The notes under the pieces were generated by a model that saw only the letters and a list, made by a program, of their open reading frames with translations, had not been told where the DNA came from and ran no database searches. Below, piece by piece: positions 1 through 64,000 of a stretch of DNA of 64,000 nucleotides (the first letter of the stretch is position 1; every line of letters starts with the position of its first letter). This DNA is from Methanofollis fontis (lineage in GTDB: Archaea > Halobacteriota > Methanomicrobia > Methanomicrobiales > Methanofollaceae), in contig NZ_PGCL01000002.1 in the NCBI RefSeq assembly GCF_004297185.1, positions 372,001 through 436,000 on the forward strand, read 5' to 3'. Made by a program: the position numbers and the translations under genes.

Positions 1-827
1 GTGGCCGCCGGGTGCTCGTAGTTCTCCCGCGCCTTGAGCCCAAGGATCCGGTCCTCCATCATATCGTTCCTGCCGACGCCGTGGCGCCCGGCGATGCGGT
101 TGAGGTCCCGGATCAGGTCGGCACCGCCCATTACTTTCCCGTTCAGGGAGACGGGTATGCCGTTCTCAAACCCGATCGAGAGGATCTCGGGCTCGTCCGG
201 GGCGTCGGTGAGCGAGGTGGTCCATGCATAGATCTCCTCGGGGGGGTGGTAGGCCGGATCCTCGAGTTTGCCGCCCTCGATGCTCCTCGACCAGAAGTTT
301 TCGTCGATCGACCAGGGCTTCTCCTTCTTCACCGGCACCGGGATGCCGTGCTCCTCGGCATAGGCGATCTCCCAGTCGCGGGTGAGGTTCATTTCGCGGA
401 TCGGGGCGATGACCTCATAGCCGTGGGCCCTGAAGATGAAATCGAACCTGAGCTGGTCGTTGCCCTTCCCGGTGCACCCATGGGCGATTGCCGTTGCCCC
501 TTCTTTCTCTGCAACAGCGACGATCTCTTCGGCGATCAGGGGGCGGGCGAGGGCGGTGCCCATCGGGTAGCCCTCATAACTGCCGTTTGCCCTGATGGCC
601 GGGAAGATGTGCTCACTCACGAACCTTTCCTGGACATTGACGGTATAGTGGCGGTCGGCGAGTTTTTCGCCCTTCTTTGTCGCCTCTTCGATCTCCTGTG
701 CCGGCTGACCGACATCAACGACGACGGTGATCACCTCGTCGTAGCCATAGTGCTCCTTGAGGAGGGGTATGCAGATCGAGGTGTCAAGGCCGCCCGAATA
801 GGCAAGAACAACTTTCCCTTTTCCCAT
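1..827 (-). CDS. argG: Argininosuccinate synthase (C-terminus outside window)
   Basis: Joins citrulline and aspartate with ATP to form argininosuccinate, the penultimate step of arginine synthesis, in the cytosol. Reading the minus strand from the ATG at 827 gives an N-type PP-loop, AYSGGLDTS, within the first 16 residues, then family segments such as [24 protein letters not shown] and [14 protein letters not shown]. About 275 codons are present; the reading frame stays open to position 1, so the C-terminal part lies outside the window. The start directly precedes the expected [13 protein letters not shown]-terminus. carAB, which supplies carbamoyl phosphate for citrulline, lies 4 kb away but is not co-transcribed. 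The identification is secure. Confidence 0.96.
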
Positions 828-989
828 GGTGTGGTGCTCCTGAATGGTCGTGCAGGGAGCGGGCGGTGAGATGCGAATCGTCCGACCCCTGATATGACGG
901 TATAGGTATTGTATTCATTCCATAAAAGGTGTGATGAGGAGGCGGGCAATGGATCCTGCTCTGGAACGGGTGCGTTCCCTGGCCAGAGA

Positions 990-3695
990 CTATCTGTTCT
1001 CAGACGGGACCACGGTGAACCGGTCCATCTTTTCCATGAGATCTGCAGTCAGTGCGGCCATCTCCTGAGCCCCGTCGGCGACGGCGCCGGCCGAGCTGCT
1101 GACGTCATCGATCAGGTCCGCATTTTCCCGCACAATTGCCTGCGTTCTGCGGGTCATTGAGGTGGCTGTTTCCACTGAGCAGACGACCCGGTTGGTGATA
1201 TGCGCCTGTGCATCTGTCTCTCCTGCGATCTGCCCGACGCCCTCTGCCGTCTCCACCGCTTTGTTCGTTATCGTCCCCAGAAACGCGATCATATCCTGTA
1301 CCCTCTGGATCCCATCGTGCACCTCGGTATAGGTGATCTGCATCTTTTCTGCTGTTCTCTGACTGTCGCTCCGGATCCGCTCAATCAGGTCGTCGATCTG
1401 GGTCGTCGCCCCCTTCGCCTCTTCGGCAAGGTTTTTGACCTCGGCAGCGACGACAGCAAAGCCGCGGCCATGTTCTCCAGCCCGTGCCGCTTCAATTGCG
1501 GCGTTCAGGGCAAGAAGTTTTGTCTGCGCCGTAATATCGTTGATCAGACTCGTAATGGCCCCTATCTCTTTCACCTCATCGTTCAGTCTGGTGATCTCCC
1601 CCATCGTCTCTCTTGATATCGTCTCCACCGATGCCATCTGCCTGGCAGTCTCGTTGCCGAGCGTCGTTGCCTTTTCTCCTATGTCCGTCGTCTCATCGGC
1701 AATATCCCTCACACTCCGGGCTGTCGAGGCGATCTGCTGGATAGAAGAGAGCATCGTGGAGATCTCATGGTGGACCTCATCGATCACATTCATCAGATTG
1801 GCGGTGTCATCAGCCGTGGACCTGCTGTTCTCCGCCACGGTCTGAAGGGTGGCGCTGATCTCCTGGATGTTGCCCGCCGATGCCGAAACATGTTCTTCGA
1901 GGTCGATGATCGCTTCTCCCGCCTCTTCCACAAGCGTCCGGATCGCTCCCACCGATGAATTGTAGTTGTCCTTCACCACAAGGAGGGGGTCGTCGTCTGC
2001 CATTGCGGACCGGGCAGTCAGGTCCCCGGCAGACAGGCACAGAATTGCTTTTCCAAGTTCGGTGGTGCTCTGGTTGAGCACCCGTGCCGTTTCTTCTGCC
2101 GCCGTTATCATCTCCCTGATCTCCCTCTCCTGCCTGTGCTCATCGGTGATGTCCCGGTAGACCGTGAGAATCGATTCGATCTCCCCGTCTTCACGGAGAA
2201 GCGGGATGCAGTAATACTCCAGGTCCCGTACTCCCTTCGGGAGTCCCAGTGTGATCTCGCCTGATATTCGTCTCCGTTCTGCGACGGCGGTCCTGATTGA
2301 TTCGCCGTCTTTTTTCAGCATCTGGAACGAGCGAAAGTTAAACCCGTCAAGCTCGGTTTTCGAATATCCAGAGAGGTCCTGGAACGCCGTATTGTAACCA
2401 ATGACATCGAACGTCGGCGCAAGCACGATCATCGGTATCGGATGCTCCTTCAGGATCGTCTCGGTTGTCTTTTGCAGTCGCTCGATCTCTGCCATCTTCT
2501 TCCTGTTCTCGGTCACGTCCCTGAAGACATAGAGGGCGATATCGAGCAAATCCTTCTGGTCATGGAATGGTATCGCATCGAGGATGATGCTTTTAACGGC
2601 ATGTTCCCCCTCCAGCAGCACGAATTCACCTTTCGATTTTTCCCCGGAGCGGTACACCTCCAGCAGATCGTCGCCTGAGATCCTCTTCAGGGGCATCTCT
2701 TCCAGGGGGGCATTCAGGTCTGATGAGGGGTGGCAGTCAAACAGATCCTCAAATGCCGGATTGAAATCGACGATGTTCCGGTCTCTGTCGACAACCGCCA
2801 TGGGGAGGGGATTGCCGCTCATGAAGGTTTTATTCAGGAGTTCTGCCTTTTTCTGAAGTGCGGCGATATCCCTGAGTTTCGTGTCGCGCTCGATGATGTC
2901 TGAGGTCATGTCGCGGTTGCTCGATCTGATCCCGAGAAACCTCCCGTCCAGCATGTAAACCCTGAGGCTGATATGTCCGATCCAGCGTTTCTCCCCCTTC
3001 CTGGTGCGGATCCTGAACTCGATCGTATCCGCATTCTCAGGGCCCGTTGTCTGCTCCTTCACCGCCGCACAATATCTGCGGACGCGGGGAAGATCGTCCG
3101 GGTCGATGATCCGCTCAAAGAGTCCCGGGTCACGAATAAAATCTTCCGGGCGATATCCGGTGATCCGTTCACAGGAAGGGGAGACATAGATGAAACGCCC
3201 CTCCTCGTCCTGAAGATATTCCCAGTCATACGTGGCGTCGATGATCGCATGGAACGTACGTTCACGTTCGAGGTTTGTGTCCCGTTCCCTGACCTCGGCG
3301 GTGCTGTCCCTGTTGCTGCTGCGATAGACGCTTCCGATGCCCTCGATCTCCGCCCTGACGGTGAGATGACCGATCCATCGTATGCTCCCGTCTCTGGTGC
3401 GGATCCGTATCTCGAGGGTCGTTGTTTCGTCTCCGTCTCTGACTCCCTGTTCATATCGCAGAAAGGCGTCCCGATCTTCGGCAACGATGATACGCTGGAG
3501 GAGTCCGGCGTCCTTGAGAAAATCGTCAGGAGAATATCCGGTAATTCGTTCGCAGGATGGGGAGACATAGATGAAGGTTCCATCTTCCCTGCGGAGGTAT
3601 TCCCAGTCGTAGGTGAGGTCGATGAGGTGCCGATAGAGCGATTGTCCGGGATCAGACGATGACCCCTGCGTGGTTGATGCGAGAATGCCGAACAT
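990..3695 (-). CDS. Soluble methyl-accepting chemotaxis protein with tandem PAS domains
   Basis: A cytoplasmic chemoreceptor or signal transducer. Counting from the alternative upstream ATG at 3791, PAS/PAC units lie at about 48-170, 180-300, 315-430 and 435-560, then a HAMP-like linker (about 575-650), then an MCP signalling domain (about 650-930). The MCP hairpin tip reads LLALNAAIEAARAGEHGRGFA. No membrane segment is visible, so it probably senses an internal cue such as redox state or a small ligand. The first two PAS units share YDWEYL and FIYVSPSCERITGY, pointing to an internal duplication. I chose the ATG at 3695 because GTGATCACC precedes it; the ATG at 3791 has only an AT-rich TATA-like stretch close upstream. 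No che or archaellum genes are in the window, so its pathway partners are unseen. Confidence 0.9.
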   Translation of the reverse strand: MFGILASTTQGSSSDPGQSLYRHLIDLTYDWEYLRREDGTFIYVSPSCERITGYSPDDFLKDAGLLQRIIVAEDRDAFLRYEQGVRDGDETTTLEIRIRTRDGSIRWIGHLTVRAEIEGIGSVYRSSNRDSTAEVRERDTNLERERTFHAIIDATYDWEYLQDEEGRFIYVSPSCERITGYRPEDFIRDPGLFERIIDPDDLPRVRRYCAAVKEQTTGPENADTIEFRIRTRKGEKRWIGHISLRVYMLDGRFLGIRSSNRDMTSDIIERDTKLRDIAALQKKAELLNKTFMSGNPLPMAVVDRDRNIVDFNPAFEDLFDCHPSSDLNAPLEEMPLKRISGDDLLEVYRSGEKSKGEFVLLEGEHAVKSIILDAIPFHDQKDLLDIALYVFRDVTENRKKMAEIERLQKTTETILKEHPIPMIVLAPTFDVIGYNTAFQDLSGYSKTELDGFNFRSFQMLKKDGESIRTAVAERRRISGEITLGLPKGVRDLEYYCIPLLREDGEIESILTVYRDITDEHRQEREIREMITAAEETARVLNQSTTELGKAILCLSAGDLTARSAMADDDPLLVVKDNYNSSVGAIRTLVEEAGEAIIDLEEHVSASAGNIQEISATLQTVAENSRSTADDTANLMNVIDEVHHEISTMLSSIQQIASTARSVRDIADETTDIGEKATTLGNETARQMASVETISRETMGEITRLNDEVKEIGAITSLINDITAQTKLLALNAAIEAARAGEHGRGFAVVAAEVKNLAEEAKGATTQIDDLIERIRSDSQRTAEKMQITYTEVHDGIQRVQDMIAFLGTITNKAVETAEGVGQIAGETDAQAHITNRVVCSVETATSMTRRTQAIVRENADLIDDVSSSAGAVADGAQEMAALTADLMEKMDRFTVVPSENR

Positions 3696-3809
3696 GGTGA
3701 TCACGGGTGTTGGTGTGTCGTCGAGCGGGAAAGATGTCGATGGAATAGATCTTCCACCTGTCAATATATTATAATTTCTCTTTCGCCCCATTCGTTTCTC
3801 AATAAATTA

Positions 3810-3830
3810 ATTTATTATTCTGATTTTTAG
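3810..3830. promoter_or_regulatory. AT-rich promoter-like segment upstream of the chemoreceptor
   Basis: A run of A and T, including taaattaatttatta, stands out from the G+C-rich surroundings between the divergent chemoreceptor and the HNHP-motif gene. It resembles archaeal TATA boxes in both orientations. If it serves the chemoreceptor, transcription would start near 3790, leaving a leader of about 95 nt before the ATG at 3695. The assignment is by position and composition only. Confidence 0.4.
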
Positions 3831-3945
3831 GCCGCAAATGCGACAAATGATTGATTGAATGGCGATATTGGTCTGATATTGGTTTTTTCCGCAATGATGG
3901 GGATTCAGAAGTATTCGCCCGGTTTGCTGGAGTGGAGGCGGCAGG

Positions 3946-4557
3946 ATGCCTGAGCGCTCCTGCGCTCTTGCGATCATCTCTATACCTGATGTGGTCTATC
4001 CCGTGCCGATGACGGACGGCGATGAGGAGAGACCGCCGGTGCCGGCGACGGTCCTGGGCTTTGAGAGGAGCGTGCGTCTGAACACCTATGAGCAGGGGGA
4101 GGTGGTCGCCATCTTCTCCTCTGCCGGTGAGCATATCAGGACCTACTGCGGGCACGGATGGGCGGTCATCCCGGAAGATGATCGCCCCCTGATTGCGGGG
4201 CAGATCCTCTCCCACAACCATCCGGGTGACACCGCCTTCTCGAAAAACGATCTGGCCATGGCGGCGGACTATCGGCTGCGGGAGATCCGGGTGGTGGGTG
4301 CCTCCGCCCGCTGGACGATGCGCCCGGGGAGGAGGGGGTGGCCCGCACCGGGTGCGATCCGGGGGAGGTATGGAGGACTGGAGCGCTCTGCCGGAATCGC
4401 CGATGCCGTTGAAGGGCGTCTTCTCTCGATGTCAGTCTCCTTTTCTCCGGCGGAGCGCTATGCCGTCTCCCTCAGGATCCGATCAGAACTCTGCTGCAAG
4501 AAGATCGCCGATGAGTTCGGGCTGGTGTTCAGGATAGAACGGTGGCAGAGAGAATGA
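3946..4557 (+). CDS. Uncharacterised protein with a JAMM-like HNHP-S-D metal-binding motif
   Basis: A 203-residue soluble protein. Residues 90-102 carry H-N-H-P, six residues after the second His a Ser, then Asp (H90, H92, S99, D102). This resembles the zinc site of JAB/JAMM peptidases and RadC, with one residue fewer between the second His and the Ser. The same shorter spacing occurs, from memory, in C-terminal domains of some phage minor head proteins. A glutamate that could serve as the JAMM acid lies upstream in GEVVAIFSSAGE. The C-terminus has SPAERYAVSLRIRSELCCKKIADEFG, helix-rich and of unknown role. The ATG follows a GGAGG-like ribosome site at 3932-3937. A metalloprotease or metal-dependent hydrolase is plausible; no substrate can be named. 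Confidence 0.55.
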   Translation: MPERSCALAIISIPDVVYPVPMTDGDEERPPVPATVLGFERSVRLNTYEQGEVVAIFSSAGEHIRTYCGHGWAVIPEDDRPLIAGQILSHNHPGDTAFSKNDLAMAADYRLREIRVVGASARWTMRPGRRGWPAPGAIRGRYGGLERSAGIADAVEGRLLSMSVSFSPAERYAVSLRIRSELCCKKIADEFGLVFRIERWQRE

Positions 4558-4576
4558 AGGGAGGGGCGACCCCCCC

Positions 4577-4583
4577 AAAAAAA
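4577..4583 (-). terminator. T7 tract after carB
   Basis: On the minus strand a run of seven T follows the carB stop by about eight bases. Archaeal RNA polymerase commonly terminates at such oligo-T tracts. A G/C hairpin (GGGG cga CCCC) lies next to it at 4563-4576 and could help the convergent HNHP-motif gene to end. Confidence 0.5.
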
Positions 4584-4590
4584 GACCAGG

Positions 4591-7500
4591 TTACAGCGTG
4601 CCGTGATAATGGCTGAGGGGTTCGATGGTGATCTCCTCGTGCTTCATCACCTCGATCGCCTGTGCCGCCGCCTCGGCCGCCGAGATGGTGGTGATATAGG
4701 GCACCGAGTAGTCCACTGCCACCCGCATGATCTGGTAATGGTCCTGCCTGGACTGCTTGTCCGAGGGAGTGTTGATGATCAGGCTGACCTCGCCACGCCG
4801 CATCATGTCGATCACATTGGGCGATCCCTCCTGGACCTTCCGCACCATCTTCACGTCGATCCCGGCCCCGATGAGACACTCGGCCGTGCCGCCGGTGCCG
4901 TAGATGACCAGCCCCGCCTCGCTCAGTTTCCGGGCGATCGGAACGATCGCCTCCTTCTGATCGTCCGGCACCGATATGAACACGCTCCCCTCCAGCGGGA
5001 GGTCGTTGTCCGCCGCCAGGCATGCCTTGTAGTAGGCGCGCCCGAAGTCGTAATCGATGCCCATCACCTCGCCGGTGGACTTCATCTCCGGGCCCAGGAC
5101 GGTGTCGACGCCCGGCAGTTTGTTGAAGGGCAGGAGCACCTCCTTGACGGCGACATGCGTGATCTCGCGCTCGGTATATCCGAGGTCGGCAAGTTTACGG
5201 CCCATCATGACCTTTGCGGCCACCTTTGCCAGCGGTATTCCGGTGGCCTTTGAGACGAAGGGGACCGTCCTGCTCGCCCGCGGGTTGGCCTCGAGCACAT
5301 AGACGATATCGTCCTTGACGGCGAGCTGGATGTTGATCAGCCCGACGACACCCATATCGAGGGCGATGGCGCGGGTATACTCCTTCACGCGGTCGATCAC
5401 CGACTGCGAGAGTGACTGGGTCGGGATGACGCAGGCGGAATCGCCCGAATGCACGCCCGCCTCCTCGATGTGCTCCATGATCCCGCCGATCAGCACCTCC
5501 TCCCCGTCGCTGACGGCGTCCACATCGAGTTCAAAGGCGTCCTGCAGGAACCGGTCGATGAGCACCGGGTGCTGGCGGGAGACCCTGACCGCCTCCTTCA
5601 TGTAACTCTCCAGCTCCACCTCGTCGTGGACGATCTCCATCGCCCGCCCGCCGAGCACATAACTCGGCCTGACCAGTACCGGATATCCGATCTCTCCGGC
5701 GATCCGCTTTGCCTGATCCTCTGAGTAGGCCGAACTGTTCGGCGCCGACGGGACGCCGAGTCGGTCGAGCAGCACGCTGAAGCGATCGCGGTCCTCGGCC
5801 ACGTCCATGGCGTCCGGGGATGTGCCCAGAACCCGCGTCTTCAGCCCGAGGCGCTGGATCTCCGCCTCGATCGGGAGGGCCAGGTTCACCGAGTTCTGGC
5901 CGCCGAACTGGACCATGACCCCGTCGTATTCGTCATTCTTGAGGATGTTCATGACATCCTCGAGCTGCATCGGTTCGAAGAAGAGCAGGTCCGAGGTGTC
6001 GAAATCGGTGGAAACGGTCTCCGGGTTGTTGTTGACGATGTGGACGAGCGCACCCTCCTCCCGCGCCGCCTTCACGGCATGGACGGTGCAGTAGTCGAAC
6101 TCGATCCCCTGACCGATCCGGATCGGGCCCGACCCCAGGATGAGCACCTTTTTCCCCTCTCCGTCGACCCCTTCGTTCTCTTCCTCCCAGGTGGAGTAGA
6201 GATAGGGTGTATTTGCCGGGAACTCGGCCGCACAGGTGTCCACCATCTTATAGGTGGGTTTGCCTGCGATGCGGGTGACCTCGTCCGCCGGGATGCCGGT
6301 GAGTTCGGTGATCTCCTCTCCCGAGAAACCGAAGGTCTTTGCCTCGCGGATATCGGCCCCGGTTCCTTTTTCCTTCAGGAGGCGCTCGATCTCCACGATG
6401 TGCCGGATCTTCTCCAGGAAGAAGGGGAGGATCTTCGTCATCCCGGCAATCTCGTCCACCGTCATCCCCTGCCTGATGGCGTCGAAGAGGCAGCCGAAGC
6501 GCTCGTCTGTGGGGCTGGTCAGGATCATCCGGATCTCGTTTGGATTGGTGTGCGTGCGCACGTCGGTGTCGATGGAGCGCAGCGCCTTCTTGAAGGCCTC
6601 CTCGAGGTTCCGGCCGATCGCCATCACCTCGCCGGTGGACTTCATGGCCGTCGTGAGGGTCCGATCGGCGGTCTTGAACTTGTCAAAGGGCCAGCGCGGC
6701 ACCTTGACCACGACATAGTCTATGGCCGGTTCAAACGATGCCGGGGTCTTGCCGGTGACCGTGTTCATGATCTCGTCGAGATGCAGGCCGATGGCGATCT
6801 TCGCCGCCACGCGGGCGATCGGGTAGCCGGTGGCCTTCGAGGCGAGCGCCGAGGAGCGGGAGACGCGGGGGTTCACCTCGATGATCCGGTAATCGCCGTC
6901 CCGGTAGGCAAACTGGATATTGCACCCGCCCTGGACGTCCAGGGCGCGGATGATCTTGATTGCCGCCGACCGGAGTTTCTGGAATTCGTCATCCCTGAGG
7001 GTCAGGATCGGCGCCACCACCACGCTCTCGCCGGTGTGGACGCCCATCGGATCCACATTCTCCATGCCGCAGACGATGATGCAGGTATCGACGGCGTCGC
7101 GCATCACCTCGAACTCGATCTCCTGCCAGCCGATGACGCTCTCTTCGATGAGCACCTGGTGAATACGGGAGCGGTTGAGGCCGACCTCGACGATCCGTTT
7201 CATCTCCTCGGGGGTGTGGGCGATACCGCCGCCTGCCCCGCCAAGGGTATAGGCTGGGCGGATGATCGCCGGCAGCCCGACAGTTTCGAGGGCGGTCTCG
7301 ATCTCGTCCATGTGCTCCAGGATCATGCTCTTTGGCACCGGTTCGCCGATCCGGTTCATCAGGTCCTTGAACTTCTCCCGGTCCTCGCCATGGTAGATCG
7401 CCTCAAGGGGCGTGCCGAGGATTGCCACGTCCTTCAGGGCGCCCATTTCGGCGAGTTCTGCGGTCATGTTCAGCCCGGTCTGCCCGCCCATGCCGGAGAG

Positions 7501-7758
7501 GATGCCGTCGGGTTTTTCCTTTTCGATGATCTTTGCGATGATCGAGGCGTTCAGGGGTTCGATATAGATCCGATCCGCCATCTCCGGGTCGGTCTGGATC
7601 GTGGCCGGATTGGAGTTGACGAGCACCACCTCGACCCCCTCCTCGCGCAGGGCGCGGCAGGCCTGAGAGCCTGAAAAGTCAAATTCGGCCGCCTGCCCGA
7701 TCTGGATCGGCCCGGAACCGATGATCAGCGCCTTCTTAATCGCCGGGTTTTTCGGCAT
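4591..7758 (-). CDS. carB: Carbamoyl-phosphate synthase large subunit
   Basis: Makes carbamoyl phosphate from ammonia, bicarbonate and two ATP for pyrimidine and arginine synthesis, using ammonia tunnelled from CarA. At 1055 residues it has the usual full length. Two homologous ATP-grasp halves are visible: GSGPIQIGQAAEFDFSG near the N-terminus and GSGPIRIGQGIEFDY near residue 555, each followed by ATP-grasp signatures (RPAYTLGGAGGG; RPSYVLGGRAME). The C-terminal MGS-like allosteric domain includes YGTGGTAECL and INTPSDKQSRQD. The ATG overlaps the carA stop by one base, so the pair is translationally coupled. Secure. Confidence 0.98.
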   Translation of the reverse strand: MPKNPAIKKALIIGSGPIQIGQAAEFDFSGSQACRALREEGVEVVLVNSNPATIQTDPEMADRIYIEPLNASIIAKIIEKEKPDGILSGMGGQTGLNMTAELAEMGALKDVAILGTPLEAIYHGEDREKFKDLMNRIGEPVPKSMILEHMDEIETALETVGLPAIIRPAYTLGGAGGGIAHTPEEMKRIVEVGLNRSRIHQVLIEESVIGWQEIEFEVMRDAVDTCIIVCGMENVDPMGVHTGESVVVAPILTLRDDEFQKLRSAAIKIIRALDVQGGCNIQFAYRDGDYRIIEVNPRVSRSSALASKATGYPIARVAAKIAIGLHLDEIMNTVTGKTPASFEPAIDYVVVKVPRWPFDKFKTADRTLTTAMKSTGEVMAIGRNLEEAFKKALRSIDTDVRTHTNPNEIRMILTSPTDERFGCLFDAIRQGMTVDEIAGMTKILPFFLEKIRHIVEIERLLKEKGTGADIREAKTFGFSGEEITELTGIPADEVTRIAGKPTYKMVDTCAAEFPANTPYLYSTWEEENEGVDGEGKKVLILGSGPIRIGQGIEFDYCTVHAVKAAREEGALVHIVNNNPETVSTDFDTSDLLFFEPMQLEDVMNILKNDEYDGVMVQFGGQNSVNLALPIEAEIQRLGLKTRVLGTSPDAMDVAEDRDRFSVLLDRLGVPSAPNSSAYSEDQAKRIAGEIGYPVLVRPSYVLGGRAMEIVHDEVELESYMKEAVRVSRQHPVLIDRFLQDAFELDVDAVSDGEEVLIGGIMEHIEEAGVHSGDSACVIPTQSLSQSVIDRVKEYTRAIALDMGVVGLINIQLAVKDDIVYVLEANPRASRTVPFVSKATGIPLAKVAAKVMMGRKLADLGYTEREITHVAVKEVLLPFNKLPGVDTVLGPEMKSTGEVMGIDYDFGRAYYKACLAADNDLPLEGSVFISVPDDQKEAIVPIARKLSEAGLVIYGTGGTAECLIGAGIDVKMVRKVQEGSPNVIDMMRRGEVSLIINTPSDKQSRQDHYQIMRVAVDYSVPYITTISAAEAAAQAIEVMKHEEITIEPLSHYHGTL

Positions 7759-8813
7759 CAGGCAATCCTCCTGTACATCATATCGAAAATCGGTCGTTCG
7801 GTGTCAAGCGGGCCGCCATGGGCCTCGGGATGGAACTGGACACAGAAGATATTGAGGTCGTCGTCGCAGAACCCCTCCAGGCTCCCGTCATTCACGTTCG
7901 TATAGGCGATCTTGCAGCCTTCGGGCAGGGTGTTGCCGTCCACCGCAAACCCGTGGTTCTGGGTCGTGATATAGATCTTCCCGTCCATATGGCGGACCGG
8001 CTGGTTGGAGCCGCGGTGGCCGAACTTCATCTTGTAGGTCTCCCCTCCCAGGGCCAGTGCGCAGATCTGGTTGCCCATGCAGATGCCGTATATCGGCAGT
8101 TCGCCGATGAAATGGCGGACCGTCGCGATGGCGTCCGTGGCAGAGCGCGGGTCGCCCGGGCCATTGGTGATGAACAGGGCGTCGGGTTCGTAGGTCTCGA
8201 TCTCCGATGCCTTCGTGTTATAGGGGAAGATGTGCAGGTCAGCACCGCGCCGGCGGAGGCTGATGGCGATGTTCTTCTTGATCCCGAGATCGATCACCGC
8301 AATTCGCTTTCCCTTGCCCGGAATACGGTACGGGGTGCTGCACGAAACCTGGGAGAGAAGGTCTTTTTCGCTGATATCAGGCACGGCACGGGCCATCCGC
8401 ACCGCCTCTTCGCCGTCGTCGCTCCCGGCGATGAGCGCGGCGCGCATGGTGCCGTGTGTGCGCGTCTTGATGGTGAGCCTTCGGGTGTCCACGCCGCTGA
8501 TCCCGAGCAGCCCGTTGCTCTCAAAAAAATCGATGATGGATGGGCCCTTTGCAGGGGCGGCGCACACCTCTCGGGTGACGCATCCGAGGGCGTTGACCGC
8601 CGGACTCTGGAAATTCTGTCCATCCACCCCGTAATTGCCGATCATGGGGAAGGTGAACATCAGGAGCTGCCCGGCATAGCTCGGGTCGGTCAGCGCCTCC
8701 ATGTATCCGGTCATCTGGGTGGTGAAGACCAGTTCCCCGGACGTGCACCCCTCAGCGCCGAATCCCTCTCCCACAACAAATTCGCCGTCTTCTAGACCGA
8801 GAACCGCCTTCAT
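7758..8813 (-). CDS. carA: Carbamoyl-phosphate synthase small (glutaminase) subunit
   Basis: Hydrolyses glutamine and passes ammonia to CarB. The 351 residues have the CarA N-terminal domain (LEDGEFVVGEGFGAEG, then TGYMEALTDPSYAGQ) and a class I glutamine amidotransferase domain with the nucleophile in YGICMGNQICALALGG and the catalytic His/Glu in VQFHPEAHGG. First gene of the carAB operon. The ATG at 8813 has a T/A-rich box about 28-37 nt upstream (8841-8850 on the plus strand), consistent with a leaderless or nearly leaderless transcript. Secure. Confidence 0.97.
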   Translation of the reverse strand: MKAVLGLEDGEFVVGEGFGAEGCTSGELVFTTQMTGYMEALTDPSYAGQLLMFTFPMIGNYGVDGQNFQSPAVNALGCVTREVCAAPAKGPSIIDFFESNGLLGISGVDTRRLTIKTRTHGTMRAALIAGSDDGEEAVRMARAVPDISEKDLLSQVSCSTPYRIPGKGKRIAVIDLGIKKNIAISLRRRGADLHIFPYNTKASEIETYEPDALFITNGPGDPRSATDAIATVRHFIGELPIYGICMGNQICALALGGETYKMKFGHRGSNQPVRHMDGKIYITTQNHGFAVDGNTLPEGCKIAYTNVNDGSLEGFCDDDLNIFCVQFHPEAHGGPLDTERPIFDMMYRRIA

Positions 8814-8887
8814 GAGTTACCATATTTATTGCGTCGAGAACCTTTTTAACGGTAGTGACGGTGCAGATCCGGCGGTGGTGCGGCATG

Positions 8888-8895
8888 CTTATATG
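8888..8895 (+). promoter_or_regulatory. TATA box of the iron-sulfur flavoprotein gene
   Basis: The sequence gcttatatgg centred near 8891 matches an archaeal TATA box. It would start transcription near 8915, leaving a short leader holding a GGAGA ribosome site before the ATG at 8929. This supports the shorter start over in-frame starts inside carA. Confidence 0.55.
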
Positions 8896-8928
8896 GCGGG
8901 CCGCCCCTCAATCGTCCGGAGAACACAT

Positions 8929-9816
8929 ATGCACGGTGCATGGACCGTACGCTCGACCGAGATCGAGGTGGAAGGGGAGCCCGGTGAGCTGCTCCTGCTC
9001 TACGAGGATTATACCGATGTCTGCCCCGGTCTGGCGCGCTATAGCGTCGAGTTCAGGAGGGGGGATGAGAGGCTCTATACCTATTCCACCAACACCCGCG
9101 AATATCCGCCCGGCAGCCCGCAGACGGCCGAGGGTGTGGCGTTTACGCTCTTCCACCGCCTGAGTCGGGAGCTCCCTGAGCACCCTGATCGGTTTCTCCC
9201 CTTTCCGCCCGAACCCCCGGGACGGCCCTGGCCGAAGGAGGAGGCAGGGGCGCTCATCATCCAGGGGAGTCCTCGAGTCCATGGTAATACGGCCACCGTT
9301 GCTGCCTGGGCGGCTGACGCCTGTTCAAAGGCCGGGCTGGCCACCCGGATCCTCCATCCATCCGAACTGCGGATCGCTCCGTGCACGGCATGTTTTCGGT
9401 GTTTTAACAGCGGCAGATGCGTGATCGACGATGATATGGAGGAGGCGGGTCGTGCAGTGTGGGGGGCGCTGTGGGTGATCGTCTGCACACCGGTATTCGC
9501 CGGCAGCGTCCCATCAGCCCTCAAGGCCCTCATCGACCGCTCGCTTGCGCTCCGTGCCCGACTCCTCCTCTCCGGCACGGGCCGAAGCGCACGGGGAATC
9601 ATCTGCCCGGTCACCGATGGGGGTGCGACCGACCGGTATTCCTGCGTTGAGCGCGAGGTGAGGACGTTCTTCGAGCGTCTGCAGGTCGGGTATGTGGGCA
9701 CCCTGCCGGTGAGCGGCGGCGGGGGTGGGGGTGATCTCCGTGCCGATCCTGATCTCGGGCGGGAGGTGGAGGAAGGGATTGCCGCCCTCTTCGGAGTGCT
9801 CCCTGACAAACCCTGA
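8929..9816 (+). CDS. Iron-sulfur flavoprotein with an extra N-terminal domain
   Basis: The C-terminal two thirds is an NADPH-dependent FMN reductase/flavodoxin fold, with the phosphate loop QGSPRVHGNT at about residues 112-121. A compact cysteine motif C-X2-C-X2-C-X5-C (C152, C155, C158, C164) is typical of methanogen iron-sulfur flavoproteins that bind one 4Fe-4S cluster next to FMN. This suggests an electron-transfer or oxygen/peroxide-detoxifying role. Residues 1-100 form a separate domain (VRSTEIEVEGEPGELLLLYE...) that I do not recognise and that is unusual for the family. A GGAGA site at 8918-8922 and a TATA box support the ATG at 8929; the open frame extends upstream into carA without a better start. 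Confidence 0.8.
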   Translation: MHGAWTVRSTEIEVEGEPGELLLLYEDYTDVCPGLARYSVEFRRGDERLYTYSTNTREYPPGSPQTAEGVAFTLFHRLSRELPEHPDRFLPFPPEPPGRPWPKEEAGALIIQGSPRVHGNTATVAAWAADACSKAGLATRILHPSELRIAPCTACFRCFNSGRCVIDDDMEEAGRAVWGALWVIVCTPVFAGSVPSALKALIDRSLALRARLLLSGTGRSARGIICPVTDGGATDRYSCVEREVRTFFERLQVGYVGTLPVSGGGGGGDLRADPDLGREVEEGIAALFGVLPDKP

Positions 9817-9843
9817 TAATCCGTCAGCCCCAACCATAATGAT

Positions 9844-10185
9844 ATGGCAGATCATGCCCAGATCGAGATCATCGGTTTCTCAAACGGCTCCTGCAGCCCC
9901 TTCCCCTGCAACGAGGACAGGACATGCGGGCTTGTCACCTGCTGTCCAACAGAAAGCCTGACCGAGGCGATCAAGGCCCTGAAAGATGCGCTCTCCGAAG
10001 AATATGGCGAGCGTGTATCCGTGTCTTTTACCTCCCTCGACGATGGTGTACCGGCAGATGTCCAGAAGATCGTCGAAGAGCACCACCCGCCCCTCCCCAT
10101 GATACTGGTCAACGGTCAATTGACCCCCATCGGCCGGATTTCCCTGCCGCAGATAAAAAAAGAGATCGAGGCTGCCCTCGATTAA
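9844..10185 (+). CDS. Small thioredoxin-fold-like cysteine protein
   Basis: A 113-residue protein beginning AQIEIIGFSNGSCSPFPC, a beta-strand then a Cys-rich loop (C17, C22, C28, C33, C34). It continues with a helix (TEAIKALKDALSEEYGERVSVSF) and a C-terminal PLPMILVNGQLTPIGR, which resembles the cis-proline region of thioredoxin-like folds. Similar short proteins are annotated as thioredoxin-fold or glutaredoxin-like, and redox or metal-cluster work is likely. It lies 27 bases after the iron-sulfur flavoprotein on the same strand, so the two may act together. The end overlaps the convergent carbonic anhydrase stop by four bases. No catalytic CXXC is clear. Confidence 0.65.
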   Translation: MADHAQIEIIGFSNGSCSPFPCNEDRTCGLVTCCPTESLTEAIKALKDALSEEYGERVSVSFTSLDDGVPADVQKIVEEHHPPLPMILVNGQLTPIGRISLPQIKKEIEAALD

Positions 10186-10769
10186 GCAATTTTTTCCAGT
10201 TCTCCAGTGTCAAGGTCGAAGTAGAGCCCGTGGACCGCCACCCGACCGGCATTTTCCGCTTCCCTGACAATCGGGTAGGTCCGCAGATTTGCGATCTGGA
10301 GTTTGACATTCTCCTCCTCGAGTTTGCGGCGCCATACCTTCTGGGCTTCCGGATCAGCAGGTTTCTGCTCTGTTTTCTCGAGTTCTGCCCTGGCCTGATT
10401 GGCGTTCGAGAGCCAGAGCGGGATGTAGGCCTCATCGGATTCGGCGTCTGATGCAAGGGCCTTGATTGCCCCGCAATCGGAATGGCCGCAGATGACGATG
10501 TCGTCCACTTTCAGGTGCTTTATGGCGTATTCAAGGATGGTGGCGAAATTCCAGTCACCCACCCTGACGATGTTGCCGATGTTTCGGTGGACAAAGATCT
10601 CGCCCGACTTCGCACCGGTGATGCGCTCGGGAGCCGCACGGGAATCCGAGCATCCTATCCAGAGGACCGTCGGTTTCTGGCCAGATGCCAGTTCACGATA
10701 ATAATCCCGGTTCTCAGAAAAATCGCCTTCGATAAAGGATTTGTTGCCCTCAAGAAATTTCTCGATCAT
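10182..10769 (-). CDS. Beta-class carbonic anhydrase
   Basis: Interconverts CO2 and bicarbonate; in a CO2-reducing methanogen this could serve carbon assimilation, including carbamoyl-phosphate synthesis. The 195 residues carry the beta-class zinc ligands C40 (GCSDSR), H96 and C99 (GHSDCGAIKAL), with the D42/R44 dyad of the CSDSR motif. The order and length match bacterial-like plant-type enzymes. It stands alone, convergent with the thioredoxin-fold gene. The start ATG at 10769 gives the usual short N-terminus (MIEKFLEGNKSF). Identification by motif is strong. Confidence 0.95.
   Translation of the reverse strand: MIEKFLEGNKSFIEGDFSENRDYYRELASGQKPTVLWIGCSDSRAAPERITGAKSGEIFVHRNIGNIVRVGDWNFATILEYAIKHLKVDDIVICGHSDCGAIKALASDAESDEAYIPLWLSNANQARAELEKTEQKPADPEAQKVWRRKLEEENVKLQIANLRTYPIVREAENAGRVAVHGLYFDLDTGELEKIA
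10191..10196 (+). terminator. T6 tract after the thioredoxin-fold gene
   Basis: Six T residues lie directly after the stop of the thioredoxin-fold gene and fit an archaeal oligo-T terminator. They sit inside the end of the convergent carbonic anhydrase gene. Confidence 0.35.
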
Positions 10770-10860
10770 GAATTGTCTCCCATTGGCCGGGGGTTGAGCC
10801 CGGCCCAGGAGGATTGGTATATCAAAGAGAGTTCTTTAACCCACCGGAATGCTGTCGGCA

Positions 10861-12513
10861 TCAGCGCTGAACGGCGCCGGTATCGGCGCCGCCGACCGAG
10901 GCCGCATAGCGGCGGAGAATCCCGGATAGATCCTTTTCGATAGGTTTCAAGGCCTTCTTGCGCCGTTCGATCTCTCTGGTGTCCACCAGCAGGTCGATCG
11001 TCCGCTCGTAGAGGTCGACCCTGATCTCATCGCCCTCTGCCACCAGCCCGATCGGTCCGCCGCTCGCCGCTTCGGGGGCGACGTGCCCGATGCAGGGGCC
11101 GCGCGTGCCGCCGGAGAACCGGCCGTCGGTAATCAGCACCACCTTCTGGTAGCCGAGTCCGACCAGGGCCGAGGTCGGGGAGAGCATCTCCGGCATGCCC
11201 GGTCCGCCGCGCGGCCCCTCGTAACGGATCACGACGACGTCGCCCTCATTGATCTCTCTGCCCAGGATCGCCGCCATCGCCCGGTCCTCGCCGTCATAGA
11301 CGCGCGCCGGTCCGGTGTGCCGCCACATCGCCTCGTCGATGGCGGCGCACTTGACCACCGCTCCGGCCGGGGCCAGGCTGCCATGGAGAATCCGCAGTCC
11401 GCCTGCCGCATGCACCGGATCGTCCAGGGGCCGGATCACCTGCCGATCCAGTATACGTCCGGTGGCGGCGACCTCGAGGATCCCCTTTCCGGAGACGGTG
11501 GGGCTGTCCTCGAGGAGGTCGGCAAATTCATGAAGCACGGCAGGTATGCCGCCCGCCCGGTGGAGGGCGAGCATTGAGTGCGGGCCGCCGGGCTGCATAT
11601 GGCTGATGTGCGGGACCACGTCCCCTATGGCATTGAAGTCGTCCAGGCTGAGGGGCACTCCTGCTTCGGTGGCGATCGCCATCAGGTGGAGCACGGTGTT
11701 CGTCGACCCGCCGAGGGCCATATCCACCCGCACCGCATTTTTCAGGGCTTCGTGGGTGATGATCCGGCGCGCCGTCACCCCGTCTCTCACCAGCCTGAGC
11801 ACCTCTTCTCCGCTTTCCTCGGCGATCCTGAGTTTTGCGGCGTCCACCGCCGGGATTGCAGCACACCCCGGCAGGGACATCCCCATCGCCTCGGTCATGC
11901 AGGCCATCGTATTGGCCGTGTACAGCCCCTGGCAACTGCCGCATCCGGGCATTGCGGCACACTCGAGGTTGTGGAGTTCCTCCTCACTCATCTTCCCGGC
12001 CGCCACGGCGCCGACCCCCTCGAAGACGTCGGTGAGCGAGATATCCCTGCCTCCGAGGCTGCCGGGGAGCATCGGCCCTCCGGTGACCATGATGGCCGGG
12101 ATGTCGCAGCGTGCCGCCGCCATCAGCATGCCGGGCACGATCTTGTCGCAGGTGCCCACACAGACCAGCCCGTCGAAACGGTGGGCCTCAACCATCAGTT
12201 CGATGGCATCGGCGATGTTCTCCCTTGAGGGGAGGGAGTAGCGCATCCCGGTGTGCCCCATGGCGATCCCGTCGCAGATCCCGATCACGCCGAACTCAAA
12301 GGGAACACCTCCCCCTGCAGCCACGCCTTCCTTCACGCGCTCGGTGAGGGACCTGAGGTGGATGTGACCCGGAACAACGGTGTTGTAGGCGTTTGCAATG
12401 CCGATGAACGGGCGGTCCATCTCCCTATCGGTGACCCCGAGGGCGCGCAGCAGAGAGCGGTTCGGCGCCCGCGGATACCCTTTCTTGACGAGATCGCTTC
12501 TCATTGTCCTCAC
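10861..12513 (-). CDS. ilvD: Dihydroxy-acid dehydratase
   Basis: Dehydrates 2,3-dihydroxy-isovalerate and its isoleucine counterpart to the 2-keto acids of branched-chain amino acid synthesis, using an Fe-S cluster. The 550-residue length is normal. Cluster cysteines are seen in [12 protein letters not shown] and [14 protein letters not shown], and the C-terminal signature [20 protein letters not shown] is present. It is monocistronic as far as the window shows, with the RmlC-like gene ending 33 bases upstream on the same strand. Together with leuCDB near 36-38 kb, it gives the window two parts of branched-chain synthesis. Confidence 0.97.
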
Positions 12514-12546
12514 AAAAAGGGGTCTGCGAGACTATAAGAACCCTCC

Positions 12547-13014
12547 TCAGCCGTGCCTGATTCCCGGTTTGAGCACCCACTCGTAGGGGATCTCGGAGGT
12601 GTCCGGGGGGAGGCGGTACTCGTCGGGCTCCTGGTAGTTGTAGGCCTCGGTCGGGACGGAGACGACGATGGACTCGTGCCCGGAGATGCACTTCCAGCCA
12701 TGATAGACGCCCGGCGGGATGGTGACGAGCATCGGGTTGTGCTCGCCGATGAAAAACTCGGCGATCTCACCCCGGGTGGGCGACCCCTCCCGTGCATCGT
12801 AGAGGGCGACCTTGATCATGCCGGAAAGGCAGCAGACATTGTCGGTCTGGATTTTGTGAAAGTGCCAGGCCTTGACGACGCCGGGGTAGTTGGTCGTCAT
12901 ATACACCTGCCCGAACCGATTGTAGCATTCGTCGTCGCACCGGAGGATCTCCATCAGGCGTCCCCGTTCATCGGGGATCACCCGCAATTGCTTTGTCAGC
13001 ACTCCGTCGATCAT
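12547..13014 (-). CDS. RmlC-like dTDP-4-dehydrorhamnose 3,5-epimerase family protein
   Basis: A 155-residue cupin of the RmlC family, which epimerises dTDP-4-keto-6-deoxy sugars. It has the N-terminal LKVxxDERGxLMEILR-like segment (VIPDERGRLMEILRCDD), the His in VKAWHFHK, and IPPGVYHGWKCISG. The catalytic pattern is only partly conserved, so it may act on another sugar nucleotide. Start choice: the frame extends upstream to 13146, but a TATA-like cttttatgta centred about 30 nt before the ATG at 13014 suggests a leaderless start there; an ATG at 13044 is the alternative. It diverges from the SAF-domain dehydrogenase, suggesting a shared surface-sugar or deoxysugar pathway. Confidence 0.85.
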   Translation of the reverse strand: MIDGVLTKQLRVIPDERGRLMEILRCDDECYNRFGQVYMTTNYPGVVKAWHFHKIQTDNVCCLSGMIKVALYDAREGSPTRGEIAEFFIGEHNPMLVTIPPGVYHGWKCISGHESIVVSVPTEAYNYQEPDEYRLPPDTSEIPYEWVLKPGIRHG

Positions 13015-13153
13015 ATATTTCCCGGGAGATTCACCACCATACATAAAAGTATCCTGCCTGCTCCCTGCAGGGGACGTTCCAAGGATTCCCGGCGGTCCCC
13101 GCGGCCCGTCAGGATGTTCGAATGCGGCGACGGGCACCGCGACCAATGCGAAA

Positions 13154-13163
13154 TGTTTATATG
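13154..13163 (+). promoter_or_regulatory. TATA box of the SAF-domain dehydrogenase gene
   Basis: The sequence tgtttatatg is centred about 29 nt before the ATG at 13188. Archaeal transcription starts about 25 nt downstream of the box, so the mRNA would be leaderless or nearly so. Confidence 0.55.
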
Positions 13164-13187
13164 TTGGTTCCGTGAGAATGGCACCGG

Positions 13188-14345
13188 ATGTATTCGGGGG
13201 GGGAAGAGAGCGACCCGCTCAGGGTCGGTGTTGTCGGTACAGGGTTTATTGCCCGTGGACTGTTGATCGCCCTTTCAGGGCAGGACGGGATGGTTACCGG
13301 ACCGGTGCTCACCCGCCGTCCGCCCGGCGAGATTGCCGGGTTCCCTGAGGGGGTGCGGGCGGTTGGAGCGGTAGAGGACCTGATCGATGGATCCGATATT
13401 GTCGTCGAGTGTTCGGGGGACGTGCTCCACGCCACCGGGGTGATCGAGGAGGTGATGGCCGCCGGTCTCCCGGTCGTGACCATGGACGCCGAGGTGCAGG
13501 TGACCACGGGTTCGTATTTCGCCGGCAAGGGCCTGTTCACCGAGGCTGAGGGTGATCAGCCCGGGTGCCTGGCGGCGCTGCGGGAGGACGCCGTCCAGAT
13601 GGGGTTTCATCCCCTGGTCTACGGGAACATCAAGGGCTATCTCAACCACACCCCGACGCCTGAGGAGATGGACTTCTGGGCGAAAAAACAGGGGATTCGC
13701 CCTGACAAGGTGACGGCATTCACCGACGGCACCAAGGTCCAGATCGAGCAGGCGCTGGTGGCGAACGGCCTGGGCGCCGGCATCCTCCGGCCCGGTCTTC
13801 TCGGCCCGGAGAACCCCGACCTGGAGGCCGGGGCGCGGCTGCTTGCCGAGGGCGCCCTGCGCATGGACCGGGCGGTGAGCGATTACGTGCTCTCTCCGGG
13901 CTCTCCGGCGGGCGTGTTCATCGCCGCCCTCCACGACGAGCGGTTTGCCGACTACCTGCGCTACTATAAGATGGGCGACGGTCCGGTCTACACCCTGCTG
14001 CGCACCTTCCATCTCTGCAACCTTGAGATCGCAAAGACCATCAGGCGGGTGGCCTCGGGAGGGGGGGTGCTGCTCAACAACGGCACCGACCCGGAGATCT
14101 CGGTGGCGGCGATCGCCAAGTGCGACCTCGAACCCGGGACGGCGATCCGGCGCGGCATCGGCAGTTTTGTGGTCCGGGGTTCGTGTGTGCGGATTGCGGA
14201 CGCCCCGGAGCATGTGCCCATCGGGCTGATCACCGATGCGGTGGTCAGAAAAAAGGTGCGGACCGGAGATCTCCTGAGCATGGACGACCTCGACCTGCCG
14301 TCCAGCCGCGCCCTGGAGATCTGGGAGATCCTTCAGGGGCGGTAG
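13188..14345 (+). CDS. NAD(P)-dependent oxidoreductase with C-terminal SAF domain
   Basis: The 385 residues start with a Rossmann dinucleotide site (RVGVVGTGFIARGL), followed by a homoserine-dehydrogenase-like domain (IVVECSGDVLHATG; VVTMDAEVQVTTG). At about 320-385 comes an SAF domain (IAKCDLEPGTAIRRGIGSF...), the fold of antifreeze-like sialic acid enzymes and pilus/flagellar FlgA. Proteins of this architecture often lie in sugar-nucleotide or surface-polysaccharide clusters, and the divergent RmlC-like gene agrees. The exact substrate is unknown; it is not a standard homoserine dehydrogenase, which lacks the SAF domain. The 3' end overlaps the convergent SUMT gene by 13 bases. Confidence 0.8.
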   Translation: MYSGGEESDPLRVGVVGTGFIARGLLIALSGQDGMVTGPVLTRRPPGEIAGFPEGVRAVGAVEDLIDGSDIVVECSGDVLHATGVIEEVMAAGLPVVTMDAEVQVTTGSYFAGKGLFTEAEGDQPGCLAALREDAVQMGFHPLVYGNIKGYLNHTPTPEEMDFWAKKQGIRPDKVTAFTDGTKVQIEQALVANGLGAGILRPGLLGPENPDLEAGARLLAEGALRMDRAVSDYVLSPGSPAGVFIAALHDERFADYLRYYKMGDGPVYTLLRTFHLCNLEIAKTIRRVASGGGVLLNNGTDPEISVAAIAKCDLEPGTAIRRGIGSFVVRGSCVRIADAPEHVPIGLITDAVVRKKVRTGDLLSMDDLDLPSSRALEIWEILQGR

Positions 14346-15079
14346 AGGGTGCTGCCGTCATAGAGGCCGACAACCTCGCCGATGACGATGACGGCCGGCG
14401 GGGAAACGCCCCTCTCCGCTGCAACATCTGCAATCGTTGCCAGGCTTCCGACGCTCACCCGCTGGTCAGGGCGCATGCCGCGCTCGATGATCGCCACCGG
14501 GGTCTCGGGGCTGCGCCCGTTCTCTACCAGGGATGCGGCGATCTGCGGGAGGTTTTTCACGCCCATCAGCACCACGATGGTGCCGCGGCTCTGCGCCAGC
14601 AGCCGCCAGTCGAGCGCCGACTCGTCCTTTGTCGGATCCTCGTGGCCGGTGATGATCGTCACCTGCGAGGCGAAGCGCCGGTGGGTGACCGGTATGCCGA
14701 CTGATTCAGGAACGGCGATCGCCGAGGTGATCCCGGGCACGATCGCCACCTCGATCCCGGCGGCCCGGAGCGCCTCCATCTCCTCGCCGCCCCGCCCGAA
14801 GAGGAAGGGATCGCCCCCTTTCAGGCGGACGACCTTCCGCCCCTCCTGTGCGTGCCGGATCATCAGGTCCTCGATCTCCTGCTGCTCAAGGGTGTGGGCG
14901 CTGCCGAACTTCCCGCAGTCGATCTTTTCTGCATCCGCCGGGAGGGCGGCGAGCACCTCCTCGCCGGGGAGCTGATCGAAGAAGATGACCTCCGCCGCCT
15001 CGATCGCCTGGCGGGCGTCGGGAGTGAGCAGACCACACCCCCCTGGCCCGGACCCGACGAGCGTGACCTTCCCGCTCAT
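14333..15079 (-). CDS. cobA: Uroporphyrinogen-III C-methyltransferase (SUMT)
   Basis: Transfers two methyl groups from S-adenosylmethionine to uroporphyrinogen III, making precorrin-2, the entry point to F430, cobamides and siroheme. The 248 residues show the family motifs LVGSGPGGCGLLT, RLKGGDPFLFGRGGEE, VPGITSAIAVPE and the C-terminal PAVIVIGEVV. It is the last gene of the tetrapyrrole operon; its start overlaps the hemC stop by four bases. No uroporphyrinogen-III synthase (hemD) is next to it in this window. Secure. Confidence 0.97.
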   Translation of the reverse strand: MSGKVTLVGSGPGGCGLLTPDARQAIEAAEVIFFDQLPGEEVLAALPADAEKIDCGKFGSAHTLEQQEIEDLMIRHAQEGRKVVRLKGGDPFLFGRGGEEMEALRAAGIEVAIVPGITSAIAVPESVGIPVTHRRFASQVTIITGHEDPTKDESALDWRLLAQSRGTIVVLMGVKNLPQIAASLVENGRSPETPVAIIERGMRPDQRVSVGSLATIADVAAERGVSPPAVIVIGEVVGLYDGSTLYRP

Positions 15080-15960
15080 GATGACAGCCCCAGACGGCGA
15101 TATGCCTCCTTTATCAGTTCGATCCCCTCGTTCCTGAGCCTCTGGCCCGCGGCATGCGCCTCGGAGGGCGTGGTGATCTCTTCCTCGATCCGCACGTCCC
15201 GGTCGCCGTCGAGGGAGAGCACCTCGGCGATGAGATGACCGTTCCTGCAGTAGATCCCCTGCGGGGTGAAACAGCCACCCCCGACCTCTTCCATCACGAT
15301 CCGTTCGATCCCGGCATCCATGCGCGTGCAGGGATCGTCGAGTCGCCGGATGGTGTCGCTGATCTCCGGACTGTTCCTGCAGACGACGGCGATTGTGCCC
15401 TGGTTGGGGGAGGGCACAAAGTTCGAGGTCGGGAGGCGTTGCCCGCCGATCCGGTATCCCAGGCGGTCCAGACCGGCCTCGGCGAGCACGATGGCGTCGA
15501 ATTCGCCGGACCTGAGTTTTTTGATCCGGGTGTCCACGTTCCCCCTGAGCTGGCGCACCTCGATGTCGGGATCGTGCCTGAGGATCTGGGCGCGTCGTCT
15601 CGTCGAGGCGGTGCCGACCACCTCCACGTCCCCGATGTCGCCTTCAAAGGCCAGAAAATCCGCAGGCGAGTCCCGGGTCAGGACGGCGCCGGTGATCACG
15701 CCCCGCGGGCGTTTTGCCGGGATGTCCTTCATGCTGTGGACGGCGACATCGATGGTGCCGTCGATGATCGCCTCGTCGAGGGCGCGGACAAACACCCCCT
15801 GCCCGCCGATCTCATGGAGCGGGACACTGGTTTCCGCATCCCCCTTTGTCTTGATGACGGCGGTCTCGACCTCGATGCCCATCTCTGTCAGCGCCCGGCA
15901 GACCCGTTCGGTCTGGACAAGGGCGAGTTTGCTTCCCCGTGTTCCGATTTTCAGAGACAT
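15076..15960 (-). CDS. hemC: Hydroxymethylbilane synthase (porphobilinogen deaminase)
   Basis: Polymerises four porphobilinogens to hydroxymethylbilane. The 294 residues begin [14 protein letters not shown] and contain [17 protein letters not shown] and RGNVDTR. The cysteine that holds the dipyrromethane cofactor is C230 in [10 protein letters not shown]. The ATG at 15960 is chosen because the family begins MxxKIGTRGSxLA; the frame runs further upstream but only as an antisense-like shadow of hemL. It overlaps hemL by 10 bases, indicating coupled translation. Confidence 0.97.
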
Positions 15961-17195
15961 GTTCTGTATGCGTCCATGATGCGTTCGACGATCGCTTCGG
16001 TGTGTGCGGCAGAGAGGAAGTTGGTCTCGAACTGCGAGGGGGGCAGGAAGACACCCTGCCCCAGCATCCCCTCCCAGAAAGACCGGAATGCTACGGTATC
16101 GCTCTCTTTTGCTTCGAGGTAGTTCTGTGGCGGTTCCGACCTGAAGAAGTACTTGAACATGGACCCGATCCTCACGAACGATCCCCCGGCGCCGGCATCG
16201 GTGCAGGCATCGGCGATCGCCGCCGTCGCCGCCGAAAGCCGCCCGTAGATCTCTGTGTGGTCGTGGATCCACCCGAGTGCGGCGCTGCCGGCCGCCATGG
16301 TGAGCGGGTTGCCGGAGAAGGTGCCGGCCTGATAGACCGGTCCCTGCGGGGCCACCATCTCCATCAGGTCCTTTCTGCCGCCGAAGGCCCCGATCGGCAG
16401 GCCCCCGCCGATGATCTTGCCGAAGGTGGTGAGGTCAGGCTCGATCCCGAACATGACCTGTGCCCCGCCGATGCCGAGGCGGTATCCGGTGATCACCTCG
16501 TCGAAGATCAGGAGGGTGTCGTGCTCGCGGGTGATCCGCCGCACCTCCTCCAAGTATCCGTCTTCAGGGAGGATCGGGCCGATATTGCCCATCACGGGCT
16601 CGATGATCAGGGCGGCGATATCCTCTGAGGAGGAGAGCACCTCATCCAGCGCCTCGACGGAGTTGTAGGGCACCTGCCGCGTATGCGCCACCAGATCGGC
16701 GACCACTCCGGCGGAATCGGGCACCCCAAGAGTGGTAGCGCCCGAACCGGCCCTGACCAGCACGGCGTCATGGGCGCCGTGGAACCCCCCTTCGACCTTG
16801 ATGATGTCGCGCTTCCCGGTGGCGGCGCGGGCGAGGCGGATCGCCGCCATCGTCGCCTCCGATCCGGTCGAGACAAAGCGGAGCATATCGACCGAGGGAT
16901 GGTCGGCGATGATCCGCCCGGCAAGGTCGATCTCACCGGGCGATGGCGTGCCATACAGCCAGCCCTTCGCCGCCTGCTCCTCGATCGCCCTCTTCACCCC
17001 ATCCGGCCGGTGCCCCAGGATAAGGGGTCCGTAGCCCAGGCAGCAGTCGATCAATTCCGTCCCGTCGGCGGTCCGGAGCACAGCGCCCTCCGCATCCGTC
17101 ACATAGAAAGGATTGGGAGAGATCGCCCGGACCGGGCTCGATACCCCGCCCGGCATCATCGTCCGGGCCCGTGCAAACAGTTCATTGCTCTTCAT
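15951..17195 (-). CDS. hemL: Glutamate-1-semialdehyde 2,1-aminomutase
   Basis: A PLP enzyme that turns glutamate-1-semialdehyde into 5-aminolevulinate. The 414 residues include [13 protein letters not shown], the [15 protein letters not shown] substrate/PLP region, [14 protein letters not shown] and the PLP lysine within [16 protein letters not shown]. Typical length. The start overlaps the hemB stop by 14 bases. With HemA it forms the C5 route, the standard archaeal path to 5-aminolevulinate. Confidence 0.98.
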
Positions 17196-18168
17196 TCAGC
17201 CACCTCGCAACATCTTCGGCATAATAGGTGATGATCAGATCGGCACCGGCCCGTCTGATACAGGTGAGACTCTCGAGGGCGCAGCGCCGTTCGTCGATCC
17301 AGCCCCGCTCCCCTGCCGCCTTCAGCATGGCATACTCGCCGGAGACCTGGTAGGCCGCAACCGGCAGCCCGAGTTCTCGGACCGACGCCAGTACGTCCAG
17401 ATAGAGACCGGCGGGCTTCACCATCAGGACGTCTGCCCCTTCTGCGGCGTCCTCAGCCGATTCCCTGAAGGCCTCGCGTGCATTGGCGGGGTCCATCTGG
17501 TAGGTCGTGCGGTCCCCGAAGGAGTAGCCCGACGCCGCTGCCTCCCTGAACGGCCCATAGAGTGCGCTTGCAAACTTTGTGGAGTAGGACATGATCGGCA
17601 CCTCTGAGAAACCCGATCCGTCAAGGGCGGTACGGATCGCCTGCACCATGCCGTCGAGCATGCAGGACGGCGCCACCATGTCGGCCCCGGCTCGGGCATG
17701 TGAGACGGCGATCTTCTGCATCAGGGCCAGCGATGGATCGTTGAGCAGGTCGATCTCGCCGCTGCAGGTCTCCCCGATGATCCCGCAATGGCCGTGATCG
17801 GTGTACTCGCAGGCGCAGACATCGGTGATCACCGTCATCAAGGGGCAGGCCGCTTTGATCCCGGCCACTGCCTGTTGCACTACCCCGTTTTCGGCGTATG
17901 CGGAGTGCGCACCGCCGTCCTTTTCGACAGGAATGCCGAAGAGCAGCACGGCGCGGATCCCTGCCTTTTCCAGCCGATTTGCCACTGCTCCCGCCTCCCT
18001 GATCGGATGGCGGTACTGTCCGGGCATGGACTCAATGGGAACAGCCGCCTCGATCGTCTCGTCAAAGAAGAGCGGCATGACAAGGTCGCTCACATCCAGC
18101 CTGGTCTCCCTGAAGAGTGGCTGGAGGTTCCGTTTTCTCAGTCGTCTCAGTCGTCTTTCCGGAAACAT
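17182..18168 (-). CDS. hemB: Delta-aminolevulinic acid dehydratase (porphobilinogen synthase)
   Basis: Condenses two 5-aminolevulinates to porphobilinogen. The 328 residues have the zinc-type cysteine cluster [14 protein letters not shown]. The two active-site lysine regions are [16 protein letters not shown] and [12 protein letters not shown]. The ATG at 18168 gives the expected [13 protein letters not shown]-terminus; upstream sequence in frame belongs to the hemA shadow. It overlaps the hemA 3' end by 22 bases. The cysteines point to a zinc-dependent enzyme. Confidence 0.97.
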
Positions 18169-19421
18169 GATCGGTTCCCCCGTGTGATCGCATTCAGCAG
18201 TCGGTCCGCCTCGTCCATCTGCCCCTGCTCGGCACAGGAGCGGATGGAGAAGGTGGCGTCGATCAGGAGTTTTTTGGTGAGCACCCGCGTCAGGTCGTCG
18301 ATGACGGCTGGGACGTCGTCCCTGCAGCCCTGGAGTCTGGAGAGGGCGCGGTCCCGCTCGCGGACCCGGATCGTCTCGGCCCATGTGTGGAGCATCCTGA
18401 GCACTTCCTCCGCCGAAGCGCTGTTCAGAAGCCCGATGAAGCGGGTGAGTTCGGACTCGATGAAGGCCTCGGCCTGGTCTGCCTCGCTCCGCCGTTCGGC
18501 CAGTGTATGCTCGTTGACGTCCCTGAGGTTGTCGATGGTATAGAGGCTGACGCCATCGACGCCTCCCGCCTCCGCCTCCACGTCCCTGGGCTGGGCGATA
18601 TCGATGACCACGATCGGTCTCGGGTGGCCGTCGAGCGGCCAGCACCGCTCTTTCATCACCCCGGCCATGAGGTCGCGGGTGATCACCGCATGCGGCGCCG
18701 AGGTGCAGGTGATCACGACATCTGAGAGGGTGATATACCGCCTGAGTTCGCCGAAGTTGACCGCCTTCCCTCCGATCTTCTCGGCGAGCACGACCGCCCG
18801 TTCATAGGTGCGGTTGGCCACATAGATCGCCGTCAGGTCCTTGGCGGCCAGTGCCTGGGCGACGAGCATTCCCATCTCGCCGCTCCCGACGACAAGGATG
18901 TGCCGCCCCTCCAGGCTGCTCAGGAGGTCTTCGGCGAGGGCGACGGCCGCCGAGCCGATCGAAACGGCGCCCCGGTTGATCCGGGTCCGCCTCCGCACTT
19001 CGACGCCGACATGGACGGCTTTCTTCATGCAGAGGTCGGTGATCTCGTCAGAGGAACCGGCCTCCTGCGACGCCGTCCATGCCCGCTTCAGCTGCCCAAG
19101 GATCTGGTCCTCGCCGATGATCATCGAGTCCACGCCGGCCGCCACCCGCAGGAGGTGGCGGAGAACGTCGACCCCTTCCAGGATATCGAAGCGTTCTCTC
19201 CCGGTCTCATGCAGAAATGCGGTCAGCGTGCCTGCCTCCCCATGGACCAGAATCTCGATCCGGTTGCAGGTCTGGAAGAGCACGACCCCCTTGAAGCGCT
19301 GCCGTGCCGCCGTGAGGAAGGCCTCTTCGTCATCAAACCTGAAGTCCTCGAGTTCGGCAAGCGAGGCGGTGTGATGGCTGAGGCCAGCCATCGCAAGGTC
19401 AGTATGCAGTAGCCGTTCCAC
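18147..19421 (-). CDS. hemA: Glutamyl-tRNA reductase
   Basis: Reduces glutamyl-tRNA(Glu) with NADPH to glutamate-1-semialdehyde, the committed step of the C5 tetrapyrrole pathway. The catalytic cysteine is in VVLFQTCNRIEIL, followed by GEDQILGQ, GAVSIGSAAVALAE and the NADPH site LVVGSGEMGMLVA. The C-terminal helical dimerisation domain is complete. Start: GluTRs begin only a few residues before the strand leading to GLSHHTA. I therefore prefer the GTG at 19421 (GGGAG a few bases upstream), though the ATG at 19391 is possible and the frame opens at 19487. With this start it overlaps the upstream gene by 23 bases. Confidence 0.95.
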   Translation of the reverse strand: MERLLHTDLAMAGLSHHTASLAELEDFRFDDEEAFLTAARQRFKGVVLFQTCNRIEILVHGEAGTLTAFLHETGRERFDILEGVDVLRHLLRVAAGVDSMIIGEDQILGQLKRAWTASQEAGSSDEITDLCMKKAVHVGVEVRRRTRINRGAVSIGSAAVALAEDLLSSLEGRHILVVGSGEMGMLVAQALAAKDLTAIYVANRTYERAVVLAEKIGGKAVNFGELRRYITLSDVVITCTSAPHAVITRDLMAGVMKERCWPLDGHPRPIVVIDIAQPRDVEAEAGGVDGVSLYTIDNLRDVNEHTLAERRSEADQAEAFIESELTRFIGLLNSASAEEVLRMLHTWAETIRVRERDRALSRLQGCRDDVPAVIDDLTRVLTKKLLIDATFSIRSCAEQGQMDEADRLLNAITRGNRSCFRKDD

Positions 19422-20040
19422 CGATATATCGCTCCCTGATTTTCTGGTATGCCTCTTCTCCCTCTGCGGCGATCCAGGCCCAGGCATCGGGGTCGCTGAG
19501 GACCGCCCGCAGCACTGTCTGCCGCCGTTCCCGGTCGGGCACCTCCGCCTTCAGGTCGGCCCTGAGGCGTTCCTGGACGCCGATCATTGCATCGAGGTGA
19601 GGAAAGGTCTGTTGGAGATGTTCTCTTAGAAAACGCGGCACGGCAGGGCCTGCACCGCCCGTGCTGATGGACAGGGTATAGTGCTCCCCCCGCACCACAG
19701 AGGGGATGAGCACGTCCCCCCTCTCGCCGTCGGCATTGTTGAAGAGTACGCCCGCCCTCCGTGCGGCCCGGCCGATCCGGTCGTTGAGGGTGCGCTCCGA
19801 GGTGGCGGCGACGGCAAGAAAGGCGCCGGAGAGGAGGGTCGCAATATCCTCTTCGTCCATCGTGCCGAGATCGACCCGCCTCCGTTCGGCCGGAATATTG
19901 TCGAACATCTCGTGAAATGATCTGCTGATGGTGGTCACCCGCATTTCACGGGCAAAATAGGCGGCTTTCCGCGCTCCCACCGGACCGCCCCCGAATATAA
20001 CGACATGCCGGCCAGCACCGTCGATCATCAGCGGAATCAT
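19399..20040 (-). CDS. Precorrin-2 dehydrogenase (Met8/SirC-like)
   Basis: Oxidises precorrin-2 to sirohydrochlorin with NAD, feeding CfbA, cobamide synthesis or siroheme. The N-terminal Rossmann site reads VVIFGGGPVGARKA, then AVAATSERTLNDRIG and FNNADGERGDVLIPSVVRGEHYTLSISTGGAGPAVPR-type segments. Only the CysG N-terminal module is present, without a fused methyltransferase, which is the separate SUMT gene at the other end of the operon. The ATG at 20040 gives the usual MIPLMIDG start; an in-frame ATG at 20064 is an alternative. First gene of the hem operon. Whether it also inserts a metal cannot be told. Confidence 0.93.
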   Translation of the reverse strand: MIPLMIDGAGRHVVIFGGGPVGARKAAYFAREMRVTTISRSFHEMFDNIPAERRRVDLGTMDEEDIATLLSGAFLAVAATSERTLNDRIGRAARRAGVLFNNADGERGDVLIPSVVRGEHYTLSISTGGAGPAVPRFLREHLQQTFPHLDAMIGVQERLRADLKAEVPDRERRQTVLRAVLSDPDAWAWIAAEGEEAYQKIRERYIGGTATAY

Positions 20041-20114
20041 TGATGATCTGTGGGCGGCGGCCATTGATTAAGATTCTGTATCACAGATTGTGGCACATCG
20101 TAACACCAGCCAGA

Positions 20115-20125
20115 TGATTTTTTAT
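20115..20125 (+). promoter_or_regulatory. TATA box of the membrane-protein/Trk gene set
   Basis: The sequence gattttttatcg is centred about 24 nt before the ATG at 20143 and fits an archaeal TATA box with a leaderless start. Confidence 0.45.
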
Positions 20126-20142
20126 CGATCCCTCCCCCATGG

Positions 20143-21102
20143 ATGGGCATGGGATCAGGTTTCTACGCATTTGACGCTATCGATGACGCCATTTCCCGTA
20201 CCAAAACCCTTCTCTGGCCGTTCAGGGCCGGGGTGTGGTTCAGGCTGGCGTTGATCGCCCTGTTTGTCGGGGGGTTTGGCGGCGGATTCAATATCTTCTC
20301 CTATAATCTGGATTCCGGTCCGGACATGGGGATGCCGCTCGATCCGGGGGTTTCGATGGCCCTGGTTCTGGCGCTTATCGGGATCGTTCTCCTGCTGGCG
20401 CTGATCTTCCTGATGATCGGATCGATCCTGCAGTTTGTATTCGTCGACTGCCTGTCCTCAGGCACGGTCTCCCTCTCCCGCACCTTCGGGCTCAGGAGTG
20501 GTAAGGGGCTGCGCCTCTTTCTCTTCCAGTTTGGTCTCATGCTGCTGATATTCGCCGCCATTGCCCTGCTTGCATTGATCCTCATCTTTCCGGCCGGGAT
20601 GACAGGGACGCCCAATGTGGTGTTCTTCCTTCTGATGCTCCCGGTGCTGCTGGTGCTCGCCATCATTGTCGGAGTGGTGATGATGCTCACCATCGATTTC
20701 GTGGTGCCGGTGATGATCCGGGACGATTGCGGAGTCATCACCGGATGGCGCCGGGTGTGGGGATTCGTGCGGGCGGACCTGAAGAACACTGCCGTCTATG
20801 TGGTCTTCAAGTTCGTTCTCGGCATTGTGGTGGGCCTGATCGTGCTCCTTCTCGCCCTGCTTGTGCTTGCGGTGATCGCCGTCCCGCTGCTCGTTGTGGG
20901 TGCGGCGGCGATGTACATCATGAATGGTGCGGTCCTGCCGTTCTACCTGCTGCTCCTTGGCATCGGGGTGCTCATCGCCATCCCGTTCCTCCTTCTCGTT
21001 CAGGTGCCCTTCGTCACCTTCTTCAGGTACTATTCCCTGGGTGTGCTCTCGTCCTTCACGCCCGACTACGACCTCCTCCCTCCCGGAGAGGCATCGGCCT
21101 GA
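20143..21102 (+). CDS. Multi-pass membrane protein of unknown function
   Basis: 319 residues with about six hydrophobic segments, including a start-proximal one (FRLALIALFVGGFGGGF), MALVLALIGIVLLLALIFLMIG, and four more up to residue 300. Between them lie short soluble loops such as CLSSGTVSLSRTFGLRSGKGLRLF and RDDCGVITGWRRVWGFVRADLKN, the second typical of membrane proteins annotated as glycerophosphodiesterase-like membrane domain or DUF7544 family. No catalytic motif is evident. It lies 45 bases before trkH on the same strand, so it may be co-transcribed. An ATG at 20149 is an alternative start. Confidence 0.7.
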   Translation: MGMGSGFYAFDAIDDAISRTKTLLWPFRAGVWFRLALIALFVGGFGGGFNIFSYNLDSGPDMGMPLDPGVSMALVLALIGIVLLLALIFLMIGSILQFVFVDCLSSGTVSLSRTFGLRSGKGLRLFLFQFGLMLLIFAAIALLALILIFPAGMTGTPNVVFFLLMLPVLLVLAIIVGVVMMLTIDFVVPVMIRDDCGVITGWRRVWGFVRADLKNTAVYVVFKFVLGIVVGLIVLLLALLVLAVIAVPLLVVGAAAMYIMNGAVLPFYLLLLGIGVLIAIPFLLLVQVPFVTFFRYYSLGVLSSFTPDYDLLPPGEASA

Positions 21103-21147
21103 GGGTGGTGAAGGTTATCTATGTCCCGGGCCCATAGGGGGTCCGGG

Positions 21148-22584
21148 ATGTATGAACTCGTCTCTCCGGTCTCTTTGCCGGCGGTGCTGCGATATTGCGG
21201 CGGCACCTTCGTCGGCATCGGGATCGTCCTCCTTGTGCCGGCGGCTGCCGCAGTCTTCTTCGGGGAGACGGCGGCGGGCATGGCGGCGCTGGGGTGTGCC
21301 CTGCTCTCGTTTGCCGCAGGCGCCGCTCTCCTCCGGCATTTTCCAGAGACCGATCTCGAGTGGAAGGAGGCGCTGGTGCTTGCCGCCATCGCCTTTCCTG
21401 CCGCCTCCCTTCTCTGCACTCTGCCGCTTTCCCTTTCCTCCGGGATGAATGGTATCGACGCTTTTTTTGAGTCGGTCTCCGGCCTGACCACGACCGGTCT
21501 CTCGGTCGCCCCCGTGGGAGTGCCGGCATTTTTCCTGTTCTTCCGTTCCTGGCTCCAGTGGGTGGGGGGGATCGGTATCGTGGTGCTGGTGCTCACCTTC
21601 GTCGTCGGGCCGGGGACGAGCGCCCTGCGCCTCTATACTGCCTCGATCGGCGACGAAGAACGGCTCCGCCCGACGATTGGCGCCACCGTGCGTCTGCTCT
21701 TCTCCGTCTATCTGGCGCTGACGGTCGTCGCCTTCCTGTTGCTTCTGTTCGGTGGGATGGAGCCCTTCGATGCCCTCTGTCATGCATTGAGCGGGATATC
21801 GACCGGTGGCTTTTCCACGCGCCCCGAGAGCGTTGCGGCCTTCGGGGGGGTGCTGCCCGCCCTGGTGATCCTCTCCTCCCTGATGGGCGCCGTCAGTATC
21901 GGTCTCTACCCAGCACTCCTGAAGGATCCGCTCCGTCTTCTGAGCGATATCCAGGTGCAGGTGTTTGCCGTGATCGCTGTCGCCGGTTTTGTGCTGCTCC
22001 TGTTTATCCTGGGCGGTGCCATGCCGCTCCCCGAAGCCGTTCCGGTTGCGGCGTTTCAGGTGCTCTCGGCCCTGACCACCTCCGGGTTCTCGACGATCGA
22101 TATCGGTGCCCTCCCGCCTCCGGCAAAGGCGGTGCTCTCCCTGCTGATGTGCATCGGGGGTTCGATCGGATCGACGGCGGGCGGGATCAAGATCCTCCGC
22201 CTTATCCTCGTGCTTGCGCTGATCCGCTACATCTTTCTCCGCTTCTCCCTCCCGAGGGAGGCGGTGGTCCCCTTCCGGGTGGGCGGGCACCTGATGGAAT
22301 GGCCGGATGTCTATGCCGTCGTCGGGTTCATATTCTGCTATATCGGCTGCATTATCCTCTCGGCGCTGGTGTTCATGCTCGCCGGCGCCGGCATGGAGGA
22401 TGCCGTCTTCGAGGTGGCAAGCGCCCTTGGCACCGTGGGGCTTTCGACCGGGCTGACCGGGCCAGACCTTCCCGTGCTGCTGAAAGCGGTGCTCTGCATC
22501 GATATGTTGATGGGCCGGATCGAGGTGATGCCCTTCCTGGTGATGTTCATGCCCAGGACATGGATCCGCCCTGGGAGGGATTGA
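21148..22584 (+). CDS. trkH: Trk-type potassium uptake protein TrkH
   Basis: The membrane channel subunit for K+ uptake. Four selectivity-filter-like repeats are readable: SGLTTTGLS, SGISTGGFS, SALTTSGFS and SALGTVGLS, each followed by membrane helices, in the MPM-repeat layout of TrkH/KtrB. About 478 residues. I take the ATG at 21148 because a G-rich site (GGGGTCCGGG) is directly upstream; an ATG 27 bases earlier is in frame. It is followed 34 bases later by trkA, the regulatory partner. Confidence 0.95.
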   Translation: MYELVSPVSLPAVLRYCGGTFVGIGIVLLVPAAAAVFFGETAAGMAALGCALLSFAAGAALLRHFPETDLEWKEALVLAAIAFPAASLLCTLPLSLSSGMNGIDAFFESVSGLTTTGLSVAPVGVPAFFLFFRSWLQWVGGIGIVVLVLTFVVGPGTSALRLYTASIGDEERLRPTIGATVRLLFSVYLALTVVAFLLLLFGGMEPFDALCHALSGISTGGFSTRPESVAAFGGVLPALVILSSLMGAVSIGLYPALLKDPLRLLSDIQVQVFAVIAVAGFVLLLFILGGAMPLPEAVPVAAFQVLSALTTSGFSTIDIGALPPPAKAVLSLLMCIGGSIGSTAGGIKILRLILVLALIRYIFLRFSLPREAVVPFRVGGHLMEWPDVYAVVGFIFCYIGCIILSALVFMLAGAGMEDAVFEVASALGTVGLSTGLTGPDLPVLLKAVLCIDMLMGRIEVMPFLVMFMPRTWIRPGRD

Positions 22585-22618
22585 TACGTGTGCACGTCCA
22601 TCAGCGGTGTGATCAGGT

Positions 22619-23278
22619 ATGCGGGTGATCATTGTCGGGGCGAGCACGCTCGGGCGCGGGCTTGCGGAGAAGCTGATCGGGCTCGGCACCCAGGTGGTGG
22701 TGGTCGAGCGGGACGGGGAGCGGGCGGAGGACATTGCGGAGAACCTGGACTGTTCGGTGATCCACGGCGAGGGGACCAGGCCCGACATCCTGGATAAGGC
22801 AGGAATTGAGGATGCGGATGCGGTGGTGGCGTGCACTGACCACGACCAGGACAACATCCTGATCGGGCTGATCGCCCGCGGCGCCGGGGTGCGGGAGACA
22901 ATTTTACGGACGGACGATGCCCAGTTTCTCGTTGTGGCCAAGAGACTCGGGTTTCATCATGTGCTCAACCCGCCGCAGGCGACGGCGGAGATCATCGCCG
23001 ATGCCCTGCGCGGGGTGGACACCATCGAACTCTCCACGCTGGTGCGCGGCGACATCCGTTTTCTCGGTGTGATCGCCCGGGGAGAGGTGGTGGGAAAACG
23101 AATTTCCGAGGTTATAATGCCAAAACAATCCTCGATTGTCGGGATGTACCGGGGGCAGGAGTTCCTGTTTGCCGCGGCCGATCCCGCCATCGAGGAGGGT
23201 GATGAGGTGCTTGTCGTCACCGCCGAGGAGCATTCCGGAGAGATCGATGCCCTCCTCACGACCCCTGCCCCTGGATAA
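22619..23278 (+). CDS. trkA: Trk potassium system regulatory protein TrkA
   Basis: A peripheral nucleotide-binding subunit that gates TrkH. The 219 residues contain one RCK_N Rossmann domain (MRVIIVGASTLGRGLAEKL, with an acidic residue in VVVVERD) and one RCK_C domain at about 135-215 (DIRFLGVIARGEVVGKRISE... EGDEVLVVTAEEH). This is the single-module form found in many archaea, half the size of E. coli TrkA. Directly downstream of trkH. Confidence 0.95.
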   Translation: MRVIIVGASTLGRGLAEKLIGLGTQVVVVERDGERAEDIAENLDCSVIHGEGTRPDILDKAGIEDADAVVACTDHDQDNILIGLIARGAGVRETILRTDDAQFLVVAKRLGFHHVLNPPQATAEIIADALRGVDTIELSTLVRGDIRFLGVIARGEVVGKRISEVIMPKQSSIVGMYRGQEFLFAAADPAIEEGDEVLVVTAEEHSGEIDALLTTPAPG

Positions 23279-23280
23279 TG

Positions 23281-23288
23281 CTTATATG
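23281..23288 (+). promoter_or_regulatory. TATA box of the tRNA-Gly gene
   Basis: cttatatg lies directly after the trkA stop and about 44 bases before the mature tRNA 5' end. A transcript would start near 23310, leaving a short 5' leader for RNase P. Confidence 0.6.
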
Positions 23289-23328
23289 GAAGAAGTGCGA
23301 ATATTGTAGAGCACTGCGGTAATGCAGG

Positions 23329-23400
23329 GCGCCGATAGTGTAGTGGTCATCACTAGGCGTTGCCAACGCCTAAACCCGGGTTCGAGTCCCGGTCGGCGCA
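23329..23400 (+). tRNA. tRNA-Gly (anticodon GCC)
   Basis: A full cloverleaf can be folded by eye. The acceptor arms GCGCCGA (23329-23335) and TCGGCGC (23393-23399) pair in all seven positions. The D arm closes with GTG/CAC. The anticodon stem AGGCG/CGCCT encloses loop TTGCCAA, giving anticodon GCC at 23362-23364 and decoding GGC. The T arm CCGGG-TTCGAGT-CCCGG is perfect. The discriminator base is A23400. CCA is not encoded and no intron is visible. It marks the left edge of the AT-rich island. Confidence 0.97.
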
Positions 23401-23408
23401 CTCAGAAC

Positions 23409-23425
23409 ACAGGTTCGATTCCTGT
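23409..23425 (+). other. Orphan T-arm-like sequence, possible tRNA remnant
   Basis: ACAGG-TTCGATT-CCTGT forms a perfect five-pair T-stem and seven-base T-loop with the invariant TTC and A, nine bases after tRNA-Gly. No acceptor, D or anticodon arm accompanies it. It may be the 3' remnant of a second tRNA lost or displaced by an insertion, or a chance hairpin acting with the following T tract as terminator. Confidence 0.4.
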
Positions 23426-23428
23426 ATC

Positions 23429-23435
23429 TTTTTTT
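23429..23435 (+). terminator. T7 tract after tRNA-Gly
   Basis: Seven T residues follow the T-arm-like hairpin and would end the tRNA transcript in the archaeal manner. Confidence 0.55.
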
Positions 23436-23903
23436 CGCGCATCTTCAGAAATATTGACGCTTCCGCCTCTGACAGATTCCTCTTTTCACGGTGTTCGCCA
23501 TCTATACGCATGGCGTTCTATCGCGCATGCCATATCCGGAGAGCAGATCGCCGACGGGGTGTGGGGGGCGCTGAATAATGCGATGATCCGGGGGCGGAGT
23601 GGCCATCGGGGGGCGTGGCACAACGAACTGATATCAGGTGATGTCAGGCGCTTGAACAGATTTCAATCAGGGGTGTTGCGGGGGTTGGGATCTCGGGGGT
23701 CCGGGCACCAGTTTGGACAACACGATAGAAGGGTGATTTCAAAGACGGGTAATGACATTTTGCCACCTTTGAAGAGCCCTCATAATGGCTTTTGAATAGA
23801 ATTGGCAGTTGAAACCCACTCAAATGCTTCTCCTTGTCGCCAAATATGATCCAAAATTCTAGAGAAATATTGACCGATCAAAACGATTGGTTAAATTATG
23901 CTG
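23436..23903. other. Gene-poor boundary of the island
   Basis: About 470 bases without a convincing gene. Base composition changes from G+C-rich (to about 23710) to AT-rich (after about 23730), which marks the approximate island edge. Open frames here lack ribosome sites and recognisable protein sequence. No integrase, insertion sequence or direct copy of the tRNA 3' end was seen. Confidence 0.5.
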
Positions 23904-24350
23904 TTAATGATTATGCATGGCTGTTTTTACCATTGTGCTAAATATTGTTTCAAATTTGGTAGAATAAGGAGCATCACTATGTGGGGTATGATGGCAATAC
24001 ATGGTGCCATTATTATCGATGCTCATAAGACCAATATTTGATCTTGAGAACCGTTCTGTCTGTGATAAAGCAGATTTAACATGGTCGTGATCCATAATCA
24101 CGTAAGACTGATTAACAAATGCCTTGTAGCGAAAAGCTTGAATAAGCGCTCTTTTCCAGTTTGTTAGCTTCGCTTCAAATGCATAGGAGATCATTTTTTC
24201 ATTATCATTTTTTACAACTACGATATCAGGAATACCAAATAGACCTTTAACTTCTTCTTTAACAAGGCTCGGGCCAGGACTAGTTAGATCTCTTATATAA
24301 TCACTTTTTATGATGATCTCAACCATTTCTTTTTCGCTTGTAAAGGCCAT
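23904..24350 (-). CDS. Small PD-(D/E)XK nuclease-fold protein
   Basis: 148 residues with the layout of a single-domain restriction-endonuclease-like fold. It has a leading helix with Glu32-Glu33, the motif Pro41-Asp42 on a strand (GIPDIVVV), and E59-A60-K61 on the next strand (YAFEAKL). A helix with Q71 and a basic patch follows (RALIQAFRYKAFVNQSYVIMD). This order, E...PD...ExK...QxxxY, is typical of metal-dependent nucleases of the PD-(D/E)XK superfamily. Start: the ATG at 24350 lies one base after the upstream stop, with GGATGGAG ahead of it; earlier in-frame ATGs overlap the previous gene. It is the last gene of the three-gene island operon. The target could be DNA or RNA. Catalytic residues look intact. 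Confidence 0.75.
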   Translation of the reverse strand: MAFTSEKEMVEIIIKSDYIRDLTSPGPSLVKEEVKGLFGIPDIVVVKNDNEKMISYAFEAKLTNWKRALIQAFRYKAFVNQSYVIMDHDHVKSALSQTERFSRSNIGLMSIDNNGTMYCHHTPHSDAPYSTKFETIFSTMVKTAMHNH

Positions 24351-24351
24351 A

Positions 24352-25545
24352 TCATCTGCTCCATCCTTGATCATTCCCAAATAAGTTTGCGACGGTCAAC
24401 CATCCTGAAAGATATGATCCGAATACCCCTAATTCGAAACCAGATTCCCTTAATTTTGAATATTCATCAATTGCTGATGTAATTATATTACAGATTTCAC
24501 AATATCTATCTTCGCTCTCCAAACTACTAATGTTCCTTAATTGTTTTGATCCTTCAATGAAAAAATGCATATAGGGCTCTGGTTTATTAAAATGCCATCC
24601 ATATTTTGGATCGAGTACAAGATCCAAATATTCATTTTGAGCTACAGATTGTATATAACTTGGACATTTTGTATTCATTAATTCAACATAAGGATGTTCA
24701 ATCCAATCAAGTAATTTTGGTATGTACAACCGAGGGGTTGGGGGCCTTTTTATTGTTCTCTCTTCTTGATTAACAAAATTTTTTGAATTGTAAATCCGAG
24801 TGTTCTCAAATGAACCTATTGTAACAATCGAAGGATTGGCCAATGATAGTAGTATCGCCTCTGTATTTAAATAACCAAGAATGACCTTAAGTTCATTTTG
24901 AGATAGTGCGTTTATAAAATTTAACAAATGGTATAAATAATTCCCATCGTTTATTTGCTTATTTCGAGAATCTAACTCTGTTATAAGATAGATTCCAGTT
25001 ATCCCTTCTATTCCAGTAATCCAATTAAGTAGTTCCGAAGAGTAGGTAACGTCTTTGATCATATGGCTATTCAATATTAATTCAACAAATATTTCCTTAC
25101 GACTTCCTGAATTATCAATAGCAGTTAAAAAGGGTGTTATATAATGGTCATTTAGTATCTCGGTATATCTAAAGACTGGTGGCAATTCCCCAGAATACCG
25201 TGTAGGAATTACAAAACATCTGAAATCATTTTGATCTTGAAATGAAACACAATTACTTGCGCAAATTGATGAATAACCGGGATATTGTTCTGTTTCAAAT
25301 CCTCCGGGCATAATTTCACAAGGATAAAAGTCATATGTTGCCATTTTTTTACGAACTGCAAGAGCATTCATCAATTGTGGATCAAAAATCGCTTTCTCTT
25401 TTATGTTATTATCTAATTTTTCAACTTTTGCTTGATCCATACTCCTTGGTGAGATAATCACGCCATCACCAGTGTTATCTTCCAAAATACTCTGAATATT
25501 CCAATTCTCTCTAAATCCGAGTTGATGATAGATTTCAAACCTCAT
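24352..25545 (-). CDS. Large protein of unknown function in the kinase-nuclease operon
   Basis: 397 residues, soluble, with no signal peptide or membrane segment. I do not recognise the family. The first 65 residues contain GDGVIISPRSM and KEKAIFDPQLM. The middle has alternating strands and helices (IFVELILNSHMI; GIYLITELDSR; LKVILGYLNTEAILLSLANPSIVTIGSF) that would suit a TIM-barrel-like core, a weak inference from pattern only. C-terminal cysteines lie in YCEICNII. The start is firm: GGAGGTG stands five bases before the ATG at 25545, and that ATG overlaps the kinase stop as ATGA. The tight coupling to a kinase and a nuclease suggests it is the sensor or effector core of one system. Confidence 0.7.
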   Translation of the reverse strand: MRFEIYHQLGFRENWNIQSILEDNTGDGVIISPRSMDQAKVEKLDNNIKEKAIFDPQLMNALAVRKKMATYDFYPCEIMPGGFETEQYPGYSSICASNCVSFQDQNDFRCFVIPTRYSGELPPVFRYTEILNDHYITPFLTAIDNSGSRKEIFVELILNSHMIKDVTYSSELLNWITGIEGITGIYLITELDSRNKQINDGNYLYHLLNFINALSQNELKVILGYLNTEAILLSLANPSIVTIGSFENTRIYNSKNFVNQEERTIKRPPTPRLYIPKLLDWIEHPYVELMNTKCPSYIQSVAQNEYLDLVLDPKYGWHFNKPEPYMHFFIEGSKQLRNISSLESEDRYCEICNIITSAIDEYSKLRESGFELGVFGSYLSGWLTVANLFGNDQGWSR

Positions 25546-26411
25546 TGATACACCTCCAAACAAGAATCAATTTTATCTAAAATCATATTTGAAAAACGAA
25601 AACGTTGATACGGCTTTGGACTAAGTAATTGCGAAGCTAATGGAAAAATTGGAGACAATACAGGTTCATTAAAAATAGAAGTATACCAGTTTCCATTAAT
25701 AATATTATGTGGAATAGAGTTACCCCCCACAAGACTCGGATCAAATGGGTGAGTGCCCTTCAAAAGTAATTGTACTAAAATTATGCCAAGATTGTATTGG
25801 TCAGTCCTCTTATCGATCCTTTTCTTATCATAGTGTAATTGTTCGGGAGCTGCATATAATTTTGAACAAGGGCCACCCAAGAGCGTTTCTGTTATTGATG
25901 TACTATCCAGACTTCTAGCAATACCTAAGTCAATAATTGTTGGTAAATTGCTTTCCTTAATCAAAATATTATCTGGTTTAAGATCACGATGAACAACATT
26001 CATCTTCCATATTACATTTAACCCTATTACCAGATTTTTAATCAAATTCAATGCTTCAGAGGGTTTTTTAAATGTATCCATACAATGGGATAATGGTGTT
26101 GAGTCAATGAATTCTTCAATGATTATATATCTGCCATCAGGCAATTTTTTAAAACAAAAATTTTTTGGATAATATTGGGAATCAATGTCTTGTAAAATGT
26201 TGATTTCTCTCTCTATTCTTTCAATGTCCCATCCATTCGGGTTATCTGGTGTTTTATATCTGCCAACTTTTAGGGCAACAACCCCATATTCTGGATGGTC
26301 AAAACGATAAACAATTCTTTGACCTCCCTTATAGATCAATTCTGGGTTATTATAATGATCCAGTATGTCGCGACATTGTTCTTCTTCCAATTTTAACACC
26401 TGATCAGACAA
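25542..26411 (-). CDS. Eukaryotic-type Ser/Thr protein kinase
   Basis: 289 residues, a stand-alone kinase domain with no membrane anchor. It has a glycine-loop-like GGQRIVY (29-35), the ATP lysine K48 in VALKVG, and a candidate helix-C Glu (E69). The catalytic loop HRDLKPDN (141-148) is complete. The metal motif is D161-L-G (DLG rather than DFG), and APE lies at 188-190. All residues needed for phosphotransfer appear present, so it should be active. It begins the island operon and its stop overlaps the next start. The start given is TTG at 26411; a GTG at 26399 is an alternative and neither has a convincing ribosome site. In bacteria and archaea such kinases occur in stress signalling and in several phage-defence systems. 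Confidence 0.9.
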   Translation of the reverse strand: MSDQVLKLEEEQCRDILDHYNNPELIYKGGQRIVYRFDHPEYGVVALKVGRYKTPDNPNGWDIERIEREINILQDIDSQYYPKNFCFKKLPDGRYIIIEEFIDSTPLSHCMDTFKKPSEALNLIKNLVIGLNVIWKMNVVHRDLKPDNILIKESNLPTIIDLGIARSLDSTSITETLLGGPCSKLYAAPEQLHYDKKRIDKRTDQYNLGIILVQLLLKGTHPFDPSLVGGNSIPHNIINGNWYTSIFNEPVLSPIFPLASQLLSPKPYQRFRFSNMILDKIDSCLEVYQ

Positions 26412-26429
26412 ATAATGATATCCACAATG

Positions 26430-26465
26430 TTACTATGATCTATAGAAAACAGATAATATTTACGA
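26430..26465 (-). promoter_or_regulatory. AT-rich promoter candidate of the island operon
   Basis: On the minus strand, taaatattatc and ctatagatc lie 20-55 nt before the kinase start and resemble archaeal TATA boxes. In this AT-rich DNA such matches are expected by chance, so support is weak. Confidence 0.3.
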
Positions 26466-26648
26466 TTTGATTTCCTGAACTGCCCTTCAATATTCTCCAA
26501 ACCGTCACTTTGCTCGCCAATGCCCCCCCAAATCTGAAAAACCCACATTTCCCCCTCTTCATCGTTCTCCCCCGCTACCTGGACCTCCCTCCCACCCCCC
26601 AGCACAAAACCGCAACCGACAAAAGTGAAGCAGGAGAGAGGGGTAATC

Positions 26649-26873
26649 ATGGACGTCTCGATCCCCCAGCTCCGCGACCTCCTCTTCCCGATGGAATGGT
26701 TCGTCCGCTTCTATATTCTGGCCTTCATCGTCTGGCTCGCAGAACCGATGTATCCTGGCAGCCAGTTCTCCTACCTGCTCCTGATCTACTTCCTCTGGTT
26801 CGTCATGGCGATCACCTTCGCCTGGCAGGTGATCGTCACGGTGCGGTTTGTCAGAGACCACCGCCGGGAGTGA
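26649..26873 (+). CDS. Small two-helix membrane protein
   Basis: 74 residues with two hydrophobic segments, WFVRFYILAFIVWLAEPMY and FSYLLLIYFLWFVMAITFAWQV, and a basic tail ending RDHRRE. The ATG at 26649 has GGGG five bases upstream. G+C-rich codon use differs from the neighbouring island, so it belongs to the core side or to a different insert. Function unknown; it has no partner gene on its strand. Confidence 0.6.
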   Translation: MDVSIPQLRDLLFPMEWFVRFYILAFIVWLAEPMYPGSQFSYLLLIYFLWFVMAITFAWQVIVTVRFVRDHRRE

Positions 26874-27066
26874 CCGGGAATAAAAATAGAGGAAAGAGGC
26901 GACTCGGGAACCTGCTAGAGATGATACTGCCATACGCCTGTTTGCCTCTGCCGTTTCGCTGTTTAAGGGCGTCCATGCCGAGATGCGGGGTGCAGGCACG
27001 ATATCATTCGAAATAGATACTCTATTCACCTTCCCTCCCTCTGATTCTGAAGGTGCAGGATAGATT

Positions 27067-27690
27067 TCATATTCGAATTACCGTTATTGGCTTTGAATCG
27101 TACTCAATTCCTTCCCGAGTGGCCATTCTGACAAAAACATGATATTTCTCACCTGATTTGGAAATTCTTTTCTCACCGATTTGGATACCATGAATTACCC
27201 ATGTTCCATCTGGACTGGCAACTGCATCCAGTCTTTGCTTCCATTCCTTATTGAGTGGATCGATCACATATGCAGACAATACTGCGCCGGGAACTGCTCC
27301 ATGGCCCTGAAGGTCGATAATCAGGCTGGTTTCTGCATTGTTCTCCGGATATGTGATCTCAAAGGGTGGCATGAAATAGGCAGCACAAGCAGTAACCAAT
27401 ATAAAGGCCAAAACAAACTCAGCGGCTATCTGAAACAGGTTCCAGCCTTTAATCCTTCTGTCGGTTGGCGATTTTATTTTTTGCCATGTATTGGTAAATG
27501 TTTGAGGATTGTGAAACCATATCAGGATAATTATCGATATCACCGTAAAAAAAATAACTCCACAATGAAATGGGATATATATTGCCGTCTGGCCAATAAT
27601 GACACATGTTGCCGCAAAGAGCATATTCAGCAGCACTTCGATCGAAAATAAGAAAAATGATTCACTTGGAGTGAATGGCAGAGCGATCAC
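27067..27690 (-). CDS. Membrane protein with exposed C-terminal domain
   Basis: 207 residues. Three hydrophobic segments lie in the first 110 residues (FFLFSIEVLLNMLFAATCVII; PFHCGVIFFTVISIIILIWF; LFQIAAEFVLAFILVTACAAYF). A beta-rich domain of about 95 residues follows, with DAVASPDGTWVIHGIQIGEK, similar in layout to the C-terminal half of the lipoprotein before it (strands around a GxW motif). The start overlaps the lipoprotein stop by four bases, so the two are coupled. Family unknown. Codon use is less G+C-rich than the core. Confidence 0.65.
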   Translation of the reverse strand: MIALPFTPSESFFLFSIEVLLNMLFAATCVIIGQTAIYIPFHCGVIFFTVISIIILIWFHNPQTFTNTWQKIKSPTDRRIKGWNLFQIAAEFVLAFILVTACAAYFMPPFEITYPENNAETSLIIDLQGHGAVPGAVLSAYVIDPLNKEWKQRLDAVASPDGTWVIHGIQIGEKRISKSGEKYHVFVRMATREGIEYDSKPITVIRI

Positions 27691-28250
27691 CCCAGAGTTA
27701 CGTATACCGGAATACTTCCATCATATCCAGAAATGTTATATATCTGCTCCCCTTCTTCAAGTTCATTGTTACTTACGATCGCCTGAACAATAAATTCCGT
27801 TCCTGCTGGTGTGACATTGTCACCAAAATATGCTTCGACAAACCAGTTCCCCGAGGGTAAAACAGTTGTCTGAGGCTGAACCCACCATCCTGAATCACCG
27901 AGAAGTGGTTTGACAAGAACATAGAGATTTAATCCAGAATCATCCAGTTCCTCGACTGTTCCTTTTATGGTATCCGTATTATTCACCTTGTCGCCATCTC
28001 TCGGTGAAGTGATAACCACGTATCCAGGAGAGTGTCCTTGAGTCTCGGTTATGGACGTAGTTGGTGGCATTGTTGTAGGCGTTTCCGTTGTCGTCACTGC
28101 CGTTTCCTGTGTAGTTTGCGCAGTGGTAGAAGTGGGCGGTTGAGTGGGGGTCGGTGTTACATCAACAGTCCCACCAGTACAACCTCCGCACAGAACTAAG
28201 GCTACAACAAGGGATAGCACAACAAATACAGTAAAATTTATTCTTTTCAT
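27687..28250 (-). CDS. Secreted lipoprotein with Thr-rich stalk
   Basis: 187 residues. A signal peptide with Lys-Arg, a hydrophobic core and a lipobox (VLCGGC) is followed by a Thr/Pro-rich low-complexity stretch of about 45 residues, probably an extended or glycosylated stalk. A beta-sandwich-like domain follows (YVVITSPRDGDKVNNTDTIKGTVEE), similar to Ig-like or Big domains on archaeal surface proteins. The ATG at 28250 is backed by GGAGGG seven bases upstream. It is coupled by a four-base overlap to the next membrane protein and probably acts with it at the cell surface. Confidence 0.75.
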   Translation of the reverse strand: MKRINFTVFVVLSLVVALVLCGGCTGGTVDVTPTPTQPPTSTTAQTTQETAVTTTETPTTMPPTTSITETQGHSPGYVVITSPRDGDKVNNTDTIKGTVEELDDSGLNLYVLVKPLLGDSGWWVQPQTTVLPSGNWFVEAYFGDNVTPAGTEFIVQAIVSNNELEEGEQIYNISGYDGSIPVYVTLG

Positions 28251-28361
28251 AATTGTGTCCCTCCGATGTGGGCAATTTAGTGGCTTGCAGGATATAAATG
28301 TATGTGTATTTATTGCCGGACATATTAATTGCACATCACAACGGAGAATATCCGTCTACCG

Positions 28362-28398
28362 CCCCCTCCCCTCTCCTCATGTGGTGGGGGGGAGGGGG
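28362..28398. terminator. G/C hairpin between aminotransferase and lipoprotein
   Basis: CCCCCTCCCC at 28362-28371 and GGGGAGGGGG at 28389-28398 form a perfect ten-pair stem with a 17-base loop. It lies about 36-73 bases beyond the aminotransferase stop. It may end that transcript or protect its 3' end, though no T run follows on the minus strand. Confidence 0.35.
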
Positions 28399-28434
28399 TC
28401 ATTTGCCACCCATTGAAATGATCCAGGGGACCCC

Positions 28435-29766
28435 CTATCTCTTCTTCACACCCTCAACAAAACGCCGGATCGCCGTGATCCCATCGACCATGCGGGGTGC
28501 GGCATCGTTCACGAACGCCACCTCATCAAGACTGCTCCTCGGGGGATCGCTCCGGTAGTGTTCGAGCGCCGCCGCCCCGTCATAGTCCACGCAGGCGATC
28601 CTGAGGGAGAGGTTCTCCTGCGGGAGCATGATCGCCTCTCCCCCCACCGTGGCGATATGGTGGGGATGGGCGAGCATGGCGGCCGAGAGGTCGTCTGCAC
28701 CGGCGATACCGGCCGACTCCAGGCGGTCCCTGAGGGCGTTGAAGTCCGCAAGGAAATAGAACCCGCCTTCCGGTTGTGTCGCCCCCACCCCCTTGATCAT
28801 CGCCGTCGCCCTGGACAGGTAGCGGCACATGATCGAGTGGATCGATCTGATGTTTCGCATATACTCCTCGATCTCGACGCTCGGCGAATAGGCGGTGACG
28901 GCGGCGTGCTGGACCGGCGCCGCCACCGAGGTGCGGATCGTCGCCGCCACCTTCGTGAGGTCGTCAAGGAGTTCGTCGGGTGCGTCTGCCGGCAGGATGC
29001 AGGTGCCCAGACGGTATCCGGCGGCCGAACGGTCCTTCGAGAGACCGCCGGTGACGAAGGTGCCCTCCGGGTACATCACCCCCATCGAGACGAAATGCTC
29101 GAAGGCGTAGGTGGTCAGGGCATAGATCTCATCGGCGAGCACCAGGCAGCCGTAGGTCCTGCAGACCTCGGCGATCTCCTCCAGTTCCCGCTGGCTGTAG
29201 AGGGCGCCGGTGGGGTTGTTGGGGTTGTTGAGCACCAGCAGATGGCGGCGGTCCGGGTTCTTCGCCAGCAGTGCGGCCAGATCCCTTGGATCGATCCGAT
29301 AACCGCGTTCACGCTCCAGGGCCAGACTCACATACGATTTTCCGAGCAGTCTGAGTATCGGCGCATACCCCACCCACGAGGGGGAGGGGATGATCACCGT
29401 GGCGTCCAGCATGGAGAAGAGCATGAACATCAATTCCTTGGTGCCGTTCCCGACAACCACCCGCTCCGGGCCGGTAGAAATAGCGAAATGCCGGCCGTAA
29501 AAATTCGAAATTGCTTCCCTCAGTTCTGGTATTCCTGCTGCATCCGTATACTCCCCCCGAACCGCTCCCGAGGTCAGCGCCCGCACCATGGGTGGCGGCA
29601 CCGGGAACGGCGACTGGCCGAACGCAAAATTATAAAACCGGGCGTCGCAGCCAATCCTGCTGCACGCCTCCCTCTGCCTGTTGATCATCAGACCCACCCT
29701 GAGGTTCTCGGGCATGGTGATCGCCCCCATGTGGGGGTCTGTCCGTAACACCTGGACCTGCTTCAT
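28435..29766 (-). CDS. PLP-dependent aminotransferase, class I/II
   Basis: 443 residues of the aspartate/aromatic aminotransferase fold. Visible features are GEYTDAAGIPELREAI, LNNPNNPTGALYSQRELEEIAE, VLADEIYALTTY, and the PLP lysine in GGLSKDRSAAGYRLG. The C-terminal Arg that binds the substrate carboxylate is within LSLRIACVD. Substrate cannot be named from sequence; an amino acid/2-oxo acid pair is expected. The ATG at 29766 follows a GGGGACGG site. It lies 68 bases after the CfbE/thiamine-enzyme chimera on the same strand and may share its transcript. Confidence 0.88.
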   Translation of the reverse strand: MKQVQVLRTDPHMGAITMPENLRVGLMINRQREACSRIGCDARFYNFAFGQSPFPVPPPMVRALTSGAVRGEYTDAAGIPELREAISNFYGRHFAISTGPERVVVGNGTKELMFMLFSMLDATVIIPSPSWVGYAPILRLLGKSYVSLALERERGYRIDPRDLAALLAKNPDRRHLLVLNNPNNPTGALYSQRELEEIAEVCRTYGCLVLADEIYALTTYAFEHFVSMGVMYPEGTFVTGGLSKDRSAAGYRLGTCILPADAPDELLDDLTKVAATIRTSVAAPVQHAAVTAYSPSVEIEEYMRNIRSIHSIMCRYLSRATAMIKGVGATQPEGGFYFLADFNALRDRLESAGIAGADDLSAAMLAHPHHIATVGGEAIMLPQENLSLRIACVDYDGAAALEHYRSDPPRSSLDEVAFVNDAAPRMVDGITAIRRFVEGVKKR

Positions 29767-29834
29767 TGCGACCGTCCCCTTCAGGCCCCCCATAGACGGG
29801 AACGGTAATCAAGGTATCCCGGGGAGGGGGAGGG

Positions 29835-31214
29835 TTAGAAACGTTCGGGATCGGTCTCGATGTCCACGATCGCCGGAACGCCGCTCTTCAAGGCCTGTAC
29901 AACCGCCTCCGCGCACTCCTCGGGACGCTCCACCCGGAACCCCACCCCGCCGCAGGAGCGTGCATATGCCGCAAAATCGGGATTGGTCAGGCCCGTCCCG
30001 AAGTTCGGGTAGTGCTCCATCCGCTGCTCCACCCGGATCATCCCGAGTTCGTGGTTGTTCAGGAGGATCACCGTGACCGGGAGATCGTACTGTACGGCAG
30101 TCAGGAACTCGGCCATCGACATCGAAAAACCGCCGTCGCCGGTGATGCAGACCGACGGGCGCTCAGGATAGGCCAGCCGCGCCGCAATCGCCGCCGGCAG
30201 CGCAAACCCCATCGTGGCAAGATAACCGGACATCACGAACCGCTGACCCGGTTTCATCAGGAAGTTCCGGCCGAACCACCAGCCGTTCTCCCCGACATCC
30301 ACCGATATCACGGTGTCCTCGGGCAGCACCCGGGAGAGCACCGCCATGATGTAGGGGGGCCGCAGAGGCACGGCCGCCGCATCCGCCTCGCCCGCCGTCT
30401 GCGCCCGCCACTCCTCCCGATCCTTCTGCACCCGCTCCCTGGTCTCCGTCCCCTCCCTTTCCCGCAGGGGCTCCCGGTAGGCCCGGAGGCTGAGAAGCGG
30501 GTGTTCGAACATACCCTCGATCCCGCCATAGCAGTAGGAGCAGCGCTCCTCCTCGATGACGGCGATCTCGTCGGCCGCCACTGCCCCCTGTAACCGCATG
30601 CCCGGCGGGACAAGCGCCTCTGGTGCATTCGCAAGGGAGCGGACCTTTGCTTCGAACGCCCGCCGCTGTCCGCCGGCGATCGGGTAGTCTCCGGCAGAGG
30701 TGAGCACAGCAAGGTCGCCGGCACCGCTCACACCCAGCGACTCCTCGATCACGCACCATCCGCCAATACGGGTTGCCTCCACCGCCGCCGACAGCGCCGA
30801 GGCAGGGGTGATGGAGCGGCGCCAGAGCGTCTCGCCACCCGGATACCGGACTGTGCCGCGTGAGGTGTGGAGTATGCCCGGTCCCGGCATCACCGATGCC
30901 AGCGCCGCCGCGGTTGTGGTCTTCCCCTGCATTCCGGTGATCTCGATCATCGGTGAGGGGCGATCCCCGGCTAAAAGCATGCGGACGGCCTCATGGTGGG
31001 TGATCACCACCTGGGCCCGCCCGAGGAGGGGGTGGGCGGGGTTGAGATGCACCGGGGCGGCGACGAGGTCGTAGTCCCGCTCTGCCGCCTCCTCCGCCGT
31101 GATCCCGCCGTCCCCCCGATAGACGTCAACGGCATCCACCTCATGCCCCTTTTCGGCCAGTGCCGCTGCCAGCAGGGCACCGCCGTGGATTGTATCGAGG
31201 ACGAGAATTCTCAT
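29835..31214 (-). CDS. Apparent fusion of CfbE-like Mur ligase N-part with thiamine-diphosphate enzyme C-half
   Basis: 459 residues in one open frame. Residues 1 to about 250 look like CfbE, the Mur-ligase-like coenzyme F430 synthase: LVLDTIHGGALLAAAL at the start, ATP loop G94-MQGKTT-100, and CSYCYGGIEGMFEHPLLSLRAYREPL near the end, where the last ligase domain should begin. Residues about 256-459 look like the C-terminal domain of pyruvate-oxidase or acetolactate-synthase-type enzymes: VDVGENGWWFGRNF, GYLATMGFALPAAI, and the diphosphate motif G359-D-G with N386-N387. The missing parts are the C-terminal ligase domain of CfbE and the first two domains of the thiamine enzyme. It starts one base after cfbA. 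A true deletion, a strain-specific fusion or an assembly join would all look like this; neither half should work normally. Confidence 0.75.
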   Translation of the reverse strand: MRILVLDTIHGGALLAAALAEKGHEVDAVDVYRGDGGITAEEAAERDYDLVAAPVHLNPAHPLLGRAQVVITHHEAVRMLLAGDRPSPMIEITGMQGKTTTAAALASVMPGPGILHTSRGTVRYPGGETLWRRSITPASALSAAVEATRIGGWCVIEESLGVSGAGDLAVLTSAGDYPIAGGQRRAFEAKVRSLANAPEALVPPGMRLQGAVAADEIAVIEEERCSYCYGGIEGMFEHPLLSLRAYREPLREREGTETRERVQKDREEWRAQTAGEADAAAVPLRPPYIMAVLSRVLPEDTVISVDVGENGWWFGRNFLMKPGQRFVMSGYLATMGFALPAAIAARLAYPERPSVCITGDGGFSMSMAEFLTAVQYDLPVTVILLNNHELGMIRVEQRMEHYPNFGTGLTNPDFAAYARSCGGVGFRVERPEECAEAVVQALKSGVPAIVDIETDPERF

Positions 31215-31215
31215 C

Positions 31216-31620
31216 TCAGGCGTTCTGCTCGATCGCCATCCTGGCGTTCTTGACCATCAGGTCAGCGAGGAGGGGGTCGCCCCCGATCGGATCGGCATAG
31301 ACGAGGGGGATTGAGCCCGAATTGTGTGCAAATGTGCCCTTCTTCTCGCCCTCCGGGAGACCGAGGAGTTCGGGGATGTCCTTGAGGATGTGGACGCCCT
31401 TAGCAAGGAAAAGCGGCACGACGACGAGAAGGTCGATGTCGTCATGTTTGAAGGAGTTCAGGACATCGGTGACAGTCGGTTCGTTCATGGACATGAAACC
31501 CGGCTTTACGAGGAACTCCGGGTGCTGCTCTGCGATGAGCGCCGCCGTGTTCTCGATGAGCTCCTTGTTATAAGGGAGTTTGCTGCCGTGGCCGACGAGT
31601 AACAATCCTTTGCGTGCCAT
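31216..31620 (-). CDS. cfbA: Sirohydrochlorin nickel/cobalt chelatase CfbA (small CbiX)
   Basis: Inserts Ni(II) (or Co(II)) into sirohydrochlorin, first step of F430 synthesis and of cobamide synthesis in archaea. The 134 residues have the short CbiXS form: LLLVGHGSKLPYNKE with the metal-binding His near the start, and VVPLFLAKGVHILKDIPE with the second His. A TATA-like cttttatgatcg lies about 28 nt before the ATG, suggesting a leaderless transcript. The following gene starts two bases after its stop. Supplied by precursors from the hem/SUMT operon 11 kb away. Confidence 0.95.
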   Translation of the reverse strand: MARKGLLLVGHGSKLPYNKELIENTAALIAEQHPEFLVKPGFMSMNEPTVTDVLNSFKHDDIDLLVVVPLFLAKGVHILKDIPELLGLPEGEKKGTFAHNSGSIPLVYADPIGGDPLLADLMVKNARMAIEQNA

Positions 31621-31887
31621 ATAGTAATGGGTACAACTTTTCGATCATAAAAGTGTTACCGATTACCGTTTTTCGGTCGGAAGGATATCAAGACTCCATC
31701 CACTGCATCCACCTCAAATCCTGCGCCGGTGTTCTCCTCCGTCCCTGAATACGGCCAATTTGATGGCAGAAAAAATGCCTTCTGGCCGGAGAGAGAGTAA
31801 TATTTACCGGGGAAAGGGGCACAAACAGGGAGGTCGGACACCACAACCAAACTGCTTTGTGATCTGAAGGTCAACACAGATGGAATC

Positions 31888-33027
31888 ATGAATGATTCCT
31901 TAAAGCGCTGTGGACTCATCATCAATGGACAGGCGGTCAGGACGCCAATCGCCATCGCCTCAATGGCCGGGGTGGTGGATGCCTCCTATGTGCTCGCCCG
32001 CAAAGATCATATTGGAGCCGCATTTATCGGCGGTTATTCCATCGACGAAAAAACGATAGCGGCAAGCCGGGAGATGGCCGCAGAAGGGCGGACCGAGTTT
32101 CTGTACGATGATCCGGTGGCGGCGCTGCAGGAGCAGGTGGACGCCCTCAGGGAGAGCGGGGTGGTCATCGGCCTGAACCTGCGTGGAAGCACCCCCGAAT
32201 CATATACGGCGATCGCCTCAGCGATCGGGAACGGGGTGATCTATGAGATTGACGCCCATTGCCGCCAGCCCGCCATGATCGCCGCCGGTTGTGGCGAGGC
32301 GCTGCTGAACGAACCGCACCGACTTGCAGAGACGATCCGAGCCCTGAAGACCCTTGATGTGACGGTATCAGTGAAGATCCGGGCCGGTGTGGCGCCGGAC
32401 GACCGCCATCTTGCCCGCCTGCTCTGGAGGGCCGGGGCGGATATCATCCATGTGGACCTGATGGACTTCGGCCATTCCCGTCTCCGCCAGATCAGGAACG
32501 CCTGCCCCCTTGTTCTCATCGCCAACAACTCCATCACCTCCTTTGACCGTGCGATGGAGATGTTCTCCCATGGTGCCGATATGGTCTCGCTTGCCCGCCG
32601 GTCGGACGAGCGGACACTCGCCGGACTCGATGCCGCCATACAGCGGAAGGAAGAGGAGACAGGCTGGTACAATGCACCCAAGCAGCTCTGCAGGGGGGGC
32701 GATGTCCGCGCCCTCACCTTCTGCTGCCTGCCGGTGAAGCACTGCCCACTCATCCCCTTCCTGGAGCGGATCGGTCTTTCAAAGGAGGAATATATGCACA
32801 TCAAGACGGAGGCAGTGAAGGGCACGCCCCTTGAGAAGGGGAAGATCACCTGTTTCCAGTCACTTGCATGGTGCTGCAAGTCTTCCTCCCCCTGCATGCT
32901 CAGGGAGGTCGCCCTGCAGCGCGAGGCCGGGATCACCACCAGGGAGTATATGCAGGAGAAACGCCGCCTTTCCGAGCGGATCATGGAACGGGTGTATGAT
33001 GCAGTGCCGGACGATGACGCGGACTGA
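31888..33027 (+). CDS. Methanogenesis marker protein 9
   Basis: 379 residues. The N-terminal 240 residues form a TIM barrel related to dihydrouridine synthases (PIAIASMAGVVDASYV; SVKIRAGVAPDDRHLARLLWRAGADIIHVDLMDFG). The C-terminal Cys-rich methanogenesis marker domain 9 includes LTFCCLPVKHCPLIPFLE and CFQSLAWCCKSSSPCMLREVAL. Found in methanogens; the reaction is not known to me. The cysteines could hold an Fe-S cluster. The 3' end overlaps the CitG-like gene by 14 bases, so this is the first gene of a coupled trio. Confidence 0.88.
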   Translation: MNDSLKRCGLIINGQAVRTPIAIASMAGVVDASYVLARKDHIGAAFIGGYSIDEKTIAASREMAAEGRTEFLYDDPVAALQEQVDALRESGVVIGLNLRGSTPESYTAIASAIGNGVIYEIDAHCRQPAMIAAGCGEALLNEPHRLAETIRALKTLDVTVSVKIRAGVAPDDRHLARLLWRAGADIIHVDLMDFGHSRLRQIRNACPLVLIANNSITSFDRAMEMFSHGADMVSLARRSDERTLAGLDAAIQRKEEETGWYNAPKQLCRGGDVRALTFCCLPVKHCPLIPFLERIGLSKEEYMHIKTEAVKGTPLEKGKITCFQSLAWCCKSSSPCMLREVALQREAGITTREYMQEKRRLSERIMERVYDAVPDDDAD

Positions 33028-33820
33028 GGCAGCGCAGCTGGCGATGGTGCTGGAGGTCACGGCCTCCCCAAAACCAGGGAATGTGGACCGGGGGCATGAT
33101 TATCCAGATACCCGTCTCGAACATTTTCTTGCATCCGCCGTGTTTGCTCGTTGCGCCTTTGAGCATGCGGAGGCGGGAGGGAGCGGACTCGGCAGCCTGA
33201 TCGAGGAGGCGGTGCTGGACACCAGCTGCCATTCAGGCGGAAACACCCATTTCGGCGCCTTCATCCTGCTGATGCCACTCGTCTCGGGCGGGAGTATCGA
33301 TGGAGCAATGCGGACGGTGGCTGAAACCACGGTCGAGGATGCCGTCGCATTTTACCGGGCATTTTCGGCGACGGCGGTGCGGGTGCTGGAAAAAGACGAG
33401 ATCGACGTGAACGATCCCGCTGCATTGACCATCCTCAGGGAGCGGAATATGAACCTCTACGACGTGATGGCCTATTCGTCGGAGCGTGATATGGTGGCGA
33501 GGGAGTGGACGAACGGTTTTGCACTCTGCCGGGAGGCGGCCGACCTCCTCGTTTCATATGGGCCGGGAAGGGAGGCAATCGTCCGGACCTTCCTCGACCT
33601 GCTCGCCTCCTACCCCGACACCTTCATCGCAAAGAAACACGGCGCCGCCGTCGCTGAGGAGACCATGATGCGAGCGAGGGAGGTGCAGGCCGGGAGGGTT
33701 GCCCTCCAGGCGTTCGACGAGGAGTGCCTGGCCCGCGGGATCAATCCGGGGTCGCTTGCCGACATCATGATCGCCGGGATCTATCTCGCCCTGCTGGAGG
33801 AGTGGCGATGGGACTGCTGA
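33014..33820 (+). CDS. CitG/MdcB-like triphosphoribosyl-dephospho-CoA synthase family protein
   Basis: 268 residues. Family signatures are EVTASPKPGNVDRGHDYPDT near the start and SCHSGGNTHFGAFILLMPL, ending with PGSLADIMIAGIYLALLE. In bacteria CitG makes the prosthetic group of citrate lyase, but archaeal members occur without citrate lyase and, with DUF447, turn up in tetrahydromethanopterin-linked gene sets of methylotrophs. A ribosyl-transfer step in C1-carrier synthesis is therefore an inference. The ATG at 33014 lies inside the end of marker protein 9. Confidence 0.85.
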   Translation: MTRTEAAQLAMVLEVTASPKPGNVDRGHDYPDTRLEHFLASAVFARCAFEHAEAGGSGLGSLIEEAVLDTSCHSGGNTHFGAFILLMPLVSGGSIDGAMRTVAETTVEDAVAFYRAFSATAVRVLEKDEIDVNDPAALTILRERNMNLYDVMAYSSERDMVAREWTNGFALCREAADLLVSYGPGREAIVRTFLDLLASYPDTFIAKKHGAAVAEETMMRAREVQAGRVALQAFDEECLARGINPGSLADIMIAGIYLALLEEWRWDC

Positions 33821-34362
33821 GGGAGGGGATCAACGAGATGATCGCCACCACACAGGGAAACGCCGCACCGATGGGGTTCATCTTCCGGAATGAGAGCGCT
33901 TCGATGGTTCTCTTCAAGGGTTCGCATACCGAGGAGAATATCCGGCGGGATGGATGGGTGGTGGCAAACGTCACCCACGACCCGGTTGTCTGGGTGCGGA
34001 CGGCCTTTGAGGACCTTTCGGCCGACGCCTTCATCGATATCGAGGCGGAGGGCCGCACGATGCAGCGACTCGCCGCCTGTGAGGCCTGGGCGGCCTTCCA
34101 TGCAACGGTCAGGCACGAGACGGCAGAGACCTATTTTGTCACTCTCGAACCCCTGGGGGGTGAAGTGCTCGACCCCTCGGTGCACCCGCACAACCGCGGT
34201 TTCGCCGGGATCGTCGAGGCGACGGTGCACGCCACGCGCTTTATGATGGGCCGCGATCCCGCCCTCAGGGCCCTGATCGACCACCACCTGGCGATCGTGC
34301 AAAAATGCGGGGGGCCGCGGGAGCGGGAAGCGGCGGCACTGCTGGAAGGCTATATCATTTGA
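33808..34362 (+). CDS. DUF447 family protein
   Basis: 184 residues of the DUF447 family, which is known from methanogens and methylotrophs that use tetrahydromethanopterin and has a split-barrel flavin-like fold. Visible are PMGFIFRNESASMVLFKGSHTEENI, a long strand-rich middle, and LDPSVHPHNRGFAGIVEATVHATRF. The start overlaps the CitG-like gene by 13 bases, the third of three coupled genes. Reaction unknown; the context suggests cofactor synthesis. Overlaps the convergent YbjQ gene by eight bases. Confidence 0.85.
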   Translation: MGLLREGINEMIATTQGNAAPMGFIFRNESASMVLFKGSHTEENIRRDGWVVANVTHDPVVWVRTAFEDLSADAFIDIEAEGRTMQRLAACEAWAAFHATVRHETAETYFVTLEPLGGEVLDPSVHPHNRGFAGIVEATVHATRFMMGRDPALRALIDHHLAIVQKCGGPREREAAALLEGYII

Positions 34363-34675
34363 CCGGCGTCAGCGTCACCGCCGTCCCATAGGCGAGCAGT
34401 TCGGCCGCTCCAGGCGCCGTCTGCGAAGTGGTGAACCTGATATTGACGACGGCGTCGGCCCCCATCTTTTTTGCAGCGTTTTCCATCCGATTGATTGACT
34501 CCAATCTGGCTTCGGTGAGCATCTCGGTGTAGGCTTCGAGTTCACCGCCGACGAGGCTCTTGAGACCTGACATGATGTCTTTACCGAGGTGTTTCGACCT
34601 GACGGTGTTGCCATAGACGATGCCGATGACCGTGGCCGTGTGGCCAGGGACGTTTTCTGTGGTGGTGAGGATCAT
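34355..34675 (-). CDS. YbjQ/UPF0145 family protein
   Basis: 106 residues matching the pentameric YbjQ family: TTTENVPGHTATVIGIVYGNTVRSKHLGKDI, then GELEAYTEMLTEARLESINRMENAAKKMGADAVVNIRFTT. Members are proposed heavy-metal-binding or trafficking proteins but have no proven reaction. Six bases downstream of its ATG lies the stop of the small membrane protein gene on the same strand, so they form a pair. Confidence 0.92.
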   Translation of the reverse strand: MILTTTENVPGHTATVIGIVYGNTVRSKHLGKDIMSGLKSLVGGELEAYTEMLTEARLESINRMENAAKKMGADAVVNIRFTTSQTAPGAAELLAYGTAVTLTPVK

Positions 34676-34681
34676 TCGTTT

Positions 34682-34849
34682 TCACTCCTGGACCTGCTCA
34701 ATCCGCTCTTCCCGGTTCCGGAATACAATGAGGGCAATCCCAATCAGGATCAACGGAACGGCATAGAGGAGGAGAAACGGAAAACCGATGGACAAAAGGA
34801 TCGCACCGAGGAGGATCAGCCCGAGGCCCCATTTCACCTGACTCTTCAT
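34682..34849 (-). CDS. Small two-helix membrane protein
   Basis: 55 residues. Two hydrophobic segments, VKWGLGLILLGAILLSIGFPF and LLYAVPLILIGIALIVF, are followed by a charged tail (RNREERIEQVQE). It starts at the ATG at 34849, giving the MKSQVKWG N-terminus; the longer open frame upstream has no membrane-protein character. It is directly upstream of the YbjQ gene, which suggests joint expression. Function unknown. Confidence 0.6.
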   Translation of the reverse strand: MKSQVKWGLGLILLGAILLSIGFPFLLLYAVPLILIGIALIVFRNREERIEQVQE

Positions 34850-35797
34850 CTGTATGCATGAGGATTGGCAAGATGATAATATCACCGCGCCCCATGCTGG
34901 TGGACGGATCGGCATGAGGGGGTGAAAGAAACAGGATATCATCCCGACACAGGACTCTATCACGAAAGGGCTCCTCCTGGTCCTGATTCGCCGCCATGCC
35001 CTTTGCGATGGCACCCCAAGCCATCCCTTGCCCGGATGGGCGAACGCCCTGCTGCATGGGCGGGTGAGCGCCGCCGCCGGCAGATGGTGCAGTGCTGCCA
35101 TTCATGGGTGAGGCACCGATGTGTGGAACGGTGATCAATGGCTCCAACCATGGATCAATCGTTGCTCCTTGTTTATACGGGCGTGCGCGGCACTACCCGG
35201 AGACCGGATCAGGATTAATCACCTTCAAAACATCCAAAATTGACAGAATCGCCGTGTTTTTGCAGAGTGGGCAGTACGCCCCATTTCAGGGTTTTTCCAT
35301 ACAGGAACCCCCAGGATTAAACCGATTTTCGCCACCATACCATCCCTTCTCCTCGCCGTGAGGAGAGGCGGGCGGGCACAGGTATACCTCAGAACGATAT
35401 CGGCGATCTGAAGGAAAGGAGAGGGACAGGAAAAACAGCGGATCCATGAACGGCCCGCATTTTGCCAGAACCACAAAATATCCCCTTTCTGAGCCAGGAT
35501 CCATACCCGGATTCCAGAAACGGGGGCCGAAATGGACGTATCCGGAGTGCGTACAGGAGGCAGGGTGCGGAGCCTTCAATGATCTCGACATCCATCCTCA
35601 GATAGTGACATTAATGAAAAATAGAGCATTAAACCGATAAATTCTGGATATGCCACACATTTAACACCAGAACAGTGAAAAAAAGGCCAAAGATGCCACA
35701 GGAGAGAGAAAATGCCCTTCATTCACCTGATACGGCACCCCGGATCATCAGGGGTCCCTTCGGAATAACGGGTCTACACTTCAAAAAGTGGAGAGGT
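34850..35797. other. Long gene-poor region
   Basis: About 950 bases with no convincing gene. Open frames on both strands lack ribosome sites and known motifs. On the minus strand a TATA-like gtataaaca with AAGGAG shortly after stands at 35162-35180, and the frame below it reads as Gly/Pro-rich sequence (for example HIGASPMNGSTAPS), possibly a decayed gene. No tRNA, repeat array or insertion sequence was seen. Confidence 0.45.
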
Positions 35798-36910
35798 TCA
35801 GGAGCGGATCAGGTGTGCCACATGGTCCCCGACGTCCACTGTCCCTGCGGTGCCGCCGAGATCCCGCGTGACCACACCATCCCGGATCGTCCCCTCGATG
35901 GCGGCGACCACCGCCTCCCCGGCCTCGTGCTCACCGAGGTGGTCGAGGAGGAGGGCGCCCGCCCAGATCGTGGCGATCGGGTTTGCCACGCCAAGGCCCC
36001 GATATTTCGGGGCAGAACCGTGGATCGGTTCGAACATCGAGGTGCCCTTCGGGTTGATGTTGCCGCCGGGCGCCAGTCCGAGACCGCCCTGGATCATCGC
36101 ACCCAGGTCGGTGATGATGTCGCCGAACATATTCGGGGTGACCACGACATCAAACCACTCAGGGTTCTTCACAAACCACATCGTCACGGCGTCGACGAAA
36201 TTAAACTCGGTCGAAACACCCGGGTGGGCAGCGGCGACCTCAGAGAAGACCTCCCGCCAGAGTCCGTAGACGTCGGAGAGCACATTCGCCTTGTCGACCG
36301 ACGTGACCCGCTTCTCACGGCGCTCTGCCAGATCGAAGGCATACTCCATCACCCGTCTGCTGCCCTCCCGCGAGAGCACACCGATCTGGTAGGCGATCTC
36401 CTCTGCATCGCTCTCGGCGTCGAGCCCGAAGCGCACCGAGTAGAGGTTCCGGATCACCTCAAGATCGGCATGCTGCCTGCCGCGGAACCGGTTACCAATC
36501 CCGACATAGAAGTCCTCGGTGTTCTCCCGCACCACCACGAAGTCGATGTCTTCAGGGCCCTTACCGGCAAGCGGTGTCGAAACCCCGTGCAGGAGTTTGA
36601 TCGGCCGCAGGTTCACGTACTGGTCGAAGTAAAAACGCAGGGCGAGCAGGATCCCCTTCTCCAGCACGCCGGGGCGCACCCGGTCGTCGCCGATGGAGCC
36701 GAAGTAGATCGCCGGGAAGGTAGAGAGCTCCCGGAGTTCGTCCTCACCGACGAGTTCGCCGGTCTCGAGGTAGCGGTCTGCACCAATCGGGAAATCGGTC
36801 CACTCGATCTCAAAACCGTACTTCTCCGCGGCGGCGTCCAGGACCTTCTTCCCCTCATCTAGGATCTCCGGTCCGATACCGTCGCCACCTATTGATGCGA
36901 CCCGGTACAT
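35798..36910 (-). CDS. leuB: 3-isopropylmalate dehydrogenase family (LeuB/AksF)
   Basis: 370 residues, NAD-dependent oxidative decarboxylase. Signatures are [41 protein letters not shown], and the metal/NAD site [28 protein letters not shown] followed by [15 protein letters not shown]. It follows leuD with a 22-base overlap, in a leuC-leuD-leuB operon. Methanogens carry paralogous sets for leucine and for coenzyme B 2-oxosuberate synthesis; LeuC resembles the leucine type, so leucine synthesis is favoured but not proven. Confidence 0.92.
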
Positions 36911-37386
36911 CTCTCAACCTCCTCCAGATTTCTGGCATACTCGACAAGTCCGCCGGCGTCCACGATCTCCTGCATGAAGGGAGGCACCGCCTCGATGGAG
37001 TGGCGGACACCGTCCGACTCGATAACGCCGCCAGCGATATCGATCACGGCCTCATGCCCCTCGACGAGCGCCCCGGCCTCAGGGCAGAGGAGGGGGAGGA
37101 GACCGGTGTTGACGGCGTTCCGGTAGAAGATACGGGCAAACGACTCTGCCACGACGACCCGCACTCCGGCCCCGAGGAGGGCGAGCGGGGCGTGCTCCCG
37201 CGAGGAACCACAGCCGAAATTCCTCCCGGCCACCAGGACATCGCCTTCCTGCACACCCGCCCTGAAATCATCCCTGGTACCCTCGAAAACATGCTCCGCG
37301 AGCTTCATGGGGTCGTACTCGGTCAGAAATCTTCCGGGTATGATTGCATCGGTATCGATATCGTCGCCAAACTTCCAGATCCGCAT
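36889..37386 (-). CDS. leuD: 3-isopropylmalate dehydratase small subunit (LeuD/HacB)
   Basis: 165 residues forming the swivelling domain of the hydro-lyase. The start [19 protein letters not shown] carries the substrate-specificity loop; here the loop reads GRFLTEYDP, not the YLRT described for homoaconitase small subunits. Then comes [23 protein letters not shown]. Two ATGs lie in tandem; the second (37386) has a better spaced GAGGTG site. The leuC stop overlaps the first ATG as TGATG, so translation is coupled. Confidence 0.92.
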
Positions 37387-37388
37387 CA

Positions 37389-38642
37389 TCACACCTCCCT
37401 CGGATCGGTGATCTCGCCGGTGATCGCACTCGCCGCCGCCGTCGCCGCAGAGCAGAGATAGACCTCGGCCTCGGTGCTCCCCTGCCGCCCCCGGAAGTTC
37501 CGGTTCGAGGTGGAGAGCGAGACCTCGCCCGGCGCCAGCAGCCCGAAGGCACCGCCCATGCAGGGCCCGCAACACGGCGCCTCGACAAGGGCGCCGGCCT
37601 CGACAAAGCGTTCGATCAGCCCTGCCCGCAGCGTCTTCAGGTACTCCTCGCGGGACGCCGGGATCAGGACCACCCTGACGTCGTCCGAGAACCGGCGGGC
37701 TCCAAGCACCTCCGCCGCTTCGGCGAAGTCCTCGTAGCGCCCGTTCGTGCAGGACCCGATGAACACCTGATCCACATGGGTGCCGGCAACAAGGTCAACA
37801 TCGACCACATTGTCCACATTGTGCGGCACCGCCACCTGCGGCGCCAGGTCTGAGACGTCATACTCCCGCCACTCCGCATAGGTGGCGTCCTCATCAGATG
37901 CAAGATCAGGGATCGCCGCACCGGGGCGGCGGGCGAGGACATACTCACCGGTCACCGCATCGGGCGGCACGATTCCAGCCTTCGCCCCCATCTCGATCGC
38001 CATATTGCAGCAGGTCATCCGTCCGGGCATCGGCATGGCGCCGAAGGTGTCGCCGGTGAACTCAAGGGCCTGATAGGTGGCGCCGTCGGCGCCGATATCC
38101 CCTGCAATCGAGAGGATCAGGTCTTTCGCACCGACCCGCGGTGCAAAGGCGCCGTTCGCCTCGACCCGGATCGAGTCGGGCACCCGGAAGTATAGGGCGC
38201 CGAAGCGCAGCACAAAACCCATATCGGTCGAACCGATGCCTGTGGCGAACGCTCCGGCGGCGCCGTACATGCAGGTGTGCGAGTCCGATCCGACGATGAT
38301 CTCACCGGGCGCCGCATGCCCCTTCTCCATCACGACCTGGTGACAGACGCCCTCCCTGAGGTCATAGTTGTGAATATTCTGAAGAAGCGCAAACTCCCGA
38401 AGAAATTTCTGGTTCTCCGCAGCCTGAATGGAATCGGCCGGAACCTGGTGGTCGAAAAGCATCACGATCCGGGCCGGGTCAAACACCCGTTCACCACCCA
38501 TCTCGCGAAACTTCTGCACGGCAAGGGGACCGGTGATGTCGTGGATCATTGCGCGATCCACATCTGCCATCACCACATCGCCTGCACAGATCTCCTTCCC
38601 GCAGCGGGAGGAGAACACCTTCTCTACGAGAGTCGCTCCCAT
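37389..38642 (-). CDS. leuC: 3-isopropylmalate dehydratase large subunit (LeuC/HacA)
   Basis: 417 residues, aconitase family, with a 4Fe-4S cluster. Cluster ligands are in IGSCTNGR and APCCGPCMG; other marks are [24 protein letters not shown] and [13 protein letters not shown]. The N-terminal [17 protein letters not shown] is close to the archaeal isopropylmalate isomerase type as I recall it, rather than homoaconitase. Start at the ATG 38642 because GGTGATC stands five bases before; an ATG at 38657 is also in frame. First gene of leuCDB. Confidence 0.94.
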
Positions 38643-38734
38643 GCTGTGATCACCCATTTCATGGATGTTCCGCGGTTAAGAGAGTTGGGGTGACCGGAAG
38701 GCAGATATGCGGACGGCCCAAAACCGCGGATCAT

Positions 38735-38989
38735 ATGCTCAGATGTCCGCAGTGCGGCAGCACCGATCTCTACACGATGATCGGCGGCTACGGGGGGTTT
38801 CGCTACCGCTGTAAACAATGCGGATACATCGGCTCTTTTGTCCTGGAATCGGATGAAGAACTTCCGTCGCCCGTTACACGCCCGAAAGAGAGTGAGGAAA
38901 AAAAGATCGCCGTTCCCCTCTGGCTGAAAATCGTTGTCGCCCTGCTCGTCCTCTATATGCTCCTCTATCTCCTGATATTGATACCCTGA
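38735..38989 (+). CDS. Zinc-ribbon membrane-anchored small protein
   Basis: 84 residues. The N-terminus holds a zinc ribbon with two CxxC pairs, CPQCGSTDLY and CKQCGYIG. A charged linker (PSPVTRPKESEEKK) leads to a single C-terminal membrane segment, VPLWLKIVVALLVLYMLLYLLILI. This tail-anchored arrangement is common among archaeal proteins of unknown role. Divergent from leuC and convergent with the HemK-like gene. Confidence 0.75.
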   Translation: MLRCPQCGSTDLYTMIGGYGGFRYRCKQCGYIGSFVLESDEELPSPVTRPKESEEKKIAVPLWLKIVVALLVLYMLLYLLILIP

Positions 38990-39007
38990 AGAGGGGAGCC
39001 TCCATCA

Positions 39008-39601
39008 TCAGCATGTGCCAGCAGAGATGCGGCAGAGGTCGCGGCTGATCCTGAGCACGATCAGGTCCTCGCCCTCGACCCGCTCCTCTGCCACGACAAA
39101 CACGACATACCCGAGGGCGGCGAAGAGATCCCGCACCGCCGCAGGACCGGTGAGTGAGGATACCAGGAGCAGAATGCGCCCATATGGCGTCAGCACCCGC
39201 CCGACGTCGGCGGCGAACCGTTCGATCGTATCCCGTCCGCTCGGTCCGCCGTCGAGCGCATATTCAAGCCAGTCATCGAGGCGCTCCTCAGGGGCGGTCG
39301 GGAGATAGGGAGGATTGAAGAGGACGAGATCGAAGGGGCCGCGCAGACCCGATGCGAGATCGCTCCGCACCGTCTCGACACCGTGGGCGCGGGCAGAACG
39401 AACGGCGTGCGGGTTGATATCGGTCGCCGTCACCGAGGCGGCCCTCTCGAGGAGGGCCTCAGCCACCGCCCCGCTCCCGCATCCCACCTCGAGCACCCGG
39501 TCGTCGGGCCGCACCTCCCGGAGGGCGGCGTCCCTGAGCAGGAAGGTGTCTTCTGCCGGAGCATACACCTGATCGTCCCGACTGAAGGCAGGGTGATTCA
39601 T
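39008..39601 (-). CDS. HemK2/PrmC-like N5-glutamine methyltransferase
   Basis: 197 residues, S-adenosylmethionine-dependent. It has motif I VLEVGCGSGAVAEAL, the acidic TATDINPHAVRSAR, and the N-P-P-Y catalytic motif (VLFNPPYLPTAPEE) of enzymes that methylate glutamine in release factors. The small size without the PrmC N-terminal helical domain matches the archaeal/eukaryal HemK2-Mtq2 type, which methylates the GGQ glutamine of aRF1 as a complex with Trm112. Other substrates are possible. Confidence 0.9.
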   Translation of the reverse strand: MNHPAFSRDDQVYAPAEDTFLLRDAALREVRPDDRVLEVGCGSGAVAEALLERAASVTATDINPHAVRSARAHGVETVRSDLASGLRGPFDLVLFNPPYLPTAPEERLDDWLEYALDGGPSGRDTIERFAADVGRVLTPYGRILLLVSSLTGPAAVRDLFAALGYVVFVVAEERVEGEDLIVLRISRDLCRISAGTC

Positions 39602-39717
39602 CGTATCCAGATATGGGGCGCTGCCCGCTTTAGTCCTGCGGATCGCCCACCGCCAGAGCGGAATGATTCTTCACTCCAGAGGCCATATCACGAATACGCA
39701 CCATCGGTGAGAGAAGA

Positions 39718-40530
39718 ATGACGGCAACACCAGCGCACCACCCCATCTCCCGCCCGCCCCTGCTGGACTTCGCCAATATCACGGTGATCCGGGGAGACGC
39801 ACCGATCCTGGATTCCATATCGGTCACCATCCCGGACGGCGAGCATGTCGCCATCCTCGGTCCGAACGGTTCGGGAAAGTCCTCCTTTATCCGGACCATC
39901 ACCCGCGAATACTATCCCCTCATCCAGGAGGGGAGGCGGTATCGGATCATGGGGAGGGACGTCTGGGACGTTGGCGATCTCCGCTCCCTGCTCGGGATCG
40001 TATCCGACGACCTGCAACACACCTTCACCCGCGAGATCACCGGAAGGGACACAATCCTGTCGGGGTTCTTCTCCAGTGTCGGATTATTCAGGCACGAGAT
40101 CACTGTGGCGATGGAGGAGAGGACAGACGAGATCCTGGCGTTCCTGGAGATTGATCACCTTCAGGACCGCCCGATGACGTCCCTCTCCACCGGTGAACGG
40201 CGCCGTTTCCTGATCGGGCGGGCGCTGGTCCACAACCCGCATGCCCTCATCATGGACGAACCCACCACCAGCCTCGACCTCCATGCCCTGCACACATTCC
40301 GCACCACCCTGCAGAAGATCGCCCGCTCCGGCACCGGCGTGATCATGGTCACCCACAGCCTCCACGACATCATCCCGGAGATCTCGCGGGTGATCCTGAT
40401 GAAGGGGGGCCGGTTCTGCTTTGACGGCCCGAAGCAGGATGCCCTCACCGACCAGCGGATCGGTGACCTCTTCGAGGTTTCGGTACGTATCCGGGAGGAA
40501 AACGGCTGGTATTACGCCAGTGGGTATTAG
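39718..40530 (+). CDS. ABC-type ATP-binding protein
   Basis: 270 residues. Walker A ILGPNGSGKSS, Q-loop region, signature LSTGERRRFLIGRAL, Walker B ALIMDEPTTSLD and the switch His in MVTHSLHD are all present. The signature is degenerate (LSTGE), as in ModF-like and YbbL/AF1064-type proteins. There is no permease or binding-protein gene nearby, so it may energise an unlinked transporter or act in a non-transport role. The ATG at 39718 follows GGTGAGAG. Confidence 0.88.
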   Translation: MTATPAHHPISRPPLLDFANITVIRGDAPILDSISVTIPDGEHVAILGPNGSGKSSFIRTITREYYPLIQEGRRYRIMGRDVWDVGDLRSLLGIVSDDLQHTFTREITGRDTILSGFFSSVGLFRHEITVAMEERTDEILAFLEIDHLQDRPMTSLSTGERRRFLIGRALVHNPHALIMDEPTTSLDLHALHTFRTTLQKIARSGTGVIMVTHSLHDIIPEISRVILMKGGRFCFDGPKQDALTDQRIGDLFEVSVRIREENGWYYASGY

Positions 40531-40576
40531 GGGCTGTCCCCACCCGTTCAGGTGTGCAGCCCCTTCTCTCGCACCC

Positions 40577-41002
40577 CTATGTGATTTCTGTCACGGTCGA
40601 GATCACTCGTCCTGCTGTTTCATTGACCAGGAAATCGACGACCGCCGTCTCGTTTGCGATCCTGAGCGCCGGAGCGCATCCATTGCCTGACGAGTGGGAG
40701 GGCGTCGGGTGGCAGGAGAGGAGCACCCCCTCGACCTCGCCGCCGCTGAGGTACATCGCCCGCGCCGCCTCGTCCCTGAGGGCGATCCTGGCGACGTACG
40801 AGGCGTTCGTTGTTAGCCAGTCGGTATCCCCTCCTGAGAAAATGATCGGAACGCCTGCATAGTCGAAATCTGGAAGATCGGAGGAGGCGGTCGGTCTCAG
40901 TGTGGGTGGGATCTGCGTCTCCGACGGAATCGTGCACCCGGCGGAAAATGCTGCGATGCCGATGATCAGAAGGATGTGCAGTAGATCTTTCATCGTCATC
41001 AT
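40577..41002 (-). CDS. Small secreted lipoprotein
   Basis: About 141 residues. A short signal peptide ends in a lipobox (AAFSAGC, lipidated Cys near residue 23), then a Pro/Thr/Ser stretch and a globular part with VPIIFSGGDTDWLTTNASYVARIALRDEAARAMYLSGGEVEGVLLSC. Two further Cys near residues 91 and 103 (LLSC...GNGC) may form a disulfide. No family recognised. Several in-frame starts (41014 to 40993) are possible. It is alone on its strand until the membrane gene further upstream. Confidence 0.6.
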   Translation of the reverse strand: MMTMKDLLHILLIIGIAAFSAGCTIPSETQIPPTLRPTASSDLPDFDYAGVPIIFSGGDTDWLTTNASYVARIALRDEAARAMYLSGGEVEGVLLSCHPTPSHSSGNGCAPALRIANETAVVDFLVNETAGRVISTVTEIT

Positions 41003-41129
41003 GGATGGTCTCATCGTGATGCCTGCCTGATTAAGAAGTTGCCGGAAGATTTCTCAACCGGTCGTTTATCCTGATAACGGACGCCGTGATCATTGCGACC
41101 GGAAGCACCGGGAAGTTGGTTTGTGCCGG

Positions 41130-41648
41130 TCACTTTTTCCCCGACATTTTTCTCCATGCAACAACGGTCATGAGAATGACACCGAATATCAGCGCCGAAC
41201 CGATCACCATCTCCAGATACAGGGCGACCGAGTTCATTATCAGAAAGCCCGCATCTGATGAAGTCATGGAAGTGAGCAGATGGAATATCGGTGAGCCGTC
41301 GCCACCGCCGGACAGCATTGCAAAACCCATTATGAGGCGTATGGATCCCGCGACAACGGAGCCGATGAGGAGGACAGTGTATCGATGCCGTTCCGGGTAA
41401 TACCTCTCAACAAGCATGAACGGTGTCAGGACACCCATTGCCATGATTACTATGCTGACCGGGAGCGATACAGGACTGACAACCGGTGCCATGGCCGAGA
41501 GGACCAACCCGATCATGATCGGCACGCCTCTGCCCGCCGCCGGTCGCACCTTTATTAAGGCATGATAAGTCAGGATGGCAGGCGCCCCGATGCAGAACAG
41601 CAGCAGGAGAATGAACCCAACTACTATGACGATGGGATACAAAACCAT
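41130..41648 (-). CDS. Multi-pass membrane protein
   Basis: 172 residues with about four to five membrane segments: PIVIVVGFILLLLFCIGAPAIL, VPIMIGLVLSAMAPVVS, LPVSIVIMAMGVLTPFML, TVLLIGSVVAGSIRLIMGFAML, and the C-terminal LYLEMVIGSALIFGVILMTVVAW. Ends in a basic tail (RKMSGKK). No recognised family. It lies 60 bases after the broken membrane gene on the same strand, which could make them neighbours in one transcript. Confidence 0.65.
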   Translation of the reverse strand: MVLYPIVIVVGFILLLLFCIGAPAILTYHALIKVRPAAGRGVPIMIGLVLSAMAPVVSPVSLPVSIVIMAMGVLTPFMLVERYYPERHRYTVLLIGSVVAGSIRLIMGFAMLSGGGDGSPIFHLLTSMTSSDAGFLIMNSVALYLEMVIGSALIFGVILMTVVAWRKMSGKK

Positions 41649-41708
41649 GCCACTCCCCTATCCTCGGGATGACCGGTCAACGGTCTGTTCCAGTTCGCTT
41701 CTCTGGTT

Positions 41709-42108
41709 TCAATCTGCATGGACACCCATGATCCTGTAGTAACGCCCCTCATATTCGAAATATTTCTTCATGCCGATCGTATTGTCGATAAAATATTTAT
41801 CGATGGTCGCTTGCGTTATTTTCTCCGGGCATTCCACTTCGACCACACCGCCCACGTCCCCTTCCGTATAGGGCACCCCCTGTCAGTGACATGAGATGAG
41901 GGAACCAGACAACGCCGGTCAAAAGGAGAATAACCAGCAGAATGAGTATAACAACGAATTTATGTGCTGGTGAATTCTCGAAGAGCATGATGGTACCATC
42001 GTTTGGCCACCATAATAATGGAGGGCAGCACATTGAACCTGCAACCCATACAGCAAAAAATCCTGAGATCCTGAAGACGGGTGAAAGGATCAGCCTGGCG
42101 GCGTGCAC
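41709..42108 (-). pseudogene. Membrane protein gene with apparent +1 frameshift in a G5 run
   Basis: The first frame (GTG at 42108, overlapping the ksgA end by 19 bases) gives about 77 residues with two hydrophobic segments (FRISGFFAVWVAG; KFVVILILLVILLLTGVVWF). After SLTG it runs into a Gly/Arg-rich tail and stops. In the frame one base over, from 41875 down to the stop at 41709, comes a sensible domain: VPYTEGDVGGVVEVECPEK and MKKYFEYEGRYYRIMGVHAD. Removing one G from the GGGGG at 41876-41880 (C5 on the plus strand) joins them into about 132 residues. Either the gene is broken or the base is a sequencing error. Family unknown. Confidence 0.65.
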
Positions 42109-42869
42109 AGGTTTGCGATCATCGCAAACACCATCAGGGAGAGCTCTTCCGGCCGCAGGGACAGAATCTCGTCTGGAAGCCCGGCGATCGCCCGCTCCAC
42201 ATTCTCCCCGCCGATGGCGTTGCGCCCCCCGCGCAGACCGTTGCGCACCGTCTTACGCCGGTGGGAGAAGAGTTCGCGCACCACCACCGCATACATCTGC
42301 CTGTCGGCGATATAATGGGGCGGTTCATGGGGGGTGAGGCGGACCACCGTCGATGAGACCTGCGGCGGCGGCGAGAAGGCGCGGGGCGGGAGGTTGAAGC
42401 AGAGGTCCACATCGGCAAAGGTCTGCACCATCACCGAGAGGCGCCCACACGCCGGTGTCCCGATCGGCGCCGCCATCCGCTCGGCGAACTCCCGCTGGTA
42501 CATCAACACCGCACGTTCAAAACCGGCATCCAGCAGACGGAAGGTGATCGGCGAGGACGCTGAATAGGGGAGGTTTGCAACCACGATATCAAACGGCGGA
42601 TAAAGTATCTTTACAGCGTCGCCGTGAATGACTTCTAACTCTCCGGCGGCGATCTGAGAAGAGAACTGCTCGTACAATCCATCGACAAGCGCCGGGTCGA
42701 GTTCGATCGCACACACCCGCGCACCTGCGGCAAGGAGGGCATCGGTCAGCACCCCCTCACCCGGACCGATCTCAAGGACCCGGCGACCGGCGATATCCCC
42801 GGCACACTCTACAATCCGCCTGACCGCCCGACGATCGATGAGAAAATGCTGGTCGTGCCGTGCCTTCAT
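42090..42869 (-). CDS. ksgA: 16S rRNA dimethyladenosine transferase (KsgA/Dim1)
   Basis: Dimethylates two adjacent adenosines near the 3' end of 16S rRNA during small-subunit maturation. The 259 residues begin QHFLIDRRAVRRIV, have motif I VLEIGPGEGVLTDALL, ELDPALVDGL, and the catalytic IVVANLPYSASSPI (NLPY). The C-terminal helical domain (FSHRRKTVRNGLRG) is complete. The start overlaps the DUF655 gene by four bases. It sits in the long translation-gene series, usual for archaea. Confidence 0.96.
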   Translation of the reverse strand: MKARHDQHFLIDRRAVRRIVECAGDIAGRRVLEIGPGEGVLTDALLAAGARVCAIELDPALVDGLYEQFSSQIAAGELEVIHGDAVKILYPPFDIVVANLPYSASSPITFRLLDAGFERAVLMYQREFAERMAAPIGTPACGRLSVMVQTFADVDLCFNLPPRAFSPPPQVSSTVVRLTPHEPPHYIADRQMYAVVVRELFSHRRKTVRNGLRGGRNAIGGENVERAIAGLPDEILSLRPEELSLMVFAMIANLCTPPG

Positions 42870-43429
42870 CGTGCCGTAAAGACCCGGTATTTCACCTCAG
42901 GGTCTTCGAGTTCTTCGAGCACCCGCCCCACGATCAGCTTCACCGGACTGGGGAGGGATTTGATCCGCTGAGAAATATCCTCAAAGCTCTCAAATGGCTT
43001 TTTCTGTCGCTCTTCAAGGAGCTCCCACATCAATTTCTTCCCGATGCCGGGCAGGAGATGAAACGTGTGGAGTTTTGGCGTGATCGATACCGCCCTGTTG
43101 AAAAAATCCACATACCGTCCCTCATTCTCACGGACCACCGACTCGATCGCAAAGGGCAGTTCGAGGCGAGCGGTGTTGGTCAGTTCGGCATAGCCGATCC
43201 GGCGTTTCACCCGCTCGATCTGATCCCGCTCGTTGTCCCCGATATAGACGGTGTCGTGGATCTGAATATCGGCGTTCTTCTTCGGGATCAGTTCAAGCAG
43301 CTTGAACTGGTCCCTGCCAACCGCCTGCACAACAGGCTCGCGCTTGAAGACGGGCTTCGGGTCATCGGCGCGACCCTTGAGAAGCACATCCACCACTACC
43401 GCGTAGATCTCCTTTTTCTCGACCTTCAT
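42866..43429 (-). CDS. DUF655 family RNA/DNA-binding protein
   Basis: 187 residues. The N-terminus is a small beta-barrel-like domain (YAVVVDVLLKGRADDPKP; IHDTVYIGDNERDQIERVKRRI). The C-terminal half has helix-hairpin-helix features (LHLLPGIGKKLMWELLEERQKKPF). The archaeal DUF655 family is conserved between rpoF and ksgA, as here, which suggests a role in RNA binding during ribosome assembly or transcription, not proven. Confidence 0.92.
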   Translation of the reverse strand: MKVEKKEIYAVVVDVLLKGRADDPKPVFKREPVVQAVGRDQFKLLELIPKKNADIQIHDTVYIGDNERDQIERVKRRIGYAELTNTARLELPFAIESVVRENEGRYVDFFNRAVSITPKLHTFHLLPGIGKKLMWELLEERQKKPFESFEDISQRIKSLPSPVKLIVGRVLEELEDPEVKYRVFTAR

Positions 43430-43439
43430 CTCAAACCCC

Positions 43440-43790
43440 TCAGAGGTGAGTGATCACCAGCTCAAGAATAACATCGAGTTCCTCGCCGGTGAGCGTATAG
43501 CGCTCCTTGGCGTAGATCGCCCTGAGTTCGTCCCTTGACTGGGGCATGATGTTGGCGATCCGGAACGCGATGTCGGGTTTCATCTTTTCCAAGGTGAGGA
43601 GTTCGTCCACGAGGGCTCGGGACTGTGAGGGAGTGGTCTTTGAGAGCTGATTGGCATGCTCAATGCTCTGTCGGAGTTCGTAGGACATCTCCTGCTCAGC
43701 CCCGTGGCGCTGTGCCTCGACCTGTGCGAGGTGCTCCTTCATTTCCGGAAGGGTGATCCTCTCCTCGCTGATGACTCCTTTTACCTTCAT
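43440..43790 (-). CDS. rpoF: DNA-directed RNA polymerase subunit Rpo4 (RpoF)
   Basis: 116 residues, the Rpb4 homologue that pairs with Rpo7 to form the polymerase stalk. The HRDC-like C-terminal part is recognisable (SRALVDELLTLEKMKPDIAFRIANIMPQSRDELRAIYAKERYTLTGEELDVILE). The N-terminus VISEERITLPEMKEHLAQ is typical. The ATG at 43790 gives the expected MKVKGVISEE; an ATG nine bases earlier is possible. Its position after rpl21e is the standard archaeal order. Confidence 0.93.
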   Translation of the reverse strand: MKVKGVISEERITLPEMKEHLAQVEAQRHGAEQEMSYELRQSIEHANQLSKTTPSQSRALVDELLTLEKMKPDIAFRIANIMPQSRDELRAIYAKERYTLTGEELDVILELVITHL

Positions 43791-43810
43791 GCCAATCACT
43801 CGGTTGAGAA

Positions 43811-44104
43811 TTATACTCTCTGAGGTTTTAGATGTTGTGGTCTTGAGATTACGACTTTCGTGGCGTTTCCATCCGGAATTTCAACAAGCCAGGCGCGGCC
43901 GCGCTGGCCGACGACTGTACCGGTCTTTCCGTGGAACCGCCTGTGCGGCATGCCCTTCTGGACACTCGGCTCGCAGACGATATGGACTCTCTGCCCCATT
44001 TCGAAGGTCCGGATGGCAGCCGTTACCGGCAGAATGCCGCGGCGCCTGAGATCCTTCTTGAACTTATAGCGTGTTTTTTTCCGTGGACCGTTATGATGAG
44101 CCAT
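43811..44104 (-). CDS. rpl21e: Ribosomal protein eL21
   Basis: 97 residues of a large-subunit protein shared with eukaryotes. It starts MAHHNGPRKKTRYKFKKDLRRRG and contains KGMPHRRFHGKTGTVVGQRGRAW, the eL21 signature. The ATG at 44104 overlaps the pus10 3' end by 14 bases. Secure. Confidence 0.97.
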   Translation of the reverse strand: MAHHNGPRKKTRYKFKKDLRRRGILPVTAAIRTFEMGQRVHIVCEPSVQKGMPHRRFHGKTGTVVGQRGRAWLVEIPDGNATKVVISRPQHLKPQRV

Positions 44105-45341
44105 CGCAATCACCACTTTCTGGTTCTTCTACCAGCACTACATCGAGGCTGGTTACATGAGCGTCTATGCCCAGGATCTCCGTTAGGCTCGGACTGGTCC
44201 GGCCGCCGTCGCCAGATATCAGCTCTTTGATATAGAGACCGGCCTCACCGACGACATCGATGACGAACCTGCCGTCCTGCATCCCGGGGGACCGGATGTC
44301 TATCACCCTGCGTTTCCTGATCCGATCGGCCCGCCGGTGTGCAACCCGTTGCGGGGTGCGCTGGTTGATTGTCTCACCATTCAGGCGGGTCAGTGCAGAT
44401 TGGAGTACATCCAGGGAGATCTCTCCGTCGACCTCAACGAGAATCCTGTATTTTTTATGCGCTTTGTTCGATTTAAGCGTTTCCACCTCGGCGTGGGAAC
44501 TCCAGCCCTGGAGAATCACCCCGACGCGTCCCTCGGCCGCGGCATTGATCGCCGCCTCGAGGTCGGCAAGATCGACCTGGCGTCGGGTCGGTCTGACCAT
44601 CTCCATTACAAAGGGCCGTCCGCTCCCGAGCATCCGTGCGTCGATATCCTCCCGTCCCGCACCATGGAGGACGGCAGTTTCAGCACCAAAGGCCTCAACC
44701 GCCGGCCCTCCGATCAGTTCCTCAACCGAATCTGCATACATCTTGCCGGTGAAGTTGCAGCGTTCACACCCCTTCCCCCGGCAGACACGGCAGTCCCAGT
44801 GGGTCTGCGGGATCCCCCGCTCATATTTCAGGTAGCGCCCCCTGAAATACACCGGATTGATCTCGATCTCCACCCGCTCCTCGGCAAGGTTCAGGACGGC
44901 CACGACGTCGGGACGCCTGAAATCAACACTCTTGCCGGTGAGAGCAGAGACCGCCTTGCCGACCTCCCGGTTCATCTCGGACTTGATCGGTTCGGGATCG
45001 GCAAGGGAAAGGTCGCTCCAGACCATCTCCTCGGACTCGGCCACCAGAGGCGGGACGCGCGTCCCCACCAGAAAGGTGGCAAAATCCACACCATCCAGCG
45101 CCTCACAGACCCGCCTCGCCCAGAGGTCGATCGAATCAAAGATCCGGTTGCAGATCCAGCACTCATCCGGTTCTCCGGCAAAGGGTTCATTCTGTGCGAG
45201 TGCGTACGCCGTCCTGACCGCCAGCCCGCGCTCTGCATTACTCAGCCCGAATGAGCGTTTCCCAAAGAAACGCCCCAGGCAGTGGTCACAGACAGGACCA
45301 TACTCGAGTATCGCACCCACCGTTCTGATCAGATCTTCCAT
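44091..45341 (-). CDS. pus10: tRNA pseudouridine synthase Pus10
   Basis: Forms pseudouridine at positions 54 and 55 of archaeal tRNAs. The 416 residues have an N-terminal THUMP-like part with zinc-binding cysteines (CDHCLGRFF; CWICNRIFD; CRVCRGKGCERCNFTGKMY) and a C-terminal catalytic domain. Catalytic Asp is in the GREDIDARMLGSGRPFVMEM region. It overlaps trmY by 13 bases. TrmY methylates the same pseudouridine-54, so the two genes form a consecutive modification pair. Confidence 0.96.
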   Translation of the reverse strand: MEDLIRTVGAILEYGPVCDHCLGRFFGKRSFGLSNAERGLAVRTAYALAQNEPFAGEPDECWICNRIFDSIDLWARRVCEALDGVDFATFLVGTRVPPLVAESEEMVWSDLSLADPEPIKSEMNREVGKAVSALTGKSVDFRRPDVVAVLNLAEERVEIEINPVYFRGRYLKYERGIPQTHWDCRVCRGKGCERCNFTGKMYADSVEELIGGPAVEAFGAETAVLHGAGREDIDARMLGSGRPFVMEMVRPTRRQVDLADLEAAINAAAEGRVGVILQGWSSHAEVETLKSNKAHKKYRILVEVDGEISLDVLQSALTRLNGETINQRTPQRVAHRRADRIRKRRVIDIRSPGMQDGRFVIDVVGEAGLYIKELISGDGGRTSPSLTEILGIDAHVTSLDVVLVEEPESGDCDGSS

Positions 45342-45907
45342 CCGCTCTTTCTCCTGTCACATTCATTATGCAGCACCGTAATCGCCTGATCCGCATGGAG
45401 GATACATGGACCAAGCGAGTATGCCGGCAGAGCCTCAAGCGCCTCCGCCTCCCCGGCAGTGAAATCCAGATGGTCGGAGAGGAGGAACGTGCCGGGGAGA
45501 TCCCCCACACTGCGCACATCATGCCCGTCCTCATGGAGAACGGCGCATCCGCCCTCTTCGATCACCCGTTCAAGCCCCCCTTTCCTGACAGCGACACCGG
45601 GCGTCGACTCCCTGAACACCACACCACACGGGAGGGCGAGGGCCTTTTTGATCAGACCCGCAATGTTTCGTTCGTCGGGGCTGAGGTTTCGCATCGTCTT
45701 CCCTGAAAACCTGATGGTCAGCGGCGCCTTCTCGCCGCCACACAGAATAAGCCAGCACTCAGTGTCCTCCCTCATCCCGTGGGACAGACAGAGGGAGGCG
45801 GAGACGCACCGGCAGAGTTCGTCCATCCTGCCGGCGCCGGGAAGATTGTTGAGGGAAAAAGCGGGATCGGTGGTGGCGCGATGGCCAATCACGACAAACC
45901 GTCTCAT
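45329..45907 (-). CDS. trmY: tRNA (pseudouridine-54-N1)-methyltransferase TrmY
   Basis: SPOUT-class methyltransferase converting pseudouridine-54 to N1-methylpseudouridine in archaeal tRNAs. The 192 residues start RRFVVIGHRATTDPAFSLNNLPGAGRMD, diagnostic for the family, with LSPDERNIAGLIKKAL and the cofactor-knot region LGDLPGTFLLSDHLDFTAGE-like (here SVGDLPGTFLLSDHL). Its ATG directly abuts the srp54 stop and its end overlaps pus10, coupling it to the enzyme that makes its substrate. Confidence 0.95.
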   Translation of the reverse strand: MRRFVVIGHRATTDPAFSLNNLPGAGRMDELCRCVSASLCLSHGMREDTECWLILCGGEKAPLTIRFSGKTMRNLSPDERNIAGLIKKALALPCGVVFRESTPGVAVRKGGLERVIEEGGCAVLHEDGHDVRSVGDLPGTFLLSDHLDFTAGEAEALEALPAYSLGPCILHADQAITVLHNECDRRKSGWKI

Positions 45908-47224
45908 CTACTGCATCTTCCCGAACCGTTTCATCATGCGCTGCATGGAAAACTTGCTGCCCCGCATCCCCTTCAGGGCCCGCTGCATGATCTTGTAGTA
46001 CTTGAGGAGCTCGCGCACGTCCTCCGGGCTGACACCGGCGCCCCGGGAGATACGCTGGACGCGCGAGCCTGATATCATCTGCGGGTCGTCCAGTTCGGCG
46101 GGCGTCATCGAGTCCATGATCACCTTATACCGGTCCATCTTGGTGGAGGTGACGTCATAGGCATCGTCCGGGATCTGCACCCCTCCGAGCGGCAGCATGG
46201 ACATCACCTGCTTGAGGGGGCCCATCCGGTTCACCGCCTCCAGCTGTTTGTACATGTCCCTGAGGGTGAACTTCCCCCTGAGCAGGGCATTGACATCCAT
46301 CTCCTCCTCTGCGATGACCTCCTCGGCCCGTTCGGCAAGGGCCTTCAGGTCGCCCATACCAAGGAGGCGGGAGATAAAGCCGTCCGGGTCGAACCGTTCA
46401 AGATCGTCGATCGTCTCGCCGGCCCCGATGAACACAATACCGCTCTTCGTCTCCGAGACGGCCGAGAGGGCGCCGCCACCCTTGGCGGTGCCGTCCATCT
46501 TCGTGATCAGAACGCCGTCGATTCCGATCGCCTCGTTGAACCGTTTCGCCTGTTCGGCCGCCTGCTGGCCAAGGGCAGCGTCGATGACAAGCCAGCGGTG
46601 ATCAGGCTGTGCGATCTCGTTGATATTGACGATCTCCTCGATCAGCTCATCCTCAAGGGCATGCCGACCCTGGGTATCAATGATCACAACCTCGGTCGCC
46701 TCGAAGCGCTTCATCCCTTCCCGGACAATCAGGAGGGCATCCTTCTCCTCGGGGTTTCCGAAGATCGGGACGTCCACCTTCGCACAGAGAGTTGAGAGCT
46801 GCTTGTAGGCGCCGGGCCGGAAGGTATCGGCACAGATCACACCGACTTTCAACCCCTTGCGCTTGAAGTATCGGGCGAGTTTCCCGGTCGTCGTGGTCTT
46901 GCCGCTCCCCTGCAGACCGGCCATCAGGATCGTCTGCGGGGCGAGGTCCACCTTGCCGGCACCACCCATCAGGGCGACAAGTTCCTGATAGACGATCCTG
47001 AGCACATGCTCCCTGACACCCATCCCCTTCGGCGGTTCTTCCTCAAGCGACCGCTGTTTGATCGACTGGGAGAGGTTCATCACGAGCTTGACGTTAACAT
47101 CGGCCTGCAGAAGCGCACGCTGGAGACTCCGCACCAGCTCGTCAACCGCCGCCCGGTCGATGACCGTCTTGCCGGCAATCTTCTTCAGGGCATCCTTGAG
47201 GGAGGTGCTGAGGCTGTCTAGCAT
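45908..47224 (-). CDS. srp54: Signal recognition particle subunit SRP54
   Basis: GTPase that recognises signal sequences together with 7S RNA and hands ribosomes to FtsY. The 438 residues are a normal N-G-M layout: N domain (1-95), G1 [12 protein letters not shown] (104-115), [13 protein letters not shown]4 [11 protein letters not shown], and a Met-rich M domain ([11 protein letters not shown]... [12 protein letters not shown]). The G3 motif is DTQGRH (183-188) instead of the usual DTAGRH. It follows ftsY by four bases. Confidence 0.97.
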
Positions 47225-47227
47225 GGA

Positions 47228-48337
47228 TCAGGCCTCCGCACCGAGCAGTTCATCGACGACCGCTGCCGGTCTGAAAGGCACGATGTCATCATACCCCTGT
47301 CCGGTACCCAGGAATACGATCGGTTTTCCAATCGACTGGGCGATGGAGATGGCAGCGCCGCCCCGCGGGTCCATATCCGCCTTCGTCAGCATCACGGCAT
47401 CGGTTCCGACGAGATCATTGAAGTCTCGGGCCCGCACGACCGCATCGTTGCCGGCAACCGCCTCATCCACATAGACAATGAGATCCGGCTTCATCACCCG
47501 GCGGATCTTCTCCAGCTGGTTCATCAGGTTCTTCCGGTTGTGGAACCGGCCGGCTGTATCGGCGAGCACAACATCGATGCCATGCCCTTTGGCGTACTCA
47601 ACAGTGTCAAAAAGGACTGCCGCCGGATCTGAACCCTCTTTATGCTGGATCACCTTGATGCCGAGACGCCGTGCATGCTCATCGATCTGGTCGATGGCGC
47701 CTGCACGGAAGGTATCCCCTGCCCCGAGCACCACCGAAAAGCCGTTCTCTCTGAGATAGTGCCCCATCTTTGCAATGGACGTCGTCTTTCCGGTCCCGTT
47801 CACGCCGGTGACCAGAATCCTGACCGGTCGTTCGTGATTCCGGATATAGGTGACGAGATCGAATCCCTCACCGAGGACCCGGAGAAGCGAACGCCGGAGC
47901 GCCAGAGCAACAACATTGTCCACCGACGTTCCGATCTTGCGATGGCTTCCGACCAGTTCCTCTTTCATATACGCAAGGATGGCATCAGACACATCGAGGG
48001 CGACATCATTCTCAAGAAGGACCATCTGGAGCTCGGTGAGCGGTTCCTCGATATCCTTCTCCGAGATGACAAGCTCGCGTTCAATTACCAGACTCCTGAC
48101 TCGCGAGATAAAAGATTCAGGCGTCTTCCCGACCTCTGGTGCAGGCGGTTCAGGAACCACTTCCGGAACCCTGACCGCCCCTTCCCTGATCGGTTTTTCT
48201 TCGGGAACACTTTCAGGGGCCGTTTTCACCGGCTCCCCGGGAGATTCGGCAACGACCTCCGGCCCTGCCGCCTCGGTGATCGAGTGCCCGAATTTCTGCT
48301 GGATATTCTTCAGTTTGTTTTTGAGGCCATCAAACAT
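47228..48337 (-). CDS. ftsY: Signal recognition particle receptor FtsY
   Basis: SRP receptor GTPase at the membrane. The 369 residues have a Pro/Glu-rich acidic N-terminal A region (about 25-75), an N domain, and a G domain with G1 TGVNGTGKTTS, AGDTFRAGAIDQ, ADTAGRFHNRKNLMNQL and TKADMDPRGGA. Complete. Directly upstream of srp54, pairing receptor and particle in one operon. Confidence 0.97.
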   Translation of the reverse strand: MFDGLKNKLKNIQQKFGHSITEAAGPEVVAESPGEPVKTAPESVPEEKPIREGAVRVPEVVPEPPAPEVGKTPESFISRVRSLVIERELVISEKDIEEPLTELQMVLLENDVALDVSDAILAYMKEELVGSHRKIGTSVDNVVALALRRSLLRVLGEGFDLVTYIRNHERPVRILVTGVNGTGKTTSIAKMGHYLRENGFSVVLGAGDTFRAGAIDQIDEHARRLGIKVIQHKEGSDPAAVLFDTVEYAKGHGIDVVLADTAGRFHNRKNLMNQLEKIRRVMKPDLIVYVDEAVAGNDAVVRARDFNDLVGTDAVMLTKADMDPRGGAAISIAQSIGKPIVFLGTGQGYDDIVPFRPAAVVDELLGAEA

Positions 48338-48342
48338 GGCGA

Positions 48343-48771
48343 TTACCGTCCGGGGACCTGGCTGCGGTATGCGGCATCGAGCCGGGCGGCAATCTCATTC
48401 ATCTGCCCCCGGATCCTCTCGATAGTCTCGGATAGTTTCTTTTCAGAGGCTTCAAGCTCGCGAGCCCGGTCTTCAAGGAACGAGACCGCTTCCGCATTTG
48501 TGCGACCAACCGTGACGCCCGCCCCGATGGCGACGAGCACCGAATCGGGGTCTGGCACCTGAACCTGCACGCTCACGCCTCCACCAAGCGGAAGAAGCAC
48601 AGTCCCACCCTGTGCCGCACCCAGGGACTGGAGCGACTCGATGGAGGCAAGCGACTCAAGCCTCTGCTGTTCCAGCATCTCCAGCTGCCTGGAAAGAACC
48701 TCGGCCTGCTGTCCATATTCATTCAGGTAATACTGGAGCGACTGGAGCTCCCGGGGGTCGGCCTCATCCAT
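48343..48771 (-). CDS. pfdA: Prefoldin alpha subunit
   Basis: 142 residues, a jellyfish-shaped chaperone subunit with two long coiled-coil helices (ELQSLQYYLNEYGQQAEVLSRQLEMLEQQR and the C-terminal EDRARELEASEKKLSETIERI) flanking the beta-hairpin GGTVLLPLGGGVSVQVQVPDPDSV. The ATG at 48771 is preferred, with AGGTGAG seven bases ahead; a GTG 12 bases further upstream is also open. Follows the LX gene. Confidence 0.95.
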   Translation of the reverse strand: MDEADPRELQSLQYYLNEYGQQAEVLSRQLEMLEQQRLESLASIESLQSLGAAQGGTVLLPLGGGVSVQVQVPDPDSVLVAIGAGVTVGRTNAEAVSFLEDRARELEASEKKLSETIERIRGQMNEIAARLDAAYRSQVPGR

Positions 48772-48775
48772 GCGA

Positions 48776-48964
48776 TTACTCACCTACTACCGTAACGCCC
48801 TTAATTGAGATATAACTTCTCTTCAGGCGGTGTTTGCTGCCGATATCGGTGTAAACCCATTCTCGTGCAAGCCCCTCATTCGATGCCACGATGATCTTGG
48901 TGAAAGGCTGCCACACACCGCCCATCTGGAAGGCGCCCGTTACTTCATACTTCTGATTCTCCAT
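48776..48964 (-). CDS. rplX: Ribosomal protein LX (eL20/L18a)
   Basis: 62 residues of the archaeal LX protein: KYEVTGAFQMGGVWQPFTKIIVASNEGLAREWVYTDIGSKHRLKR, matching the family closely. Start at the ATG at 48964, giving MENQKYEVTG. It sits between aif6 and pfdA, the usual archaeal order. Confidence 0.95.
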   Translation of the reverse strand: MENQKYEVTGAFQMGGVWQPFTKIIVASNEGLAREWVYTDIGSKHRLKRSYISIKGVTVVGE

Positions 48965-48969
48965 TGCAC

Positions 48970-49635
48970 TCACTCCGGAAAGCCAAATACTTCCTCAATC
49001 CGTCCCAGCTCAAAACCGGTCGTCTCTATCCCGGCAAGGTATCCCTTGCTGTTTGCGAGCACGCCTGTACCGACAAGACTGCCGCCCATATTCACCGTAC
49101 CGGCCCCGATCACAAGATCTCCGGCGCACCCGGCAAGGCGTTCAATCTCGGCATCACTGCTCCGGGCATGGATGAGAACTCCCCGGTTTGTGGCGGCAGC
49201 GGCCATCCCGACGGTCTTGATACCGCCAAACGATAGTCTCCGCACCGGCACACCGAGGAATGTTCCGATCTCCTCTGCCAGATCGATCGGCATGTCAGGA
49301 TGGACACCGGCAAATACATCATTTGCAAGGATCACATTCCCGGCAGCATTCATCGAGGACGAGAGCGTCATCACCTCACCAAATTCCCCGAGTACAGCGA
49401 GTTCCTGCTCGGAGGCGAGACCACTCACCACCATGCCGTTTGAATTGCCGGCAAGGAGGGACCCGATGATCGATGATCCCTGGATCGTCGTCCGCACAAC
49501 CTCGACGTCGAGCGTATCAGCTATGGCAGAGACAAATTCTGCCGGAGCATCGGGGGGGACAACGGCAAACTCCTCAAAGACCCGCGCGAACACGCCGATA
49601 TGAGGATTTGCAGCAAATTCGATCGTTCTCTTCAT
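48970..49635 (-). CDS. eif6: Translation initiation factor aIF6
   Basis: 221 residues; binds the large subunit and prevents premature joining. Five-fold repeats of the family are seen, including [40 protein letters not shown] and [25 protein letters not shown]. The ATG at 49635 follows GAGGAGTGA, and the rpl31e stop sits two bases before it. Secure. Confidence 0.97.
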
Positions 49636-49636
49636 T

Positions 49637-49900
49637 TCACTCCTCAGCGAGTTCGGCCTGGACCTGTCCGTCCTCAAACTTCATGGCACGGACCCTGATA
49701 TGCGACGGAGGCTTCTTGCTGCCCCGCTCCCAGACCTTCTCGTTGATGCTGCTGTCGAGTTTAATCTCCTCGCTCTTCATGTGGCGTGCCAGGTACGCCC
49801 TGATATCCTTCACCGCAACGTTGCAGCGCTTCCACCGGGGAGCGCGCCGTGCATTGCGGAGGGGGACAACATAGATCTGCTCTTTCAGAACCTCTACCAT
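49637..49900 (-). CDS. rpl31e: Ribosomal protein eL31
   Basis: 87 residues. Signature [46 protein letters not shown] matches eL31, a large-subunit protein near the tunnel exit. Starts four bases after the rpl39e stop. Secure. Confidence 0.96.
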
Positions 49901-49904
49901 CGCT

Positions 49905-50057
49905 CTACACCTTCAGCGTGCTTCTTCTCCACATGCGCCTCTTCGGGTGGGATGCCACCTTGCGCTTCGTCCGAATCATCACCCATGCAGGAACGCGGCG
50001 GTTCTGCATGCATGCCTTTGCCAGCCGGATTTTCCGGCCCTTTGTCAGCTTGCTCAT
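49905..50057 (-). CDS. rpl39e: Ribosomal protein eL39
   Basis: 50 residues, translated by hand from the ATG at 50057: [19 protein letters not shown] at the start and [15 protein letters not shown] at the end, diagnostic of eL39, which lines the peptide exit tunnel. Very basic, as expected. It lies between the PP-loop gene and rpl31e, in the conserved L39e-L31e-aIF6 order of archaea. Confidence 0.96.
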
Positions 50058-50072
50058 GATTATCACCACTAT

Positions 50073-50663
50073 TCAGGAGCCAAATGCACCCGTCACCAGG
50101 GACTGTTCATGGTGGTCGGGAAAAAGCCCCTGCACCTGACATCCCCGCCGGCGGACGGCGGTCCTGATCTCCGACTCATAATCCCCGTTTTCGATCAAAC
50201 CGGACTCACCACAGGTGAAGACGAGGTGGCGCCCGGCAAGCCGGTCCACCTCTGCCTTGCCATAGCCCAGAAGGGGGCGGACATACGAACATCCGAACCG
50301 GTCAGCGATGCTCAGCACATCGCCCTTCGTCAGCATCGGCACGCGGTCGTTGAGTCTGGTGCCGTCACCCACAACGGCGTATTCTCCGGCGAGAGTCTCG
50401 ACCGCCCGCCGGTGAACCATTGTTATGGCATCGTTCGGATATCCGGAGGCGATCACCATCGATACGGCCTCTTCGAGTAGTTCGTTACCGAACGATCGCT
50501 TTTTCCAGGGGAGGTCGAGCACATGCGCTGCCGCTTCGACCGACGGCACCTCACGAGCGGGATCAAAGACAAACGTCGTGAGTTCGACCTCATAGTCGCG
50601 GGCAAGCATGACCGCAGCAAGGGCGCTGTCTTTCCCTCCGGAAAAAAGCAGACCGGCCTTCAT
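50073..50663 (-). CDS. PP-loop ATP pyrophosphatase family protein
   Basis: 196 residues. The N-terminus has the PP-loop LLFSGGKDSALAAVML, seen in enzymes that adenylate their substrate (tRNA thiolation, ExsB-like or NAD synthase-like proteins). Later segments include VIASGYPNDAITMVHRRAV, VVGDGTRLNDRVPMLTK, and LVFTCGESGLIENGDY. Archaeal members in this place between PDCD5 and L39e have no reported reaction that I know of. A base-modifying role on RNA would fit the neighbours but is inference. Starts one base after the pdcd5 stop. Confidence 0.8.
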   Translation of the reverse strand: MKAGLLFSGGKDSALAAVMLARDYEVELTTFVFDPAREVPSVEAAAHVLDLPWKKRSFGNELLEEAVSMVIASGYPNDAITMVHRRAVETLAGEYAVVGDGTRLNDRVPMLTKGDVLSIADRFGCSYVRPLLGYGKAEVDRLAGRHLVFTCGESGLIENGDYESEIRTAVRRRGCQVQGLFPDHHEQSLVTGAFGS

Positions 50664-51002
50664 CTACTTCCTGGTTATACGAAAATCTTTTTTCTTCGGG
50701 GCGACCTGACGGAGCAGCTGTTTCAACTGCTCATCGGTGATCTTCTGCCGGACACGGCCGCTCTGGGCAAGCATTATCAGCTGCTGCTCGATGGCACGTG
50801 CAAAATCCGGTTTTGTGAGTTTGATCGTATTCAGTCGCTCCCGTGCTTCCGGTTCCAGGATCTGCATGAGTACGAGCTGCATCTCCGACTCTGCCCGTTT
50901 CTGACGTTCCAGCTCCTCCTGCATTGTCTGTTCGTCCATCGACTGCCGCTGGAGCTGCTCCATCCGTTTCCGTCTGAGTTCAGAGATTTCATCGTCACCC
51001 AT
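50664..51002 (-). CDS. PDCD5-related DNA-binding protein
   Basis: 112 residues of the TFAR19/PDCD5 family: a charged N-terminal helix ([33 protein letters not shown]) and a three-helix core ([36 protein letters not shown]). Archaeal members bind DNA in vitro. It follows rps19e, as in most archaea. The function in the cell is not settled. Confidence 0.95.
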
Positions 51003-51017
51003 CAGTATCCCTCACAT

Positions 51018-51467
51018 TCAGTAGCGCTCAAGTCCGGGGACTGCCTCGGCAGCGGCCCCTCTCAGTCTGTGCGCGGCGGCATCCATGAATGCCCGCCCCT
51101 GTGCGGAGACCTGACGGCCTGCGCCGACCTTTTCTACCAGACCGGCCTCTTCAAGCTGCTGCAGCGCCTTTCTCAGGATTGAACCGCTTCCCTTCTTGAA
51201 CCGGTTCGGGTTCGAGCCTCGGTCGCGCGGTCCGCCATATGCAGACCTCAGTCTCTCCACGCCGACCGGACCGTCGGTGTAGAGGCGACGGAGGATGGCA
51301 GCCGCACGGACATACCACCAGTCCGGATCTTCAGGGGGCATTTCCTTGTGGATCCCGGTCTTTGCAAAGGCCGCCCATTCGGGGGGCTGAATCGCAGGGA
51401 GCTCCTTTAATTCGCTGGCCACCTGCGGGATCAGCATCTCTGCCGGGATATCATATACAGTTGTCAT
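51018..51467 (-). CDS. rps19e: Ribosomal protein eS19
   Basis: 149 residues. Signatures PPEWAAFAKTGIHKEMPPEDPDWWYVRAAAILRRLY and GSNPNRFKKGSGSILRKALQQLEEAGLVEKV identify eS19, a small-subunit head protein. First gene of a translation operon; GTGAGGT stands seven bases before the ATG and a TATA box lies upstream. Confidence 0.97.
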   Translation of the reverse strand: MTTVYDIPAEMLIPQVASELKELPAIQPPEWAAFAKTGIHKEMPPEDPDWWYVRAAAILRRLYTDGPVGVERLRSAYGGPRDRGSNPNRFKKGSGSILRKALQQLEEAGLVEKVGAGRQVSAQGRAFMDAAAHRLRGAAAEAVPGLERY

Positions 51468-51481
51468 TGGTTAACCTCACT

Positions 51482-51536
51482 GTAACGATCGATGTTACCA
51501 GTCTTTATCTATTTGACATGGTGGTTTTTATATATT
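51482..51536 (-). promoter_or_regulatory. Promoter and leader of the rps19e operon
   Basis: On the minus strand, atatataaaa at 51524-51536 is a strong TATA box, so transcription should begin near 51505 with a leader of about 38 nt. In that leader, GTAAC-seven bases-GTTAC (51482-51498) forms an inverted repeat that could be an operator or a small hairpin. Confidence 0.55.
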
Positions 51537-51605
51537 TCGAGGGGCAAAACCGGGCGTTTTTCCGGCACGGGGACAGAATATCTGGGATGAAAAGAGGAGA
51601 AGGGA

Positions 51606-51815
51606 TCAGGCTTTCCGTATCCCCGACCCGCGTTCGGCAAGGACCATCGTCCGTCCCCTCACCCCCACCAGATCAGCACCCGCCTGACGGGCGACCTCGG
51701 CGGGATCGATCTCCGTACTCCTGAGCCACTTGATCTTCACGTATTTTCTCTTCTTCAGCTGGAGCCTGATCTCCTCGATCATCGTTTCTGTAGCGCCGCG
51801 CTTACCGACCCACAC
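51606..51815 (-). CDS. YhbY/CRM-domain RNA-binding protein
   Basis: 69 residues with the CRM-domain GxxG-type loop VGKRGATETMIEEIRLQL and KYVKIKWLRS. YhbY-like proteins bind ribosomal RNA precursors. The frame given starts at a GTG, but the family's preceding strand (LFQELRPT) is encoded directly upstream in the same frame and no ATG, GTG or TTG is available before the next stop. The true start may therefore be a non-standard codon such as CTG, or the N-terminus is shifted. It is 25 bases after rnp4. Confidence 0.85.
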   Translation of the reverse strand: MWVGKRGATETMIEEIRLQLKKRKYVKIKWLRSTEIDPAEVARQAGADLVGVRGRTMVLAERGSGIRKA

Positions 51816-51840
51816 GGTCGGCCTGAGTTCCTGAAACAGG

Positions 51841-52164
51841 TCATTCGTCTTGATGTTTCTTCACCACCGGATAGCGTCTCTGATATCCGCAGACAAGGCA
51901 GGTCACAATCACTTTCCCCCGACTGATCCTGATCCGGGCCGTGCGACCCGGCACCAGATATGCCGAGCAGCGCCTGCAGAACCGCCGGGCAAGGAGCCGG
52001 GGTATCCGCACCCGCTGCCGCATTGCGATCCGCCGCGCATACCCCACATAACGGGATGCACGATCCGGATCGACGGCTGAAATCTCTTCCGCGCAGGCAA
52101 AGAGCCGCTCGACCCGCTCCCCGGCAATCTGGCGGGAGGCATCAGTCCGGGATTTGCGACGCAT
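51841..52164 (-). CDS. rnp4: Ribonuclease P protein component 4 (Rpr2)
   Basis: 107 residues, very basic. The zinc ribbon is formed by CRRCSAYL and CLVCGYQRR, typical of Rpr2/Rnp4, which with Rnp1 helps substrate binding by RNase P. The N-terminal part is helical (DPDRASRYVGYARRIAMRQRVR). The ATG at 52164 follows GGGGTG. Sits 12 bases after purN on the same strand. Confidence 0.93.
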   Translation of the reverse strand: MRRKSRTDASRQIAGERVERLFACAEEISAVDPDRASRYVGYARRIAMRQRVRIPRLLARRFCRRCSAYLVPGRTARIRISRGKVIVTCLVCGYQRRYPVVKKHQDE

Positions 52165-52176
52165 ATGCACCCCACA

Positions 52177-52791
52177 TTATTCAGCCCGGGGGAGGATCCG
52201 AACCTGCCGCCCTTCAACCATCACCCGCCCCTCACAGAAGAGGGAGATGGCGGCAGGGAGGGCACGGTGCTCCTCTTCAAGGATCCGCGCCGAAAGCGAC
52301 TCTTCGTCGTCACCCTCAAGGACCGGTACACAGGCCTGAATGATGATCGGGCCGCTGTCCATCCCTGAGTCAACGAAGTGAACACTGCACCCCGCCACCT
52401 TTACACCATAGGAGATCGCCTGCCGCTGGGCATGGAGACCGGGGAAGGCAGGGAGGAGGGCCGGATGGATATTGATCATTCGACCGGCAAACGCCTCGAC
52501 GATCCGGGATCCTACAATCCGCATATAGCCCGCAAGCACAAAGAGGTCTGCGCGGCATGCCGCCATCGCCGAGAGAAGGGCATCCTCATAGGCATCCTTT
52601 GAGGAATAGGCGGAGTAGTCGATCACCCTGACCGGCACCCCCGCGCGCTCTGCGCGCGTGATCGCATATGCCCCCGGGTTGTCGGTGATCAGACAGACGC
52701 ACTCGGCAGGGATTGTTTCCGCGCCGATGGCATCGAGGACCGCCTGAAAATTCGAGCCCCGCCCTGACGCCAGGACCGCGATGCGCTTCAT
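52177..52791 (-). CDS. purN: Phosphoribosylglycinamide formyltransferase
   Basis: 204 residues; transfers formyl from a folate-type carrier to GAR in purine synthesis. Signatures are VLASGRGSNFQAVL, VLAGYMRIV, the catalytic MINIHPALLPAFPGLHAQ (Asn and His) and HFVDSGMDSGPII with the Asp. The formyl donor in methanogens of this kind is uncertain. Start at the ATG 52791; an in-frame GTG lies two codons upstream. Confidence 0.96.
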   Translation of the reverse strand: MKRIAVLASGRGSNFQAVLDAIGAETIPAECVCLITDNPGAYAITRAERAGVPVRVIDYSAYSSKDAYEDALLSAMAACRADLFVLAGYMRIVGSRIVEAFAGRMINIHPALLPAFPGLHAQRQAISYGVKVAGCSVHFVDSGMDSGPIIIQACVPVLEGDDEESLSARILEEEHRALPAAISLFCEGRVMVEGRQVRILPRAE

Positions 52792-52816
52792 GCTCACACG
52801 TCGGCGCGGCAGGGTA

Positions 52817-54088
52817 TTAACCGTTCTCTCCCTCCAGTCCGGGGGCAGGCGGAAGGATCAGTTTGACCTTCACAATCCGTCGCCCACGCATCTGCATCAC
52901 GGCAAGCGTGATCCCGCCGTCAAGTTTTACCACCTCTCCCCTGAGCGGTATATGGCCAAGGAGGGTGAAGAGCAGACCGCCGACGGTCTCATAGCTCTCC
53001 CCGATCGGGAGAGAGATGCCAAGATGATCATTGAGGTGCTCGACCCAGACCTGCGCATCAACGATATACACGCCCTCGCCAAGCTTCTGGACGGAGGGTT
53101 CCTCCTCATCGAACTCGTCCAGGATCTCCCCCACGAGTTCCTCAAGAATGTCTTCAACCGTCACAACACCGGCAAATCCACCGTACTCATCCATCACGAT
53201 GACCATGTGGATCTTGCGCAGCTGCATCTCCTTGAGGAGTTCATCGATCATCTTCGACTCGGGCACAAAGAAGGCGTCATACATCATGTCCCGTATCGAA
53301 GCCTGCTTCTTCGAGAATTCGGCTGCAAAGACATCCTTGATATTCAGGACCCCGATGACATTGTCGATATGATCGTGATAGACCGGAAGGCGGGAGAGAC
53401 CGGTTTCATTGAAGAGGTTTATCGCCGATTCCAGAGAATTGGTATCCTCGATCATGACAACGTCGACGCGGGGGGTCATGATCTCGCGGGCCGTGGTATC
53501 CCCGAACTTGAAGACCGAGTAGAGCATCTGCCGCTCTTCCTCTTCGATAGTGCCCTCCTCCTCGCCGACATCAATCCATTCCTTGATCTCCTCCTCGGTG
53601 ATGGCGGGTTCAGAGATTCCTCCTCTCAGAGAGAAACGCGCGCTGAGGCGGTCATAGAACCAGAGAAGCGGCATCAGCACCTTTGTCAGGAGGAGGATCC
53701 ATGGTGCCGCGAACAGGGCCAGCCTATCGGTATAGCGTGCGGCGTATGTCTTCGGCCCGATCTCACCGAAGATCAGCATCAGGATTACAACGACACCCGT
53801 GGCAATACCGACGCCTGCATCCCCGAAACGCTGAATTGCCACAGCGGTGGCGATGGACGCTGCCGCCACATTGACAATGTTGTTGCCGATGAGGATGGTG
53901 ATCAGGATGTGATCGGGAAATTCCTTCAGCTGCGCCAGCGCCCCGGAACCTTCACGCCCCTCATTCACGAGAGTCCGGACCTTTGCGCGGGTGATGGAGA
54001 TAAGAGCGACTTCAGCACTCGAAAAAAAACCCGAAAGAGCGAGACAGACGACAAAAAGACCAATAAGAAGGATTTCGTCGGGCGTCAT
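52817..54088 (-). CDS. CNNM/CorC-type membrane protein with CBS domains
   Basis: 423 residues. An N-terminal CNNM domain has about four membrane segments (ILLIGLFVVCLALSGFFSSAEVALIS; HILITILIGNNIVNVAAASIATAVA; IATGVVVILMLIFGEIGPK). Two CBS domains follow at about 195-330 (REIMTPRVDVVMIEDTNSL; HMVIVMDEYGGFAGVVTVEDILEELVG), then a CorC/HlyC C-terminal domain. Such proteins are linked to Mg2+ or other cation efflux. The ATG at 54088 is preferred over an in-frame GTG nine bases before it. Confidence 0.92.
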   Translation of the reverse strand: MTPDEILLIGLFVVCLALSGFFSSAEVALISITRAKVRTLVNEGREGSGALAQLKEFPDHILITILIGNNIVNVAAASIATAVAIQRFGDAGVGIATGVVVILMLIFGEIGPKTYAARYTDRLALFAAPWILLLTKVLMPLLWFYDRLSARFSLRGGISEPAITEEEIKEWIDVGEEEGTIEEEERQMLYSVFKFGDTTAREIMTPRVDVVMIEDTNSLESAINLFNETGLSRLPVYHDHIDNVIGVLNIKDVFAAEFSKKQASIRDMMYDAFFVPESKMIDELLKEMQLRKIHMVIVMDEYGGFAGVVTVEDILEELVGEILDEFDEEEPSVQKLGEGVYIVDAQVWVEHLNDHLGISLPIGESYETVGGLLFTLLGHIPLRGEVVKLDGGITLAVMQMRGRRIVKVKLILPPAPGLEGENG

Positions 54089-54182
54089 TGCTGCCACGCT
54101 GTTATCCGGCTACAAATCAGACTATCGTTCATAAACAAGTGTGTAGTTTCCAGTTTGTATTGAGAGTTCTTAAACCCAGCGT

Positions 54183-55004
54183 TCATCTGAGACAGTCCTC
54201 AATGAACACCCGCTGTCTGCGCAAAATGCCGATCTTTTCCTCCAGACTGAGCGGCCGCGAGAAGGCCTGGTCGTCGATCTCCAGGGTGAGCGGGCCGTCG
54301 TAGCCTGCGTCCGCCAGTGAACGGATAATCGTGGCGATCCTCCGGTCCCCGTCGACCGGGAGATGCATCCGACCGTCCATGGCGGCACTGAGATGGACGT
54401 TCGCACAGCGGTCACCGCAGGTCTCGATATACCGGATCACCCCCTGGGGGGAGGCGTTCATTGCATGGGCAACGTCCAGCGTGAACCAGAGCCAGGAGTG
54501 CTCGTCAAGCACCTCGCGCACCGCCCCCGGCGAGCAGAGGAGGGAGTTTACGCGCGGCTCCATGTTCTCGATCGCCACGCGGACCCCTTTCCCGCCAGCC
54601 GCCTCCCCGAGCCGCGAGAGATACCCCTCGAAGCGTTCATAATCATAGGCCGAGGGGGAGCGTCTCGCCGTCCTCCTGCCGGGATGGACCGTTAAAACTG
54701 CTGCACCAACCGCTTCTGCAAGATCGACGGCCTCCACGGCATACTGCACCGAGGCCATCGCCACGCGGGGATTGATCGAGCAGGGGTTGAGATCAAGCAC
54801 CGGGGCATGGACCGAGATCGGGGAGAGGGCGGGATGTTCACGGACTGCGGCATCGATATCCGCCAATGGAAGACCCCTGAGCCAGAAGTGCGGGGTCTCC
54901 ACCCAGAACTCGATCCCGGAGAGACCGGCCTCCTCCACCGAGGAGAAGATCTCGTCGATCGGGTGTTCGTGGAAGAACATGCTCGATACACCGGGGCGGA
55001 TCAT
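54183..55004 (-). CDS. Sugar phosphate isomerase/epimerase-like TIM-barrel protein
   Basis: 273 residues of the AP-endonuclease-2/xylose-isomerase-like fold: GVSSMFFHEHPIDEIFSSVEEAGLSGIEFWVETP, ISVHAPVLDLNP, VLTVHPGR, VAIENMEP, LDVAHAMNAS and TLEIDD provide the expected His, Glu and Asp metal ligands at strand ends. The substrate is unknown; related archaeal proteins are annotated only by fold. It diverges from xseA. Confidence 0.85.
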   Translation of the reverse strand: MIRPGVSSMFFHEHPIDEIFSSVEEAGLSGIEFWVETPHFWLRGLPLADIDAAVREHPALSPISVHAPVLDLNPCSINPRVAMASVQYAVEAVDLAEAVGAAVLTVHPGRRTARRSPSAYDYERFEGYLSRLGEAAGGKGVRVAIENMEPRVNSLLCSPGAVREVLDEHSWLWFTLDVAHAMNASPQGVIRYIETCGDRCANVHLSAAMDGRMHLPVDGDRRIATIIRSLADAGYDGPLTLEIDDQAFSRPLSLEEKIGILRRQRVFIEDCLR

Positions 55005-55045
55005 GGTATCAGGTTCATATAGGACACCGCCCTACGATAAAAACG

Positions 55046-56287
55046 ATGGGTTTGAGTCCCCGTCTGCCGGGTTCGGACACCGGAACGGTCCTCAGCGTCT
55101 CGGAAGTGACCGGGATAATCAAGAATGCCCTGGACATCCCTCCCCTCTCCGGGTGCTGGATCCGGGGCGAGATCACAAACTGCAAACGCTACCCCTCGGG
55201 CCATATCTATTTCTCGCTCTCAGAAGGGGGAGGCGGGCGGACTGCGGTGATCTCTGCCGTCATGTTCAGGGGGAACGCCCGTGCCCTCTCCTTCGAACCC
55301 GGGAACGGCATGGACGTGGTGGCCTATGGCAACATCTCCTTCTATGAGGCGCAGGGGCGATGCCAGTTCTACGTCGAGGACCTCCGGCGTTCGGGCGAAG
55401 GCGAACGGCATCTTCTCGTCGAGCGGTGGAAACGGGAGCTTGCAAACGAAGGGCTCTTCAGTTCAGAACGAAAACGCACGCCTCCAAGGTTTCCACGAAG
55501 GATCGCTGTCGTCACCTCGCCAAAGGGGGCGGTCTTCCATGACATCCAGAATGTCATCTCACGGCGCTATCCCCTGGAGATCCTTCTCTCGCCAACGGCG
55601 GTGCAGGGAGAACTCGCCCATCTCGAGATCGCATCGGCGATCCGGAGGGCAGACGGTCTCGCGGATGTGATGATCGTCGGGCGGGGCGGCGGGAGTTTCG
55701 AGGACCTCTTCCCCTTCAACCGCCCGGAGGTGGTGCGGGCGATTGCGGCATGCAGGACGCCGGTGATCAGCGCCGTCGGTCATGAGACCGATACGACCCT
55801 CGCCGATCTCGCCGCCGATCTCCGGGCCCCGACTCCTTCGGCGGCGGCAGAACTTGCCGTCCCGGATCGTGGCGAACTTCTTGCCGCCTGCGCCGCCGAC
55901 CAGAAAAGGTTGAGGGAAGCATTATTCAACCGGATTGACCGATGCAGAGACGATCTTGAGGGCGCCAGACTGCGGTTCAGGCCCGGCCGCGCACACCGGA
56001 GGATCCAGGACAGCCGCATGGCTGTTGCAGAGATCGAGGAGCGACTTTTGAGGGAGGGGAGACGGGGCATCGAGCGCAGGCGCCTGCATCTTGCCGAACT
56101 CCGGGCCCGCCTCTCGTCCAGAGATCCGTTCGCCCCCCTCTCTCACGGCTACGCCCTCCTGTTCAGGGAGGGGACGGCGATCAGATCGGTGAGGGAGATC
56201 GCACCGGGAGAACGACTTGAACTGCGCCTTGCGGACGGTAGCGCGCGGGTGCGCGTGGAGGAGGTAGATCATGCAGAAGACCTATGA
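55046..56287 (+). CDS. xseA: Exodeoxyribonuclease VII large subunit
   Basis: 413 residues. The N-terminal OB fold (GCWIRGEITNCKRYPSGHIYFSLSE) precedes the catalytic core, which includes IAVVTSPKGAVFHDIQNVISRRYP, ADVMIVGRGGGSFEDLFPFN and ISAVGHETDTTLADLAADLRAPTPSAAAEL, then a coiled-coil region and a C-terminal SHGYALLF segment. Cleaves single-stranded DNA with XseB. It is a bacterial-type enzyme found in some methanogens, suggesting old transfer. xseB overlaps its end by 17 bases. Confidence 0.96.
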   Translation: MGLSPRLPGSDTGTVLSVSEVTGIIKNALDIPPLSGCWIRGEITNCKRYPSGHIYFSLSEGGGGRTAVISAVMFRGNARALSFEPGNGMDVVAYGNISFYEAQGRCQFYVEDLRRSGEGERHLLVERWKRELANEGLFSSERKRTPPRFPRRIAVVTSPKGAVFHDIQNVISRRYPLEILLSPTAVQGELAHLEIASAIRRADGLADVMIVGRGGGSFEDLFPFNRPEVVRAIAACRTPVISAVGHETDTTLADLAADLRAPTPSAAAELAVPDRGELLAACAADQKRLREALFNRIDRCRDDLEGARLRFRPGRAHRRIQDSRMAVAEIEERLLREGRRGIERRRLHLAELRARLSSRDPFAPLSHGYALLFREGTAIRSVREIAPGERLELRLADGSARVRVEEVDHAEDL

Positions 56288-56462
56288 AGAACTGGTGGCA
56301 GAACTGCGAGAGATCGTGCGGAAGGTCGAGGACGATTCGACCGGACTGGAGGAGAGCATCGCCCTCTTCAGGAAGGGGGAGGAGCTGATCAGGGAGTGTG
56401 AACGCCTGCTCAACGATGCCGAACTGAAGATCACCGAGATCGCCGGGGAGAACAGGACTTAA
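56271..56462 (+). CDS. xseB: Exodeoxyribonuclease VII small subunit
   Basis: 63 residues, helical: TYEELVAELREIVRKVEDDSTGLEESIALFRKGEELIRECERLLNDAE matches the XseB coiled-coil protein that assembles around XseA. The overlap with xseA is the usual arrangement. Its end overlaps the convergent DUF371 gene by four bases. Confidence 0.95.
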   Translation: MQKTYEELVAELREIVRKVEDDSTGLEESIALFRKGEELIRECERLLNDAELKITEIAGENRT

Positions 56463-56911
56463 TATACCCGATCCGACGGTTCATTCTCATCCACAAAGGC
56501 CTCGATCTCGACGACCAGGTCGACGCCCTCCCTGAGGAGGGCAACAAGGCGGCGGTCAATCGTCCGGGCCACCGTATCGGCGCCCACACAGACGGTACGC
56601 CCGCAGACAAAATCGCTCCGCCGCCAGACCAGATCGTCCTCATGATCAAGGGTGAGACCGCCGGATCCCCGTGCACGGACCGTCACCTCCAGATCCCCGA
56701 CTATAAGACGCGTCAGGACCACCGCGCGGTCGTCGGCGATCAGGGCCCGGAGGGCAGGATTGAGATCGGCCGCACCCTTGTCTGAACAGACGCCGACGAT
56801 ACAGTCCCCTGCCGTCGAGAGCGTTTCGGCAGTTGTCACCTCAAAGGTGGTGGGGTGGAGCGCCCGCACATTCGCATGGCCGGAGCAGTGGATGATGTCC
56901 CGTGCCTTCAT
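56459..56911 (-). CDS. DUF371 family protein
   Basis: 150 residues of archaeal DUF371: IIHCSGHANVRALHPTTFEVTTAETLSTAGDCIVGVCSDKGAADLNPALRALI, and a C-terminal LLREGVDLVVEIEAFVDE. The fold and reaction are not known to me. The ATG at 56911 has ctatac centred 26 bases upstream, so its mRNA is probably leaderless. It diverges from the zinc-finger gene with only about 30 bases between. Confidence 0.88.
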   Translation of the reverse strand: MKARDIIHCSGHANVRALHPTTFEVTTAETLSTAGDCIVGVCSDKGAADLNPALRALIADDRAVVLTRLIVGDLEVTVRARGSGGLTLDHEDDLVWRRSDFVCGRTVCVGADTVARTIDRRLVALLREGVDLVVEIEAFVDENEPSDRVY

Positions 56912-56942
56912 CTTAAATAATTCTGTGCGCCATTCTATACAA
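56911..56942. promoter_or_regulatory. Overlapping divergent leaderless promoters
   Basis: Two start codons face away from each other with 30 bases between. The plus-strand TATA (ttaaataa, 56913-56920) lies 26 bases from the ATG at 56942, and the minus-strand TATA (gtatag, 56935-56940) lies 26 bases from the ATG at 56911. Each box lies next to the other gene's start codon, so both transcripts should start at about their own ATG and the two promoters cannot be used freely at once. Confidence 0.6.
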
Positions 56943-57514
56943 TGTACATTATCACCTCCTGTCCGCAGTGCGGTGACGAGACCGATCACGAGGTGCTCAA
57001 GGAGGCCGCCGACCTCCTGGTCAGATGCGCCGAATGCGGAACGGTCCATCATGTCCCGAAACCGAATGAGACTATCCTGAACATCAGGACAATCGTGAGC
57101 AGCGAGGCCGAATCCACGGTCTGCACCATCGAACTCCTCGAAGAGGACGTCATCAGTGTTGGCGACTATCTGGTGGCGGAATGCGGCGAGGAGGGGGTTT
57201 CCGTTGAAGTCACCTCGATCGAGTGCGGCGAACGGAGGGTTCAGAAGGCGGCGGCGCCGGAGATATCGACACTCTGGACCAGGGAAATCGAAGAGGTCGT
57301 GGTCAGGGCGTCGGTGCATAAGGGATGGAAGACCTTTTCCCTCTATCAGCGCTGCGACGGCGAGGAACCCTTCGCTGTCGGGGAGGTGTATTCATTCGGA
57401 AATGTTCGATTCCGGATCTCCCATATCAAGATGCGGGAAGGGCAGGTACTGAGAAAAGACGGATGGAAGACGGTCGCCAAAAAGATCCGGCGGATTTACG
57501 GAAACCGCCTATAA
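56942..57514 (+). CDS. HVO_0476-like zinc-finger protein
   Basis: 190 residues. An N-terminal zinc ribbon has CPQCGDETDH and CAECGTVHHV. The remaining part is beta-rich, with SVGDYLVAECGEEGVSVEVTSIECGERRVQ, a conserved archaeal domain of unknown function. It may bind nucleic acid or protein. Its mRNA is probably leaderless. It overlaps the convergent thioredoxin by six bases. Confidence 0.83.
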   Translation: MYIITSCPQCGDETDHEVLKEAADLLVRCAECGTVHHVPKPNETILNIRTIVSSEAESTVCTIELLEEDVISVGDYLVAECGEEGVSVEVTSIECGERRVQKAAAPEISTLWTREIEEVVVRASVHKGWKTFSLYQRCDGEEPFAVGEVYSFGNVRFRISHIKMREGQVLRKDGWKTVAKKIRRIYGNRL

Positions 57515-57769
57515 ATACTTTTTTATCGCCTCCTCGAGCGCCTCCCGGTGGACAACACCCTCAAACCGCTCCCGCACCTCGTCATCGACCAGAACAAGAA
57601 CGGTCGGTGTCACTTTGAGTCCATACGCACCGATATCGTCTGTATGTGTGAGGGCGTCCCGCTCTTCGATCACAACACCGAGCGCCCCTTCAACCTCTCG
57701 GTTGATGGGTTCCTGCTCGATGCACCCCATGCACCCCTCCTGATAATAACAGAGGATCTTCACTGCCAT
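57509..57769 (-). CDS. Thioredoxin-like protein (CMGC)
   Basis: 86 residues. The active-site-like pair C13-M-G-C16 follows a strand (VKILCYYQEG), and the cis-proline comes in LKVTPTVLVLVDDEV. Short, as in the small archaeal thioredoxin/glutaredoxin-like proteins. It is probably a general disulfide reductant. It lies upstream of no other gene on its strand; the next is the FKBP-like gene 41 bases away. Confidence 0.88.
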   Translation of the reverse strand: MAVKILCYYQEGCMGCIEQEPINREVEGALGVVIEERDALTHTDDIGAYGLKVTPTVLVLVDDEVRERFEGVVHREALEEAIKKYL

Positions 57770-57810
57770 GGATCAAAAAAAGCGTGGGGCATATAAATAC
57801 CCACCGGGTT

Positions 57811-58515
57811 TTATGCCTGCGATATCTGTATGACCGAGACTTCGACGGTCGAATACGCGAAATTAACCGAGATTTCATCGGCAGATTTGCCGGTAACCGT
57901 CCCTATCCGTATATACGAGATCTGTTCCTCGGGATCGGTGAAGATCGTCGGATCGTCGGTGATCGTCATGGCGATCGTGATGCGGTCACCGGTCTGCAAC
58001 TCCGTAAAGTTGAGACCCATCTGATCAGCACCGAGGGCATCGATCGTCTGGTCCATCTCCGTCATGGAGAGCGGAATTGTCTTTGTTCCGCGCTCATGCA
58101 TCCCGAGGACGCCTGACGTGATGTCGTCAATCTCGGATTCGAGGAGGGCGAACTCCCCGGTCGTTCCGTCAGGCAGATAGATCGGGACCGGGACCACGCG
58201 GGCGGTTGCACTTGCACCTGCAAGCAGGTTCATCTGTGTCGTCAGAAAACCAACCTCGCCCCGGTTATAACCCTCGACGAGCACCGCCTGACTCGAGGTG
58301 ATCACCGGCGCTCCCGACGCATCCCTGACGGTATATTCAATGACAACCGAATCTCCGTCCCGGACACTCTTGAAGGCGCTCATTGCCGGGACTGCATAGG
58401 ACGCCACCATCAGTACGGCGAACAGGACGCCGAACACGACCATGGCAATCTGGGTTCCTGTCTTCTTCTTCGGAGACTGAGAACCAGAACTGCGTTTCTG
58501 AGAGGTTGCAGCCAT
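57811..58515 (-). CDS. Membrane-anchored FKBP-like peptidyl-prolyl isomerase
   Basis: 234 residues. The N-terminus is a basic cytoplasmic tail (SQKRSSGSQSPKKKTG) and one membrane segment (IAMVVFGVLFAVLMVASYAVPAM). Outside comes an FKBP/SlyD-like domain: VRDGDSVVIEYTVRDASGAPV, GMHERGTKTIPL, and an insert-in-flap region, MGLNFTELQTGDRI. It is probably extracytoplasmic and could aid folding of surface proteins. Active-site conservation is partial. Start at the ATG 58515. It diverges from hsp20. Confidence 0.78.
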   Translation of the reverse strand: MAATSQKRSSGSQSPKKKTGTQIAMVVFGVLFAVLMVASYAVPAMSAFKSVRDGDSVVIEYTVRDASGAPVITSSQAVLVEGYNRGEVGFLTTQMNLLAGASATARVVPVPIYLPDGTTGEFALLESEIDDITSGVLGMHERGTKTIPLSMTEMDQTIDALGADQMGLNFTELQTGDRITIAMTITDDPTIFTDPEEQISYIRIGTVTGKSADEISVNFAYSTVEVSVIQISQA

Positions 58516-58564
58516 TATATATTCAGTGGTACCCCCTCCCCATAAGACCTCTGTTCCAGACCCA

Positions 58565-58590
58565 GAGAAATACATATATATCAAAACCCC
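58565..58590. promoter_or_regulatory. AT-rich TATA region between FKBP-like and hsp20 genes
   Basis: atacatatatatcaaa is nearly palindromic and could serve as TATA box in both directions. For hsp20 it lies about 55 bases before the ATG at 58635, allowing a leader that holds GGAG-type sites. Confidence 0.5.
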
Positions 58591-58634
58591 TAACGAGAAG
58601 TTATCATCAGCGCGATGCGCGGGAGTTGAGGAGC

Positions 58635-59099
58635 ATGGTACGAAGAGGCGGATTTCATTCATTCTGGAGAGACTTCGATGAGATGATGAACGAGATGAGG
58701 GCCGAGATGGAAGGCCGTTTCCAGTCCCTGCTGACAGAGACCGGCACCGGGCACTATCTTCCGGCCATCCGGGGGGAGGGCCTGCGCGTGGATGTCTGCT
58801 CTCACGAAGACGAGATTGTGGTGGCTGCAGATCTGCCGGGAGCTGACCGCGAGAACGTTTCCCTGCGACTGGTCACACCGCGGCTCCTTGAGATTGCTGC
58901 CATTCAGAAACAGGAGAAAGAGGGAGAAGAGGAAGGGTATTTCATGCGGGAACGGGTCTATGGGAGCATGAAAAGGACGGTCTCCCTGCCGGCCGAAGTG
59001 ACGGAAGAGGGTGCCTCTGCAACATTTAAAAACGGCGTCCTTGAGGTGCACCTGAAAAAAGTGGAGGTTGAGCGGGGTACGCTCATCCCGATCGAATGA
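58635..59099 (+). CDS. hsp20: Small heat-shock protein (Hsp20/alpha-crystallin)
   Basis: 154 residues. Alpha-crystallin domain from about residue 55 (RVDVCSHEDEIVVAADLPGADRENVSLRLV) to KNGVLEVHLKKVE, with the conserved A-x-x-x-n-GVL-motif ATFKNGVLEV and a C-terminal I-P-I-like tail (TLIPIE). A holdase chaperone. The N-terminal arm (RGGFHSFWRDFDEMMNEMRAEME) is typical. The ATG at 58635 follows TGAGGAG. Confidence 0.93.
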   Translation: MVRRGGFHSFWRDFDEMMNEMRAEMEGRFQSLLTETGTGHYLPAIRGEGLRVDVCSHEDEIVVAADLPGADRENVSLRLVTPRLLEIAAIQKQEKEGEEEGYFMRERVYGSMKRTVSLPAEVTEEGASATFKNGVLEVHLKKVEVERGTLIPIE

Positions 59100-59178
59100 G
59101 CCACCTTCCGCCTATTTTTTCTCCCATGGAGGAAAATGAACAAATATCCAGCCAAACGGCGGATGTAGAAACAGAAGG

Positions 59179-59188
59179 TCTATATATA
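59179..59188 (+). promoter_or_regulatory. TATA box of the CBS-ParB gene
   Basis: tctatatatacc lies about 37 bases before the ATG cluster at 59221-59227, with transcription expected near 59210. Confidence 0.55.
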
Positions 59189-59220
59189 CCGAACCCTTCA
59201 TGTAGCCCGGGTCACAAGAG

Positions 59221-60015
59221 ATGATGATGGATAAAAAACGGGTCAAGGACTACATGACCTATGATGTCGTCACCGTGGGTATCCATGAGACCGGAAAGGG
59301 CGTGATCGATAAGATCCAGAAGACCGGGCACGACGGTTTTCCGGTGGTCAATGACCAGAAAGAAGTTGTCGGATACATCTCGGCGCGTGACCTCCTTGCC
59401 GTCCATCCCGGAACGCCGGTGGAGCGGATCATGAGTCGCCACCTCATCGTCGCCGATCCGGAAATGAGCATCAATGACGCCGCACGGGTGATCTTTCGGT
59501 CGGGCATCCAGAAACTTCCGGTCGTCGATGAACACAACCGCCTGATCGGCATCATATCCAACGCCGATGTGATCAGGTCCCAGATCGAGCGTGTCTCACC
59601 GGAAAAAGTCTATAATTTCATGGACACATTGCGCCGCCTGCACGGGATCGAACCGACCCTGAAACGCGGCTATGTCCCCATCGACGAACTCCTCCCGACA
59701 CAGGCGCGGATCTATCAGGACGAACTCGAGGGACGGATATACGAGATTAAAAAAGGGCTGGCCGAGCCCCTGATCGTTGTCAAACGACCCGGTCGCTATA
59801 TTCTCGTCGACGGACATCACCGGGCGATTGCCGCCAAGAGGCTCGGTCACAAGACCCTCGACGCCTATATCATCATGATTGCAGAAAATCTGGAGCTGGG
59901 GATGGAACGGACCGCCAGGGCACAGAATCTCCGCACCCTCAACGACATCGCCGTCATGGACTATGCCCGTCACCCCCTTGTCGCCGTCACCCATCGACTG
60001 GTGCGGCAGAACTAG
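59221..60015 (+). CDS. CBS-pair protein with ParB-like nuclease domain
   Basis: 264 residues. Two CBS domains occupy about 8-125 (MTYDVVTVGIHETGKGVIDKIQKTGHDGFPVV; HLIVADPEMSINDAARVIFRSGIQKLPVVD). A ParB/sulfiredoxin-like domain follows (GYVPIDELLPTQARIYQDELEGRIYEIKKGLAEPLIVVKRPGRYILVDGHHRAIAAKRLG), including the D-G-H-H-R motif. CBS pairs sense adenine nucleotides; ParB-N domains bind or cut DNA or use CTP. It is a methanogen-type architecture of unknown role. Three ATGs in tandem leave the exact start open. Confidence 0.87.
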   Translation: MMMDKKRVKDYMTYDVVTVGIHETGKGVIDKIQKTGHDGFPVVNDQKEVVGYISARDLLAVHPGTPVERIMSRHLIVADPEMSINDAARVIFRSGIQKLPVVDEHNRLIGIISNADVIRSQIERVSPEKVYNFMDTLRRLHGIEPTLKRGYVPIDELLPTQARIYQDELEGRIYEIKKGLAEPLIVVKRPGRYILVDGHHRAIAAKRLGHKTLDAYIIMIAENLELGMERTARAQNLRTLNDIAVMDYARHPLVAVTHRLVRQN

Positions 60016-61190
60016 GAGCCCTCACACCTCAGGTCATATTTTTCGTTGAGCACATGCTCCTTGACGATCGATCCGTCGGGCACGATCACCTCGGGCCACA
60101 GGCGCGTCCCCGAGTGGATGGTGACATTGTTCTGGATCACCACCCTTGGTCCGATCACCGTGTCGTTCTCCACCGAACAGGTGTCGCCGATGATCGTGTC
60201 GTTATCGATGATGGAGCCCGAAACGGTGGTCCGGCTGCCGACCACCACCTGGTTGTAGATCGAGGACGAGAAGATCTTCGCATTGTTCTTGATGACACAA
60301 TCTTCGCCGATGCTCGTGTACGGGCCGATGAGCACATTGCTCTCGATAGTCGTCCCTGCGCCGATGGAGACCGGACCAATGATCTGGGAATTCGATCCCA
60401 GCGAGATCGAACCGCCAAGAGAGACCGGACCGACAATTTTTGCCCCCTTCACATGGAGATCGCCGGCGATATTGGTGGTCGAGATCTCCTGAAGCTTCCA
60501 GCGTTCGGCCTGCCTGAGCGAACGGGGGCTGCCGACATCGGTCCAGTTCCCGCGGGCAAGCCATCCCTTGATCGTCCGCCCCTCATTCATCAGGCGGGGA
60601 AAGACGTTCTTGGCAAAGTCCGTCTTCTCACCGGACGGGATATAGTCAAAGATCTCCGGACTGCAGACATACATCCCGGTCGATGCAAGATTTGAGAATA
60701 TCTCGCCTGGACCGGGCTTCTCCTTGAAACGCTTGATCTGATAGGTCACGTCGATCTCGGCGATGCCGTATTCCGAGGGATCGTCGATGGATATGAGCCC
60801 AATAGAGGCGATCGCATCACCGCGGATGTGCTCACGGTAGAACTCAAGGAGGTTGAGGTCTGCCACATGGTCGCCCCCGACGACAAGGAAAGGAGCACCG
60901 TCAAGGAATTGCTGCGCATTTTTCACGCTTCCTGCGGTTCCGAGTTTGATCTCCTCATGCACATAGGTGATCTCGGCACCGAAGAGGGATCCGTCGCCGA
61001 GCGCACGTTCGATGTCGTCCCCTTTGTACCCCAGCGTGACCACCATCTCCGTAAACCCGAGATCGGCGAGATGGGTGACCAGATGACTGATCGACGGACG
61101 GTTCACGATCGGGATGCAGGGCTTTGGGCGCTCAAACGTGAGGGGGCGCAGGCGGGTGCCCTCACCGCCGCACATGATGCAGACCTTCAT
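60012..61190 (-). CDS. Sugar nucleotidyltransferase with left-handed beta-helix
   Basis: 392 residues. N-terminal nucleotidyltransferase (CGGEGTRLRPLTFERPKP, GTAGSVKNAQQFL, VVGGDHVAD) of the glucose-1-phosphate thymidylyl- or mannose-1-phosphate guanylyltransferase type. The C-terminal half is a hexapeptide-repeat helix (GAKIVGPVSLGGSISLGSNSQIIGPVSIGAGTTIESNVLIGPY and onwards). It makes an NDP-sugar for surface glycans or compatible solutes. Base and sugar specificity cannot be set from sequence. Four-base overlap with the convergent CBS-ParB gene. Confidence 0.9.
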   Translation of the reverse strand: MKVCIMCGGEGTRLRPLTFERPKPCIPIVNRPSISHLVTHLADLGFTEMVVTLGYKGDDIERALGDGSLFGAEITYVHEEIKLGTAGSVKNAQQFLDGAPFLVVGGDHVADLNLLEFYREHIRGDAIASIGLISIDDPSEYGIAEIDVTYQIKRFKEKPGPGEIFSNLASTGMYVCSPEIFDYIPSGEKTDFAKNVFPRLMNEGRTIKGWLARGNWTDVGSPRSLRQAERWKLQEISTTNIAGDLHVKGAKIVGPVSLGGSISLGSNSQIIGPVSIGAGTTIESNVLIGPYTSIGEDCVIKNNAKIFSSSIYNQVVVGSRTTVSGSIIDNDTIIGDTCSVENDTVIGPRVVIQNNVTIHSGTRLWPEVIVPDGSIVKEHVLNEKYDLRCEGS

Positions 61191-61224
61191 ACAGAGTGGT
61201 GGCGCGAGACGGCAGATTAAGGTA

Positions 61225-61752
61225 ATGGCAGAAAAGGATATCCTGCCGGAGGATGAGATTCATCTGATGAGAGAGGAGCCCTTTTCCTGCACCCTCTGCG
61301 GGAGGTGCTGCATGACCTTCGGGAAATATATCAAGATCGATCGCCAGACCGGACCGCAGGACTACCTCTGCACCGAGACAGTCACCGGAACCTCCTTTTC
61401 CGTGCGGGTGGAGGACCGTTTCCTGCCCCTCTTCAGGCGACCGTCCCCCCAGTGGACGCATCCATCTGCCTGCCCGTTTCTCAGGCAGGGGGGGGAGGGG
61501 TTCATCTGCACCGTTCACGGTTCGAGGCCCCCGGTCTGCAGGAGTTATACCTGCTGCGGGATGCGGGTGATGCGCGAGGGCGCTGTCGTTGGAGAACTGC
61601 GGGGCAGGCGGGACCTGAAGACCGGCGATGCAGGATTGAGAGCGATCTGGGATGAGCAGATCAGGAGACTCGATCTGCCTGACCCAGAATGGCGCCGGAG
61701 GGTCTCGGACATCCTGGAAATAGAAGGGTTTGAAACGGCATGGTACGTCTGA
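61225..61752 (+). CDS. YkgJ-family cysteine-cluster protein
   Basis: 175 residues. Cysteine groups FSCTLCGRCCMTFGK near residue 20, then CPFL, FICTVHGSRPPVCRSYTC, give the pattern of the zinc/iron-sulfur YkgJ family (CxxCC...C...C). These proteins are widespread with unknown reaction. The C-terminal tail is helical (AIWDEQIRRLDLPDPEWRRRVSDILE). The ATG at 61225 is used as the frame upstream is a shadow. The next gene begins 17 bases later. Confidence 0.82.
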   Translation: MAEKDILPEDEIHLMREEPFSCTLCGRCCMTFGKYIKIDRQTGPQDYLCTETVTGTSFSVRVEDRFLPLFRRPSPQWTHPSACPFLRQGGEGFICTVHGSRPPVCRSYTCCGMRVMREGAVVGELRGRRDLKTGDAGLRAIWDEQIRRLDLPDPEWRRRVSDILEIEGFETAWYV

Positions 61753-61768
61753 GGATGGTGGGAGAATC

Positions 61769-62032
61769 ATGGCGGGAGAACTGCGGGTGCTGAGGGTGGA
61801 AGGAGGTGAGGTTGCCTGCCAGAATGCGCGAAACCGAACACCTGACAGCTGCCGGTTCTGTGTCCATTCCAGGCGTTTTCTGGTCAGGGGGGAATGGGTG
61901 ACCTCACCTGCCCGCGCCTATTGCATGCTCAAGCGTGCCGTGACCCATGTAGATAGCGCCGACGTGACCGCCGTTGAGTGCGACGACGACGGCACCGAGG
62001 GGTTCAGGAGCATCATGACGGTGATCAGTTAG
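61769..62032 (+). CDS. Small cysteine-containing protein of unknown function
   Basis: 87 residues. Cysteines stand in the order ACQN, SCRFCVHSRR, YCMLKRA and ECDDDG, spaced so that CxxC and two others could bind a metal. It starts at the ATG at 61769, directly after the YkgJ-family gene, with GGAG just ahead. No family recognised. The adjacency of two Cys-rich small proteins suggests a linked metal or redox job. Confidence 0.6.
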   Translation: MAGELRVLRVEGGEVACQNARNRTPDSCRFCVHSRRFLVRGEWVTSPARAYCMLKRAVTHVDSADVTAVECDDDGTEGFRSIMTVIS

Positions 62033-62370
62033 TCACGCCGCAAAAAATCCCAGATATTTTTTGTCTGGTACGGGACGCAATGGGCCTCTTTCGTGTAATC
62101 TGACTCGAGAGTATGATGAACCAGTCGGAGTTCATCCCGCATGTTTGCAATACTCTCCTTGAGTTCTGCCACGTCCTTTCTGATGGTTGCAAACTCCTCA
62201 AACGACCGCTGTTTCTCGACCTCGACCACACCGCCCTCCTGAAAACGGGCAAATCCCGCCTCAATAAGTTCAAGAATCGCCTCGTTCCGCTCTATAGAGC
62301 GTTTCCGTGCAAATGCATCAATCATATCGAGCATTTCCGGATCAAGCGTAAAAGAGCACCGCATCACCAT
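62029..62370 (-). CDS. Ribbon-helix-helix (CopG-like) transcription factor
   Basis: 113 residues. N-terminal RHH DNA-binding domain: RCSFTLDPEMLDMIDAFARKRSIERNEAILELIEAGFARF, followed by a coiled-coil region (EEFATIRKDVAELKESIANMRDELRLVHHTLESDY) probably for oligomerisation. It ends in a short tail with Cys (AHCVPYQ). It has no toxin partner on its strand, so it may be a stand-alone regulator. The start given is the ATG at 62370; ATG 62364 is also in frame. Confidence 0.82.
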   Translation of the reverse strand: MVMRCSFTLDPEMLDMIDAFARKRSIERNEAILELIEAGFARFQEGGVVEVEKQRSFEEFATIRKDVAELKESIANMRDELRLVHHTLESDYTKEAHCVPYQTKNIWDFLRRD

Positions 62371-62424
62371 ATCATATCACACCGGAAGAGGGATGAACCG
62401 AGAATAGGTAGGTTTCCCCCACTC

Positions 62425-63879
62425 TTAAGCATGATGCCCGGGGATACAGATGCGGGTGATCCGGTCCATGTCCAGGTGTTCTTCGAGGATGGAGGCGAGA
62501 CGGTCATAGGGGTCACCTGCCGGCGTCACTCCGGTATATTCGAGACCTCTTCTCTCTGAAAGAAAGGAGAGGAGAGCGTCCACAACAGGAGGGAGCATGA
62601 AGAGACCATGCAGATAGGTGCCGAAGACCAGACCGTCCCCGCTCACCGCTCCAGTCTCGTCGAACGCCGGCAGAGAGTCGCCGATATCCGTCTCCCCCAT
62701 GTGGATCTCGTATCCCTCGACATCGCCGATCCGGGAGAGGATCGGACCCACGTCACCGGACCGACAGCGCACCTGTCGCGTGGTCTTCTGATAGGACGAA
62801 AAGGTCGTGATCGTCCGGAGGAGACCCAGTCCCTCCACCTCGACCGGTTCCCCTGACTCAAATCCGGCATCGATCAGGTGGTCGCCCAGCATCTGAAAAC
62901 CGCCGCAGATCCCGATCACCGGCACACCGTCCTTTCGCCTGCGGCAGATCTCGTCCGCCGCTCCCGATGAGCGGAGCACCGCAAGATCTTCAAGAGTGTT
63001 CTTTGTACCCGGAATGATGATGCAGTCATACCCGTCCAGGGACTCGCCGGGACGGACATAGACGACAGCGGCACAGCGCTCAAGCAGTTCGAAGTCAGTA
63101 AAATTGGCGATCCTGGGGAGACGGACGACGGCGATCCGTATGGGATTTCCTGACGTCATCTTGTCGGCGATGGAGAGCGAATCTTCAGACGGGATCCCGG
63201 TCTCCGCAAAGGGCAGAACTCCCAGAACCGGCACGGCGGTGAGCTCCTCAAGAATCCGGATACCCCCCGCAAAGAGCGCCGGATCACCCCTGAACTTATT
63301 CACGATGATTCCCGCGACGAGGGGGCGGATATCCTCGGGGAGGAGAGAGATGGTGCCGTAAACCTGAGCAAAGACACCACCTCGTTCGATATCGGCGACG
63401 AGCAGGATGGGGAGACGAAGAGCCCTGGCAAGCTGGATATTGGCGATATCACGATCATAGAGATTGACCTCGGCCGCCCCTCCGGCGCCCTCGACAATGA
63501 TTTCACCATATGCCCCCTCCAGCCGCCGGTACGCCGCCACCGCCTCCTGGAGGAGGGAATCGGTTTCGCAGTAGTAGTCCGGGATCTGCACATCCTGATA
63601 CGGACGGCCCAGCAACACGATCTGGCAGACCGATTCCCCCTTTGGTTTGAGAAGGACGGGGTTCATATCGGCCGATGGTTCCACACCCGCCGCATGCGCC
63701 TGCACCGCCTGGGCGATCCCGATCTCAGCTCCGTCGGCGGTCACCCAGGAGTTCAGACTCATATTCTGTGATTTGAAGGGAGCGTTCGTGATCCCACGGT
63801 TCTTCAGGACCCGGCAGATGCCTGCGACCAGCGTGCTCTTACCGACGTGGGAGGAGGTTCCGAGGACCATCAGCGACAT
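62425..63879 (-). CDS. cobQ: Cobyric acid synthase (CbiP/CobQ)
   Basis: 484 residues; amidates four side chains of adenosylcobyrinic acid diamide in cobamide synthesis. The N-terminal P-loop-like domain ([32 protein letters not shown]) is followed by [19 protein letters not shown], and the C-terminal glutaminase has the Cys in [10 protein letters not shown] and His in YEIHMGET. Complete and of usual length. A TATA-like cctttttatg lies 30-35 bases before the ATG. Confidence 0.97.
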
Positions 63880-63891
63880 CGGGATGAAATT

Positions 63892-63927
63892 GCACCTTCG
63901 TGAGCATAAAAAGGTGCGATCTGCACC
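63892..63927. promoter_or_regulatory. Triple GCACC/GGTGC motif around the cobQ promoter
   Basis: GCACCTT at 63892-63898 faces AAGGTGC at 63911-63917, a perfect seven-base inverted repeat, and GGTGC (63913-63917) faces GCACC (63923-63927) with five bases between. The AT-rich TATA candidate (63905-63914) lies between the first two. Three half-sites in alternating direction next to a TATA box suggest an operator, perhaps for a metal- or cobamide-responsive regulator. Confidence 0.4.
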
Positions 63928-64000
63928 GGCAGCAGGAGAGCAGAATCACCCTGCCGGGGATGCATGGTGAGGGGCAGGATATACCTGAGGGGTGTATGCA

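Follow-up and report, generated by a model that had tools for sequence, protein, structure and literature searches.

The window, a 64,000-nucleotide stretch of Methanofollis fontis contig NZ_PGCL01000002.1, carries three minus-strand genes that we call KIN, MID, and NUC, inserted in low-G+C DNA next to a tRNA-Gly gene (Table 1). Their reading as one coupled operon in the original prediction agrees with the sequence in each detail: all the open reading frames (ORFs) are present, the kinase stop and the MID ATG overlap by four bases (ATGA, 25542-25545), GGAGGTG precedes that ATG by 5 nt, and one base separates the end of MID at 24352 from the NUC ATG at 24350. Alternative starts are available to NUC, at a TTG (24380) that gives a longer protein whose gene overlaps MID, and to the kinase, at a GTG (26399) four codons into its ORF. 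The compositional claim also holds, the trio having 33.6% G+C against 59.8% in the rest of the window and lying directly after the tRNA gene.

Table 1. Features of the trio locus in the window and phosphatase genes at haloarchaeal loci
Feature	Sequence	Coordinates	Strand	Basis or remark
KIN, Ser/Thr protein kinase, 289 aa	window	25542..26411	-	Pfam Pkinase match; TTG start at 26411
MID, 397 aa, no named family; probable distant TGT-superfamily TIM barrel	window	24352..25545	-	hhalign; zinc motif in three bacterial homologues
NUC, putative PD-(D/E)XK nuclease, 148 aa	window	23904..24350	-	ATG start; catalytic pattern; weak sce7726 match
Shine-Dalgarno GGAGGTG for MID, inside end of kinase gene	window	25551..25557	-	sequence
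tRNA-Gly(gcc), borders insert	window	23329..23401	+	ARAGORN and Rfam
Approximate insert, tRNA-Gly to ORF at 26649	window	23402..26648	.	tblastn and blastn against relatives L067, L068
Metallophosphoesterase	L010	5612-6298
Metallophosphoesterase	L022	3928-4614
Metallophosphoesterase	L023	8174-8863
Metallophosphoesterase	L024	8481-9167
Metallophosphoesterase	L025	9010-9696
Metallophosphoesterase	L026	10134-10862

Comparison with two same-genus relatives (G002 and G004) reveals an empty site: the tRNA-Gly gene and the orthologue of the small ORF at 26649 are 207 and 372 bp apart, compared with 3.2 kb in the window, and the aminotransferase orthologue comes after that of the small ORF in both. We therefore place the insertion of the trio at the 3' side of the tRNA-Gly gene and regard the trio as horizontally acquired; its loss from both relatives is less likely. 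Neither an integrase with the insert nor a perfect tRNA-end repeat at its far side was found. Just past the tRNA-Gly gene, ACACAGGTTCGATTCCTGTATCTTTTTTT (window 23408-23436) resembles a stray T-arm of a tRNA with a run of T; it was not found in the other sequences compared, and integration may have left it behind as a scar. On the other side of the tRNA, a TrkH/TrkA-like potassium uptake pair (21121-23278) separates tRNA-Gly from the membrane-protein gene at 20143 in the window; the two relatives have only ~350 bp there, implying a second gain or loss at this junction.

Coupling in a single genome is weak evidence, and we consider the trio more than a chance arrangement because all three genes recur elsewhere. 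Searches with MID and then NUC identified 14 further loci encoding KIN, MID, and NUC, in two methanogen-type archaea, in eight haloarchaea, and on plasmids of Polaromonas, Priestia, Arthrobacter, and Kineococcus; MID queries led to 12 of these, and a NUC query to the other two (Priestia and Arthrobacter). Recurrence in other genomes, on which the original prediction staked itself, is thus complete, the three genes co-occurring at all 15 of the 15 loci with a confident MID. With profiles built from the first carriers, kinase, MID, and NUC are adjacent at every archaeal locus, and in one genome (G369) the trio is divided over two contig ends. The MID family is rare. None of the 60 closest relatives sampled has it, and its carriers number 5 of the 394 genomes in the phylum sample (the window's and four others) and 8 of 294 in the haloarchaeal class, two of which are already among those four. 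A first scan of GTDB contigs for MID gave no match, four MID queries found no relatives in IMG/VR viral contigs, and a search of phage records was empty. We also observe a weak MID-like protein (34 bits) on plasmid pGBRO01 of Gordonia bronchialis (L055 5938-7146), with no kinase or NUC recognised nearby; it was excluded from the locus count and may mean that the TGT-like family extends beyond the trio.

The organization of the trio changes between loci, with KIN-MID-NUC and NUC-KIN-MID orders as well as convergent NUC genes. Polaromonas plasmid pPNAP03 has NUC-KIN-MID, Arthrobacter FB24 plasmid 3 and Kineococcus pKRAD01 have KIN-MID with a convergent NUC, and Priestia megaterium p6_CACC119 encodes a kinase-MID fusion of 677 residues (MID domain E 1e-19) with a convergent NUC beside it. 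At least five loci are plasmid-borne, and the trio is AT-rich relative to its flanks in most. Pairwise divergences of KIN, MID, and NUC are correlated (Mantel r 0.89-0.92, 0 of 2000 permutations), and remain so among the haloarchaea alone (Mantel r 0.58-0.70). Without a shared function, the varied gene orders, the fusion, and the joint inheritance would be difficult to account for, and we conclude from these genomic patterns that the trio is a real, mobile unit.

KIN is a Hanks-type kinase (Pfam PF00069, Pkinase, E 2.6e-26). The residues listed in the original prediction are all present in the window, namely K48, HRDLKPDN (D143), DLG (D161), and APE in the kinase and P41-D42, E59-x-K61, and Q71 in NUC. 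Kinases at all 15 loci have the VAxK lysine and the HRDxKPxN and DxG motifs, and the catalytic HRD, K145, N148, and D161-x-G are retained at 15/15. The same holds for the E6, D42, E59-x-K61, and Q71 pattern of NUC, by which NUC is apparently an active PD-(D/E)XK nuclease. Its match to sce7726 (E 5e-4) reaches ~20 bits against an NCBIfam cut-off of 70, and an AlphaFold model from a two-sequence alignment is uninterpretable (mean pLDDT 41.7). Haloarchaeal and several bacterial NUCs have a long insert between D and ExK. The Kineococcus pKRAD01 NUC (L036 7058-7867) carries the annotation of a BadM/Rrf2 transcriptional regulator, which is probably wrong and plausibly stems from a winged-helix-like insert at this position. 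NUC occurs outside the trio too, as lone NUC-like proteins are found on haloarchaeal plasmids (L032 5992-6756, L033 5839-6828, and L035 5959-6264), the hosts being Natrialba pNMAG03, where the gene lies beside DNA methyltransferases, Halorubrum pR1SE2, and a Natrinema plasmid.

For the middle protein, the original prediction had raised the prospect of a known housekeeping family; none matched, and MID belongs to no named family, with no sequence match in Pfam, NCBIfam, PADLOC, or the PDB by hmmscan, phmmer, and PDB-profile searches. An exception is the Priestia MID domain, with a marginal match (E 0.017) to archaeosine synthase ArcS, a TGT relative. The Priestia, Arthrobacter, and Kineococcus proteins end in a CxCxxC...H zinc motif, as TGT enzymes also do; the motif is absent from the window MID, the other archaeal MIDs, and the Polaromonas MID. 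Comparison by hhalign of the three zinc-bearing MIDs with TGT/DpdA-type proteins gives a probability of 88.5% (E 2.7e-6, 194 columns) with the zinc motifs in register, and of the whole MID family 41%, compared with at most 0.5% for reversed sequences and at most 1.4% for the kinase and NUC profiles. The position of the TGT nucleophile (FDS/FDC) reads FAS, YST, TIG, or VAT in MID by manual alignment, in which this position is uncertain, so that the nucleophile aspartate has apparently been replaced. Asp55, in an LFDPQ motif, is present in every one of the 14 aligned MID sequences and may correspond to the other conserved TGT aspartate, that of the TDSGSFQ motif. An AlphaFold model of MID from a two-sequence alignment has a mean pLDDT of 45.6, with strands and helices alternating in its better half. 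Likeness of this model to sugar epimerases was set aside, the matches being to half-barrels (best E 0.004) and the model too poor. Since the structure models are poor, the assignment rests on profile comparison, by which MID is probably a TGT-like TIM barrel.

A fourth gene accompanies the trio in haloarchaea. Directly after MID, overlapping it or within 30 bases, 6 of the 8 haloarchaeal loci encode a calcineurin-like metallophosphoesterase of ~228 residues (PF12850, E 2e-31; Table 1), which was not recognised at the methanogen, bacterial, or two other haloarchaeal loci. It is likely a fourth component of these versions and could be the eraser to the kinase's writer.

As for the defence islands raised in the original prediction, some loci have defence-type neighbours: a Type IIG restriction enzyme lies near the trio at L023 and a Mrr-type nuclease at L010, and other neighbours match a GajB-type helicase, the PDC candidates S11, S27, and S52 (PDC-S11/S27/S52), and DUF6988 (with PADLOC models among those matched; these are raw matches, many to crude ORF calls). 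DUF6988 is listed among domains newly implicated in defence (PMC13092281). The window and Methanoregula trios have housekeeping neighbours. Downstream, the Polaromonas pPNAP03 trio is followed (L029 13411-20990) by a gene for a UvrD-like helicase along with uncharacterised genes, which together may form a second defence locus. A defence role fits best because the trio combines sparse and horizontal spread, foreign composition, carriage on plasmids, some defence-type neighbours, and an intact nuclease, and we consider it probable that the trio defends against viruses or plasmids.

The plasmids themselves suggest another use, competition or addiction, by which the trio would keep its own element stable or shut out rivals, with no virus-specific role. 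Five of the loci are on plasmids and the genes are mobile and rare, as this would require; however, the window and Methanoregula copies sit in chromosomal housekeeping surroundings, and a three- or four-gene set of kinase, phosphatase, and nuclease is elaborate for an addiction pair, making this explanation unlikely. A role resembling restriction-modification, with MID marking host DNA or RNA by active base exchange, NUC cutting unmarked DNA, and the kinase as regulator, draws on the distant relationship of MID to TGT/DpdA, the possible equivalence of Asp55 to the TDSGSFQ aspartate, and the zinc site retained in three bacterial MIDs. We give it little credence, as the manual alignment finds FAS, YST, TIG, or VAT in place of FDS/FDC, the archaeal and Polaromonas MIDs have lost the zinc ligands, and no 7-deazaguanine pathway gene was recognised at the trio loci. 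Even less probable is a module for signalling and repair under DNA damage or stress, in which KIN would be the sensor and NUC would serve as a processing enzyme: kinase-controlled DNA-damage responses upstream of immune operons are described for CapK (PMC13373217), and an impB/mucB/samB damage-repair gene adjoins the Priestia locus, but sporadic distribution and foreign composition ill suit core repair. That the genes are chance neighbours with separate functions can be practically dismissed, for although kinases are common, as are PD-(D/E)XK nucleases, and haloarchaeal plasmids carry lone NUC-like proteins, recurrence of the trio at 15/15 loci, in differing orders, in archaea and bacteria, and with a gene fusion already contradicts it.

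The explanation that we favour overall, and hold to be reasonably likely, is a mobile defence module in which MID would be the recogniser, the kinase the gate, and NUC the effector. MID would recognise a signal of the invader by binding a nucleic acid or a nucleobase feature with no base exchange, binding being the probable activity given the apparent loss of the TGT nucleophile. KIN would be physically tied to MID, as in the Priestia fusion, and on detection of the ligand would phosphorylate MID, NUC, or itself; phosphorylation would gate the complex and lead NUC to cut the DNA of the invader (or of the cell). In most haloarchaeal versions the calcineurin-like phosphatase would reset the switch. 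This specific chain of TGT-like recogniser, phospho-switch, and nuclease effector is put forward tentatively, as a scheme that we doubt slightly more readily than we believe. If it is correct, archaeal immunity includes a nuclease gated by protein phosphorylation, and archaeal defence offers a kinase-phosphatase switch open to direct testing. About 30% of the G in halovirus HVTV-1 is dPreQ1 (PMC6884629), and it is conceivable, as a long shot, that MID, as a TGT with its catalysis lost, reads 7-deazaguanine bases in viral DNA, which would make the module a modification-dependent restriction system under a phospho-switch. Viruses whose 7-deazaguanines hide them from restriction enzymes would then be recognised through a host protein that descends from the family of enzymes handling these bases, and cut by NUC.

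Among known systems, the KIN domain scores on the PADLOC models of PD-T4-6 (E 7.8e-32) and Stk2, because the kinase fold is common to them and KIN. PD-T4-6 and Stk2 are known as single-kinase systems, whereas KIN is accompanied by MID and NUC at 15/15 loci. Kinase-domain similarity likewise extends to Mad6 of MADS (PADLOC E 1.8e-27); however, KIN reaches 65.6 bits on the NCBIfam MADS6 model, against a cut-off of 460 bits, and no Mad partner gene was recognised.

NERD-type nuclease and Ser/Thr kinase domains occur in defence in PglW of Type-2 BREX and in kinase-bearing DndF (PMC12839542, PMC10853773). The trio resembles them in pairing a nuclease with a Ser/Thr kinase, but PglW and DndF are large multidomain proteins in BREX or Dnd operons, whereas the trio consists of three small genes, with a different nuclease family and a protein that is probably TGT-like. 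None of KIN, MID, and NUC is one of the Type-2 BREX set (PglX, PglZ, BrxC, and PglW), and in the window no member of that set adjoins the trio, nor do its immediate neighbours include a recognised BREX or Dnd core gene. A TGT homologue takes part in DNA-centred defence in the Dpd system of 7-deazaguanine DNA modification-restriction and in BREX-related capture (BRC) systems (PMC12839542). Unlike the trio, Dpd is built from many more parts and its DpdA is active, and BRC combines a recognisable TGT with HerA, PglZ, and GNAT. By hmmscan, MID has no match among TGT or DpdA models, and it apparently has no nucleophile; the descriptions of these systems in PMC12839542 mention no protein kinase. The sce7725/sce7726 pair of mobile elements is reported together in an integrative element (PMC9394441), and NUC has a marginal sce7726 match (E 5e-4), but at 20 versus 70 bits, with no sce7725 match for MID and no kinase reported with the pair (PMC9394441).

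As the original prediction had supposed, the three-part set thus matches no described system in the libraries and open-access literature searched, and in that literature, which takes in few preprints, we found no description of a kinase, TGT-like protein, and nuclease set. Every known system compared failed as a home for the trio, so we regard the trio as new as a set and, on sequence comparison, as a probably undescribed kind of system whose kinase and nuclease belong to known superfamilies. If this is right, it is a compact kinase-controlled system found across archaea and bacteria, small enough for direct cloning at three genes and about 2.5 kb, and set apart from the systems above by a central protein of no named family, seemingly a repurposed base-exchange enzyme.

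What the first reader, a model, noticed from the sequence alone, without database searches (positions are those of the whole stretch)
29835..31214. CfbE-like ligase fused in frame to half of a thiamine-diphosphate enzyme
Seen: one open frame whose first 250 residues match an F430-synthesis Mur-ligase-like protein following cfbA, and whose last 200 match the diphosphate-binding domain of an acetolactate-synthase-type enzyme. The parts that should lie between them, and the usual cfbB-D genes, are absent here. Inference: a deletion or an assembly join fused two distant genes near 30440-30465. If real, the methanogen needs another cfbE elsewhere.
Basis: partly seen in the sequence, partly recalled or inferred. 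Interest (0 to 1): 0.75.

Follow-up and report, generated by a model that had tools for sequence, protein, structure and literature searches.

The report
Assembly misjoin mimicking a gene fusion
The apparent fusion of a coenzyme-F430 ligase with half of a thiamine-diphosphate enzyme is almost certainly an assembly error in a draft Methanofollis genome: the missing half of the ligase sits at the very start of the same contig, overlapping the false junction by exactly one 127-base assembly word.

Summary
The reading frame is real in the assembly: minus strand, window 31214→29835, 459 aa. Residues 1-251 are CfbE and the rest is the C-terminal domain of an acetolactate-synthase/pyruvate-oxidase-type ThDP enzyme. 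It does not look like a real gene. The window is contig C2:372001-436000 of a 22-contig Methanofollis draft. C2 itself begins with 127 bases identical to window 30588-30462. It then diverges into the missing CfbE C-terminal half, followed by cfbD and cfbB. Most other readable contig ends also share exactly 127 bases with another end, so 127 is the assembly word length. Joining window 31214-30462 to C2:128 onward restores an open 390-aa CfbE (325 bits, cut-off 250) and the cfbA-E-D-B order, whose genes are contiguous in two relatives. All 11 other Methanofollis genomes have separate cfbE and ThDP genes. The N-terminal ~60% of the ThDP enzyme is absent from the readable assembly. A second fork of identical anatomy lies at the start of contig C3. 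So C2 was joined wrongly at 30461/30462, linking two loci 402 kb apart in inverted orientation. A full set of F430 genes is present. The finding is ordinary. A minority in-vivo inversion cannot be formally excluded without reads.

The parts
30462..31214 (-). N-terminal 251 codons of cfbE (coenzyme F430 synthase), true 5' part of an interrupted cfbE
   Evidence: NF033197 positions 1-218; 64-69% identity to cfbE of 11 Methanofollis genomes over residues 1-251
30462..30588 (-). 127-bp stretch identical to contig C2 bases 1-127, the k-mer overlap at the assembly fork
   Evidence: exact 127-base identity, then divergence; 127 is the overlap length at most readable contig ends of this assembly
30461..30462 (-). 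false junction (misjoin point)
29838..30461 (-). C-terminal ThDP-binding part of an acetolactate-synthase/pyruvate-oxidase-type enzyme; its N-terminal ~327 residues are missing from the readable assembly
   Evidence: TPP_enzyme_C E 4.7e-44; 71-75% identity to the C-terminal ~210 residues of intact relatives
31216..31620 (-). cfbA, sirohydrochlorin nickelochelatase, first gene of the true cfbA-E-D-B cluster
   Evidence: NF033198, 150.6 bits over cut-off 120
28435..29793 (-). class I/II aminotransferase, native downstream neighbour of the ThDP enzyme
   Evidence: PF00155; adjacent to the intact ThDP gene in relatives G001, G003, G004, G005, G006, G011

Best explanation
It is an assembly misjoin, not a gene. 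At a fork in a k=127 de Bruijn graph the assembler left the path cfbE-N to cfbE-C and followed a chimeric link from cfbE-N to the C-terminal part of the ThDP gene, so the 402-kb left part of contig C2 (bases 1-402,461) is attached backwards to the rest. The true sequence runs cfbA-cfbE(N) [window 31620 to 30462, minus strand], then C2:128 onward: cfbE(C)-cfbD-cfbB. The true upstream half of the ThDP gene fell into a gap or a withheld small contig. Shown: the 127-base overlap, the restored cfbE, synteny in relatives, absence of the fusion in relatives. Inferred: that a chimeric read or molecule next to a coverage gap produced the false link.
For: (1) C2:1-127 equals window 30588-30462 exactly and diverges at base 128. 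(2) The same 127-base overlap occurs at most other readable contig ends: C1/C5, C1/C8, C2/C4, C3/C7/C11, C5/C9/C11, C6/C9, C6/C12, C7/C10, C8/C12. (3) Because C2 begins with 127 bases of upstream cfbE followed by cfbE-C, the assembly itself holds the intact cfbE path. (4) The rejoined ORF is open, 390 aa, the length of relatives' CfbE (389-393), and scores 325.3 bits against NF033197 (cut-off 250) over positions 1-430, versus 225.7 for the fusion. (5) cfbD (497 bits) and cfbB (617 bits) follow at C2:564-3000. (6) In G004 and G011, C2:407k-403k and C2:1-4k form one contiguous locus (e.g. G004 1681747-1689843), while C2:387-402k matches a different locus (922-932 kb in G004). (7) 0 of 11 other Methanofollis genomes carry the fusion; all 37 loci returned from a collection of 84,980 species matched essentially only one parent. 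(8) The ThDP N-terminus is not in the readable genome. (9) An identical second fork: C3:1-127 equals C3:177296-177170 (minus), then runs into a truncated aldehyde dehydrogenase whose C-terminal part is missing.
Against: Reads and depth were not available, so a real minority rearrangement giving the same fork is not strictly excluded. The junction is in frame, but that has about a one-in-three chance anyway. The ThDP N-terminal half was not located; the sampled small contigs C13-C22 read as N and could not be searched, so the other side of the gap is unproven.
Confidence: 0.94

Rival explanations
1. A genuine inversion (about 402 kb) between cfbE and the ThDP gene exists in part of the sequenced population, and the assembly mixed the two arrangements.
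For: The join is in inverted orientation on one contig, and both the intact-cfbE path and the fusion path exist in the assembly.
Against: An inversion should leave the reciprocal ThDP-N/cfbE-C junction, but C2 begins with cfbE sequence and the ThDP N-terminus is nowhere readable. The second identical fork on C3 also lacks part of a gene, which fits gaps with chimeric links better.
Confidence: 0.05
2. A real, fixed fusion protein or deletion in this strain, either bifunctional or a broken cfbE with a second cfbE elsewhere.
For: The frame is open through the junction.
Against: No second complete cfbE exists in the readable genome, CfbE catalyses the last step of F430 synthesis (PMC7242693), and the fusion lacks the CfbE C-terminal part and the ThDP enzyme's N-terminal ~60%. 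No relative has it. The C2-start overlap shows that an intact path exists.
Confidence: 0.01

Closest known systems
CfbE, coenzyme F430 synthase (NCBIfam NF033197)
   Same: Residues 4-200 align to model positions 1-218, including the GMQGKTT nucleotide-binding loop; preceded by cfbA as in relatives.
   Different: The fusion lacks model positions 244-430; these are at C2:20-541.
Acetolactate synthase / pyruvate oxidase-type ThDP enzymes (Pfam PF02775; intact Methanofollis homologue of 539 aa, best NCBIfam match PRK08611 pyruvate oxidase below cut-off)
   Same: Complete TPP_enzyme_C domain with a GDGG...NN motif; native downstream aminotransferase neighbour.
   Different: The N-terminal and middle domains (about residues 1-327) are missing.
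Chimeric contigs of short-read de Bruijn assemblies
   Same: Contig start repeats exactly k bases of an interior fork; two loci distant in relatives are joined; part of a gene is missing at the join; recurs at C3:1.
   Different: Nothing distinctive; the in-frame reading is coincidence.

Membership tests
CfbE (NF033197 equivalog) | Score above curated cut-off (250 bits) over the full model | tested here: not met
   225.7 bits, positions 1-218 of 430. The rejoined sequence scores 325.3 bits, 1-430.
CfbE (NF033197 equivalog) | Genomic context with other cfb genes | tested here: met
   cfbA directly upstream. cfbD and cfbB follow the C-terminal half at C2:564-3000. The same genes are contiguous in this order in G004 and G011.
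ThDP enzyme of the acetolactate synthase type | C-terminal ThDP-binding domain | tested here: met
   PF02775 residues 306-452, positions 1-151 of 151
ThDP enzyme of the acetolactate synthase type | N-terminal (PYR) and middle domains in the same chain | tested here: not met
   Only the C-terminal Pfam domain is found. The N-terminal 327 residues have no close match in the readable genome; the only full-length relative is a 35% identical paralogue on C3.
Assembly misjoin at a de Bruijn fork | Contig end identical to interior by exactly the word length used elsewhere in the assembly | tested here: met
   127 bases; 127 at most other readable ends
Assembly misjoin at a de Bruijn fork | Junction absent from, or at anomalous depth in, the reads | not testable with these tools
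   No reads available

The most novel reading that the evidence does not exclude
A subpopulation of this Methanofollis strain carries a real, inverted rearrangement joining cfbE to the ThDP gene (and another at C3:1), so the assembly records structural variation within the culture rather than a technical chimera.
Probability: 0.04. Interest if true: 0.35.

Novelty: not a real feature. Interest (0 to 1): 0.06.

Why it matters
It matters as a correction. A 459-aa protein read here as a CfbE/ThDP fusion would be a false domain architecture, and this genome would wrongly appear to lack a complete cfbE and to carry a 402-kb inversion. The exact-k overlap at a contig end is a quick test for such false fusions in drafts.

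Tried and rejected
Second cfbE in the genome: none. Conserved fusion in relatives: none. ThDP N-terminus at another contig end: not found by protein search, by DNA search with the 127 bases after the junction, or by comparing genes around the ThDP locus of seven relatives with the contig ends and window. The conserved upstream gene of relatives (a member of a large paralogous family) gave only paralogues of at most 44% identity here, and another upstream gene of G003 lies at C2:333618, about 68 kb away, so the far side of the gap was not found. Idea that the gap joins C3:1 (aldehyde dehydrogenase) to the ThDP gene: no such pairing in relatives' loci. The small contigs C13-C22 contain N (those counted are N throughout) and were not pursued. 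Microhomology at the junction (perhaps CTGCGG, by comparison with relatives) could not be verified because the native ThDP sequence upstream is missing. A paper search for the organism's own assembly report gave no match that I could tie to this genome.

Full report
What is in the window. The ORF at 29835-31214 is on the minus strand and is open for 459 codons. Its first part matches CfbE only up to model position 218 of 430 and falls below the family cut-off (225.7 vs 250 bits). Its last part contains a complete TPP_enzyme_C domain. cfbA is immediately upstream.

Where the rest of cfbE is. The window is C2:372001-436000 of a 2.36-Mb, 22-contig genome whose named close relatives are Methanofollis. 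The CfbE model matches this genome in two pieces: positions 1-218 in the fusion and positions 244-430 at C2:20-541, the extreme start of the same contig. That second piece is followed by cfbD at C2:564-1616 and cfbB within C2:1462-3000. cfbC lies at C2:116229-117023. The F430 pathway genes are therefore all present. CfbE performs the final ring closure of F430 (PMC7242693).

The signature of the error. C2 bases 1-127 are identical to window 30588→30462 and diverge at the next base. Comparing the readable contig ends, most are shared with another contig by exactly 127 bases, the hallmark of a de Bruijn assembly with word length 127. C2's left end has no partner other than this interior site in the sequence compared. 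The contig start therefore says that upstream cfbE sequence continues into cfbE-C, while the contig interior says that the same sequence continues into the ThDP gene. The former restores an intact 390-aa cfbE with no stop (325.3 bits). The latter makes a protein lacking about a third of CfbE and about 60% of the ThDP enzyme.

Relatives. In 11 of 11 other Methanofollis genomes the CfbE half and the ThDP half lie at different places, each in its own frame. One of them, G001, has a single contig of 2,746,416 bp, the length reported for the complete M. aquaemaris genome (PMC9583781). In G004 and G011, C2:407k→403k and C2:1→4k match one contiguous locus with the same gene order, whereas C2:387-402k (ThDP C-terminus, aminotransferase and neighbours) matches a second locus far away. 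The left 402 kb of C2 is thus attached in the wrong orientation at window 30461/30462.

A second case. C3:1-127 is identical to C3:177296→177170 (a fasciclin-like gene, named from its sequence motif, not from a family search) and then switches at base 128 to an aldehyde dehydrogenase that is cut after profile position 127, with no other partial copy in the genome. The anatomy is the same: a 127-base fork, inverted orientation within the same contig, and a missing part of a gene. This recurrence favours chimeric links next to gaps as the cause (inference), rather than anything specific to cfbE.

What remains open. The ThDP gene's first ~327 codons were not found. They may be in a gap or in the small contigs that read as N. 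Without reads, a minority inversion in the culture cannot be strictly excluded, but the missing reciprocal junction argues against it.

Noticed in passing
G000 contig C3:1-127 and C3:177170-177296 (L037, L150): A second probable misjoin with the same anatomy: 127-base identity in inverted orientation, then a truncated aldehyde dehydrogenase (C3:120-491, minus) whose C-terminal part is missing from the readable assembly.
   Followed up: yes
window about 21100-28400: Relative to G004 and G011 this stretch is largely an insertion: the genes on either side (about 20104-21099 and 28438-29781) are about 1.7 kb apart in G004. It holds a protein-kinase-like ORF (25542-26411, minus) and a 403-aa ORF of unknown type (24352-25563, minus).
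   Followed up: no
G000:C2:117085-118429 (L002, L003): Two weak relatives of the CfbD model lie next to cfbC at C2:116229-117023, away from the cfbA-E-D-B cluster; possibly nitrogenase-like paralogues.
   Followed up: no
window 31888-33027 and 32831-33820: Divergent from cfbA: a methanogenesis-marker-9/dihydrouridine-synthase-like gene and a CitG-like triphosphoribosyl-dephospho-CoA synthase, in the same arrangement beside the cfb locus in G004 and G011.
   Followed up: partly
L005:520-2136 and relatives: The intact parent ThDP enzyme (about 540 aa, best but sub-cut-off match to pyruvate oxidase) is next to a class I/II aminotransferase in several Methanofollis genomes, with homologues in Methanomicrobiales MAGs; its substrate is not evident.
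   Followed up: no
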